DNA of 47,185 bases from Candidatus Stahliibacteriota bacterium (GCA_016208615.1 JACQXS010000045.1:5719-52903), one strand, 5' to 3'. Counted from the first letter of the stretch, positions 1 to 47,185 are shown. Notes: generated from the letters alone by a model not told the origin. Numbers and translations are program-made.

Positions 1-505
1 AACTATATGGACTATAGAATCCCGCACCGCTATTGAAGGAAACCAGAAGTTATTAGGGTCATTAGTCAGTCTGACATCAGGTTCCCAAGTATTCCCATTA
101 TCTAATGACCGCTTGTAATATATTTCATGGTTGCCATCACGATTATCCATCCAAACTATATGGACTATAGAATCCCGCACCGCTATTGAAGGAAACCTTG
201 AGTAATTAAGGTCATTAGTTAGCCCAACATCAGCTTCCCAATTATCTCCATTATCTATTGACCGCTTGTAATATATCTCTTCGTTGCCATCACGATCATC
301 TGTCCAAACTACATGGACTATAGAATCGCGCACCGCTATTGAAGGATACCATGAGTAATTAAGGTCATTAGTCAGTCTCTCATCAGCTTCCCAATTATCT
401 CCATTATCTATTGACCGCTTGTAATATATCTCTTCGTTGCCATCACGCTCATCATACCAAACTACATGAACCACTGAATCCCGCACCGCTATTGAAGGAA
501 AATGA
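1..505. repeat. 153-bp tandem coding repeats (51-aa units) in the BNR-like gene
   Basis: The motif aactayatggactatagaatc.cgcaccgctattgaagga starts at 1, 154, 307 and (diverged) 460, exactly 153 bp apart. Confidence 0.85.
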
Positions 506-768
506 GAATTCTGTGTAGTTAGTTGTTTGTCAGGCTCAAAACTACTACCTGAATTAACTGACCGGATATAATAAAGTTCACCGGGGCCACCCCAATGTTC
601 CCAGACAATATGCACAAAAGTATCCTGCACCGCTATTGTCCAGGCATTATTACAGCTACCATAGTCAAAATAGTTTGGATAAACGGTTAATCTTTTATCC
701 GCTTCCCATTGTCCCTGTGCCACGCCCCAAAGTGCGACCACTAAAAAGGATACCTTCATCCCTTTCAT
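1..768 (-). CDS. Secreted BNR/sialidase-like repeat protein, 5' part; C-terminus lies beyond the window
   Basis: Reverse-strand frame open from ATG at 768 to the window edge (MKGMKVSFLVVALWGVAQGQWEADKRLT...). Repeats of PSIAVRDSIVHVVWxDDRDGNEEIYYKRSIDNGDNWEADxxLTND with a 153-bp period. SD-like aggagga upstream. Confidence 0.8.
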   Translation of the reverse strand, partial: MKGMKVSFLVVALWGVAQGQWEADKRLTVYPNYFDYGSCNNAWTIAVQDTFVHIVWEHWGGPGELYYIRSVNSGSSFEPDKQLTTQNSHFPSIAVRDSVVHVVWYDERDGNEEIYYKRSIDNGDNWEADERLTNDLNYSWYPSIAVRDSIVHVVWTDDRDGNEEIYYKRSIDNGDNWEADVGLTNDLNYSRFPSIAVRDSIVHIVWMDNRDGNHEIYYKRSLDNGNTWEPDVRLTNDPNNFWFPSIAVRDSIVHIV

Positions 769-879
769 CTCTCCTCCTTTTTGTAGACTTTAGACCATAG
801 ACCTCATAAATCCTAAATCCGAAGCTCTAAATCCTAATAAGCTAAAAAGCTAATTCCTAAAAGCTATTAAGTTAAACTA

Positions 880-3699
880 TTATCTGAATACTATGAGTTT
901 TATCAATCTATTTTCTGGCTCTATAAGTTCACCCGAAAGAGGTTTAACCTCAACTTGCAATCTTAGGAAGTAAATTCCATTGACTACTAACTTGCCTTGT
1001 TCATCAGTCGCATCCCATACTACTTTGTGTTCACCCGGAGCAATTTTTTGGTCTTTAAGCAGTTGTTTTACTTTTGTACCTGCTAAATTATAGACTGATA
1101 GATTAACATGACAAGTTGAGGTCGCACCTCTTTTGTTCTCAATCTTAAATTTCACTTCGGTTCTCTTATAGAATGGATTAGGCAGACACTCAAAGGATGA
1201 GATTAAAAAGTGCTTATATTCCGCACCTCGCAGTCCACTATCCGCAGTAAGAGAAAAGAACTGCATCACTGAATCCAATACCTGTATCCTAATAGAGTCA
1301 GGAATTGAAGCTAATGTAATCCTTGAACTCCAAATCTTATACTTAATAGCTTGCGGGTCAGGGGACCCGCGGCTACCCTCGGTTTGGTAGCAAAAGCTGA
1401 CGACATTCCTATTGGCGTCAGTAAATATAGGGATTGAATTATCGGGTATAAACCAATAGTTAGAATTAGTAACTTCTTCTAATGGGGTAAATGAAATATT
1501 CATTCCATAGATTGGCGGAATAATATCTTGGTTTATCTGCTTGCCAGCAGATAGGTTAGATAGCCACCTATTTTGTCCCTCTATGTAGATATTAGGATTA
1601 TTGTAGCGAAGCGGAAATCCCGATGTGTCGAGATTAGTTAAGAATGTAGAGTCATCATCCAAGATAAATATAGACCCAAAATTATTCATCCATTGAGTGC
1701 AAGAGGCGATGTCCATTGTTACTGCGCCACGGTAGCCAAGTCTTGTAAGTTCTTGATGTATAGCTGTAGCACTTGCCGGTCCTACCCCGCCAAGTCGGGA
1801 CTTCGCTTCAACAATAATGAAATCACCCTTCGCCACATATAGAGAGATAGAAAAAGTATCATTTTCCAGGTTCTCATCCTGCATTGAAAATACTTCATAC
1901 TTTACTCTATACTCTACGCCCATTTGGGGGGTAGTCCATTCAGGGAATTCAATTATCCTTTCCTCCATCGGCTTAATGGTATCTATAACAACTGATGACT
2001 CGTAGATTTCTACATCGCAAGACTCTATTTCACAATTGACTTTACACTTTGTTTCATTTAATATGCCCAAATTTACTACCTTACACATAGGTAAAAACCC
2101 ACTATCTGGTGGTATCCATTTTAGAGATGCGACCTCAGATGGAGTAGATGTGGAAATTTTAATATCCACTCCCGGTATTCCTTGCAAAGATAGAGATGGG
2201 TCACCCCATATTTTAAATCCCAATGTATCATACGGGAAATAAGTTTCATACCAGAAGCGAGCTTCTCTAAATGCTTCACCTACTGTGGAACATCCCGAAG
2301 AAAGCGGGGTAGCATCCTTCAATAAGCATTTTAAGAATAGGTAGTTAAAACTCTGATTCCCGCCATCTGACAAGTCATCCCAACCAACTACATACTGTGA
2401 ATTGCTACTCGGAGCTATCACAGATACAGCACTTTGTTTCAAAAACTCTTGTCCCTCAAAAGGTGCAAATATAATAGATAGTCCCGCATTTAGTAGTGAA
2501 TATTTACTTACTTTAATTTCTTCCTCTGAGGTCGCACCTCCTTCTGGCACATTATCTCCATCATCTACAATCCATTTTTTACCAAGTGTCAAGAAATTGA
2601 TAATAGAGTAATCGCCTGATATTATTTTTCCACTTTCTACCTCATCCAACTTCCAATTTGAGGTTGCACCTCTTGAGATTGCACCTCTGTCAGGAATAAT
2701 GGGTTTAAGTTTTTTTATTAGTGTGCTCTTATCTTCGGCTGGGATACCGGAATAGTTTTCATTCTCATAATTGGCTATGCCCTTCACAAATAGGATTGAT
2801 TTTTGACTCTTCCCTAATTCAAATTCTATCGTCCTCTCTAATATGGAGGCAATCAGACGAGGCTCTGTATATGGGATTCTACCTATTATCGGTCCCTCAA
2901 TTTCTATGGGATTACCAATTATCAGCACATATTTTGGTCTGCCCAACTCGTTAATCCTGCTGTGAGGTAAGATTTTGACTTTATATCCTATACTCTCCTT
3001 CCATGAGATAAAATCCCGAAGAATAGGAACATTATCAGCTATTATTACATAATTATAGGAAGTATCCAAAGTATTCTGTTTCGGCTTATACCATCGTCTG
3101 CATTCACTAAAATTAATTACATTAGATGAGAACAAAGCATCCAAAGTAGTATCTACTTGAGGTCGCACCTCTTCGACTTGTTTGTTAGGAATTGTATATT
3201 CAATAGTTATTGTTATCTCATTTGAGTACCACCATTTTTCTTCTCTGGGGTTATATGCCACTGGAAATATAGCTATTTTTGCCATTTCATAGCCAAATAA
3301 ATCATAAATCCCTAAACACTTACCCGCAATAGATGGATACATTTCGGTATGTGAAGTTGTGTCAGTTTGAGGTCGCACCTCTCGTTCTATTAGTGCACCC
3401 TCAGTAACTTTATTTGGTGCAAAGAGAGAGGTGGGACATTGAATTGAGTATTTATCAGGTAGAGGTTGCAATTTCCTTGTTACTTTACAGGTTGTAATTT
3501 CACTTTTAGGTGGTACGATGAGCCACACTGATTTGGCAGGTATCAATGGAAGACCGGGCTTACTTACTGAACCATATCCTTCTATATTTAGTCTATTATT
3601 TTTTACTTCTACCTCAGGAATAGTGATTTTATACACCTCACCCATTATCTGATATGGAGCAAGTAATACAGAAATTAGAAATAATAGACTACCTTTCAT
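880..3699 (-). CDS. Secreted peptidase C25 (gingipain)-like protein with C-terminal FlgD-like/T9SS sorting domain; catalytic residues appear absent
   Basis: 939 aa, N-terminal signal peptide, C25-like layout, C-terminal LPNPFYKRTEVKFKI...LSVYNLAGTKVKQL...GEHKVVWDATDEQGKLVVNGIYFLRL. Confidence 0.65.
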   Translation of the reverse strand: MKGSLLFLISVLLAPYQIMGEVYKITIPEVEVKNNRLNIEGYGSVSKPGLPLIPAKSVWLIVPPKSEITTCKVTRKLQPLPDKYSIQCPTSLFAPNKVTEGALIEREVRPQTDTTSHTEMYPSIAGKCLGIYDLFGYEMAKIAIFPVAYNPREEKWWYSNEITITIEYTIPNKQVEEVRPQVDTTLDALFSSNVINFSECRRWYKPKQNTLDTSYNYVIIADNVPILRDFISWKESIGYKVKILPHSRINELGRPKYVLIIGNPIEIEGPIIGRIPYTEPRLIASILERTIEFELGKSQKSILFVKGIANYENENYSGIPAEDKSTLIKKLKPIIPDRGAISRGATSNWKLDEVESGKIISGDYSIINFLTLGKKWIVDDGDNVPEGGATSEEEIKVSKYSLLNAGLSIIFAPFEGQEFLKQSAVSVIAPSSNSQYVVGWDDLSDGGNQSFNYLFLKCLLKDATPLSSGCSTVGEAFREARFWYETYFPYDTLGFKIWGDPSLSLQGIPGVDIKISTSTPSEVASLKWIPPDSGFLPMCKVVNLGILNETKCKVNCEIESCDVEIYESSVVIDTIKPMEERIIEFPEWTTPQMGVEYRVKYEVFSMQDENLENDTFSISLYVAKGDFIIVEAKSRLGGVGPASATAIHQELTRLGYRGAVTMDIASCTQWMNNFGSIFILDDDSTFLTNLDTSGFPLRYNNPNIYIEGQNRWLSNLSAGKQINQDIIPPIYGMNISFTPLEEVTNSNYWFIPDNSIPIFTDANRNVVSFCYQTEGSRGSPDPQAIKYKIWSSRITLASIPDSIRIQVLDSVMQFFSLTADSGLRGAEYKHFLISSFECLPNPFYKRTEVKFKIENKRGATSTCHVNLSVYNLAGTKVKQLLKDQKIAPGEHKVVWDATDEQGKLVVNGIYFLRLQVEVKPLSGELIEPENRLIKLIVFR
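1118..1130. repeat. GAGGTCGCACCTC palindromic element inside CDS
   Basis: Exact 13-mer; encodes RGATS on the minus strand. Confidence 0.8.
2528..2687. repeat. Cluster of GAGGTCGCACCTC-type elements (2528-2540, 2660-2672, 2675-2687) inside CDS
   Basis: gaggtcgcacctc, gaggttgcacctc, gagattgcacctc; the last two in tandem. Confidence 0.8.
3159..3381. repeat. Two GAGGTCGCACCTC elements (3159-3171, 3369-3381) inside CDS
   Basis: Both exact; encode EVRPQ(V/T)DTT on the minus strand, a different frame from the RGATS copies. Confidence 0.8.
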
Positions 3700-3792
3700 T
3701 TGAATAATCTTAATGTTATTTTATCCTTTGTCAAGAAAATTACACTCTTTGACTTGACAAATAGATAAAATATATTATTCTTATATTAGATA

Positions 3793-4407
3793 ATGAATTT
3801 AATAGTTTTATTTTTAAGTTGTAGCATTATGCTGGCACGGGTTAAATATAATAGTAGTGATTGGTATAATGACCCATCTATTTTACCTAATTTGGCTTCT
3901 GAACTTAACAGTCGTACTACTTTAAGAGTGGCTACTGAGCAATCAGTTATCAGTTTAGATGAGCCCAATCTTTTTGATTATCCTTTTATCTTTCTTACAG
4001 GGCATAGTGAAATAAAGTTATCTAATCTTGAAGTATCTAATTTGCGTGAATATCTTACAAAAGGCGGCTTCTTATATGTGGATGATGACTATGGATTAGA
4101 TAAATCTTTTAGACAAGAGATGGAAAAAGTATTCCCAGGAATAAAGATGGAGGAGCTTCCCTTTTCCCATCCTATCTATCACTCTTTTTATGATTTTCTG
4201 TATCTTCCCAAAATTCATAAACACGACAATAAACCTCCTAAGGCGTATGGTCTATTTTATCAGGGTAGGCTGGTAGCATTTTATACTTATGAAACTAATA
4301 TATCAGATGGTTGGGCAGATCCATCTGTGCATAATGACCCCAAAGAAAAGCGAGAAGAGGCGTTTAAGTTTGGAATTAATATAATAATGTATGCCTTGAT
4401 GCAATAA
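3793..4407 (+). CDS. DUF4159-like protein
   Basis: 204 aa; FIFLTGHSEIKLSNLEVSNLREYLTKGGFLYVDDDYG...FRQEMEKVFPG motif typical of DUF4159. Confidence 0.65.
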   Translation: MNLIVLFLSCSIMLARVKYNSSDWYNDPSILPNLASELNSRTTLRVATEQSVISLDEPNLFDYPFIFLTGHSEIKLSNLEVSNLREYLTKGGFLYVDDDYGLDKSFRQEMEKVFPGIKMEELPFSHPIYHSFYDFLYLPKIHKHDNKPPKAYGLFYQGRLVAFYTYETNISDGWADPSVHNDPKEKREEAFKFGINIIMYALMQ

Positions 4408-4409
4408 CT

Positions 4410-6122
4410 ATGAAAGAAATTGACAAAGGGCTAAAGCGAAAGTTAAATCGCATTCCCTTTGGACAGATAGATGAGTTACGCATAGATTTACTCAATCGTT
4501 GGCAGGAAAAGAAGAACACGGTTGTAATTTTTCAAAAGTCTAATATTAAGAAATATCCATTTATTTATTTCTTTGGTTTGATTTCCAAAGATTGGGCCGG
4601 TTCTGCTGGTACTACTATGAGTGTTATTACTGAAAGTGGTTGGAACATAGCTACTCATTGGGGATTAGCAATTACATTTGAGCGACAAAAGGTTGGAATA
4701 ATAGTCATTGGCATTGAGATGAGAAATGAAGGTGAGCTAACTAAGTTTTTGGACCAAAAAGAAGTAATTCGAGGTAAGTTATACGAAGTCTGTTTTGAGG
4801 GTTGGCGTGAAGATAAGCTAATTACTCTTGGCGTAAAGAAGATATCTAAATCAAAATCTGTAATGAAGTTGATGAGAAATATGGATAAATTTACAGCAGG
4901 TATATCTGAGGAGGTAATCAAGTTTTTCTCTTCTCGTAGCGATGAGTATTTAGATGAGCGTAGTCCAAGAACTATATCTGATATTATTCTTACGAATTAT
5001 AGTTTTATACATAAAATAAGGGATGGTGGTAGTCAACAAGTAAAAGCCAAACACTTAAAGACAAATAGAGAAAAGCTAACCGGCATATCTATTGGTTGTT
5101 ATGATACTGATTTCTCTCTTTTACTTGCATTGGATGCTATAAGGGAGGTGGCACCGGATGCCGCTGTAAAGTATAACAAAGTATTTGTAACAGATGACAA
5201 GATATCAATTTACAGGATAGAAATAGATAGTTTTCAGCCATGTAAGCGGATTGAGAAGTCTATTTTAATGAAGTTGCGGACACTGAAATTTGAGCAAGAG
5301 AATTTAAGAGAGATGGGTCGTGGGCCTGAATATTATGGTAAAGTAATAATTCCCAAGCTACTAAAAGAGTACAGCATAAGTCATATTCCCCAAGCATATA
5401 TTTCTCCTGAACTTACTTCTTCTGGGTTCATTCATTTTAAGCTTATAGTTGTAAAAGAATTGGGTGTTCCGTGGGGTGATAAGTATCTTGCTGAATTGGG
5501 CAAAATAAATGGTATCACAGTATTAGGGTATGAGAGTCCCAAAGTATATCAAGAAGCGGAGACCAGTTTTTTTAATTTACAGTCAGATGCGAATGCATTT
5601 ACTTCTACTGAATCTATGTATACTACAATAAGGGAGAATCTTTCTTCTGTGATAGGTAATTTTCGTGATTTTGGCGAGGGAATGCGGCAATTGGATGTGA
5701 ATAAATTTGCTGATGTATGTCGTAGAATAAAAGGAGTTAGTATTAATCTTTTAAGAGAATTTTACTACGGGATAACAGATTTTTATAGAGTAAGCGGTGC
5801 GGAGGAAGAAATTATTGAGCTGGTAAAGTTAGGCATTAAATTGGCAAGAGGTAAAGTATCTGGTATAAAGTGGAATGTGATTGAGGATAAATGTACTCTA
5901 ATATGTATCACCTCAAAAGAACATATTTTCCCACAAGTATTAAAAATGTTAGAAGGATATAGTGTTGTGGTTAGTCAACTCCAGTTAGGTGGACTTAATT
6001 TTCTACTCCTTAGGGTTGAAAACCGCGGTAGAGCATTATCTAATGAAGAGCTGCTTCCTATAATCTATCCCTTGGCTAAAAGACTTGAAATTCCTGATAA
6101 TAAGTTAGACATAACACCATAG
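4410..6122 (+). CDS. Hypothetical protein (570 aa) following the DUF4159 gene
   Basis: Long uninterrupted ORF 2 nt after the previous stop; no family recognised with confidence. Confidence 0.7.
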   Translation: MKEIDKGLKRKLNRIPFGQIDELRIDLLNRWQEKKNTVVIFQKSNIKKYPFIYFFGLISKDWAGSAGTTMSVITESGWNIATHWGLAITFERQKVGIIVIGIEMRNEGELTKFLDQKEVIRGKLYEVCFEGWREDKLITLGVKKISKSKSVMKLMRNMDKFTAGISEEVIKFFSSRSDEYLDERSPRTISDIILTNYSFIHKIRDGGSQQVKAKHLKTNREKLTGISIGCYDTDFSLLLALDAIREVAPDAAVKYNKVFVTDDKISIYRIEIDSFQPCKRIEKSILMKLRTLKFEQENLREMGRGPEYYGKVIIPKLLKEYSISHIPQAYISPELTSSGFIHFKLIVVKELGVPWGDKYLAELGKINGITVLGYESPKVYQEAETSFFNLQSDANAFTSTESMYTTIRENLSSVIGNFRDFGEGMRQLDVNKFADVCRRIKGVSINLLREFYYGITDFYRVSGAEEEIIELVKLGIKLARGKVSGIKWNVIEDKCTLICITSKEHIFPQVLKMLEGYSVVVSQLQLGGLNFLLLRVENRGRALSNEELLPIIYPLAKRLEIPDNKLDITP

Positions 6123-6244
6123 AACTAAAGTTAAAAGTGTAAAGTTAAGAATTTCAAGTTTTGGAATTTGGATTTTAGGAATTGGGATTTGTTTAGGATT
6201 TAGTGCTTCGGATTTAGAATTTCTTATCTAATGTCTATTGCCTA

Positions 6245-8509
6245 ATGTCTTGTAAGTTATTATATTTTGCATTTATTGTTATAGGCATAACCGCAGCGGT
6301 TGCACAAACCCTATTTATACGCGAGTTATCCCAAGTATTCTATAGTAATGAATTATGTCTCGGTGTCATATTAGCTGGGTGGTTATTTTTTGTGGGACTT
6401 GGCAGTATTATTGGGCGAAAGATTAAGCGAAATATATTTGTTGGACTTTTGAGTTTAGTATCTGTGATAATGGTAATAGAATTTCTGCTTGTATATTGTA
6501 TAAAGCCCGTATTAAATATTGGGGCTGGTGAACTTATTTCTCCTGTTTCTATGATTATTATCTCGTTTTTTATTCTTTCTCCGCTATCAATTGTGTTAGG
6601 AATAATATTTGTGCAGGGCTGTAAATTGTTGAGCCAAGAAACAAAAGATAAGTCCCAAAGTGTAAATAAGGTATATATCTTGGAAGCAATAGGATATATG
6701 ATAGGTGGCTTTTGCTTTGCCTATTTGCTTGGCACTTTATTTCCTTTGACGGCTTTATTTATTTTAAGTTTGTTAATTTTATTGAGTTCGTTAAGTTTGA
6801 GCAGTAGCTCATTTCATTTGGGATGTTCGTTTAAGAGATTTAAGTTGTGTATATTATTTCTATGTCTCTTAACTATTTGGGGATTATGTGCTGTCAAACG
6901 AATTGAGGCATTTGTTTTACGGGTTGCTTATCCTAAATATGAAATAGTAAATCATAACAGGTCTATACATAGTAATCTTGTACTTGTAAAACTTGGTTCA
7001 TTATATTCGGTCTATGAAAATGGGATACTGTCTTTCAGTTACCCTTTGCCATTAGAGGCGGAAGAAAAAGTTCACCTGCCCTTACTCCAAGTCAAATCTC
7101 CTTCTTGTGTATTAGTATTGGGTGGAACACCTGAAATGATAAAAGAATTACTTAAATATCCTATACAAGAAGTGCATTGGGTGCGACTGGATAAAAAAAT
7201 AGCTAAACTGATTGACTTTTCCGTCCTTCATAACACACGAGTTAAGATGCATTGGATAGATGGCAGGAGATTTGTAAAAAATTATACCGGGGATAAGTTT
7301 GATGTCGTTATAGTTGATGTAGGGGAGCCAAATACGGCATTATTAAATAGGTTTTATACTACGGAATTCTTTAATGAAGTAGCCCAACTTTTATCTGCTG
7401 CGGGGATTATTTCCATTGAACTTTCTTCCAATCCCAATTATCTCTCCCCTGAACTGGTAGAATATAATGGTACAATATATAAGACGCTGAAACAAGTCTT
7501 TCCATCTATTATTTTAGTCCCTGGTGATAATCTAAAACTCTTTGGTAGCCGGGACCCGGGCTGGTTATCTGATAATCCTGATACTCTTGCTTTGCGGTTG
7601 AGTGTTCCTACTCAATATATCACTACTCACTATTTGCAATGTCTATTTTATAGTGAACGCATTGATTATGTGGTCGGGATATTGGATAATTTCACTCCCC
7701 GAGTATTGAATACTGATTTTCACCCCATTTCATATTATTCCGATATTGTGCTTAAAGGGGCTTATTTTTCACAACCCCTTAAACAATTCTTTATGTCATT
7801 TTCTCACATCCCACAATGGATTACTTTGCTTGGTTTAATTTTATGCTTCATATTAATTGGCTTCCTCTCGCGTCGTGTTGAAGTGAAACGGAAATCTCGC
7901 TATGGCGGGGCTGTTTTTAGTATAGGAATTATTGGAGCGACAGGAATAGGTGCACAAATACTACTTATACTTGGCTTTGAAGTACTTTTTGGGTTTATGT
8001 ATCACAAGATAGGAATTATAACGGGTGCTTTTATGTTAGGATTAGCTATAGGGGCAAAACTTACTAAACTTACTAAACTTAACAAACTATCTACTCTATT
8101 TATCTGTATCATCCTGTATTTGTTATGCTTATTCTTCGTAATCAATTATGCTGAGGTCTTGAGGTTGAGTGAGTTTATATTTTATCTATTACCTGTAATA
8201 ATAGGATTTTTGACAGGTAGTGGATGGACACTTGCTAATCAGCTTCTAATTACACAAGGATATTACAATGAATATCAAAACTCAAATGTCAAAACTCAAA
8301 TATCAAAATCCAAAACTCAAGTAAAACATTTCCCGCCTGTATGGACGGGACAAACAGCGGGTTTACTTTATGGAGTAGACCTTATTGGTAGTTGTGTATG
8401 TAGTTTTGCTATCTCGGTATTCTTTATCCCAATTTATGGATTTAATTTCTCATTCCTTTTGCTGATATTACTTAATCTTATAGCCCTATACTTTACTATC
8501 AGACCATAA
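6245..8509 (+). CDS. Polytopic membrane protein with central spermidine synthase-like methyltransferase domain (fused MFS/spermidine synthase-like)
   Basis: 754 aa; N- and C-terminal TM blocks around VLVLGGTPEMIKELLKYP...FDVVIVDVGEPNTALLNRFYTTEFFNEVAQLL. Confidence 0.7.
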   Translation: MSCKLLYFAFIVIGITAAVAQTLFIRELSQVFYSNELCLGVILAGWLFFVGLGSIIGRKIKRNIFVGLLSLVSVIMVIEFLLVYCIKPVLNIGAGELISPVSMIIISFFILSPLSIVLGIIFVQGCKLLSQETKDKSQSVNKVYILEAIGYMIGGFCFAYLLGTLFPLTALFILSLLILLSSLSLSSSSFHLGCSFKRFKLCILFLCLLTIWGLCAVKRIEAFVLRVAYPKYEIVNHNRSIHSNLVLVKLGSLYSVYENGILSFSYPLPLEAEEKVHLPLLQVKSPSCVLVLGGTPEMIKELLKYPIQEVHWVRLDKKIAKLIDFSVLHNTRVKMHWIDGRRFVKNYTGDKFDVVIVDVGEPNTALLNRFYTTEFFNEVAQLLSAAGIISIELSSNPNYLSPELVEYNGTIYKTLKQVFPSIILVPGDNLKLFGSRDPGWLSDNPDTLALRLSVPTQYITTHYLQCLFYSERIDYVVGILDNFTPRVLNTDFHPISYYSDIVLKGAYFSQPLKQFFMSFSHIPQWITLLGLILCFILIGFLSRRVEVKRKSRYGGAVFSIGIIGATGIGAQILLILGFEVLFGFMYHKIGIITGAFMLGLAIGAKLTKLTKLNKLSTLFICIILYLLCLFFVINYAEVLRLSEFIFYLLPVIIGFLTGSGWTLANQLLITQGYYNEYQNSNVKTQISKSKTQVKHFPPVWTGQTAGLLYGVDLIGSCVCSFAISVFFIPIYGFNFSFLLLILLNLIALYFTIRP

Positions 8510-8511
8510 GA

Positions 8512-8901
8512 CTAACTTAATACTGCCTTATAGCCGTAACAAAGTATTCCTCCCTTTCCTTCTTCTTGAATTTTGCGAAATACAAGTCTTACTGGCTTAC
8601 CAATAGCTATATCTTCTGGTTTGCAATCCACTACTTGTGTTGTAATTCGCACTCCCCCATCTAATGCAACTACAGCTACGGTATAAGGTGTTTCGTTAGC
8701 AAATTGTTTAGGTGCTACTCTAATAGTGGTAAAACTATCTATCTTTCCTTTTTCGCTGAGTCTTGTGGGTTCAAACTTTTCACCCTTACACTTAGGACAA
8801 ATTAGTCTGGGTGGAAAGAATACTTCCCCACATCCACTACATTTATTTGCCTCTAACCTATACCTTTGCGGTATCTCCTTTGCATATCTTGGTGATGGCA
8901 T
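8512..8901 (-). CDS. Zn-ribbon/OB-fold protein (DUF35 family)
   Basis: 129 aa; NKCSGCGEVFFPPRLICPKCKGEKFE Zn ribbon followed by OB-fold (GKIDSFTTIRVAPKQFANETPYTVAVVALDGGVRI). Confidence 0.85.
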   Translation of the reverse strand: MPSPRYAKEIPQRYRLEANKCSGCGEVFFPPRLICPKCKGEKFEPTRLSEKGKIDSFTTIRVAPKQFANETPYTVAVVALDGGVRITTQVVDCKPEDIAIGKPVRLVFRKIQEEGKGGILCYGYKAVLS

Positions 8902-8971
8902 CTTTTTACCCCCTTTTTAGATTATTTTATCTATCAAAAGTAGTTAGTCAAGTATAAAATTTTATCTCTTA

Positions 8972-9016
8972 AAGTAAAATAGGGACAGACCACTTGGGTC
9001 CATCCCTATTTTACTT
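8972..9016. repeat. 45-nt nested palindrome (REP/MITE-like or terminator hairpin)
   Basis: AAGTAAAATAGGGA (8972-8985) is perfectly complementary to TCCCTATTTTACTT (9003-9016); the loop holds a second stem GACC/GGTC. Confidence 0.75.
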
Positions 9017-9031
9017 CTAATTTCCGTTCAA

Positions 9032-11140
9032 TTACCTAATCAGTACGACTTTCTTGACTGAATGTGCATTAGCCGTAGTAAAATGACAGAAATAAATACC
9101 GGAAGGCAACTGATTCGTATCCCACTCTACCTCTTTTGCCCCTTCCTGATATTCATCTACTATTTTCGCAACTTCTCTTCCCGCTATATCACAGAGGGTT
9201 ATCTTTACACGGCACATTGAAGGTAATGTGTATGAAATTTTAATCCTATTTTCTGCAAGAGGATTGACCCCTACTTTAAACACCGAACTACCCTGTTGTC
9301 GCGACCCTTCTTCTACTCCTACCACTATTATTGTTACCGGCACCTTATTTGTCCCAGCATTTGAGACAACAACTATCGTATCCGAGTAAGTCTCCCCATG
9401 GGTAAGTCCAGTTGTATCTATTGATACCGTCACTCCTGCCGAATCTCCACCCATAACACTAAACACAGTCGGCTCTATAGATGCAATCCATGGTGACCCA
9501 AACATATTAGACACATTACTTATTGTAAGTTCGCCGCCACCTGTATTTTTTACCCAGATAGTGCCTGAACCCGCAAACCCACCCCCATATGTAACAATAG
9601 CCCGGATTACAAAATCTACTCCATATGAAGACATATTATTCCAAGTAGTTGTATAATAATAACTCCTCGCCCCATGACCTGTAGCTGTGCTATCACTTAG
9701 AAAATATGACTGAGTAGCATAAGCTGAATCTGTCACTGCATAATAAGTAAGCCAAAAATCATTACTCTCAGAATACGGAGTAGGTAGATTTTGTCTATAC
9801 CATTTTGCTGTATCATTAGCTAAAGTATTATATGGAATCCCTGCTACTACACTCCCCGGAGTTCCACCAGCATCATCCCTAACAATAAGACTATCTGTCC
9901 GAGCGCTTCTTGTATATCTTGCCACAACTGCTGCTACTACATTACACGAAGCAAGTGGAGTAAATCTCACTCCCCAATACGAAGGTCCATACCATCCGAA
10001 CATACGACCAGCTCCATCATATTTAATCGTATCTTCTCCAATTTTTGTGTCCACTGTTACTATCTCTGATGGCCCCAATATCCTTTCACCCGACATTAAA
10101 ATATAATTTAGTTCATCTGACTGTGACTCATTTGTCATTTTCGCGGAATTAGAATAAGATTGTGAAGAATAAGCTTTTCCTCCAAAACTAAAATCTAATC
10201 TCGGCGTTGTCCAAATGGCAGGTGGAGTTGTATTAGATATAGGGTCCATCCATGCTCCCCAGTAAAGGTAATTTATAGTTCCATATCCACCACTACCCCA
10301 ACCCGGGCCCCACGAATTCTTGTATATCCAGTAGTTAGATGTATTCCACCCAACAATACAGACACCATGATTAGGTTGAAGTGTTCGTCCCATTATGGGC
10401 TCGTAGTTCCCACCTTTATAGTAAAAAATATCTTCTTTTGTCTGATTTATCGCACCCGCTATAGGACCATCCATTAACCAGTCCTTGGCCGTGGCAACAG
10501 ATATAGAACTACTAAACCCACCATTAGTAATCTTTTCTGCTCTTGTTGCCCAGTCACTGCATCTATCAGTACACGGGCGCTCACACTGGGGATAGCTATA
10601 ATAAATCCAAGGGAAACAAGCCTCATCAGGAATCCCAGTACTCTGTACCCAACTCACCATATTTATACTTCCCCCATATGTACAAGTATATCCATATGGA
10701 TTACATGAGACACAAAATTGTTCCGACAGATTATGCTCAGCACTCGGTTGATTATTAACAAACTTCCATCTCGCCTCTTGTGCCGCTACCCATGCAAATG
10801 CCCAACATGCATTAGTAGTTCCTTGATCTTTTACAGAAGTCATCCAGTTATGTCCATTATAGTTCCGCCAATCCATTTCATCCTTCGGAGAATCTTTTGA
10901 CTTCCGCACATATGGGTCGCCAACATATCCCTTTGTAATAGGTTCTTCCATTCCGCCCCATTTATTCTGCTTCTCCGCCCATGATAGATGAGAGACCGAT
11001 GTCTTACCTGCAACCCATGGATTGCCTTGTTTTGCCAGCCTTGCCTGTAGTTCTTTCAAAAAAGCATCCGGGTCATCACCTATCACGCCGTACAAGGATG
11101 AACTTATCATCCCCACTACTATTAACCATATCCCTTTCAT
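9032..11140 (-). CDS. Secreted papain-like cysteine peptidase (C1A) with C-terminal FlgD-like/T9SS sorting domain
   Basis: 702 aa; signal peptide; VKDQGTTNACWAFAWVAAQEA (Cys) and NHGVCIVGWNTSNYWIYKNSWGPGWGSGGYG (His/Asn); C-terminal LAENRIKISYTLPS...GREVAKIVDEYQEGAKEVEWDTNQLPSGIYFCHF. Confidence 0.85.
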   Translation of the reverse strand: MKGIWLIVVGMISSSLYGVIGDDPDAFLKELQARLAKQGNPWVAGKTSVSHLSWAEKQNKWGGMEEPITKGYVGDPYVRKSKDSPKDEMDWRNYNGHNWMTSVKDQGTTNACWAFAWVAAQEARWKFVNNQPSAEHNLSEQFCVSCNPYGYTCTYGGSINMVSWVQSTGIPDEACFPWIYYSYPQCERPCTDRCSDWATRAEKITNGGFSSSISVATAKDWLMDGPIAGAINQTKEDIFYYKGGNYEPIMGRTLQPNHGVCIVGWNTSNYWIYKNSWGPGWGSGGYGTINYLYWGAWMDPISNTTPPAIWTTPRLDFSFGGKAYSSQSYSNSAKMTNESQSDELNYILMSGERILGPSEIVTVDTKIGEDTIKYDGAGRMFGWYGPSYWGVRFTPLASCNVVAAVVARYTRSARTDSLIVRDDAGGTPGSVVAGIPYNTLANDTAKWYRQNLPTPYSESNDFWLTYYAVTDSAYATQSYFLSDSTATGHGARSYYYTTTWNNMSSYGVDFVIRAIVTYGGGFAGSGTIWVKNTGGGELTISNVSNMFGSPWIASIEPTVFSVMGGDSAGVTVSIDTTGLTHGETYSDTIVVVSNAGTNKVPVTIIVVGVEEGSRQQGSSVFKVGVNPLAENRIKISYTLPSMCRVKITLCDIAGREVAKIVDEYQEGAKEVEWDTNQLPSGIYFCHFTTANAHSVKKVVLIR

Positions 11141-11259
11141 CTCTCCTCCTTTTTAGAGAATGCTTTACCTACTTTCCTTTCTGTGGGTAGATTAGCCCAC
11201 TTCTTATCCCTATTCTCAATCTTCCACCCCCTTTTTTGCTTATACATATATCTGATAGC

Positions 11260-11288
11260 AATATAGTATTAAGTTGATAGTTTGTCAA
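11260..11288 (-). promoter_or_regulatory. sigma70-like promoter for the papain-like gene
   Basis: Minus strand TTGACA-N17-TATATT (-35 at 11283-11288, -10 at 11260-11265); the gene also has an SD (aaggaggag). Confidence 0.6.
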
Positions 11289-11341
11289 GCATAAAAATTA
11301 AAAATGTTGACTTTTAGGTTGAAAATAGTAAATAGTAGAAT

Positions 11342-12379
11342 ATGGAGTTTGAAATTCAACTTAAAGAATATAAAAATAGAATAGACCAGTTCCTTTTAGA
11401 GTGCCTTGAACCTGAGAAACGGCGTGCCAGTTCAATAAATCCTTGCAATGAAAGAATTTTGGAGTTTATTATTGATTTTTGTAGTCGCGGAGGTAAGAGA
11501 ATACGACCTATTTTATTAATTAAGGGTTATGAGGCGGTGGGAGGTAATGACCTTACAGAAATTACCCGTACCTCAATTTGTATGGAGTTGCTCGAAGCTT
11601 ATTTACTAATCCACGACGATATCATAGACCGTGATGAAACGAGGCGTGGTGGCTTATCTTTTCATAAAATGGCACAAAAATGGAGTGGAGAGACGCATTT
11701 TGGCTTATCTTCGGGTATAATAGCTGGAGATATGCTTGGGGGGATGGCAATCAAGATTATTATGGCATCTAATTTTAGTGAAAGTTCTAAACTTCGTGCC
11801 TTAAATGAGTTTATAGAAGCGGAACTAAATTGTTTCCACGGTGAATTATATGATGTTATTCTTGAACACGAGGATACATCAGAACAAGAGTTATTGAAGA
11901 TGATAGATTTGAAGACCTCCAGCTATACTACCCAAGCTCCATTAGTCATAGGTGCGATTTTAGGTAATGGGACGGACGAACAAATTGCTATTTTGCGTGA
12001 ATATGGTGGACTTTTGGGCAGAGCTTTCCAGATAACAGATGATATACTTGGAACATTCGGAGACGAAAAAACTACGGGTAAGCCAGCTGCTTCTGATATT
12101 AAGCAAGGCAAGAAAACTTTATTGTTAGTCTATGCGTTGAACCATAGTTCTACCCAAGAGATTAACTTTTTGCATCACTCAATAGGGAATAAGGAGTTGA
12201 CGACTAATGATATAGAAACTGTAAGACAAATTTTTATCAACACAGGCGCCCTTGATTATGCCAAAATTTCTGCTACTCGGTATGCCGAGAAAGCAAAATC
12301 TGTAATGGAAGCCTCTAATTTATCGGGCAAAGAATTTCTTATTTGGCTCACAGATTTCGTAGTCAAAAGGAAGCTGTAA
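11342..12379 (+). CDS. Polyprenyl/geranylgeranyl diphosphate synthase family
   Basis: 345 aa; GGKRIRPILL, LIHDDIIDRDETRRGG, FQITDDILGTFGDEKTTGKPAASDIKQGKKTLL motifs. Confidence 0.92.
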   Translation: MEFEIQLKEYKNRIDQFLLECLEPEKRRASSINPCNERILEFIIDFCSRGGKRIRPILLIKGYEAVGGNDLTEITRTSICMELLEAYLLIHDDIIDRDETRRGGLSFHKMAQKWSGETHFGLSSGIIAGDMLGGMAIKIIMASNFSESSKLRALNEFIEAELNCFHGELYDVILEHEDTSEQELLKMIDLKTSSYTTQAPLVIGAILGNGTDEQIAILREYGGLLGRAFQITDDILGTFGDEKTTGKPAASDIKQGKKTLLLVYALNHSSTQEINFLHHSIGNKELTTNDIETVRQIFINTGALDYAKISATRYAEKAKSVMEASNLSGKEFLIWLTDFVVKRKL

Positions 12380-12398
12380 TCGTTTTGACATTTTTTAC

Positions 12399-12427
12399 TT
12401 GACAGATGCGATTAATTTTAGTATTAT
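12399..12427 (+). promoter_or_regulatory. sigma70-like promoter with leaderless geometry for the DUF11 protein gene
   Basis: TTGACA (12399-12404) N17 TATTAT (12422-12427), then 7 nt to ATG at 12435. Confidence 0.65.
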
Positions 12428-12434
12428 AAATATA

Positions 12435-15400
12435 ATGAAAAATATCTCATTAGGTGTTAAAATCTTAATCGGGATTATAGTTATGCAGTCCACTGCTTTT
12501 GCACGGTGGAGTGCCATTGAAAACATAGATATAAATGAATTAGGTCAATATGGGGCTATCTATAACGAGAGGTCTTTAGCCATAGATACAACAGGATTTA
12601 AGCATGTATGCTATATGAGTGAAAGTGGGAAAGGATTACCACGCTTATGGCATTATGCCTGGAAACGACCAATATATTTATGGGACAGGTGGCAAGACAC
12701 TACTTTTTATTCTCATCCAGACCAGCGTCTTTCACCTCCTTACTGCAATCCGGTGGTTATCACAGATATGCGTAACAATACACATATTGCTTGGAGCTAC
12801 ATAAGTGATGGTCCACCTGGTGGAGATAGTGGGTATGTGTATTATCGTAGGAAGACGAGTGCCGGAGTTTGGAACCCATTAGTAATAATATCTCCTGGTC
12901 GTATCCGTCAACCCCGTTATGCAGCCATTGGAGTTAATTCTACGGATACGCGGCGTATGGTAGCATATATTTGTACTGAAAGTGGCAATACAAAGCTTAA
13001 AGCTCGTATATATGATACGGGAAGTTGGCAACCTGAAATAGAGATAGCTTCTTCTTCTATAGATGATTATTTTCCATCAGTAGCCATAGATGAAGCAGGG
13101 TATTTCTATCTTCTCTATGTGCAAAATGGTAATCTTATCTGCCAAATGAGAGACAAGAACAGTCCTTATATCTCGCTATGGACATACACTATAGGCGGAG
13201 TTTTTGGTCAATGTGCCGCTGACCCTATAAATGGGAATATACATTTTGCTAACATTTCAAACAGCAAACTTATCTACCAGTATCGCAGAAACAATGACAC
13301 TAATATATTAAATTGGTACGGCATAGACACTCTTCTATATTCTACCACTTCCGGCAATGTAGCTATATCTTGTTATGATTCTGTGGTTGGAATTGTTTCA
13401 GGTACATCCCTTGACAATGATACACTATATTTTAAGCAAATAAATTATTCGGGCTTATGGAATACTGTTACGCTTCCCTTATTAGATGGTAGAACTTATA
13501 GTGGCAAATCTATTGCTATGGATAATGCCGGGTATGCTCATATTATAGGTAATAATTGTGCTTTCGGCGGTGGAATTGAGATAGCGGATTCAATATTTTA
13601 CTTCACGGACAGAGTAACACCAAAAATTATTATTCTGCCCGATACTATTGCTATGCCGGATACCGGTGGCTCTACTTATCCAGGTGTTCCCATTTCTTAT
13701 ACCCATAAAGTAATAAACAAGGGTAATATATTAGATACTTTTGGCATTTTCATTGTGAGTTCTAAAATAGATTCCGTAGCCGCTCTGATTTGGTCTTACA
13801 AGAGCAACACAGATACGGTATATTATCCTGATACCGCATATATTAACTCTATCTGGCCCGAGGATACTGCGAGAGTTTCTTTATTAATAATTCCTTCTGA
13901 CACTTGTCCACCTTGTTTTGTTGATACAACTAAATTTATGGCATTCTCTAAGTTTAATCCCTCTGCCAGAGATAGTGCTTCGGATACTACACATATAATC
14001 ATAAATGTTAATTTATTCAAGTTTGCTTTATCTCCTCCTGCGGGCAGTACTGTTGCTCCTAACGATACTATTCTATACAGAATAGTTCTGCAAGACACTT
14101 GGCGTGTCCAGATTGACTCTATTACTATTTATGACCCTATATCGCGCAACTTTGATACCGTATGGGTTGAAAGCACGACCGCAGATTCGGATATCTATTA
14201 TTTTACACCCGATACTCTGGTTTGGACTATTTTCAACCAACACCTACCCCGATATGCTGATACACTTACGCTTAAAGGAATAGTTAGAACTTTTGATTGC
14301 TCTGATATTTTACCACAAAACATAATTAATTTTGGCTTTACTAAAGGGACTAATTGTATTGCCGGAGACACCTCGTCTTATATTATTCATAATATTGTTG
14401 GAACTAATATTAAATTGGGACTTTCAAAATTACCTGAGCCAGCACATCCTAATTATGACACTCTACAACCGGGGGACATCATAACTTATTATCTTGAATG
14501 TCGTAATGATAGTGCCTTCCCGGCTGATAGTGTTGTTATATGCGATTCGTTGGATGACGATGTGCTTCAAGTTGGCTATGCATCAGGTAATCCGATTATT
14601 ACTCCTAATTATGTTGAATGGTATGTTGGATGTCTTTTAGCTCACTCTATGTATTCATGTACTTTACGGGTGCGCGTTGGATATGAATATAAAGCCGCAT
14701 TCCAAAGAATGGATACTTTATACAATAAGGCATTCGCACGAGGGAAGATATCTCCGGCTAATTCTTATTCAGACACTACCATTCATTTTATTTTTAGAAG
14801 ATTAGAGATATATACTGACAAGGTGGCTAATCCGCCATCAGGTAGTATATGCGAACCAGGGGATTCTATTTTTTATACACTGCAAGTTTATTTGGATACC
14901 TCCGCTAATAGTATCATACGAAACATATCCCTCATAGATACTCTTGACCCACTGATTGACACAGCTAAATATATCTCAGGACCTTACTCATACTCTCATC
15001 CAATAATAACTTGGACTATTGATTCGCTTGCCCCAGGTGATTCGGTTAGCTATACTTATTGGGGATTTATAGATTCAGCTGCTCCGATAGGTGATTCGGT
15101 TATTAACTATTATAGATTTAATTATCCGTCTGATACATTAGTTAAGATTATCTCAGATACTACTATCCATTACATAGGACGGGAAAAGATTAGAAAATCA
15201 GCTATCCCGGCTTCAAGAAGCTGGGTAGAGCCTAATGATACTATCTATTATACTTTAACTTATTTTAATATGCGACCTGATACTGTATATTCTGTCATCT
15301 TAATTGATACAGTAGATACTATTCATCTTGACATAATTTCTATCAGTCCACCTGATTCTGTCTTCTCAGGAAATGCTATCAGATGGAATATTGGCAACAT

Positions 15401-18400
15401 TGCTCCAAAAGATAGTTTTAAGACACAGTTCGTGGCTAAAGTTAAATCTACCGCACCGGCTGGTGATAGTATTCCGAATTGGGGTGTATTTCATGGTGCA
15501 GATACTGGGAGGGATTACACAGTTCATTACATAAGAGCAGTTCGTAGATTATGGTTGAATAAAGATGCATATCCACCTTATCCAGATAGATCACTGGTAT
15601 CACCAGGAGATACAATCAAATATTATATTGCAATGCGGTATTCGGGGAACGATTCTGCACATCAAGTTATAGTGCAGGATTTAATAGATACGCTTCTCAT
15701 TGATACTTGTATTAATATAACTCCACCTGCTATATATAATGTTAGCTCAATAATCTGGGACTTAGGTAACCTACCCCCCGGTTGGATTGATACACTAAAA
15801 TATCAAGGAATAGTTAAAACTACTGCCCCTGAATCTACTATTATAAATGCGTGCTATGAAATTGGAATTGATACAGATACTCTAACTGATACAACCTTCC
15901 ATTTTATTAGGAGAGAAGAATTTACTAAGTTATCCCTTCCAGTTTCTGGGAGCTGGGTAGCTCCGAATGATACAATCTATTTTGGTCTACTTTATCACAA
16001 TATGCGTCCTGATACAGTAGGACCAGTAACATTAGTAGATACCTTGGATACAACTCATCTTGTAGTAGAATATATTAGCCCTGATTCTATGTTCATAGGT
16101 AATGTTATTTCTTGGGATACCACTGAAGTCGGTCCCGGAAATTATTTCCAGGGAATAATTTTCACACGAGTTAAAGCGGATGCCCCACTTGGCGACACTA
16201 TACTAAATATAGGAGTAGTATATGGAATAGATACTGATACCTCTTGTACCGAGCATTATATAGGGATGAGCATTACAGAGCTAATAAAATCTGCTACCCC
16301 TGATTCAGGAAGTATAGTTAATACAGGGGATACCATAGATTATCAACTACAGTGTCATAATACAGGCAACCGACCCGGTATAGGAATCGTAGTTGTAGAT
16401 ACTATAACTAATGTAGATACTGCATTTGTAACGGCAATATCTACTGGTAATGTTTTATGGTCAACTATTGGCACTACCCGTATATTGAGTTGGACTATTG
16501 ATACTATCTATCCTGATTCTACTGAATTGCTATCTTATAGTGCCATAGTAACTAATGCTATAAGTGATTCGGTAATGAATTTTGCTATATCTGATACATT
16601 CACATCTAATAAAACTATTCATTACATAGAAATACCGGAAATGTGGTTTAATAAAGATGCCTATTCCCCATTCCCTGATAGTTCAGTAGTTCAGCCCGGT
16701 AATACAATCTATTATTATATTGCTATGAGAAATCAAGGCAAAGATACAGCACATCAGGTTAGAGTATATGATTTAATAGATACGCTTCTCATTGATACTT
16801 GTATTAATATAACTCCACCTGCTATATATAATGTTAGCTCAATAATCTGGGACTTGGGTAACCTACCCCCCGGTTGGATTGATACACTAAAATATCAAGG
16901 AATAGTTAAAACTACTGCCCCTGAATCTACGATTATAAATACGTGCTATGAAATTGGAATTGATACAGATACTCTAACTGATACAACCTTCCATTTTATT
17001 AGAACCGAGAGAGGTAAAAAATGGGCATCGCCTGTATCAGGTACTATAGTTAGGCATTCTGATACTATAGCTTTCTATTTAGAATATGTGGGCAGTATTG
17101 TAGATACTCAAGTTATTATATCCGATACTTTGTCCCCTTATTTATCTGCTCCATTTAACATTACGGATAATGGTATTTGGACACCTTCATATATTACTTG
17201 GACACTCAACATTCCAGCAGGTAGCCGTGATACTGTAAGTTTCAAAGCTTATGTGCTACCCTCTGCTCCTGAAGGCGATACTATCTATAACTATGGAGTA
17301 TTTGAAGGTGAAAGTGGAACATATTCTTCTTCACCTACTAAACACCCGATTGGTGTGCCGCATATAAGAATAGAAAAAAATGCTACACCTCCGTCAGGTA
17401 CTCCTGTAACCGCAGGTGATACTATTAGTTATACTTTAAGGTGTATAAGTTTCGGCACTGATACTGCCAGAAATATAATATGCTATGATACCCTTTCGGC
17501 TTACTTCACCTTACCCAATATAATAATTTGGAATGTAGGAGATGTGCCGCCTGATACTATTATAGATACTATATTTTCAAGAGTCGTCAAACCGGTTCTC
17601 CCTGATTCTGCTTATGGAGATACTATATTTAATATCCCAGTGCTTATGAGTTTTACAGATACAGAGGTAGATACTGTTAAAGATACCACATACCATCCTA
17701 TAAATGCGGCTGAGTTTAATATCAGTAAGATTGCCCTTACATTATCCAACTCCTTATTGCCTGAGTTCTCCGCTGTATACCCGGATAGCAAATTCTATTA
17801 CCAGATAAATATCACTAATACAGGTAGTGTAGTCGCTAAAAATTTGATTATCTTAGACACAATACAAAATACTACTGACTGCGCCGTAATTGATAGCGTA
17901 TTATTGGGACCGGATTCAGTGTGGTGGAATGGAAATAATTTACTTGTTCCCAAAAATGTTATCGGATGGTGGATACCACAATTAGATACAGGAGCAGGAG
18001 TGCAAATGAAATACAGAGTTCAAATAGTCACGGAAGGCAAAAATGAAATCCTCGATACATTAGATACGCTTAACAATACTTGTTGGATTAAGGCAAATAA
18101 TATATTAGATAGTTCTGCTACCCATACCCTTTATGTAGGATACAAATGTGGCATCGAAATAAAGCCGGATACTTTCTTTTTTACCTTTGTGGGCGAGACT
18201 AAAATATGTCCTCTAAGGGTCAAGAATACAGGTAATTTCAATGATAGCATTAGTATTATAGGAAAAAATACAAGCCCAGGATGGCAAATATTTATTGCCA
18301 GTATTAACGACTCCTCTTTCCTTTTGCCCAATGTACCTCCTGATTCAGTTTGTCTTTTACCTGTTAGATTAGTGGCACCTAATTATTCCTCTACAAATAC

Positions 18401-19178
18401 GGCTTTAGTTATTGCCAGGTCATTAAGGTCGCAAAGGGTAAATAAAATAGTTGAAGATACTGCTGTTATCAACATTATATCAGGGATAAGAATGGTAAAT
18501 ATTATAGTAGAACCGGATACAAGTGCTAAAACTGAAAACTTTGCTTTGTATAGATATATGAGAGTCATAAACCTTGGTAATGATGCTGATGTTGTGGATA
18601 TAGAAGTTGAAAAACAGAATAATGGCTGGGAGTATAGTTTAACTTTTGATAACGGTTCACCTTTACTGGATACAGATGGGGATAATAAAATTGATATCGG
18701 CATTATAGGACCTCTGGATACTACTTGTCTTTTGCTCAGTGTCACGCCTCCTAAAATTGAAACAGGAATCAACTATACTTATATAGACACGCTTGTTATT
18801 TGGGGTACTTCAAGTCATAATGCAGCTTACGATAGTGTGATATGTAATAGAGATAGTGCGGCGGTTATTACGGAATTGATTATTTTCAACTTCTCTATCC
18901 ACAATTACCCAAATCCATTCTATAAGGATGAAGGCACTAATTTTGTTATTATTATACCCACAAGGACAAATTGTGATTTAACTATATATAGTCGGAAGGG
19001 TGAGGTGATTAGGGAAGTATTTGAGAATAGACCTTTTGAACCAGGACGACACGAAATCTTATGGGATGCTACTAATGTTTATGGTAAAAAGATAGCTGCG
19101 GGGACATACATCTATAAGTTCTTAGCCGGGGATAAACAGATAATCAAAAAATTAGTTGTATTGCCACCTCGCCGATAA
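12435..19178 (+). CDS. Giant secreted DUF11-repeat protein with C-terminal FlgD-like/T9SS sorting domain
   Basis: About 2247 aa from the preferred start ATG 12435 (MKNISLGVKILIGIIVMQSTAFARW signal peptide; ORF track starts at 12399). Repeated xPxSGSxVxPGDTIxYxLxxxNxG...VxDTL motifs; C-terminal NYPNPFYKDEGTNF...FEPGRHEILWDATNVYGKKIAAGTYIYKF. Confidence 0.88.
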   Translation: MKNISLGVKILIGIIVMQSTAFARWSAIENIDINELGQYGAIYNERSLAIDTTGFKHVCYMSESGKGLPRLWHYAWKRPIYLWDRWQDTTFYSHPDQRLSPPYCNPVVITDMRNNTHIAWSYISDGPPGGDSGYVYYRRKTSAGVWNPLVIISPGRIRQPRYAAIGVNSTDTRRMVAYICTESGNTKLKARIYDTGSWQPEIEIASSSIDDYFPSVAIDEAGYFYLLYVQNGNLICQMRDKNSPYISLWTYTIGGVFGQCAADPINGNIHFANISNSKLIYQYRRNNDTNILNWYGIDTLLYSTTSGNVAISCYDSVVGIVSGTSLDNDTLYFKQINYSGLWNTVTLPLLDGRTYSGKSIAMDNAGYAHIIGNNCAFGGGIEIADSIFYFTDRVTPKIIILPDTIAMPDTGGSTYPGVPISYTHKVINKGNILDTFGIFIVSSKIDSVAALIWSYKSNTDTVYYPDTAYINSIWPEDTARVSLLIIPSDTCPPCFVDTTKFMAFSKFNPSARDSASDTTHIIINVNLFKFALSPPAGSTVAPNDTILYRIVLQDTWRVQIDSITIYDPISRNFDTVWVESTTADSDIYYFTPDTLVWTIFNQHLPRYADTLTLKGIVRTFDCSDILPQNIINFGFTKGTNCIAGDTSSYIIHNIVGTNIKLGLSKLPEPAHPNYDTLQPGDIITYYLECRNDSAFPADSVVICDSLDDDVLQVGYASGNPIITPNYVEWYVGCLLAHSMYSCTLRVRVGYEYKAAFQRMDTLYNKAFARGKISPANSYSDTTIHFIFRRLEIYTDKVANPPSGSICEPGDSIFYTLQVYLDTSANSIIRNISLIDTLDPLIDTAKYISGPYSYSHPIITWTIDSLAPGDSVSYTYWGFIDSAAPIGDSVINYYRFNYPSDTLVKIISDTTIHYIGREKIRKSAIPASRSWVEPNDTIYYTLTYFNMRPDTVYSVILIDTVDTIHLDIISISPPDSVFSGNAIRWNIGNIAPKDSFKTQFVAKVKSTAPAGDSIPNWGVFHGADTGRDYTVHYIRAVRRLWLNKDAYPPYPDRSLVSPGDTIKYYIAMRYSGNDSAHQVIVQDLIDTLLIDTCINITPPAIYNVSSIIWDLGNLPPGWIDTLKYQGIVKTTAPESTIINACYEIGIDTDTLTDTTFHFIRREEFTKLSLPVSGSWVAPNDTIYFGLLYHNMRPDTVGPVTLVDTLDTTHLVVEYISPDSMFIGNVISWDTTEVGPGNYFQGIIFTRVKADAPLGDTILNIGVVYGIDTDTSCTEHYIGMSITELIKSATPDSGSIVNTGDTIDYQLQCHNTGNRPGIGIVVVDTITNVDTAFVTAISTGNVLWSTIGTTRILSWTIDTIYPDSTELLSYSAIVTNAISDSVMNFAISDTFTSNKTIHYIEIPEMWFNKDAYSPFPDSSVVQPGNTIYYYIAMRNQGKDTAHQVRVYDLIDTLLIDTCINITPPAIYNVSSIIWDLGNLPPGWIDTLKYQGIVKTTAPESTIINTCYEIGIDTDTLTDTTFHFIRTERGKKWASPVSGTIVRHSDTIAFYLEYVGSIVDTQVIISDTLSPYLSAPFNITDNGIWTPSYITWTLNIPAGSRDTVSFKAYVLPSAPEGDTIYNYGVFEGESGTYSSSPTKHPIGVPHIRIEKNATPPSGTPVTAGDTISYTLRCISFGTDTARNIICYDTLSAYFTLPNIIIWNVGDVPPDTIIDTIFSRVVKPVLPDSAYGDTIFNIPVLMSFTDTEVDTVKDTTYHPINAAEFNISKIALTLSNSLLPEFSAVYPDSKFYYQINITNTGSVVAKNLIILDTIQNTTDCAVIDSVLLGPDSVWWNGNNLLVPKNVIGWWIPQLDTGAGVQMKYRVQIVTEGKNEILDTLDTLNNTCWIKANNILDSSATHTLYVGYKCGIEIKPDTFFFTFVGETKICPLRVKNTGNFNDSISIIGKNTSPGWQIFIASINDSSFLLPNVPPDSVCLLPVRLVAPNYSSTNTALVIARSLRSQRVNKIVEDTAVINIISGIRMVNIIVEPDTSAKTENFALYRYMRVINLGNDADVVDIEVEKQNNGWEYSLTFDNGSPLLDTDGDNKIDIGIIGPLDTTCLLLSVTPPKIETGINYTYIDTLVIWGTSSHNAAYDSVICNRDSAAVITELIIFNFSIHNYPNPFYKDEGTNFVIIIPTRTNCDLTIYSRKGEVIREVFENRPFEPGRHEILWDATNVYGKKIAAGTYIYKFLAGDKQIIKKLVVLPPRR
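15678..15910 (+). repeat. 233-bp near-identical internal duplication, copy 1
   Basis: Matches 16770-17002 with about 3 mismatches by eye (DLIDTLLIDTCINITPPAIYNVSSIIWDLGNLPPGWIDTLKYQGIVKTTAPESTIIN...). Confidence 0.85.
16770..17002 (+). repeat. 233-bp near-identical internal duplication, copy 2
   Basis: See copy 1; offset is exactly 1092 bp (364 codons). Confidence 0.85.
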
Positions 19179-19229
19179 TTGAACTTTGAATTTGTTTAGG
19201 ATTTAGGATTTATTTTTTACAGGGGGTGA

Positions 19230-20237
<1,008 letters not shown>

Positions 20238-20245
20238 AAACTAAT

Positions 20246-20305
20246 AGAAATTTGTAGAGACGCAAACAATTTCTACTTAATTTCCACCAATCTCTATAAA
20301 TTTCT
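20246..20305. other. Imperfect inverted repeat between gapA and pgk
   Basis: AGAAATTTGTAGAGA (20246-20260) and TCTCTATAAATTTCT (20291-20305), 14/15 complementary. Confidence 0.5.
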
Positions 20306-20379
20306 GTTCACTATTTGAGATTAAAAAATAGGTAGTGGGTCAATATATTGAACCCAAATTTGATGTAGAGAGGTGAAAT

Positions 20380-21534
20380 ATGAAGTCTTTAAGAGAGTTA
20401 GATATTAAGGGTAAGCGAGTGTTGATGCGGGTAGATTTTAATGTCCCAATTAAGGAGGGTAAAGTAACAGACGATACAAGAATACGAGCATCGCTTCCCT
20501 CTATAAAGTATGTGATTGATAATGGCGGTAAGCTTATTCTTATGTCTCATCTGGGGCGTCCCAAGGGCAAGATAAATGAAGCCTTTTCACTTAGACCAGT
20601 AGCGGATTGTCTATCCAAGATTCTAAAAAGGCAAGTTAAGTTCATTCCCTGTTGTATTGAGAGCCAAGCTACAAACCTAATGCAAGAAGGTGATACCCTG
20701 TTACTTGAGAATGTAAGATTTCACCCAGAGGAAGAGAATAATGACTTAGAGTATGCTAAAAAGCTTGCCCAACTCGGCGATGTGTATGTTAATGATGCTT
20801 TTGGTAGTACTCATAGGGCGCATTCTTCGGTAGCAGCAATTACATTTTATTTTAGAGAAAAAGCTATGGGCTTGCTTGTGGAAAAGGAGATTAAATATCT
20901 ATCACTCCTGTTAGAAACTCCTAAACATCCATTTATTGCTGTTTTGGGCGGCGCTAAAGTAGCTGATAAGATAGAAGTGATACAAAATCTATTGCCTCGG
21001 ATAGATAAATTATTACTGGGTGGCGGAATGGTATTTACATTTTTTAAGGGACTGGGATATGAAATAGGAAACTCACTATTAGAGACAGATAAATTAGATT
21101 TGGTAAAAAAACTACTTGATACCGGAGGGAATAAAATTTTGTTACCCAAAGATATTGTTATAGGTGATAAATTAGATAAAGATGCACAGAAAAAAGAGGT
21201 AGTGGCAGATAAGATAGAACAGGGATGGATTGGACTGGATATAGGCAAACAAACTATTACTCTCTATCAGTCTGTGCTTAATACAGCGAAGACTATTTTC
21301 TGGAACGGACCTATGGGAGTATTTGAGTTGGATAGATTTGCTGACGGTACCCGTGCCATAGCTAATAAAATAGCAGAAAGAGAAGCAACTACTGTGATAG
21401 GTGGTGGAGATACAATAGCTGCGGTGAATAAATTTGGATACTCAGATAAAGTAACACATATCTCTACTGGTGGAGGCGCATCACTTGAGTTTTTGGCTGG
21501 CTTAAAGCTGCCAGGTATTGAAGCACTGGAATAA
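20380..21534 (+). CDS. pgk: Phosphoglycerate kinase
   Basis: 384 aa; KRVLMRVDFNVPIKEGKVTDDTRIRASLPSI, LMSHLGRPKG, GGGDTIAAV, HISTGGGASLEFLAG. Confidence 0.97.
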   Translation: MKSLRELDIKGKRVLMRVDFNVPIKEGKVTDDTRIRASLPSIKYVIDNGGKLILMSHLGRPKGKINEAFSLRPVADCLSKILKRQVKFIPCCIESQATNLMQEGDTLLLENVRFHPEEENNDLEYAKKLAQLGDVYVNDAFGSTHRAHSSVAAITFYFREKAMGLLVEKEIKYLSLLLETPKHPFIAVLGGAKVADKIEVIQNLLPRIDKLLLGGGMVFTFFKGLGYEIGNSLLETDKLDLVKKLLDTGGNKILLPKDIVIGDKLDKDAQKKEVVADKIEQGWIGLDIGKQTITLYQSVLNTAKTIFWNGPMGVFELDRFADGTRAIANKIAEREATTVIGGGDTIAAVNKFGYSDKVTHISTGGGASLEFLAGLKLPGIEALE

Positions 21535-21583
21535 TGTCTTTTGGCTTTCAGTTTTTAGCTTTTTGATTTAATGCCTTCAGGTC

Positions 21584-21655
21584 GCCTCTGTAGCTCAACG
21601 GATAGAGCATCAGCCTCCGGAGCTGGTAATGTGGGTTCGATTCCCGCCAGAGGCA
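21584..21655 (+). tRNA. tRNA-Arg (anticodon CCG)
   Basis: Cloverleaf: GCCTCTG/CAGAGGC acceptor, GCTC/GAGC D-stem, TCAGC-CTCCGGA-GCTGG anticodon arm, GTGGG-TTCGATT-CCCGC T-arm; CCA not encoded. Confidence 0.93.
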
Positions 21656-22407
21656 TAAAGTTTAGCTTTTCCATACATAATCCAGTGGATTAAATTTCGT
21701 TTTGCTGGACACACAAAAGCACAATTTGCACACTCTATACAGTCCATTAGTCCCAATTCTTTGGCTTTTTCCATTTTTCCGCTCATCATATAATCAACTA
21801 TCATTTTAGGTAAAAGTCCAATGCTACAAGCTTCAACACAAAAGCCACATCTTATACAATGTTTATCAAGCGGCAAATCCGCAATATTTTGTACCCAAAT
21901 CTCTTTTGTTGTTTTGATAACAGGCACTGTATCTGTGAATTGTGCTATGCCCGTTATAGGGTTATTCATAATAATTTTTTGCGGTTCACTAATATAGCCA
22001 CCACAAAATTCTATTAGTTCTTTGAATGGTGTTCCAATCCTAACTAATAGGGTTTTAGGTTTCTTTACATCTCCCTTCACTGCTACTACTCTTTCTATAA
22101 CTGGCTCATTATCTGTTATGGGTGTAAGGAGTTCGCTTTGAGGTCGCACCTCTTCATCTTTTCCATCTGATTCAATTACTACTGATAGACAATTACCACC
22201 CATAGGATGAACTCGTGGCTCTATACTTTTAACTACTCCTGATATAGATGAATAGATAGCTGTTGATAGATTATCTTGGGGTTCACCTATTTTAGTTCCT
22301 ACTTTGACATAACTGTTTGGGCGAACAATGGGCTTGGCGAGTGTACCTGTGTCCTGACTTAATGGTATAATTGCAATTTTGGGTATGGGTGCTTTTTTAA
22401 TAATCAC
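21610..22407 (-). CDS. RnfC-like SLBB/4Fe-4S protein, internally shortened; C-terminus runs antisense into tRNA-Arg
   Basis: 265 aa; RnfC N-terminal barrel-sandwich part (PIVRPNSYVKVGTKIGEP...), SLBB part (TLLVRIGTPFKELIEFCGGY), CIRCGFCVEACSIGL and CIECANCAFVCPAKRNL; no GLGGAGFPT-type central domain. Confidence 0.75.
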   Translation of the reverse strand: MIIKKAPIPKIAIIPLSQDTGTLAKPIVRPNSYVKVGTKIGEPQDNLSTAIYSSISGVVKSIEPRVHPMGGNCLSVVIESDGKDEEVRPQSELLTPITDNEPVIERVVAVKGDVKKPKTLLVRIGTPFKELIEFCGGYISEPQKIIMNNPITGIAQFTDTVPVIKTTKEIWVQNIADLPLDKHCIRCGFCVEACSIGLLPKMIVDYMMSGKMEKAKELGLMDCIECANCAFVCPAKRNLIHWIMYGKAKLYASGGNRTHITSSGG

Positions 22408-22423
22408 TTGTTTTTTGGCCTTG

Positions 22424-24301
22424 TCATTTGGATTCGTGTTCTTTAAGTAATTCTTTCACAGTCTTACTAACCAGTGGGTCTTTATCCGAGACAAATTTCT
22501 GCACCCTCTTTTCTCCTAATTTTATAAGTGCTTCAATAGCGGCTATCCTTACCTGTCTTGGTCTGGCTTGATAAAACATAGTTCGCGGATTAGCTACTTT
22601 AAGTAGTATGGGAATAGCAACTTTATCTTCTATATTTCCCAAAGCTCTACAAACTTCTTTTTGTACCGTTTCTGCTTTACTTGGCTTATCAATTATCTGG
22701 ATTAACTCTTTAGTTGCCGGCGTATATTTCATATTTCCCAAGCCCTCAATTGCTTTTTCCTTAATGATATGTGATTCATCGTGTATTGCCAAAAGTAGCG
22801 TCTCTTTTGCTGATTCTGTGCCAAGGTGACATAGCAATTCAACCGTCTTTTGGCGAAGATGAAAATGTGGATTAGCCAATTCTCTTCTGAGAGTATCAAC
22901 TACACGCTCTACTTGCCCCACTCCATCAATAATATCCAAAATTCTCATCCCTGCTTGCATATCTGTTTCCTCTTTGAGTGCATGGATTAGCTGGTGTACC
23001 GCAGTATCGCCAATTTTGACTAACATATCAGCAATTGTCCTACGCAATCTAAAGTCAGCTGTTTCTTTAATTTTAGCTATTAGTAAAGGCACACAATGAG
23101 GTCCAATACTCATCAGTACCTCTTTTGCCTCTTCTCTTTTTTCCTCCTCATCAGACGAAAGCTCATCTATCAGTAGTCGTATATACTCATTCCCACCTAA
23201 TTTATCCATAGTAGCTTTGGCATAAAGTTTCCGAGCGTTAAATTCATCAGACTTTGAATGAGCAGAGAACATCTCAGTAATTGTCCGCATATCAGCATAA
23301 TTTCCTTCTTTTAAGTATCTGGTGGCGGCCTGACCTAAAAGATTAGCTATTTCTTGGTAATTTTGAGCATCTGTCTCCTTTTCGCCCGCAGCTACTAATT
23401 TTAAGTCCACTTTGCGAACAATATTTTTATCTCTCAATGCCTCTATTGTTGAATACAGTTTCTTAAACGCAATAGTTGCTTTTAGCCGTATATCAGTTAC
23501 AGAAGCTTCAAGATTATTGGCTAATTTATCACATAATTCCTCTGCTAATACTAACTCCTCAGGCGAGCGAGCAGACTCAAACAAAACAGCTACCTTTTGC
23601 AATACATTTTCTTCCAATAGGGAATTGTCGTCAACATTTAGAAGTTCTTTTATATTGTCAGTTAATTGGATCCCGGAGTAATCTATTGCTTTCTCTTTAA
23701 CAGAAGTTTTTTTACCTTGGTGTGTTAGTAGGGCTAAAATATTAGGGTCATCAGGGAAAAGTTTTCTTGCTATTTCTATTTTTATTTTATTCCTCTCATC
23801 ATTGTCTTTAATTAAGTCTATAAGTGTAGAGAGGTCATTTGTAGTTTGGAGTACTTTTTCCCTCCCTTCATTACCTGTTGGAGCGAAGCGGAAATCCTGA
23901 CTTGGCGGGACTTCTATAATCAAGTCCTTCTTCCCAACAGGAACATAGAATTTTTCACTTATCTCAATATGTGGTAAATCCTTAGGTATATGTTTAGAAG
24001 CTAACTCACGCAAAAAGGTGTAAAGCTCTTCTTGAGTAACCCCTGCTTTAAAAACTATACTCTTAATTTTCAAAGCAATGAGAGAATCAAGAAATATGCC
24101 ACCTGAAACCTCAATAGGCTTACCATCTGCAAGTAGAATGCCCTCAGACTCACTTACGGTGGTAACCGAATTCTTTTCACCAAGAGTATTTTCTAAAGTA
24201 CTAATACAGTGAGCGATTGACTTTTTAATAAGTGCGCTCTCGGGTGGATACAGTAAAATGTTACTTATAGCTATACGAAACTCTTTAATTAACTCTTCCA
24301 T
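22424..24301 (-). CDS. HEAT-repeat protein
   Basis: 625 aa; C-terminal repeats such as ANPHFHLRQKTVELLCHLGTESAKETLLLAIHDESHIIKEKAIEGLGNM. Confidence 0.75.
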   Translation of the reverse strand: MEELIKEFRIAISNILLYPPESALIKKSIAHCISTLENTLGEKNSVTTVSESEGILLADGKPIEVSGGIFLDSLIALKIKSIVFKAGVTQEELYTFLRELASKHIPKDLPHIEISEKFYVPVGKKDLIIEVPPSQDFRFAPTGNEGREKVLQTTNDLSTLIDLIKDNDERNKIKIEIARKLFPDDPNILALLTHQGKKTSVKEKAIDYSGIQLTDNIKELLNVDDNSLLEENVLQKVAVLFESARSPEELVLAEELCDKLANNLEASVTDIRLKATIAFKKLYSTIEALRDKNIVRKVDLKLVAAGEKETDAQNYQEIANLLGQAATRYLKEGNYADMRTITEMFSAHSKSDEFNARKLYAKATMDKLGGNEYIRLLIDELSSDEEEKREEAKEVLMSIGPHCVPLLIAKIKETADFRLRRTIADMLVKIGDTAVHQLIHALKEETDMQAGMRILDIIDGVGQVERVVDTLRRELANPHFHLRQKTVELLCHLGTESAKETLLLAIHDESHIIKEKAIEGLGNMKYTPATKELIQIIDKPSKAETVQKEVCRALGNIEDKVAIPILLKVANPRTMFYQARPRQVRIAAIEALIKLGEKRVQKFVSDKDPLVSKTVKELLKEHESK

Positions 24302-24331
24302 ATCTATATGGACATCCTTGACTCGTTCATT

Positions 24332-24416
24332 GGCATCAATGGTGAGAGTATTGGCATCAATGGTGAGAGTATTGGCATCAATGGTGAGAGTATTGGCACC
24401 AATAGTGAGAGTATTG
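24332..24416. repeat. 21-bp tandem repeat, about 4 units, immediately upstream of the HEAT-repeat gene
   Basis: attggcatcaatggtgagagt x3 plus attggcaccaatagtgagagt. Confidence 0.9.
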
Positions 24417-24447
24417 CTGTCCGTAACTCATTCATTGCTGTCCCTAC

Positions 24448-25474
24448 TTATTTGTCATAAAAGTTTTTAACTTCCTTTGCTATTAACTCTATCTGCTCTT
24501 CTTTGAGTTCAGGAAACATTGGTAGCGATAGAGCTTCGGAGCAAAATTCTTCTACAACGGGTAAGCTACCCTTAGCAATTCCAAGGTATTTATAGGCCGG
24601 TTGTAAATGCAATGGTATAGGATAATGTACCCCTGTATCTATACCTTTAGAATTAAGCCACTTTGACAATTCATCCCTCTGCTTACTCCTTATCACATAC
24701 AGGTGATAAATATGTTTAGCGTATGGCATTTCTTTTGGAGTTACAAGCGGTAAATCTTTAAGCAGTGAGTTATACTTTTTAGCATTCGTTCGTCTCTGTT
24801 CGTTCCAGTTTGCAAGATATTTGAGCTTCACTCTCAGTATTGCCGCCTGAATACTATCTGCCCGATAATTATAGCCCTCCATCAAGTGTTCATATTTTTC
24901 ATACCTACCATGATTAACAAGTAATTTTACCTTCTCTGCCACCTCTTTATTGTTAGTTACCACCGCTCCCGCATGTCCGTAAGCACCAATATTTTTGCCC
25001 GGATAAAAAGAGAATATAGCCGCATCCCCAAATCCACCTACTCGCCTGCCTTTGTATTCCGCTCCATGTGCTTGTGCCGCATCCTCTATGACTTTAAGAT
25101 TATGCTTCCGGGCAAGCTCAAAAACTGGGTCCATATCGGAGGGCTGACTAAATAAATGAACAAGTATTATAACTTTTGTACGAGAAGTAATCTTACGCTC
25201 TATTTGTTCATGGTCTATATTATATGAATCCTTATCTATATCAGCATACATTACCAATACCTAATGCCAATAGACATAAATCCAATGCCGTAGAACCTGA
25301 CGATGTAGCTATCCCATACTTTGCGCCACAAAAAGTAGCAAATTCAGTTTCAAACTTAGATAACTCCTCTCCGCCTATAAAGTTTGTAGATTCAACTACC
25401 CGCCTAATAGCAGCATCTATCTCGTCCTTTATAGTTAAGTATTCCGCCCTTAAATCAATTAACTGTATCTTCAC
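24448..25474 (-). pseudogene. DegT/DnrJ/EryC1/StrS-type PLP aminotransferase, split by an apparent internal deletion/frameshift near 25245-25260
   Basis: ORFs 25474-25241 ([74 protein letters not shown]) and 25257-24448 ([21 protein letters not shown]...[43 protein letters not shown]) are adjacent parts of one enzyme in different frames. Confidence 0.85.
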
Positions 25475-25598
25475 TTACCCTCCTTTTTTGTAGGGCATCC
25501 AAAATGCCCATAGCTTTCTACTCATCTATAACTAATCGTAATATTTGTAAATTCCGTCTTTTTATCAGAGAATATGTAGATATTCTGTAGAATATCGG

Positions 25599-25872
25599 CA
25601 TATCCAAGCGAGTGTACCACACACCCAAGTGAGCGTACCACACACCCAAGTGAGTGTACCACACACCCAAGTGAGTGTACCACATACCCAAGTGAGTGTA
25701 CCACACACCCAAGTGAGTGTACCACACACCCAAGTGAGTGTACCACACACCCAAGTGAGTGTACCACACACCCAAGTGAGTGTACCACATATCCAAAGTG
25801 TACCACATATCCAAGTGAGTGTACCACATATCCAAGTGAGTGTACCACATATCCAAGTGAGTGTACCACACG
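25599..25872. repeat. 21-bp minisatellite, about 13 units
   Basis: Consensus CACAYAYCCAAGTGAGTGTAC tandemly repeated, with one shortened unit (cacatatccaaagtgtac). Confidence 0.95.
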
Positions 25873-25939
25873 CTCCACAGCGTATACCGTATATTCCACT
25901 TACTTTTCAATTCTTTTATCAAAAATTCAACCATTAGTT

Positions 25940-26407
25940 CTACAATAAACCAAGTTTATCCTTCAACATAGTTTTTATTTTCTCTCTCTGCTTATCACTC
26001 GGATGTAAAAGACACTCTACCATATTACATCGCAAGTCTTGAGCAAACTTATCTAATTCTTTTATCTCCACTATTCTTCCTTCTGGCACATATTTTTCTT
26101 TTGTCGCCATCTCTCTCAATACGCCCATAACATCGCAGAACTTCACATTTTGTGGACACTTCGCATAACAAGTATAGCACCTTGAACACATCCAAATAAC
26201 ATCAGAGGATAGTACTTCTTTCCGCATCCCAAGTATAGCCATACGAATTATTTTGCGAGGGTCGTATTTTTCATTAACTTCCGCCACTGGACAAGAGGCA
26301 GTACATGTGCCACAAGAGAAGCAGCGTTTGAAATTCTCAGCCCCAGGCTGAGACGCTATTTCATATTTGAACTTAGTATCCAATTCAGATAACCTTATTT
26401 CTTTCAT
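25940..26407 (-). CDS. HdrC-like 4Fe-4S protein (heterodisulfide reductase subunit C family)
   Basis: 155 aa; CFSCGTCTASCPVAEVNEKYDPRKIIRMAILG and CSRCYTCYAKCPQNVKFCDVMGVLR. Confidence 0.85.
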   Translation of the reverse strand: MKEIRLSELDTKFKYEIASQPGAENFKRCFSCGTCTASCPVAEVNEKYDPRKIIRMAILGMRKEVLSSDVIWMCSRCYTCYAKCPQNVKFCDVMGVLREMATKEKYVPEGRIVEIKELDKFAQDLRCNMVECLLHPSDKQREKIKTMLKDKLGLL

Positions 26408-26424
26408 CTTACCTCCAAAATATA

Positions 26425-27288
26425 TTATTCTTCATTAGGAAGCTCCTCTAATTCTTTATATGAAAACACAGGCCCATCTACGCATACATATTTCGGACCT
26501 ATATTGCACCTACCACACTTACCCAGCCCACATTTCATTCGTCTTTCCAATGAAGTATAGATTTTATCTTTTTCAAACCCAAGTTCAGTTAGCACAGGCA
26601 ATGTATATTTTATCATAATAGGCGGCCCACACACTACTGCATACGCATTAGCAGGGCTCGGGGCTATCTCTTTTGTGATGGCTGGCACAAAGCCAACTCT
26701 TTTATCCCAGCCCTCTACTTGCTTATCTATTGTTAGATAAAGTTGCAAATCATCCCGTCGCTCCCACTCAGTTAGTTCATCACGATAAAGCATTAGTCCT
26801 GGTCGCCTTGCCCCATATATAATTGTAATGTCCTTAAATTCCTGCCTATGTGCTAATAAATACACTACCAAAGCACGAAGCGTGGTAAAAGCAAAGCCAC
26901 CTCCTATAATGACTATATTTTGATGCTTAAACTTATCTACCGGATAATAATTACCAAAAGGGCCCCTTAATCCTATTATTTCACTTGTCTTTAGATAATG
27001 GAGTGCTGTCGTAACCACGCCTACCCTATTCACAGTGAACCGCAACAAATTACCCTCAGTAGGTGAACTGGCTATCCCAAAAGGTGCTTCACCCTTACCC
27101 AAAATAGAGAGCTCACAAAATTGACCCGGTATATAAGCAAACCCATTATTAGTATTGCAAAAACTAACTTCCAAAGTCCTTAATGTCTTATCATCGGATT
27201 CTATGGCTATCTTTTCTACTTTGATAGGAATTGGAATATATTTGTTATCCATATTTATGCCTGTTCCTTGTTGTATTTGGAACTCCAC
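26425..27288 (-). CDS. FAD/NAD(P)-binding oxidoreductase subunit (sulfhydrogenase gamma/AsrB/FloxA-like); start may be internal at 27252
   Basis: 287 aa; YIPGQFCELSILGKGEAPFGIASSP, IVIIGGGFAFTTLRALVVYLL, AVVCGPPIMIKYTL, C-terminal CGLGKCGRCNIGPKYVCVDGPVFSYKEL. Confidence 0.85.
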   Translation of the reverse strand: MEFQIQQGTGINMDNKYIPIPIKVEKIAIESDDKTLRTLEVSFCNTNNGFAYIPGQFCELSILGKGEAPFGIASSPTEGNLLRFTVNRVGVVTTALHYLKTSEIIGLRGPFGNYYPVDKFKHQNIVIIGGGFAFTTLRALVVYLLAHRQEFKDITIIYGARRPGLMLYRDELTEWERRDDLQLYLTIDKQVEGWDKRVGFVPAITKEIAPSPANAYAVVCGPPIMIKYTLPVLTELGFEKDKIYTSLERRMKCGLGKCGRCNIGPKYVCVDGPVFSYKELEELPNEE

Positions 27289-27385
27289 ATATCGTATAGA
27301 GACATCCCCAGGTCATTCGGGGACATCCCCAGGTCTCTTGTAGAACTCCCCAGGTCACTCGGAGAACTCCCTATGCCATTCAAAT
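27281..27385. repeat. Degenerate 21-bp tandem repeat, about 5 units, at the 5' end of the FAD/NAD(P) subunit gene
   Basis: gaactccacatatcgtataga / gacatccccaggtcattcggg / gacatccccaggtctcttgta / gaactccccaggtcactcgga / gaactccctatgccattcaaa. Confidence 0.8.
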
Positions 27386-27409
27386 CTAAGTCCAATTCAT
27401 TCATACTGT

Positions 27410-28468
27410 TCATTTTTCTATTTGTATAATCTTCCGTATATCTATATTTACGGGGCAGTTTATGATACATCTACCGCAACCGCAGCACCCGACCTCGCCT
27501 ATATTTTCGGGCAAATACTTAAACTTATGCAGAATACGGTTACTAATTCTTTCTTTTAATGTAGGTCGCGGATTAGTGCCAGCCGCCTCCTGTGTAAATT
27601 GCTTAAACATACAACTATCCCATATCCTGATACGCTTGCACTTGTTGCCTTTACCCTCATCCTGAATATCAAAGCAGTGGCAAGTGGGACAAAAATAAGT
27701 GCATACACCACAGCCCAAACATTTATAAGCCAATTCTTCCCAGAGAGCAGTATCCACAAATACTTCTTTTAGTTCAACGGGTTTAACCTCTGCTTTATTT
27801 TTAATCTCTACTACTTTATTCAAATCTTCTTTTGTAGCTTTTTGTGTGGCTTTAATTACAGCTACCCCTTTTTCACTACACGGCTCAATAATAAAAGCAT
27901 CCCCTATATCCACAAGAAAAACATCAGCCCCTTCTTTATTAAATGGACCACCACCCACCCAATGACAAAAACAAGTAGAGCGTGGATTATTACAAGCAAA
28001 AGAAAATATAATCGCCTTGTCATACTTTTCCTGCCAATAAATATCTACATATTTACCACCCACAAACACTTTATTCAATAGAGTAAAACTCTTAGCATCA
28101 CAGGGTCTTGTGCCAAAAACTATTATCGGTTTGCGGTTTGCGGTTTGTGGTGCTCGGTTTTCGGTTATCTTGACCCATTCTCCCGACCTATTCTGCGTCA
28201 GGACGGGTGCGTCGTCAGGACAGGTCAGTACGAGGGATTCAGGGATTATAGTTTCGGATTGAGGGAAGAAAAGCTCTTTGGGCGATTTATCTGTATTGTA
28301 AAAGTCAAGCTTCAAATTGTCATTTCGAACCTGTTTCGGAATCTCATTCCCAATTTCCATAAAAGATATTATCCCATCCGCCTCAACAGGTGCAAATACA
28401 CTATATTTTTGGCTCAACTCTTCCAAAAATCGCTTAATATTACTTTTCTCTATCTTAAATATATCCAT
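27410..28468 (-). CDS. 4Fe-4S oxidoreductase subunit (sulfhydrogenase beta/AsrA/FloxB-like)
   Basis: 352 aa; IIVFGTRPCDAKSFTLLNKVF, CLGCGVCTYFCPTCHCFDIQDE, CCGCGRCIINCPVNIDIRKII. Confidence 0.82.
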   Translation of the reverse strand: MDIFKIEKSNIKRFLEELSQKYSVFAPVEADGIISFMEIGNEIPKQVRNDNLKLDFYNTDKSPKELFFPQSETIIPESLVLTCPDDAPVLTQNRSGEWVKITENRAPQTANRKPIIVFGTRPCDAKSFTLLNKVFVGGKYVDIYWQEKYDKAIIFSFACNNPRSTCFCHWVGGGPFNKEGADVFLVDIGDAFIIEPCSEKGVAVIKATQKATKEDLNKVVEIKNKAEVKPVELKEVFVDTALWEELAYKCLGCGVCTYFCPTCHCFDIQDEGKGNKCKRIRIWDSCMFKQFTQEAAGTNPRPTLKERISNRILHKFKYLPENIGEVGCCGCGRCIINCPVNIDIRKIIQIEK

Positions 28469-28477
28469 AAATCACTA

Positions 28478-28515
28478 CCTTACATAATAAACTCTTGTTT
28501 ATCATCTTCTTTATA
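28478..28515. repeat. 38-bp perfect direct repeat flanking HicBA, copy 1
   Basis: CCTTACATAATAAACTCTTGTTTATCATCTTCTTTATA, identical to 28985-29022. Confidence 0.97.
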
Positions 28516-28744
28516 AGCTTCCCAAATACTTGTTGTAATCATCCACAGCAATCTCTATTTCTCGTAAAATTTCCCTTATCAAAGGACGAGCCAAAACCCT
28601 TCCTTTATGATGTGGCACAGTAGTAGTTCTTCCATCAAAATGTCTATAAAATACATGACTTCCTCTCTGACGAGATTTCTCAAAACCTAATAGAAATAAC
28701 AACTTTTCCATCTTTTTAGCATCAATTATTTGAAGCTTACTCAA
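28511..28744 (-). CDS. hicA: HicA-family mRNA interferase toxin
   Basis: 77 aa; LLFLLGFEKSRQRGSHVFYRHFDGRTTTVPHHKGRVLARPLIREILREIEI. Confidence 0.9.
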   Translation of the reverse strand: MSKLQIIDAKKMEKLLFLLGFEKSRQRGSHVFYRHFDGRTTTVPHHKGRVLARPLIREILREIEIAVDDYNKYLGSL

Positions 28745-28977
28745 GTCGCTACCTCAAGAGGTTCGACCTCAATCTGTTGAATTCCTACAAATTCAGGTAG
28801 GTATTTTTTACTCTCTGGATTCATTTCCTCCAAGCATAATTCTACCACTTCTTTAAGATTTTTTTGAAGCTCATCAAGAGTCTCTGCTTGGGTATGGGCA
28901 CCGGGAATCCCGGGAACAACTGCCACATATAATTTAGTCTCCGGGTCTCTTTCAATATATCCAGTTATCCTATACAT
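28741..28977 (-). CDS. hicB: HicB-family antitoxin
   Basis: 78 aa; ERDPETKLYVAVVPGIPGAHTQAETLDELQKNLKEVVELCLEE; overlaps hicA by 4 nt. Confidence 0.9.
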   Translation of the reverse strand: MYRITGYIERDPETKLYVAVVPGIPGAHTQAETLDELQKNLKEVVELCLEEMNPESKKYLPEFVGIQQIEVEPLEVAT

Positions 28978-28984
28978 TTACCCT

Positions 28985-29022
28985 CCTTACATAATAAACT
29001 CTTGTTTATCATCTTCTTTATA
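28985..29022. repeat. 38-bp perfect direct repeat flanking HicBA, copy 2 (3' end of the ferredoxin-like gene)
   Basis: Same 38 bp; encodes YKEDDKQEFIM* of the ferredoxin-like CDS. Confidence 0.97.
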
Positions 29023-30015
29023 GGTAGCCAGTGGTGGTGTAGCCGTTATATCTAATCCCGCTATATAGCCAAATCTATCTTTTATCTCCTTTTCAATTCT
29101 AATCCCTAAAGGTGCTAAATTTACACCCATAGGACAGGCCCTGGAACAAGCACCACACCCAACACATCTGCCCGCTATATGAAGTAACCTTATGGTATGA
29201 AATATGATTGTATCCGAAATATGTGTACTTTTACTAAACCATTGTGGATTAGTTTGGTCAACAAAGCACTCCTCACAATAACACATAGGACAAGCATTTC
29301 TACAAGCATAACACCTAATACATTTACTTATTTCGCGCTCAAAATACTCCCACCTTTCATTTGAGTTCAGCTTTTCAAATTTATCTACAAGCCCAAACTC
29401 ATTTATTTCACTTGCCTTGCTCTGTCTTCTGTTTTCTGTCTTCTGTTCTCTGTCTTCAGGGCGAGGCTCAAATTGATGTTGATTATGTAAAATTGTTTTC
29501 TGCGATTCCTTTACGCAACACTAAACTTTGGGATATTTGCAAAAAAGACACCCGTCATCAAGTATTTCTTGCGTACTTAAAGAGATATGCAAATCCTTAC
29601 CTTCCAACAAAATTTTATCACCTGCAATCCTATAATCTAAAATCTCTCTTTCTCCTATTTTCTCTCTTACCTTTTTAAAATCCACCACTCCTTTGCAAGG
29701 TACACCTATGATGACTACATTTTCTCTCTTTATTTGTCCCTCAACTATGTATTGCACTATTGACCGACCATCGCATCCTTTAGCTACTACTCCTATCGGT
29801 TTGCAGTTATCGGTTATCGGTTTTCGGTGTTTGACCAAATAAGTAGCCAAATTATTACCACAAGTAAGGTCAAAAATTAAATTCCCGCACTCTTTATCAT
29901 TAGTTATAACAATAGGAGTTGAGCATAAAGGTAAAGTTCCTTTTGCATACCCGATAATAAACTCTACCTTCTTTTCTTGCAACAACTTTTGGCTTATATT
30001 TTGCAGTTCTTTCAT
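28987..30015 (-). pseudogene. F420-hydrogenase beta/HdrA-associated 4Fe-4S ferredoxin-like protein interrupted by an in-frame TAG at 29521-29523
   Basis: ORFs 30015-29521 and 29286-28987 share one frame. Between them the frame reads CCVKESQKTILHNQHQFEPRPEDREQKTENRRQSKASEINEFGLVDKFEKLNSNERWEYFEREISKCIRCYACRNACP, followed by MCYCEECFVDQTNPQWFSKSTH...CVGCGACSRACPMGVNL. Confidence 0.8.
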
Positions 30016-30473
30016 TATTTTACAAGTCTTGAGGTTGCACCTCTTTGGGATGGACCAAGCTTTTTAATATCTTCCGTTACTTTTTTTGCTACTTCGGCAA
30101 ATTTTTCTCCTTCCCCGGCGGATACCCACGAGAATTGTACTCTGCCGGGCTCAATACCTACAAATTCTAACATCGTTTTTAATAAAGCAAACTTTCTGCG
30201 TGCATAGTAATTGCCTGTTATATAATGGCAATCCCCAGGATGACAACCCGAAATAAGCACCCCGTCAAACCCATTTTGCAAACACTTCAAAACATAAATC
30301 GGATTTATTCTACCAGAACAAGGAACCCTAATCACCCGAATACTAGGTGGGTATTGAATTCTTGAAACTCCTGCCAGGTCTGCACCGGCATAGGAACACC
30401 AAGTACATAAAAAGGCTATTATTTTAGGCTGCCAATCTCGGTTATCGGTTATCGGTATTCGGTTTTCGCTCAT
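30015..30473 (-). CDS. MvhD/FlpD-like hydrogenase delta subunit (FloxD-like)
   Basis: 152 aa; IIAFLCTWCSYAGADLAGVSRIQYPPSIRVIRVPCSGRINPIYVLKCLQNGFDGVLISGCHPGDCHYITGNYYARRK. Confidence 0.92.
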   Translation of the reverse strand: MSENRIPITDNRDWQPKIIAFLCTWCSYAGADLAGVSRIQYPPSIRVIRVPCSGRINPIYVLKCLQNGFDGVLISGCHPGDCHYITGNYYARRKFALLKTMLEFVGIEPGRVQFSWVSAGEGEKFAEVAKKVTEDIKKLGPSQRGATSRLVK

Positions 30474-30826
30474 TTTCTTAATGCTTTAATTAAATTTCTA
30501 ATCATTCTTGCTATATGGTCAATCTTTTCCAAAAGTTCATCTCTGGTTTCAGTAGGAATATATTTCAATTCATTAGAAATAATTAGTTGTGTTTCTATCT
30601 CTGCGGATGACCCTAATGCTATATATAGAAATTGAATATACTCATTAGTATGTCCTCTTGTTTTACCTTCAGCTATATTTGATGGAATAGACACAACACA
30701 TCTCCTCATTTGGCTCGCAAGCCCGTATCGTTCCTCGTCAGGAAAGTTTCTGGTAATAAAGTACATATCCTTAACCAATTCTATACTTTTCTGCCAAACT
30801 TCCAAATCTCTATAACTTTTTATCAT
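30470..30826 (-). CDS. Four-helix-bundle (S23/IVP-like) protein; probable start at 30826 (ORF track start 30871)
   Basis: MIKSYRDLEVWQKSIELVKDMYFITRNFPDEERYGLASQMRRCVVSIPSNIAEGKTRGHTNEYIQFLYIALGSSAEIETQL is characteristic. Confidence 0.92.
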   Translation of the reverse strand: MIKSYRDLEVWQKSIELVKDMYFITRNFPDEERYGLASQMRRCVVSIPSNIAEGKTRGHTNEYIQFLYIALGSSAEIETQLIISNELKYIPTETRDELLEKIDHIARMIRNLIKALRK

Positions 30827-30854
30827 TTTTCTTGTACCCGCAAACCGAACCCCG

Positions 30855-33800
30855 CTACCCGCTACCCGCACCTATTGCTTCAAATATCTGCTCATCTGTA
30901 AATCCTTTTAAGTCTATCGCACTACATCTACAAGATGCAGCACACACCCCACACCCTTTACATAGAGCTTCATTTATTTCAGCTACTCGCTCGACAACTC
31001 CCGGTAATATCTCTTTTTCTTTAATTTCTATTGCCGAATAGGCACATACTTCTACACATACGCCACACGCCGTACATCTAATAGGATTAACCCAACATAT
31101 TGTACCTTCGGCTTCCATTGTCTGTCTACTTAAAACTGTTAATGCCCTGCCAGCCGCACCTTTGGCTTGGATTATAGACTCTTCCATATCTTTGGGACCG
31201 TGGGCTAATCCACAAATAAATACCCCATCAGTAGCAAAATCTACAGGTCTTAATTTAGCATGTGCTTCCAAGAAAAATCCATCCGCATTTAGTGGTACTT
31301 TAAGTAATTTAGCTAACTCTTTATTACGGGTAGGCGCATCTATCGCGCAAGATAAAACTACTAAATCCGCCTCTATTATCACTTTGCTTTCCAATAATGG
31401 GTCTATAGTTGTTATTCTTAATTTACTATTAATATCTTCTTTGTCAAGAATTTCAACTTGTGGCTTATATTCTGGTTCATATCTTATGAATACAACTCCA
31501 TTCTCTCGTGCCTTAGTATAATATTTCTCCATCAACCCGTATGTCCTTACATCTCTGTATAATACATAAACATCCGCATTAGGGTAGATTCTTTTAACTT
31601 CAATTGCATTTTTAACCGCCTCACTACAACATACCCTACTGCAATAAAGTCTATCCTTTTCTCGTGACCCGACACATTGAATCATAACTACGGTTTTCGG
31701 TGCTTTGGTGTCGGTGTTCGGTTTGCGGTGTTCGGTTTGCGGTGTTCGGTTTGCAATAACCGATAACCGCTTCTCAAGTTCAAGTTGGGTAATTATTCTC
31801 GCATCTTCTCCATACAAATACTCTTTTGACTTGTATTCTTCTGCTCCTGTAGCCACCACTATAATCCCATGCTCTATTTCGGTGTTCGCCGCTAACCCAT
31901 TACCATTGACTGATAACTGGGTTTTGAAATTGCCAATATAGCCAGAGATATTATCTATTTTAGCATTAGTATATGTAGTGATAAGAGGATTAGATTTTAC
32001 TTTGTCAATAGTCTCTTTTAATAATTTTTGCACCTCCTTTCCATCCAATGTATAATATATGTTTTTTAAGTTACCCCCTAATTCACTATCTTTTTCTATA
32101 ATTACTACTTCATATCCTGCTTCTGCTATAGCTAATGCAGACACCATTCCCGACAGCCCACCCCCTATTACTATTGCTTTGGGATTTACCTGAATTAATA
32201 ATCTATCTAACGGATTAAGATTTCTTGCTTTCGCTACCGCCATACTTACTAAATCTTTTGCCTTTTGAGTAGCCAGTTCCGGCTCATTCATATGTGCCCA
32301 ACTGCACTGGTCCCTGATATTTGACATTTCAAAAAGATATTGGTTAAGTCCTGCTTCCCTTAATGTTTCACGAAACAATGGCTCATGGGTTCTCGGAGTA
32401 CAAGCAGCAACTATTACTCGGTTAAGATTATGTTCTTTAACTTTGTCCTTCATTATGTTTAAAGAATCTTGCGAACACGCATATAATGTAGTCTGAGCAT
32501 AGTCAACATTGGGTAGCTTTTGGGCAACCTCTGCTACTTTCTCAACATCAACAACTCCGGCAATATTTATACCGCAGTGACATACAAATACACCAATCCT
32601 TGGTCTATCTCCTATTACATTTAGTTCCGGTGGATACACTTTTTTAGAAACCTTTGCTTGTCTTTCAAGGGCTAAAAACTTAGCACACTCAGCCACAGTA
32701 CCGGATGCCGCCATCACTGATTCAGGAATATCCTTTGGTCCACTCATCCCACCAATTACAAATATACCCTCTTTTGTAGTAGCCAAAGGAGTGAACTGCC
32801 CTGTCCTGCAAAACCCATATTCATCCAATTTAATATCTGATTTATCTGACATTTTATCTATTCCCTTGCGTGGCTCCAACCCAACAGAAAGAACAACCAT
32901 ATCAAAAGACTCTTCTTTCAATTTACCATCTTCTTGCGTATAGCGGAGACTTAAACTACCTCCATTTGTTTCATTGATTTCCGCTACCTTTGACCGCACA
33001 AACCTTACCCCGGATTGAGCTTTTGCACGCTCATAATATTTATCAAAATCCTTCCCATATGCCCTTATATCCATAAAAAATATAGACGGCTCAATATTTT
33101 TTATATGCTCCTTCGCTATAATTGCTTCTTTTATAGCATACATACAGCAGACAGAACTGCAATACTCGTTCTTAACATTCACATCCCTTGACCCAACACA
33201 TTGAATAAAGGCAATCTTTTGTGGTGGCTTGCCATCTGAAAAACGAACTATATGTCCTTTTTGAGGTCCTGAGGCAGATAACAGACGCTCAAATTCAAGA
33301 GAAGTAATGACATTCTTAAATTTCTTATACCCATATTCTCCATAAGATATAGGATTATATGGGTCAATCCCTGTTGCCAAAACAATTGCCCCACAAGAGA
33401 GAGTAATTGTTTTCGCTTTATCTTCAAAATTTATAGCTCCTGCTGTGCATTCCTTTTCACATAACCTGCAAGCCCCCTTAGTAAGATAAAGGCAGTGTGC
33501 TGCATCTATCACATAATTTGAAGGTATGCTTTGTAAAAAATATCTGTATATTGCTTTACGCTGCCTTAGTCCCATATCAAACTCGTCCATTATTTTTGTC
33601 GGGCACTTCTGTTCACAAATCCCACAACCTACACACTTTTGAGGGTCAACATATTTTGGGAACTCATTTATTTGGCAGCTAAAATTGCCCACCTCACCCG
33701 ATATAGATGCAAGAGAAGAATAAGTATGTAGCGTAATCCCGGGATGCCTGGCACATTCACTCATTTTGGGTGCCAGAATACAAAGAGAACAATCATTAGT

Positions 33801-33962
33801 AGGAAATGTCTTATCCAGCTGCGGCATCCGTCCACCAATTGAAGGTGTTTCTTCAACTAAGTGGACATCAGCACCCAATTCAGCTAAATCAAGTGCCGCC
33901 TGGATACCAGATATACCGGCACCTACTACTAATACTGACTTATTTTGCTTATTATAAGTCAT
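30855..33962 (-). CDS. hdrA: HdrA-like protein with two FAD modules and multiple 4Fe-4S motifs
   Basis: 1035 aa; VLVVGAGISGIQAALDLAELGADVHLVEE; CVGCGICEQKCP; second module AIVIGGGLSGMVSALAIAEAGYEVVIIEK; C-terminal CTACGVCVEVCAYSAIEI and CKGCGVCAASCRCSAIDL. Confidence 0.95.
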   Translation of the reverse strand: MTYNKQNKSVLVVGAGISGIQAALDLAELGADVHLVEETPSIGGRMPQLDKTFPTNDCSLCILAPKMSECARHPGITLHTYSSLASISGEVGNFSCQINEFPKYVDPQKCVGCGICEQKCPTKIMDEFDMGLRQRKAIYRYFLQSIPSNYVIDAAHCLYLTKGACRLCEKECTAGAINFEDKAKTITLSCGAIVLATGIDPYNPISYGEYGYKKFKNVITSLEFERLLSASGPQKGHIVRFSDGKPPQKIAFIQCVGSRDVNVKNEYCSSVCCMYAIKEAIIAKEHIKNIEPSIFFMDIRAYGKDFDKYYERAKAQSGVRFVRSKVAEINETNGGSLSLRYTQEDGKLKEESFDMVVLSVGLEPRKGIDKMSDKSDIKLDEYGFCRTGQFTPLATTKEGIFVIGGMSGPKDIPESVMAASGTVAECAKFLALERQAKVSKKVYPPELNVIGDRPRIGVFVCHCGINIAGVVDVEKVAEVAQKLPNVDYAQTTLYACSQDSLNIMKDKVKEHNLNRVIVAACTPRTHEPLFRETLREAGLNQYLFEMSNIRDQCSWAHMNEPELATQKAKDLVSMAVAKARNLNPLDRLLIQVNPKAIVIGGGLSGMVSALAIAEAGYEVVIIEKDSELGGNLKNIYYTLDGKEVQKLLKETIDKVKSNPLITTYTNAKIDNISGYIGNFKTQLSVNGNGLAANTEIEHGIIVVATGAEEYKSKEYLYGEDARIITQLELEKRLSVIANRTPQTEHRKPNTDTKAPKTVVMIQCVGSREKDRLYCSRVCCSEAVKNAIEVKRIYPNADVYVLYRDVRTYGLMEKYYTKARENGVVFIRYEPEYKPQVEILDKEDINSKLRITTIDPLLESKVIIEADLVVLSCAIDAPTRNKELAKLLKVPLNADGFFLEAHAKLRPVDFATDGVFICGLAHGPKDMEESIIQAKGAAGRALTVLSRQTMEAEGTICWVNPIRCTACGVCVEVCAYSAIEIKEKEILPGVVERVAEINEALCKGCGVCAASCRCSAIDLKGFTDEQIFEAIGAGSG
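31691..31770. repeat. CGGTTTGCGGTGTTCGGT-type micro-repeat inside hdrA
   Basis: 14-bp unit GGTGTTCGGTTTGC repeated, ending ataaccgataaccgc; encodes ANRTPQTEHRKPNTDT. Confidence 0.8.
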
Positions 33963-33972
33963 AATTTTTCTT

Positions 33973-34000
33973 ACTATAAATCAATGTATTAAATTGTCAA
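33973..34000 (-). promoter_or_regulatory. sigma70-like promoter of the hdrA operon
   Basis: Minus strand TTGACA (33995-34000) N16 TATAGT (33973-33978), then 10 nt to ATG. Confidence 0.6.
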
Positions 34001-34046
34001 GCCATTTTTATCCTTCTTTATTTCATTTTTAGCAAATGGAAAAGTA

Positions 34047-34075
34047 TTGACATTTATATTTTTATAGTCTATATT
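34047..34075 (+). promoter_or_regulatory. sigma70-like promoter of tRNA-His
   Basis: TTGACA (34047-34052) N17 TATATT (34070-34075), 10 nt before the tRNA. Confidence 0.7.
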
Positions 34076-34085
34076 CAAAAATAAT

Positions 34086-34163
34086 GGTGAGTGTAGCTCA
34101 ATTGGTTAGAGCACCGGACTGTGGCTCCGGTGGTTGAGGGTTCAAGTCCCTTCACTCACCCCA
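34086..34163 (+). tRNA. tRNA-His (anticodon GTG), G-1 and CCA encoded
   Basis: G-1 + GTGAGTG/CACTCAC acceptor, CCGGA-CTGTGGC-TCCGG anticodon arm, GAGGG-TTCAAGT-CCCTT T-arm, 3' C + CCA. Confidence 0.95.
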
Positions 34164-34316
34164 ATTGATACCTGCAAGTAGAAATAATTTAGAATTTCTC
34201 ATCGTAGTTTTGAGTTTTGACCCTTGAATTTTAACTTTTACCCTAAATCCCATAATAAAAACACATCCACCTACACACTTATATGCAGATGGATGTAATA
34301 TAAACTATTTGGCGAT

Positions 34317-35855
34317 TTACATCTTCATGAGTAGCAACTTTTGTACCGCACTCTTATTTCCAATTTTCACCTTGCAAAAATAAATACCATTTGGAACTTT
34401 ATTCCCATTCCAAGAAGCTGTATAGTTACCCGGCACCTGATGAGCATCTTTTACTATTTCTGCTACCCTCTTTCCACTTATATCGTATATTCCTATCTCT
34501 ACATCACTTTCCTTATCAACCCTATAATAAATCGTAGTGGAATAAGTAACTGGATTAGAAGTAATGCGTAATATTTTATCTACCCCAATCCCTTGTTCCT
34601 CTATCCCCAATTGTCTATCCCAAATAGCATAAAAAGTATGCCCTGAACAATCACCAAAATAGACTGTATTATCAGGTCCAATAGCAGGGGTATCCCAAAC
34701 TTCGTCATCTGTATCATAATAGCAGTCTATACTACCACTTGTTGCATTCAAATTATAAAGCCGACCCTTACCATCACCCGAAGACCAGCCCACACCAACA
34801 TAAAGTCTATTATTAGAACTTAAAATCGGTCCCCCATAATGTGAGTTTATGCCTCCAAGCGGTAGAGATGTTTTCCATATTTGGCTACCATCAGCAGTAG
34901 ATAGGGCGCGCATTGTACCTCCATAAATAAAATAAACCGTACTCCCATTAGCACTAATGGCTGCACTTGCAACAGAAGAACTAACTCCACTATTATACAC
35001 CCATTTTTGAGTACCATTAGGATTAACCGCATAAAGCTTACCATCTCTACTACCTATGTAAATAGTATTGTCAGGACCTACAGAAGGAGATGCATCACTG
35101 GTATTAGCATTAAACTCCCAGTTAAATCCTCCAGTAGCTGCATTTATGGCATATAATTTACCAGAAACAGCAAATTCACTCGTAGCCACATAAACTGTAG
35201 CTTCGTCATGACTTAATGCCGGTGAAGATTGAACCTTCTTCGGTAAATCATACTTCCACACCTGTACACCAGTAGTTGAGTTAATCGCATATAGAGTGCT
35301 GTCTTCAGACCCTATAAATACAACTCCACTTGCACTAAGCACAGGCGAAGAATGTACTTCACCTACCGTAGGGAATATCCATTTCACAGTCCCATCCTGC
35401 CTAAAAGCATACACATTACAATTCCTATTCCCTATATAAATTGCTCCATCAGTTCCGATAGCCCCAACGGCGGGCGAAGAGTTAAATTGTTCAGTAGCCC
35501 CACTAAGCATATACTCCCACCTAATTATAGCATTAAACATCATATCCTTAAATGCGAACACTCTTCTTCTCTGCATATTCCCAATATAACACATCGGATT
35601 ATGAGCTGGGTCTGGCTCACTAGTTAATCCTTTGATTGCGGGCGAAGAATGAAAATATGCATCGTTTGGATACACACTATAAGTCCACTTTGAATCACAA
35701 ACTGCAGTCCCCGGATACGGACTTTGCCCTGTTCTCTGCGCATCATGACGGAACATTAACCAATAATCAATATCCGCAAATACATTAGTAGATATAAAAG
35801 CGGATATACTTACTATGCCTATGATTAAAGCACTCTTTACAAAATTACCCCTCAT
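34317..35855 (-). CDS. Secreted PQQ-like beta-propeller protein with C-terminal FlgD-like/T9SS sorting domain
   Basis: 512 aa; repeated PxxxxDGTVYxGSxDxKLYAxN-type blades (SSPVLSASGVVFIGSEDSTLYAINSTTGVQVWKY); C-terminal RITSNPVTYSTTIYYRV...GIYDISGKRVAEIV...GNYTASWNGNKVPNGIYFCKV. Confidence 0.85.
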   Translation of the reverse strand: MRGNFVKSALIIGIVSISAFISTNVFADIDYWLMFRHDAQRTGQSPYPGTAVCDSKWTYSVYPNDAYFHSSPAIKGLTSEPDPAHNPMCYIGNMQRRRVFAFKDMMFNAIIRWEYMLSGATEQFNSSPAVGAIGTDGAIYIGNRNCNVYAFRQDGTVKWIFPTVGEVHSSPVLSASGVVFIGSEDSTLYAINSTTGVQVWKYDLPKKVQSSPALSHDEATVYVATSEFAVSGKLYAINAATGGFNWEFNANTSDASPSVGPDNTIYIGSRDGKLYAVNPNGTQKWVYNSGVSSSVASAAISANGSTVYFIYGGTMRALSTADGSQIWKTSLPLGGINSHYGGPILSSNNRLYVGVGWSSGDGKGRLYNLNATSGSIDCYYDTDDEVWDTPAIGPDNTVYFGDCSGHTFYAIWDRQLGIEEQGIGVDKILRITSNPVTYSTTIYYRVDKESDVEIGIYDISGKRVAEIVKDAHQVPGNYTASWNGNKVPNGIYFCKVKIGNKSAVQKLLLMKM

Positions 35856-36007
35856 CTCACACCTCCTTGTTTATCTTCCATTTTTCCTTCTCTACATATA
35901 AACAATACTTCCTTGTCAGAAGTATCTATATGTATAATAATCACAAATTCAACTTTGTCAAGTTTTATTTGCAATTTTTTTGCAAGATTTTTCAAAACCA
36001 CCCGAAA

Positions 36008-36385
36008 TTATTGTAAATCAATGGTCTGGGGGTTAATTTTTATTCTGTATTGCTTTTTGACTGAATCCTTTTTCTTTTCTTTTAATATCTGTTCGTGTAT
36101 GCTATGTGGCTTTTGGGTTGGAATTCGTAACTTCTTGCGGATGTTTAATCTTTTTAGTTTCTCTTGAAGTCTAATCATTGCTAATTCTCTATTCCTTGCC
36201 TGCGACCTGTATTCAGTGGCAGCAACTGTAATTCCGGAGGAAGGGTGATAAATTTTAACTGCTGTCTCTTTACTATTTTTTCTTTGTCCACCGGGTCCGC
36301 TACTCCTATAGAACCTAATTTCCACTTCCTTTTCAATCTTTTTCAGGTCAGTAGAAAATCTTATTTTCATATTCAACTCCGCCAC
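36008..36385 (-). CDS. Release factor-like peptidyl-tRNA hydrolase domain protein (GGQ motif)
   Basis: 125 aa; EIRFYRSSGPGGQRKNSKETAVKIYHPSSGITVAATEYRSQARNRELAMIRLQEKL. Confidence 0.9.
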   Translation of the reverse strand: MAELNMKIRFSTDLKKIEKEVEIRFYRSSGPGGQRKNSKETAVKIYHPSSGITVAATEYRSQARNRELAMIRLQEKLKRLNIRKKLRIPTQKPHSIHEQILKEKKKDSVKKQYRIKINPQTIDLQ

Positions 36386-36437
36386 AGAGGGTTAGTTTCT
36401 CTCTATAACTAATTTGCGTAAATAGAAAGCAATACTC

Positions 36438-37151
36438 TTATTTGATTGCTTCTACATAAAGCGTTACATCAGATTGAACCTCTAACACCTTTAAGTCTGG
36501 CACTGCACCCTGTTGGTAATTACAGAGTACTATTTTCTTAAACCCTGCATCCGCCATTGCCTTGTGTAGCAAAGAATAATCATACATAAAGCGATGCTTA
36601 CCATAATATTCATCAACTCCACGAAGGTCAGAAAAAAAGGCAGCCAAAAATCTAATTCGTTCACCCTTCAAATATAAATTAACAAGTTTTTCTAAATCAG
36701 GGACACAAACCCGAAGTACCCCTCCTGATTTTAGCACCCGATAACATTCTTTTAATAAAATATTGCCTTTGGCACAAGGAAAATGTTCAAAAAGATGTGA
36801 AGAATAAATGAAGTTGGCAAAGTCTTTCGGTAAAGGGATACCATAATTTAGGTCATAGTGTATAAAGTAGCATCTTTTCTCCTTAAGTTGCATAATAGTA
36901 TCCATCCATTGTCTTTCCATTTTAGTAGTTGAAATATTTTTGCCTATTTTCAATATCCAATTCGGTATAGTTGCCATAAGAACTGTAACCCCACTATCTA
37001 TATTTATCCACCTTTCGGCTACAACTTTACCTGCTCCAAGATTAACTTTTACAGGAGAATAATCGTTAGGAAAAGTTTCCCATTTTCTATTTTTCTGCAA
37101 CCAACAGATGAACCATTTGACAATAAATTTAAGCTTTTCTTTTCTTACCAT
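36438..37151 (-). CDS. SAM-dependent class I methyltransferase; preferred start 37151 (ORF track start 37178)
   Basis: VKVNLGAGKVVAERWINIDSG...FIYSSHLFEHFPCAKGNILLKECYRVLKSGGVLRVCVPDLEKLV. A TTGACA lies only 11 nt before the upstream ATG, so the internal ATG fits better. Confidence 0.75.
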   Translation of the reverse strand: MVRKEKLKFIVKWFICWLQKNRKWETFPNDYSPVKVNLGAGKVVAERWINIDSGVTVLMATIPNWILKIGKNISTTKMERQWMDTIMQLKEKRCYFIHYDLNYGIPLPKDFANFIYSSHLFEHFPCAKGNILLKECYRVLKSGGVLRVCVPDLEKLVNLYLKGERIRFLAAFFSDLRGVDEYYGKHRFMYDYSLLHKAMADAGFKKIVLCNYQQGAVPDLKVLEVQSDVTLYVEAIK

Positions 37152-37236
37152 TGGTTTCTTGTATAGTAATTTAGCCATTCTAAAAGAAATGTCAAGTAAA
37201 AAAGTTGTCCTGCAAAATAGTATATTAAAAAATTAC

Positions 37237-37265
37237 TTGACAAGGTAATTAAGTTTCATTATTAT
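37237..37265 (+). promoter_or_regulatory. sigma70-like promoter upstream of rpsO, leaderless geometry
   Basis: TTGACA (37237-37242) N17 TATTAT (37260-37265), 8 nt to ATG 37274. Confidence 0.65.
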
Positions 37266-37273
37266 TCATTCAA

Positions 37274-37576
37274 ATGTGGACAGCAGAGCAAAAAGGTGAA
37301 ATTATAGGAAAGTTTAGGGTACATTCCAAAGATACTGGGTCGCCCGAAGTTCAGGTTGCATTGCTTACCAGCCGTGTAAATAACTTATCTGAACATTTGA
37401 AGGTTCACAAAAATGATAAACACTCGAGGCGTGGGCTAATTATGATGATATCTCACAGAAGAAAATTACTTAAATATCTTTTTCAAAAAAACCCTTCCGG
37501 TTACCAGCAACTTATAGAAACCCGCAGCAGGCAAAATACCTGGTGGCTTCTTCAAGCGAGAAGGCCGTCCCACTGA
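37274..37576 (+). CDS. rpsO: Ribosomal protein S15 with aberrant C-terminus
   Basis: [66 protein letters not shown] is S15; the last 18 residues [18 protein letters not shown] are pnp sequence read out of frame. Confidence 0.93.
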
Positions 37577-39374
37577 TAAAGAGATATTGACTTCAAGACT
37601 TATAGACCGCTCCATAAGGCCACTTTTTCCTGATGGCTGGCAATCCCCAGTACAAGTAATTGCAAGTATATTATCGTCTGACATTGAAAATGATGGCGAT
37701 ATTTTAGGATTATTAGGGGCCTCGGTTGCATTGAGAATGTCCAGTATTCCATTCCAATATCCAATAGGAGCAGTCAGAATTGGGTTCACAAATAATCAAT
37801 TTATCCTAAATCCTACAACTTCTGAACTTGAAGACTCCTCATTAAATTTAGTGGTAGTTGGAAGTAAAGCAGGTATCACAATGATAGAGGCAAATTGTAA
37901 AGAAGTGAAAGAAGAAACTATTATTGATGCGATTAAGTTTGCACTTCCAGATATTCATAAGTTGATAGAATTACAGGAAGATATAGAAGTTAAAACTCAA
38001 ACCTTAAACCTCAAACCTCAAAACTCAGAATTAAAATCTATGATAGTAAGTAAATTTGGACCCGATATAGAGTTAGCACTTAAAATTACTGACCGTCTTG
38101 CAAGGGGTAAAAAATTACAGGAAATACAAGGTTCTTTAATTGAGAATATTGGTGAACAATACGAGGTGCCAAATATAATAAGTGAATTTGAATCTCTTGA
38201 GCGTGATATAGTGAGGCGAATGGTTACGGAGCAAAAATTACGAGTAGATGGTCGCGGGATAGAGGAATTGAGACCCATAACTTGCGAAATCTCTGTATTG
38301 CCACGAGTGCATGGGGCGGCTATATTTACGAAAGGTGAAACTCAATCATTATGCACAGTAACATTAGGCACAGTAGCTGATGAGCAAAAAATAGACCCCT
38401 TTACAGGTGAGACATATTATAAGAGTTTTTTAGTCCATTATAACTTTCCACCATTCTCAGTAGGCGAAGTAAGAGGACTTCGTTCACCTGGCAGGCGTGA
38501 GGTTGGGCATGGAACATTGGCAGAGAAATCGCTTGAACCTATAATTCCGGTGGCTGAAAGCTTTCCATATACTATACGACTTGTCTCTGATATACTTAGT
38601 TCTAATGGTAGCTCATCAATGGCAACAGTTTGTAGTGGCTCACTTGCTCTTATGGATGCGGGCATACCCATAAAATCTCATATTGCCGGAGTAGGGCTTG
38701 GACTTATAGATGATGTTGTACTTGTAGATGCAGTAGGAGAAGAAGACCATTTCGGGGATATGGATTTCAAGATAGCAGGCACAAAAGATGGGCTCACGGC
38801 TATTCAGTTGGATATTAAAACTAAAGGACTATCATTAGAATTAGTTGAAAAATCACTCCTATTAGGTAGGGAGGCAAGATTTAAAGTATTAGAGCATCTA
38901 AATGCAGCAATACCTGTTCCCAAGAAAGAGATAAGCGACTATGCTCCTAAACTTACTGTACTATTGATACCCAAAGAAAAGATAGGTCAAGTAATAGGGC
39001 CCGGTGGTAAGGTAATCAGGGAAATAATAGAAAAGACAGGTGCTAAAGTTGAAATATCTGATGATGGTAAAGTAACTATAAGTTCAGATTCGTGGTCAAC
39101 AACCGAAACAGCTAAAAAGATAGTTGAGGGAATAGTAGAAGAAGTACAGGTTGGCAAAACATACCTTGGTAAAGTAACGCGTATATTACCTTTTGGTGCA
39201 ATAGTAGAAATACTACCGGGTAAGGAGGGGTTACTACACATTTCACAACTCGCCAATTATAGGGTCCAAAATACAGAGGACGAAGTAAAATTAGGCGAAG
39301 AAGTGCCGGTTAAAGTATTGGCAGTAGAAGAAAATGGCAAGATACAACTTTCCCGCAAAGCAGTACTGCATTAA
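37518..39374 (+). pseudogene. pnp: Polynucleotide phosphorylase lacking its N-terminal portion
   Basis: Frame opens after a TAG at 37515 with [41 protein letters not shown] and runs to KH and S1 domains (IGPGGKVIREIIEKTGAKVEISDDG; GKVTRILPFGAIVEILPGKEGLLHISQLA). The track start at 37587 is an internal TTG codon. Confidence 0.9.
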
Positions 39375-39391
39375 ACTTTTAACTTTCTCTA

Positions 39392-40630
39392 ATGTATCAG
39401 AAAACTGTCCTCTCTAATAGCACAAGAGTAGTAACTGAAAAAATAGCTAATGTCCATTCCATCTCTCTCGGTATATGTATTACAACTGGGTCAAGAAATG
39501 AGACTTCTGCTGAGAATGGGGTATCGCATTTTATTGAACATTTATTTTTTAAAGGCACGACTACAAGGACAGCAAAAGATATAGCAGTAGAAATAGACTC
39601 AATAGGCGGTGAATGTAATGCGTTCACAGGGCAAGAATTCACTTACTTTTATGTAAGGTTTATAGATGAGCATTTAGAGAAAGTGTGGGCTTTGCTATTA
39701 GATGTTTTAAAAAATTCGCAATTCGGAGTACAGGAAATAGAGATGGAGCGTCAAGTTATACTTGAAGAGATAAAAAGCTTTGAAGACTCTCCCACTGACC
39801 AAGTATTCCATCGGTTGGCGGGCTGCTTATTTGAATCTCATCCACTTGGCTTTCCCATTATGGGACCCCGAGAGAATATTAAAAAATTTACCCGCACCGA
39901 TTTGATTGATTTTCGTGATAAGCATTATACCGGTAGTAATTTAATTATAGGAGCAGCAGGTAATATAGAACACGAGAGACTTGTTAATCTTGCTTCGCTA
40001 CTTGAATTTCCTAACGATATTAACGAACCTAACAAACCTAACGATTTTACACCTATTAGTGCTAAATCTGTGGAGTTGGCTAAAAATGAACTCTCACAAA
40101 TACATATAGCCATAGGAATAAGAACAATAGGGTACGGAGATAAGATACGCTACCCTTGGATTATACTCAATACACTATTAGGAAGTGGAATGAGTTCAAG
40201 ATTATTCCAAAGACTGAGAGAAAAAGAGGGTCTGGTATATGAGGTTAATTCGTTCCTTGAGTTACTATCGGATATTGGCATATTTGCTATTTATCTTGTA
40301 ACTGACCCACAAAATGTTGCACCTGCTCTCAATTGTGTTTGGGAGGAATTTAAAAAGCTAAATAAGGATGGATTAGAACAGGATGAATTAGAACGAACTA
40401 AAGCTCATTTAAAGGGCAATCTATTATTAAGTCTTGAATCTACATCCGCCAGAATGCTACGAATATTAAGTAATGAGATGCACCTCAAAAAATATGTCTC
40501 TATGGAGGAAACGATAGAAAATATTGAAAAAGTAGATGCACCTACATTACTTTCTATCGCCCAAACCTACCTAACCCCCAATATCTATTCCATTTCAAAA
40601 GTAGGGCCCTCCACTACCTTACATAAATAG
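39392..40630 (+). CDS. M16 family zinc peptidase
   Basis: 412 aa; NGVSHFIEHLFFKGTTTR (HxxEH) ... EIEMERQVILEEIKSFEDSPTDQVFHRL. Confidence 0.93.
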   Translation: MYQKTVLSNSTRVVTEKIANVHSISLGICITTGSRNETSAENGVSHFIEHLFFKGTTTRTAKDIAVEIDSIGGECNAFTGQEFTYFYVRFIDEHLEKVWALLLDVLKNSQFGVQEIEMERQVILEEIKSFEDSPTDQVFHRLAGCLFESHPLGFPIMGPRENIKKFTRTDLIDFRDKHYTGSNLIIGAAGNIEHERLVNLASLLEFPNDINEPNKPNDFTPISAKSVELAKNELSQIHIAIGIRTIGYGDKIRYPWIILNTLLGSGMSSRLFQRLREKEGLVYEVNSFLELLSDIGIFAIYLVTDPQNVAPALNCVWEEFKKLNKDGLEQDELERTKAHLKGNLLLSLESTSARMLRILSNEMHLKKYVSMEETIENIEKVDAPTLLSIAQTYLTPNIYSISKVGPSTTLHK

Positions 40631-40644
40631 TCGGGAACTGCCCT

Positions 40645-42384
40645 TCATTGGCTTGTCAAGAACTGCTTATCGTATAATTCTTTATAAACTGGACAGTTCT
40701 CATAAAGTTCTTGGTGCTTGCCTTCGCCAACAATTTTATGATTATCCAAAACAATTATCTTATCTGCATTACGAATTGTAGATAGTCTATGGGCAATTAT
40801 AAATGTAGTCCGCTCCTTTATTAGTGGTGCAAGTGCATTTTGGATAAGTCTCTCTGACTCTGAATCAAGATTAGAAGTCGCTTCATCAAAGATTAGGAGT
40901 TTGGGGTTTTTGACAATCACTCTTGCTATAGCAATTCGCTGACGCTCACCACCAGATAGATTTACTCCGCGTTCACCTACTTTTGTGTCATAGCCGTATG
41001 GTAGTTTTTGAATAAATTCAGCAGCAAATGCAAGGTTAGCCGCTTCCTCTATCTTTTCAGCTTCTGCATTAGGGTTGCCAAATTTGATATTTTCTTTAAT
41101 CGTATCAGAGAACAGGAAAGTCTCCTGAGCTACTATACCTATATTCTTGCGTAATGAACTAATCGTTGCATTAGAGATGTCTTCTCCATCAATCAATATC
41201 TTTCCATTTTGGGGGTCATAAAATCTTGGAATAAGCGAGACAAGTGTAGTCTTACCAACGCCACTCCTTCCCACAATAGCAATCGTTTCGTTTGGAGTTG
41301 CTTCAAATGATATATTATCAAGAACTTTTTCCTCTCCATTGTAAGAGAAAGATACATTCTGAAAAATTACCTTCCCTTCTTTTATCTTAATATCTTTTTC
41401 GCCTCCCCTTTCTGGTGCAACATCCAGCATCTCAAATATACGCTCACAAGCAGCGAGTGACTGCTGAATACTAATATTAAGATTAAAAAGACTTCTTGCG
41501 GGGTCAAATAAGTATCTTATAAATGAGTTAAAGGCAATAAGCCCACCAACAGTAAGACTGCCTATCATAATTTCTCTGCAACCATACCAGATTAAAACTA
41601 CGGGACCAGCTGATGATATGATAACCGAAGATATTGATGCAAGTGTAGCCGTAATATCAAGTCTCACATTTTGGCGAACGGCTTCCTTTACACTACGGAG
41701 CTGGCGTAAGGTTGCACGCTTTTCACCTGTAAAAGCTTTTATTAGGGAGACTGCGGAAAGTAGTTCTTGAAGGTCTTTTTGCACCAGGGCATACTTTTCA
41801 CGCACATTATGACTCATATTCCTAATCCGCTTGTTAAATATTTGTAAGGATAGTAGATAAAATGGTAATATCCCAAAACAAATACAAGCAAGCTTTGGAT
41901 GGATATATATAGTACAAGCAACCCCTGCAATAAAAGTTAGAGTACTTTGAACAAATGAGACAAGCGTATCCGCTAAAAGCCCATGAACTGCATCTACATC
42001 ACCAGAAAGCCGTGACATAAGGTAGCCAGTCTCCTTTTTATGGAAAAAGGAGAGCGATAACTTTTGAATATGGGCAAAAAGTTTGATTCTTATATCAAAT
42101 AATACCCTTCCCCCGAAAGTAGTGAGCAGGAATGATTGTATAAAGACTGAACTTGCTCGCACAAACAGTACCCCAATAAGTACAAACCCAATGATATTAA
42201 GAATCTTAAATGACTTTAATACTATAACCTTATCAATCAGATATTTAGTGAGAAAGGGCATTGGGAGCTGCAATCCAACACCAAGTAGCATAAAGAAAAA
42301 GGCAATTACTCCTTTCTTCCAATAGGGCTTGAGAAAACCCAAAAATCTCCTGATAGTATGGAGAGTAGATAGCTTATTATTCAT
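40645..42384 (-). CDS. ABC exporter, fused TMD-NBD (MsbA-like)
   Basis: 579 aa; Walker A IVGRSGVGKTTLV, signature NLSGGERQRIAIARVIVKNPKLLIFDEATSNLD. Confidence 0.95.
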   Translation of the reverse strand: MNNKLSTLHTIRRFLGFLKPYWKKGVIAFFFMLLGVGLQLPMPFLTKYLIDKVIVLKSFKILNIIGFVLIGVLFVRASSVFIQSFLLTTFGGRVLFDIRIKLFAHIQKLSLSFFHKKETGYLMSRLSGDVDAVHGLLADTLVSFVQSTLTFIAGVACTIYIHPKLACICFGILPFYLLSLQIFNKRIRNMSHNVREKYALVQKDLQELLSAVSLIKAFTGEKRATLRQLRSVKEAVRQNVRLDITATLASISSVIISSAGPVVLIWYGCREIMIGSLTVGGLIAFNSFIRYLFDPARSLFNLNISIQQSLAACERIFEMLDVAPERGGEKDIKIKEGKVIFQNVSFSYNGEEKVLDNISFEATPNETIAIVGRSGVGKTTLVSLIPRFYDPQNGKILIDGEDISNATISSLRKNIGIVAQETFLFSDTIKENIKFGNPNAEAEKIEEAANLAFAAEFIQKLPYGYDTKVGERGVNLSGGERQRIAIARVIVKNPKLLIFDEATSNLDSESERLIQNALAPLIKERTTFIIAHRLSTIRNADKIIVLDNHKIVGEGKHQELYENCPVYKELYDKQFLTSQ

Positions 42385-42390
42385 AGCTTT

Positions 42391-42418
42391 TTATTACAGT
42401 AAAAATTCTTTATGTCAA
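42391..42418 (-). promoter_or_regulatory. sigma70-like promoter of the ABC exporter, leaderless geometry
   Basis: Minus strand TTGACA (42413-42418) N16 TAATAA (42391-42396), 6 nt to ATG. Confidence 0.55.
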
Positions 42419-42445
42419 GCTATTCTTGGGGATAAAGATTGAGTT

Positions 42446-43022
42446 TTATCTTTTGCTTATAGAAATACCGCCATTCATAGTTGTAAGTTTCACTATTTTT
42501 TCACCCACTAATCCACTTGCCTTGGTATAGATAGGGAAATCCGAGTCTATTTTCCCATTTGTTGCTTTGGCATAAATAGAAAGCGAAGGAATATCAGGTA
42601 AATAGACGGAAATGCCGCCATTCATTGTTTTGAGTGATATATCCGAGGAATCAAAAATAGAATCTACTTCATATGGCTTCACGAGGAATGTAAATCTTAT
42701 AATCTACACCAAAATCTCCTCTTTTATTAGGAAGTTCAGCTTTTATTGAGACACCTTTTTCGTCTTCTGAAATATTAATTTTAATTTTATTGAGCAAATT
42801 TTTTGACTTTTCTACTGAATGCCCTTTTACCTTTTTAGTAGCTTCCATCTTTAATTCTGTCTTATCCCATGAATATATATCAATACCCCCATTTGGGGTA
42901 CTTACATTCAACTTATTTTTAGAACTAAAAGGTAGACTTTTTTCTACAACTTCTTTCTCTATATTACCCATACCCCCTCCTATCCAACTAACGATAAAAC
43001 TTAGTATAATAAAATTAGCCAT
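42446..43022 (-). pseudogene. DUF4097-like beta-repeat protein split by frameshift/deletion near 42675
   Basis: ORF 43022-42669 (NVSTPNGGIDIYSWDKTELKMEATKKVKG...VDYKIYIPREA) and ORF 42682-42446 (DISLKTMNGGISVYLPDIPSLSIYAKATNGKIDSDFP) are parts of a DUF4097 fold in different frames. Confidence 0.65.
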
Positions 43023-43073
43023 CTTACCCCCTCATTTCTAAAAATTAAACTGATGACAAACAGATTGTGGAAT

Positions 43074-44444
43074 TTACTTAGGATTTTTACTTTTATGATA
43101 AAATTGTTCAAAAAGTATAAGTTTTTTAGATAAACTATATTTAAAAGTAATACATTCCCTTTCACCTGCAATCATTTTCCTTGCAAGACAACCCCCCATA
43201 CATAAAGGAAGAATTTTGCAATTGCGACATTTCTTTTCATTAAACACATCATCAGAAAGCCAGTGAAATAGATTTTCATTAAATTTAATCTTACCTTCAT
43301 CAATTACTCCTATTTTGAATTCTTCTTTACCTATAACTTCCCAACATTTATATACATTTAATTTAGGGTCAATACCATATCCACTTAATGTATTAGCCAT
43401 ACAATATGTATTTTTAGTAAGCGAGGGTAATTTAATATTCCAATCAGTAGCAAGCAAAGATTTTAAAAAATCTATCTCTAACACTGAATAATCAAAATTA
43501 TCAAAACAATATGATGCCAATGAAGAACTTTCAGAAATTATTTTGCCTAAATATATTTGTACTTTTTCTTTAAGTCCCTCTTCTTTTAATATTTGAAGAA
43601 GCACTTTATAAGAATGTATATTTTGTTTGGAGATATTAACTCTAATTACCAAATTAAATTTTTGAGTGTTTACAACACTTTTAATATTTTGAAGAATAAT
43701 AGAAAAAGTAGGCTTACCTCCCTTAAGTGGTCTGAAAGAATTATGAATTTCTGGTGAGCCATCCAGAGTTACTTGAATTTCTTTTATCCCTATATTTTCT
43801 AAGTTTTTTAATATATTTTCGTGTAATAGATAACCATTTGTTATAAGTGCAGCATTAAATTTACACTTATTTTTTTTGCATATTTGTTTCATTTTATTAG
43901 ATAAGCTAATAATTCTGTTTAATTCTAATAAAGGTTCGCCACCATACCAAGTAATAAATAGTGTCTCTATTTTTGAAACTTTATTAGTCAAAAACTCCAA
44001 TAATTTTTCTTCTTCTGCATCTCCCATTGTTATATTTTTAATTATTTTCTTTTCTCTCTCATAACAATATTTACACTCAAAATTGCACTCTAATGTAGGA
44101 GCAATAGTCAAAGAAAGAACATAATGGCTCATACGAGTAGCCCAGTGTCTTACTTTAAGTATTTGATGGGTCTCGTTCAAGTTTTCATCATATAAAAATC
44201 CTCCTTTTAGAAGTGTTTCAAATAGCTTCTTTTTTTCTTACGTATCTAAAGAGTAATCATTCGGAGATAGAAGAATCTTTTGTATTATTTCGTAGTTTCC
44301 TCTTTTAACATAAGCAAACCCACCACTTATTGCATTAAAAGCAAGAAAAGTATTATCTTCTTTAGACTCTAAAAACAAATTATATCGAGAAACCTTATAC
44401 TTTTTCTTGTTATCCAAATATGTTGATATTTTCATGGGATTCAA
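43074..44444 (-). pseudogene. Radical SAM/SPASM peptide maturase-like protein with an in-frame TAA at 44238-44240
   Basis: Downstream ORF has TLECNFECKYCYE (Cx3Cx2C) and SPASM Cys clusters CRNCKILPLCMGGC. The 68-aa upstream ORF (YNLFLESKEDNTFLAFNAISGGFAYVKRGNYEIIQKIL) is in the same frame, joined by EKKKLFETLLKGGFLYDENL. Confidence 0.8.
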
Positions 44445-44447
44445 ATA

Positions 44448-46460
44448 TTAAAAAATAAAAAGATAGTTTGCTTTTAATAGCAATATTCTTTCATTTAAAC
44501 TAAATTTACCCTCTAAATTATCCCTTGCTTCGTTAACTCCTACATATAAAAAAGATTTAGGCTTAAAATTCCAAGAAAGTAAAATATTAAACTGATGAAT
44601 ATGTGTATCAGTATTAGGTTGAGCATATATTCTAAGATATAAATCTTTATAAATCGCATAATGGAGTGTGGGATAGGCTGTCCAACTCGAATAATCTTGC
44701 CTACCCATTGGATTCCATTCTATAACATTAGTAATATCTACTCCTATATTTAAGTAATTTCTAATTTTCTGGCTTATATAAACGCTTAACATACTATTTG
44801 CACCAAAATAGTCTCTTCTATAATTATACTCTTGAGAATTATAAGAAATATTTAGATTTGCAGAAAATGATTGATAAGGACTATTCCATATACCTATCCA
44901 ATAATAAGTATTATTATAACTCCTGTCTATCTCATAATCATTATTTACTCCTATATTGATACACATACCCCATAGATTGTTAAAAATAGGATTGAGCATT
45001 AAGGTTATGTCCCTACTGTCCTTTGGTTCTTGAAATTCTTTTTTTCTGCTTAAATTTACTCCATAGTAAAACTCTCTAAAAATAAATAAATTATAACTTT
45101 GTGTATTTACACCGATTTTGAAACTTTCTATACCTTTATATGGTGCATATCCTATATGAGATATTTCAAAATCCTTTGATTGATTTAAATACTGTCCATC
45201 CAAAGAAATTTTCTTGCCTATCCAAGAAAAAGTCATAACCCCACCATACCCCGTTTCTTGATTTAATTCGCTTCTCGCTACTAATCCTGTAATTTGGGTT
45301 TGATTCATTCTTAAAGTATAATCTATCCCAACAACATAGTTAGTTATAGAATCATTCTGTTTGCCGACCAAAAAGTTGCCGAGCCAACAATTTTTAAAAA
45401 TGTTCGCCTTTATTCTACTAACTCCATAATTACTTTGTGGCTCGTAAAGGAGACTATTATCCCATTTTGTATATTCCTTACATTCGGTTATAGCTCCAAG
45501 TAATCCGATTTTCAATTTCTTGTAATCTTTCGTTAATGAGCCCCCTGCTATAATTGGAATTTCAGTCCCATCTTGCATCCTTTTACCTATTCTTCGTGAG
45601 TAAAATGGAGTTATAGTTTGCTCATTTGTTCTAAAATATTCTGTATTGGAAGTGAAGAAATCTCGCTTTTCTTGTAAGTAGACTTCATACTTAGATAAAT
45701 TTACAGTATAAGGGTCTGCTTCTATTTGTGCAAAATCGGGGTAAAATGTAGTGTTAAAGTTGCATGTAGAAGATACTCTCCAACTTAAATCTATGCCCTT
45801 TAAAAAGTCAAATTTATCTTCTTCCAATTTAACCGAAGCTACTGGGAAAACTTCTATACCAAAAGACCCTTTAATAGGTTTAATTCCTACTAATTTTCCT
45901 GATTTTGATACTCTTATTCTTTCTTCTTTTAAAAAGGGAGCCCAACTAATTGCTTCTTCTTTAGATGAAATTTCTCTTAAAAAGTTTATATTCCAAATAC
46001 TATCTTTAATAGAAAATCTTAAAGTCCTAAAAGGAATAGATATTTCTGCATTATACCCTTCATCAGTTATTTTTATGCTTCTAACCCATACTCCATCCCA
46101 TCGTTTATCGTATTTTCTTCCATCTAATAAAAGTACTCCATCTTCTTGTACCCCCTCGGCGTTAACCTTAAATAAATATGCATTTTCGTTGGATACTAAT
46201 GGGTCAATTATTACTCCTACATTATCCCCTGCCGCATCATCTCTAAATCCAATCTCTCTATTTACTGGGGAAGAGGAATAGCATTTTAAAAAGACATAAA
46301 TATTTTTCTCATCATAAACCAGATATGCAATAGTTCTTTCGCTACTTTTTACTCCAACAGAGTCTAACTCTCCATCTAATATGGGACTAGATATAGTATA
46401 ATGAGGATAAACATAAACAAAAGAAGAACTTTGTAACACAAACCAAAGCAATAAACTCAT
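44448..46460 (-). CDS. CBM9-like/DUF5916 protein (probable outer-membrane beta-barrel C-terminus)
   Basis: 670 aa; STCNFNTTFYPDFAQIEADPYTVNLSKYEVYLQEKRDFFTSNTEYFR motif; alternating C-terminal beta strands ending in F. Confidence 0.8.
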   Translation of the reverse strand: MSLLLWFVLQSSSFVYVYPHYTISSPILDGELDSVGVKSSERTIAYLVYDEKNIYVFLKCYSSSPVNREIGFRDDAAGDNVGVIIDPLVSNENAYLFKVNAEGVQEDGVLLLDGRKYDKRWDGVWVRSIKITDEGYNAEISIPFRTLRFSIKDSIWNINFLREISSKEEAISWAPFLKEERIRVSKSGKLVGIKPIKGSFGIEVFPVASVKLEEDKFDFLKGIDLSWRVSSTCNFNTTFYPDFAQIEADPYTVNLSKYEVYLQEKRDFFTSNTEYFRTNEQTITPFYSRRIGKRMQDGTEIPIIAGGSLTKDYKKLKIGLLGAITECKEYTKWDNSLLYEPQSNYGVSRIKANIFKNCWLGNFLVGKQNDSITNYVVGIDYTLRMNQTQITGLVARSELNQETGYGGVMTFSWIGKKISLDGQYLNQSKDFEISHIGYAPYKGIESFKIGVNTQSYNLFIFREFYYGVNLSRKKEFQEPKDSRDITLMLNPIFNNLWGMCINIGVNNDYEIDRSYNNTYYWIGIWNSPYQSFSANLNISYNSQEYNYRRDYFGANSMLSVYISQKIRNYLNIGVDITNVIEWNPMGRQDYSSWTAYPTLHYAIYKDLYLRIYAQPNTDTHIHQFNILLSWNFKPKSFLYVGVNEARDNLEGKFSLNERILLLKANYLFIF

Positions 46461-47185
46461 TTTACTTTATTTACAATTTTACCATCAAATCCCTCACAAG
46501 TTATTTCTCCACCATCACATTTTAATATCGCTTCACCACTCCCGTCCTTTAAGTAAATATTACCTATACTATTAGAAATGCTTATTTTACCTCTACAATC
46601 AATGATTTTTATCTCTTTAAAAAAGGCATCTGCTTTTATATCCCCATTTACCTTCTCAAATAATAGTGTATCTCCTTGTGTATGTTCACCAAGTTCTATA
46701 TTCCCGTCAATATTACTAAATGTACTATTACCAATCCCTTTTTCACTTATTATAGTTACTTTACTATTTTTAATACATAGTTCTCCTATCTTTTGTTTAA
46801 TATGAGCTACCCCATTTACATTTAATATCTCAATATTCCCAATAGCCAATGAAATATTTAAGTTCACAGAATCACATAGAGGAAGCCAAATTGTTAAAGT
46901 CTCATCTGGACACTTGGAGTGATAATTTTTAAATACCCCGCTTTTTACAGGTGGACTATGGATAATTCCTACATTCTTATCTGTTTTTTCAACATTAATA
47001 TGAGGGATACCAGTAGTGTCTATTTTCATAGTTCTACCTTCATATTCGGCTTGCTTTTTCGTACTCTCTATATAGGACAGTACCCACTTAGTTTGCAGCC
47101 CAGTAAGTATGGTAATTTCTGCTGCTGTGAACCCCCATTGGGCTGCATTGGCTACGATATAGGCAATAAGATTTTTCTGCCAAGC
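46457..47185 (-). CDS. DUF4097-like protein; frame open past the annotated ATG (47029) to the window edge with a helical N-terminal segment
   Basis: Reverse frame at the edge reads AWQKNLIAYIVANAAQWGFTAAEITILTGLQTKWVLSYIESTKKQAEYEGRT-MKIDTTGIPHINVEKTDKNVG..., continuous with the 190-aa ORF. Confidence 0.6.
   Translation of the reverse strand, partial: AWQKNLIAYIVANAAQWGFTAAEITILTGLQTKWVLSYIESTKKQAEYEGRTMKIDTTGIPHINVEKTDKNVGIIHSPPVKSGVFKNYHSKCPDETLTIWLPLCDSVNLNISLAIGNIEILNVNGVAHIKQKIGELCIKNSKVTIISEKGIGNSTFSNIDGNIELGEHTQGDTLLFEKVNGDIKADAFFKEIKIIDCRGKISISNSIGNIYLKDGSGEAILKCDGGEITCEGFDGKIVNKVK

Follow-up and report, generated by a model that had tools for sequence, protein, structure and literature searches.

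The Hdr/Flox-like gene cluster analyzed here raises the question of how related short repeats came to lie, in frame, in several of its genes. It is contained in a stretch of 47,185 nucleotides from Candidatus Stahliibacteriota (the window), for which a preliminary description had proposed an 18-mer repeat family invading nearly every subunit of the cluster. The repeat strings are real: CGGTTTGCGGTTATCGGT was found 9 times in the window at up to 3 mismatches compared to 0 times in 100 dinucleotide shuffles, and all 9 matches were confined to the region named in that description. A lag-7 scan identified the repeat unit as a degenerate heptamer, CGGTNNN (CGGT plus three variable bases), so that the 18-mer is merely 2.5 units of 7 bp. 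The sites in floxB, ORF29521, the N-terminus of mvhD, the junction between hdrA and the four-helix gene, and hdrA itself were all recovered as heptad arrays (Table 1); the scan itself delimited them at 28118-28158 (floxB), 29797-29835, 30434-30471 and 30842-30872, and for hdrA the core picked up (31711-31738) lies within the full insert. The weaker match proposed in rnfC (peptide PITDNE) reads CCCATAACAGATAATGAGCC and was excluded from the family because the ACCG core is missing. Invasion of the cluster was confirmed for several subunits, but the scan of the window found no heptad array in hdrC or floxA, and the family is not particular to the cluster but genome-wide.

Table 1. Heptad arrays and associated features of the window.
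Feature	Position	Strand	Description
Weak array inside ORF 880-3699	1889-1917	-	TACTNNN-like heptads
Array in floxB, residues 101-114	28118-28168	-	ACCGNNN units, ITENRAPQTANRKP
Array of another family, ORF29521-ferredoxin linker	29417-29457	-	CTGTYYT heptads, sense EDREQKTENRRQ, in frame
Single in-frame TAG, ORF29521/ferredoxin domain boundary	29521-29523	-	One gene in four relatives
Array in ORF29521, residues 62-73	29797-29835	-	ACCGNNN units, KHRKPITDNCKP
S23 cassette 3' arm	30434-30472	-	Sense ACCGNNN units; supplies mvhD start region MSENRIPITDNRD
S23/IVP four-helix-bundle gene	30470-30826	-	PF05635, Pfam E=5.6e-41; between hdrA and mvhD
S23 cassette 5' arm	30838-30872	-	Sense CGGGTAG variant units; hdrA stop codon (30855-30857) inside
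hdrA loop insert, residues 732-757	31692-31769	-	Head-to-head CGGT/ACCG heptad array, RLSVIANRTPQTEHRKPNTDTKAPKT
Array inside ORF 37587-39374	37984-38036	+	AAACCTC-type heptads, VKTQTLNLKPQNSELK

In the window's own assembly (G000) the pattern CGGTNNNCGGTNNNCGGT had 51 + 27 = 78 matches, compared to 0 + 1 for the reversed pattern. Its distribution among relatives was patchy, with 24 matches in G002, 8 in G003, 29 in G005 and 0 in G001. A sample of 413 kb, consisting of the largest contigs of the genome plus the window, contained 96 period-7 tracts compared to 2 in a Markov control. Other periods were much less frequent (23 tracts of period 8, seven of period 6 and four of period 5), and lag 7 stood far above lags 4-6 and 8-13, as for heptameric short tandem repeats. 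Different heptads coexist, e.g., CTGTCCT, TTTGGGA, CGGTTAT, TTTGAAC, AAATGCA, and AGAAGTC, and several families of short degenerate heptad arrays form a large population in the genome. This spread, the coexistence of families, and the arrays of CTGTYYT, AAACCTC, and TACTNNN-like type had been missed in the preliminary description. Dispersed tandem 7-bp units are known from other genomes, such as GGGAATC in Xanthomonas, heptamers in Nostoc and Calothrix, and TAACTGA in Beggiatoaceae (PMC4692102, PMC4679880). Whereas those are mostly intergenic and near-exact, the families found here are several and degenerate, and 62 of the 96 tracts fall within ORFs of 100 codons or more (ORFs called mechanically, of which a few may be spurious).

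The arrays inside genes were compared to the corresponding sites in related genomes, and these were found either empty or differently filled. The HdrA insert is absent from the homologues in G003, G002, G011, and G034, while in a paralog of hdrA, on contig C89, this loop holds a related array. At the floxB site, G002 and G003 have a different heptad family (SQLSTLNSQLS) and G023 has other heptads too. The content of the array site in ORF29521 also varies among relatives. The peptides are thus not conserved, and the outcome that would have counted against loop insertions, their conservation in distant homologues, was not observed. The comparison shows that a given site may hold an array in one relative, a different one in another and none in a third, and that arrays within genes keep the frame and mainly the hydrophilic orientation.

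With units of 7 bp, the reading frame survives only when the bases gained in total can be divided by three. As had been proposed, the frame is nevertheless maintained by all arrays within genes of the cluster, that at 29417-29457 among them. We also determined which of the two possible orientations was used by 49 interior arrays located within ORFs of at least 200 codons in the same genome. The more hydrophilic orientation was used in 44 of these (p=8e-9), with a mean GRAVY of -1.62 as read and +1.03 on the other strand. All 10 arrays that were open in all frames on both strands lie in the hydrophilic orientation. Such a bias is expected if only loop-compatible insertions survive, and we infer that it reflects selection for them. 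Both the orientation and the maintained frame therefore support the earlier proposal of tolerated surface-loop insertions, as do the empty and alternative sites.

An AlphaFold model of HdrA built from 13 homologues (mean pLDDT 76.7, pTM 0.81) places the insert, residues 732-757, between a predicted helix (726-737) and a predicted strand (757-764), with a pLDDT below 50 for residues 740-751. The insert corresponds to a low-confidence loop in the model. Relatives were recognizable among solved HdrA chains (e.g., 5odc_A), yet none of the three matched stretches spans the insert. Rickettsia palindromic elements likewise insert in frame into protein genes that are unrelated to one another, and the extra peptide is apparently tolerated (PMC10969869). 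Those elements are palindromes of about 150 bp with conserved sequence, whereas the arrays found here are degenerate heptad runs of 20-80 bp that are mostly non-palindromic and seldom accompanied by a nearby inverted partner.

ORF29521 and the ferredoxin ORF (28987-29286) are parts of one gene in four relatives, while here they are split by the in-frame TAG, which is either a real gene split or a sequence error. A frameshift caused by the neighboring CTGTYYT array was considered and rejected, as this array is in frame and the single TAG alone parts the two halves.

The four-helix gene is flanked by two of the arrays, which had been listed as separate loop insertions but are the inverted arms of one inserted cassette, with a sense 5' arm GCGGGTAGCGGGTAGCGGGGTTCGGTTTGCGG and a sense 3' arm CGAAAACCGAATACCGATAACCGATAACCG. 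The S23 stop and the mvhD start overlap as ATGA. The same layout was found at the same site in G023, with an S23 gene that is 65% identical. G002 has an ACCG array alone at this site without S23, and G003 has neither array nor S23; there the hdrA stop overlaps the mvhD start, again as ATGA. The insertion point of the S23 cassette corresponds to this stop/start overlap, because the arms in G000 enclose both the stop codon of hdrA and the start region of mvhD. A second site of this type was found between polA and coaE, where G000 has an S23 cassette while the gap without cassette measures only 31 nt in G001, 37 in G006, 38 in G018, and 13 in G010. The corresponding gap of G002 holds a palindrome of approximately 266 nt without S23, in which several heptad families are nested concentrically and which folds at -75 kcal/mol compared to -42.3 (sd 4.8) for mononucleotide shuffles. 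No target-site duplication was apparent by eye at either site between the compared genomes, which have diverged. Whole-cassette RNA folding was only mildly better than for shuffles (z about -1.5) and was set aside as evidence.

S23 genes elsewhere in the genome were flanked in a similar manner. G000 has ten S23 matches, all of which by eye are flanked by inverted repeats of differing sequence. A local score for inverted-repeat flanks was 16-28 in nine of them; the tenth is a partial gene match with arms beyond the 200-nt flank. For 319 control ORFs the median score was 11 and the 99th percentile 18, and the two top-scoring "control" ORFs turned out to be S23 genes. Copies on contigs C62 and C23 aligned well from array to array and poorly outside, with one 7-bp indel. 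The arrays are the ends of the S23 unit, because these two copies are homologous essentially arm to arm and because filled and empty sites exist at hdrA-mvhD and polA-coaE.

To a wider sample of 80 loci from GTDB, the best matches to this S23 subgroup, we applied the same type of analysis; 73 were testable. The sample includes Atribacterota, Bacteroidota, Omnitrophota, Planctomycetota, Clostridia, Patescibacteria, and others, with cultured isolates among them. Inverted flanks at z>4 were found for 68% of the 73 S23 loci compared to 4.3% of 139 neighboring ORFs (Fisher p=6e-24), and similarity between the flanks was inverted rather than direct by 61 to 12. Period-7 tracts were present at 60% of the S23 loci and at 16% of neighboring ORFs. 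The excess was smaller for lag 8 (21% vs 3%), and little or none was found for lags 5, 6, 9, 10, and 11. Among the relatives, where S23 was found in 34 of 60 genomes, 17 of 25 S23 loci reached z>4 compared to 2 of 27 HicA loci from the same genome set. About a third of the S23 loci sampled in GTDB and relatives failed this threshold. In the sequences compared, free-standing S23/IVP genes, including that of the window, lie mostly between inverted heptad-type arrays. A location inside rRNA was rejected, as 18 S23 loci searched against Rfam gave 0 rRNA matches.

The arrangement resembles the intervening sequences (IVSs) in 23S rRNA of Coxiella, Leptospira, and others, in which an S23-family ORF lies within complementary terminal sequences. 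In Coxiella the S23p ORF occupies the loop of a 28-bp terminal-repeat stem and is adjoined by a variable number of tandem heptamers, a feature shared with the units described here, and RNase III cleaves the IVS in vitro (PMC4990558). Unlike 23S rRNA IVSs, the S23 units are located between or near protein-coding genes, occur in many copies per genome and have arms that are themselves degenerate heptad arrays. With both the S23/IVP ORF and the complementary terminal repeats in place, the S23 cassette looks like an IVS and probably works like one, but lies outside rRNA genes. Similar to MITEs and other transposons, the S23 unit is small and multicopy, has terminal inverted repeats, and shows filled and empty sites; unlike in MITEs, the terminal sequence is not conserved between copies. 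The four-helix protein is also related, through PF05635, to Avd of diversity-generating retroelements (PMC10053308), and the S23 protein of the window gave a weak bAvd match. Unlike in those systems there is no reverse transcriptase partner, as PF00078 had no match in the 83%-complete genome, and mobilization by reverse transcriptase was rejected.

Altogether, these observations make it likely that two things hold jointly, i.e., that heptad arrays are tolerated in surface loops and that S23 genes are IVS-like cassettes with array ends. Arrays would change length by slippage in 7-bp steps, of which one 7-bp indel was seen, and those inside genes would endure as tolerated surface-loop insertions. 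The arms of the cassette may pair into a stem that carries the ORF in its loop, similar to the IVSs of 23S rRNA. Cassettes would survive in operons because they land at gene junctions, at which stop and start codons can be provided by their arms. Head-to-head arrays without ORF, such as the hdrA loop and the palindrome of G002, may represent cargo-less or decayed forms.

Heptanucleotide slippage of the polymerase might act alone and produce the arrays as local simple-sequence repeats, while hairpin template switching (quasi-palindrome correction) would build the inverted arms on the spot and no unit would move. Heptamers are over-represented in many bacteria, for which slippage related to the polymerase footprint has been suggested (PMC4692102), and both the difference in arm sequence between loci and the 7-bp indel between two copies would fit. 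We nevertheless regard this as unlikely, since each heptad family is met again at many sites without linkage to one another, two S23 copies have both arms and gene in common although they occupy unrelated positions, and gene and arms are jointly present or absent at polA-coaE and hdrA-mvhD. Slippage also leaves unexplained why S23 genes have such flanks while other small genes like HicA do not. Little credence is given here to a reading of the arms as regulatory hairpins of the host (terminators or processing sites) that are selected around S23 as an ordinary, non-mobile operon gene. RNA pairing of the arms is possible, but they are long, degenerate, repetitive and different at every locus, unlike terminators, and S23 comes and goes between relatives with 0-16 copies per genome. 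S23 is usually co-directional with both neighbors (45 of 55), but this is near the local background, in which 53 of 65 neighboring ORF pairs are on the same strand, and co-directionality was set aside as evidence.

For the arrays inside genes, the alternative is that they are functional, selected protein segments, i.e., flexible linkers or docking loops. The C89 paralog with an array in the same loop of HdrA, and the arrays of differing sequence held by the floxB and linker sites in several relatives, could be read in this way. However, other relatives lack arrays at these same sites, the family switches freely, and arrays are found in many unrelated genes across the genome, which makes such a function very improbable.

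Returning to heptad arrays tolerated in loops and S23 genes carried in cassettes, the connection between solo arrays and cassettes is suggestive, not established. The S23 arms of G000 are closer to its own solo arrays than are foreign S23 arms (mean score 17.4 vs 12.8, p=0.0025). In 20-kb samples S23-bearing genomes were richer in period-7 tracts (rho 0.56, p=0.01), a correlation confounded by kinship and from which G005 deviates. An inverted partner nearby (score of at least 17) was found for 8 of 63 solo arrays outside ORFs and 1 of 61 inside ORFs. The idea that all arrays are palindrome arms was accordingly rejected, as most solo arrays are without a nearby inverted partner. That arrays require S23 was not supported either, as G005 has many arrays and no detected S23. 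The paired inverted arrays around most of the sampled four-helix genes suggest that these genes represent mobile elements of a type so far overlooked. It is possible, though we hold it only tentatively, that S23 genes of many phyla are the cargo of an unrecognized class of mobile hairpin elements ending in degenerate heptad arrays, with solo and nested heptad palindromes as cargo-less forms and as one source of in-frame insertions in conserved enzymes.

Heptamer repeats (PMC4692102, PMC4679880), rRNA IVSs (PMC4990558, PMC11270868), and in-frame palindromic elements (PMC10969869) are already known separately, and in the open-access literature searched we found no report of free-standing S23 genes bracketed by inverted heptad arrays. 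Free-standing S23/IVP genes are spread over many phyla, and no role has been assigned to them. Single S23 genes were noted within cas loci (PMC3936711), and in Flavobacterium columnare one is listed among phage-region genes beside guanylate kinase (PMC5524665). Should such genes be mobile cassettes of IVS-like type that end in heptad arrays, these placements may need no functional explanation, and gene-neighborhood inferences that involve S23 should be discounted. It would then be possible to test whether rRNA IVSs originated from a general element for which rRNA is one landing site among others. The bias toward the hydrophilic orientation, in turn, makes the arrays an insertion scan provided by nature for HdrA and other enzymes.

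The ferredoxin ORF and floxB are separated in the window by a HicA/HicB toxin-antitoxin pair, flanked by a perfect direct repeat of 38 nt that duplicates the 3' end of the ferredoxin gene (whole unit 28478-29022). In the related genomes G003, G023, and G011 the two genes were found to adjoin directly. Relative G002 carries an insertion of about 500 nt at the same junction (positions 3940-4434 of stretch L075), which is unrelated to the HicA/HicB insertion. Since two unrelated insertions occupy this junction, it is an insertion hot spot.

A single in-frame TAG (29521-29523) divides the ORF29521-ferredoxin gene, which is continuous in four relatives; it may represent a true split, readthrough or a sequence error. 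Two further insertions in floxB were found to be lineage-specific.

Repeat arrays were also found elsewhere. The head-to-head array on contig C53 of the same assembly resembles the hdrA loop array, both being located within an ORF, in frame, and composed of CGGT/ACCG. Several reading frames are open through the 21-bp array upstream of hdrC, and the 153-bp repeats possibly belong to a repeat protein truncated by the window edge.

Coordinates of the features (window positions unless a stretch is named)
Feature	Position	Remark
HicA/HicB pair	28511-28977	
38-nt direct repeat	28478-28515 and 28985-29022	
floxB insertion, peptide PESLVLTCPDDAPVLTQNRSGEWV	28170-28241	relatives without it
floxB insertion, peptide NEIPKQVRND	28319-28348	relatives without it
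Head-to-head CGGT/ACCG array	L111:19555-19621 (stretch of C53)	inside 535-aa ORF
21-bp tandem array, CCAAGTGAGTGTACCACACAC type	25557-25919	upstream of hdrC
Short tandem array, 21-bp unit ATTGGCATCAATGGTGAGAGT	24308-24433	
153-bp tandem repeats	1-638	window edge

G023 belongs to another family of the same phylum, and its Hdr/Flox cluster (stretch L076) was as similar to that of the window as the cluster of same-family G003 (HdrA 74% similar between G023 and the window). This level of sequence similarity suggests that the Hdr/Flox cluster and its S23 cassette moved together by horizontal transfer.
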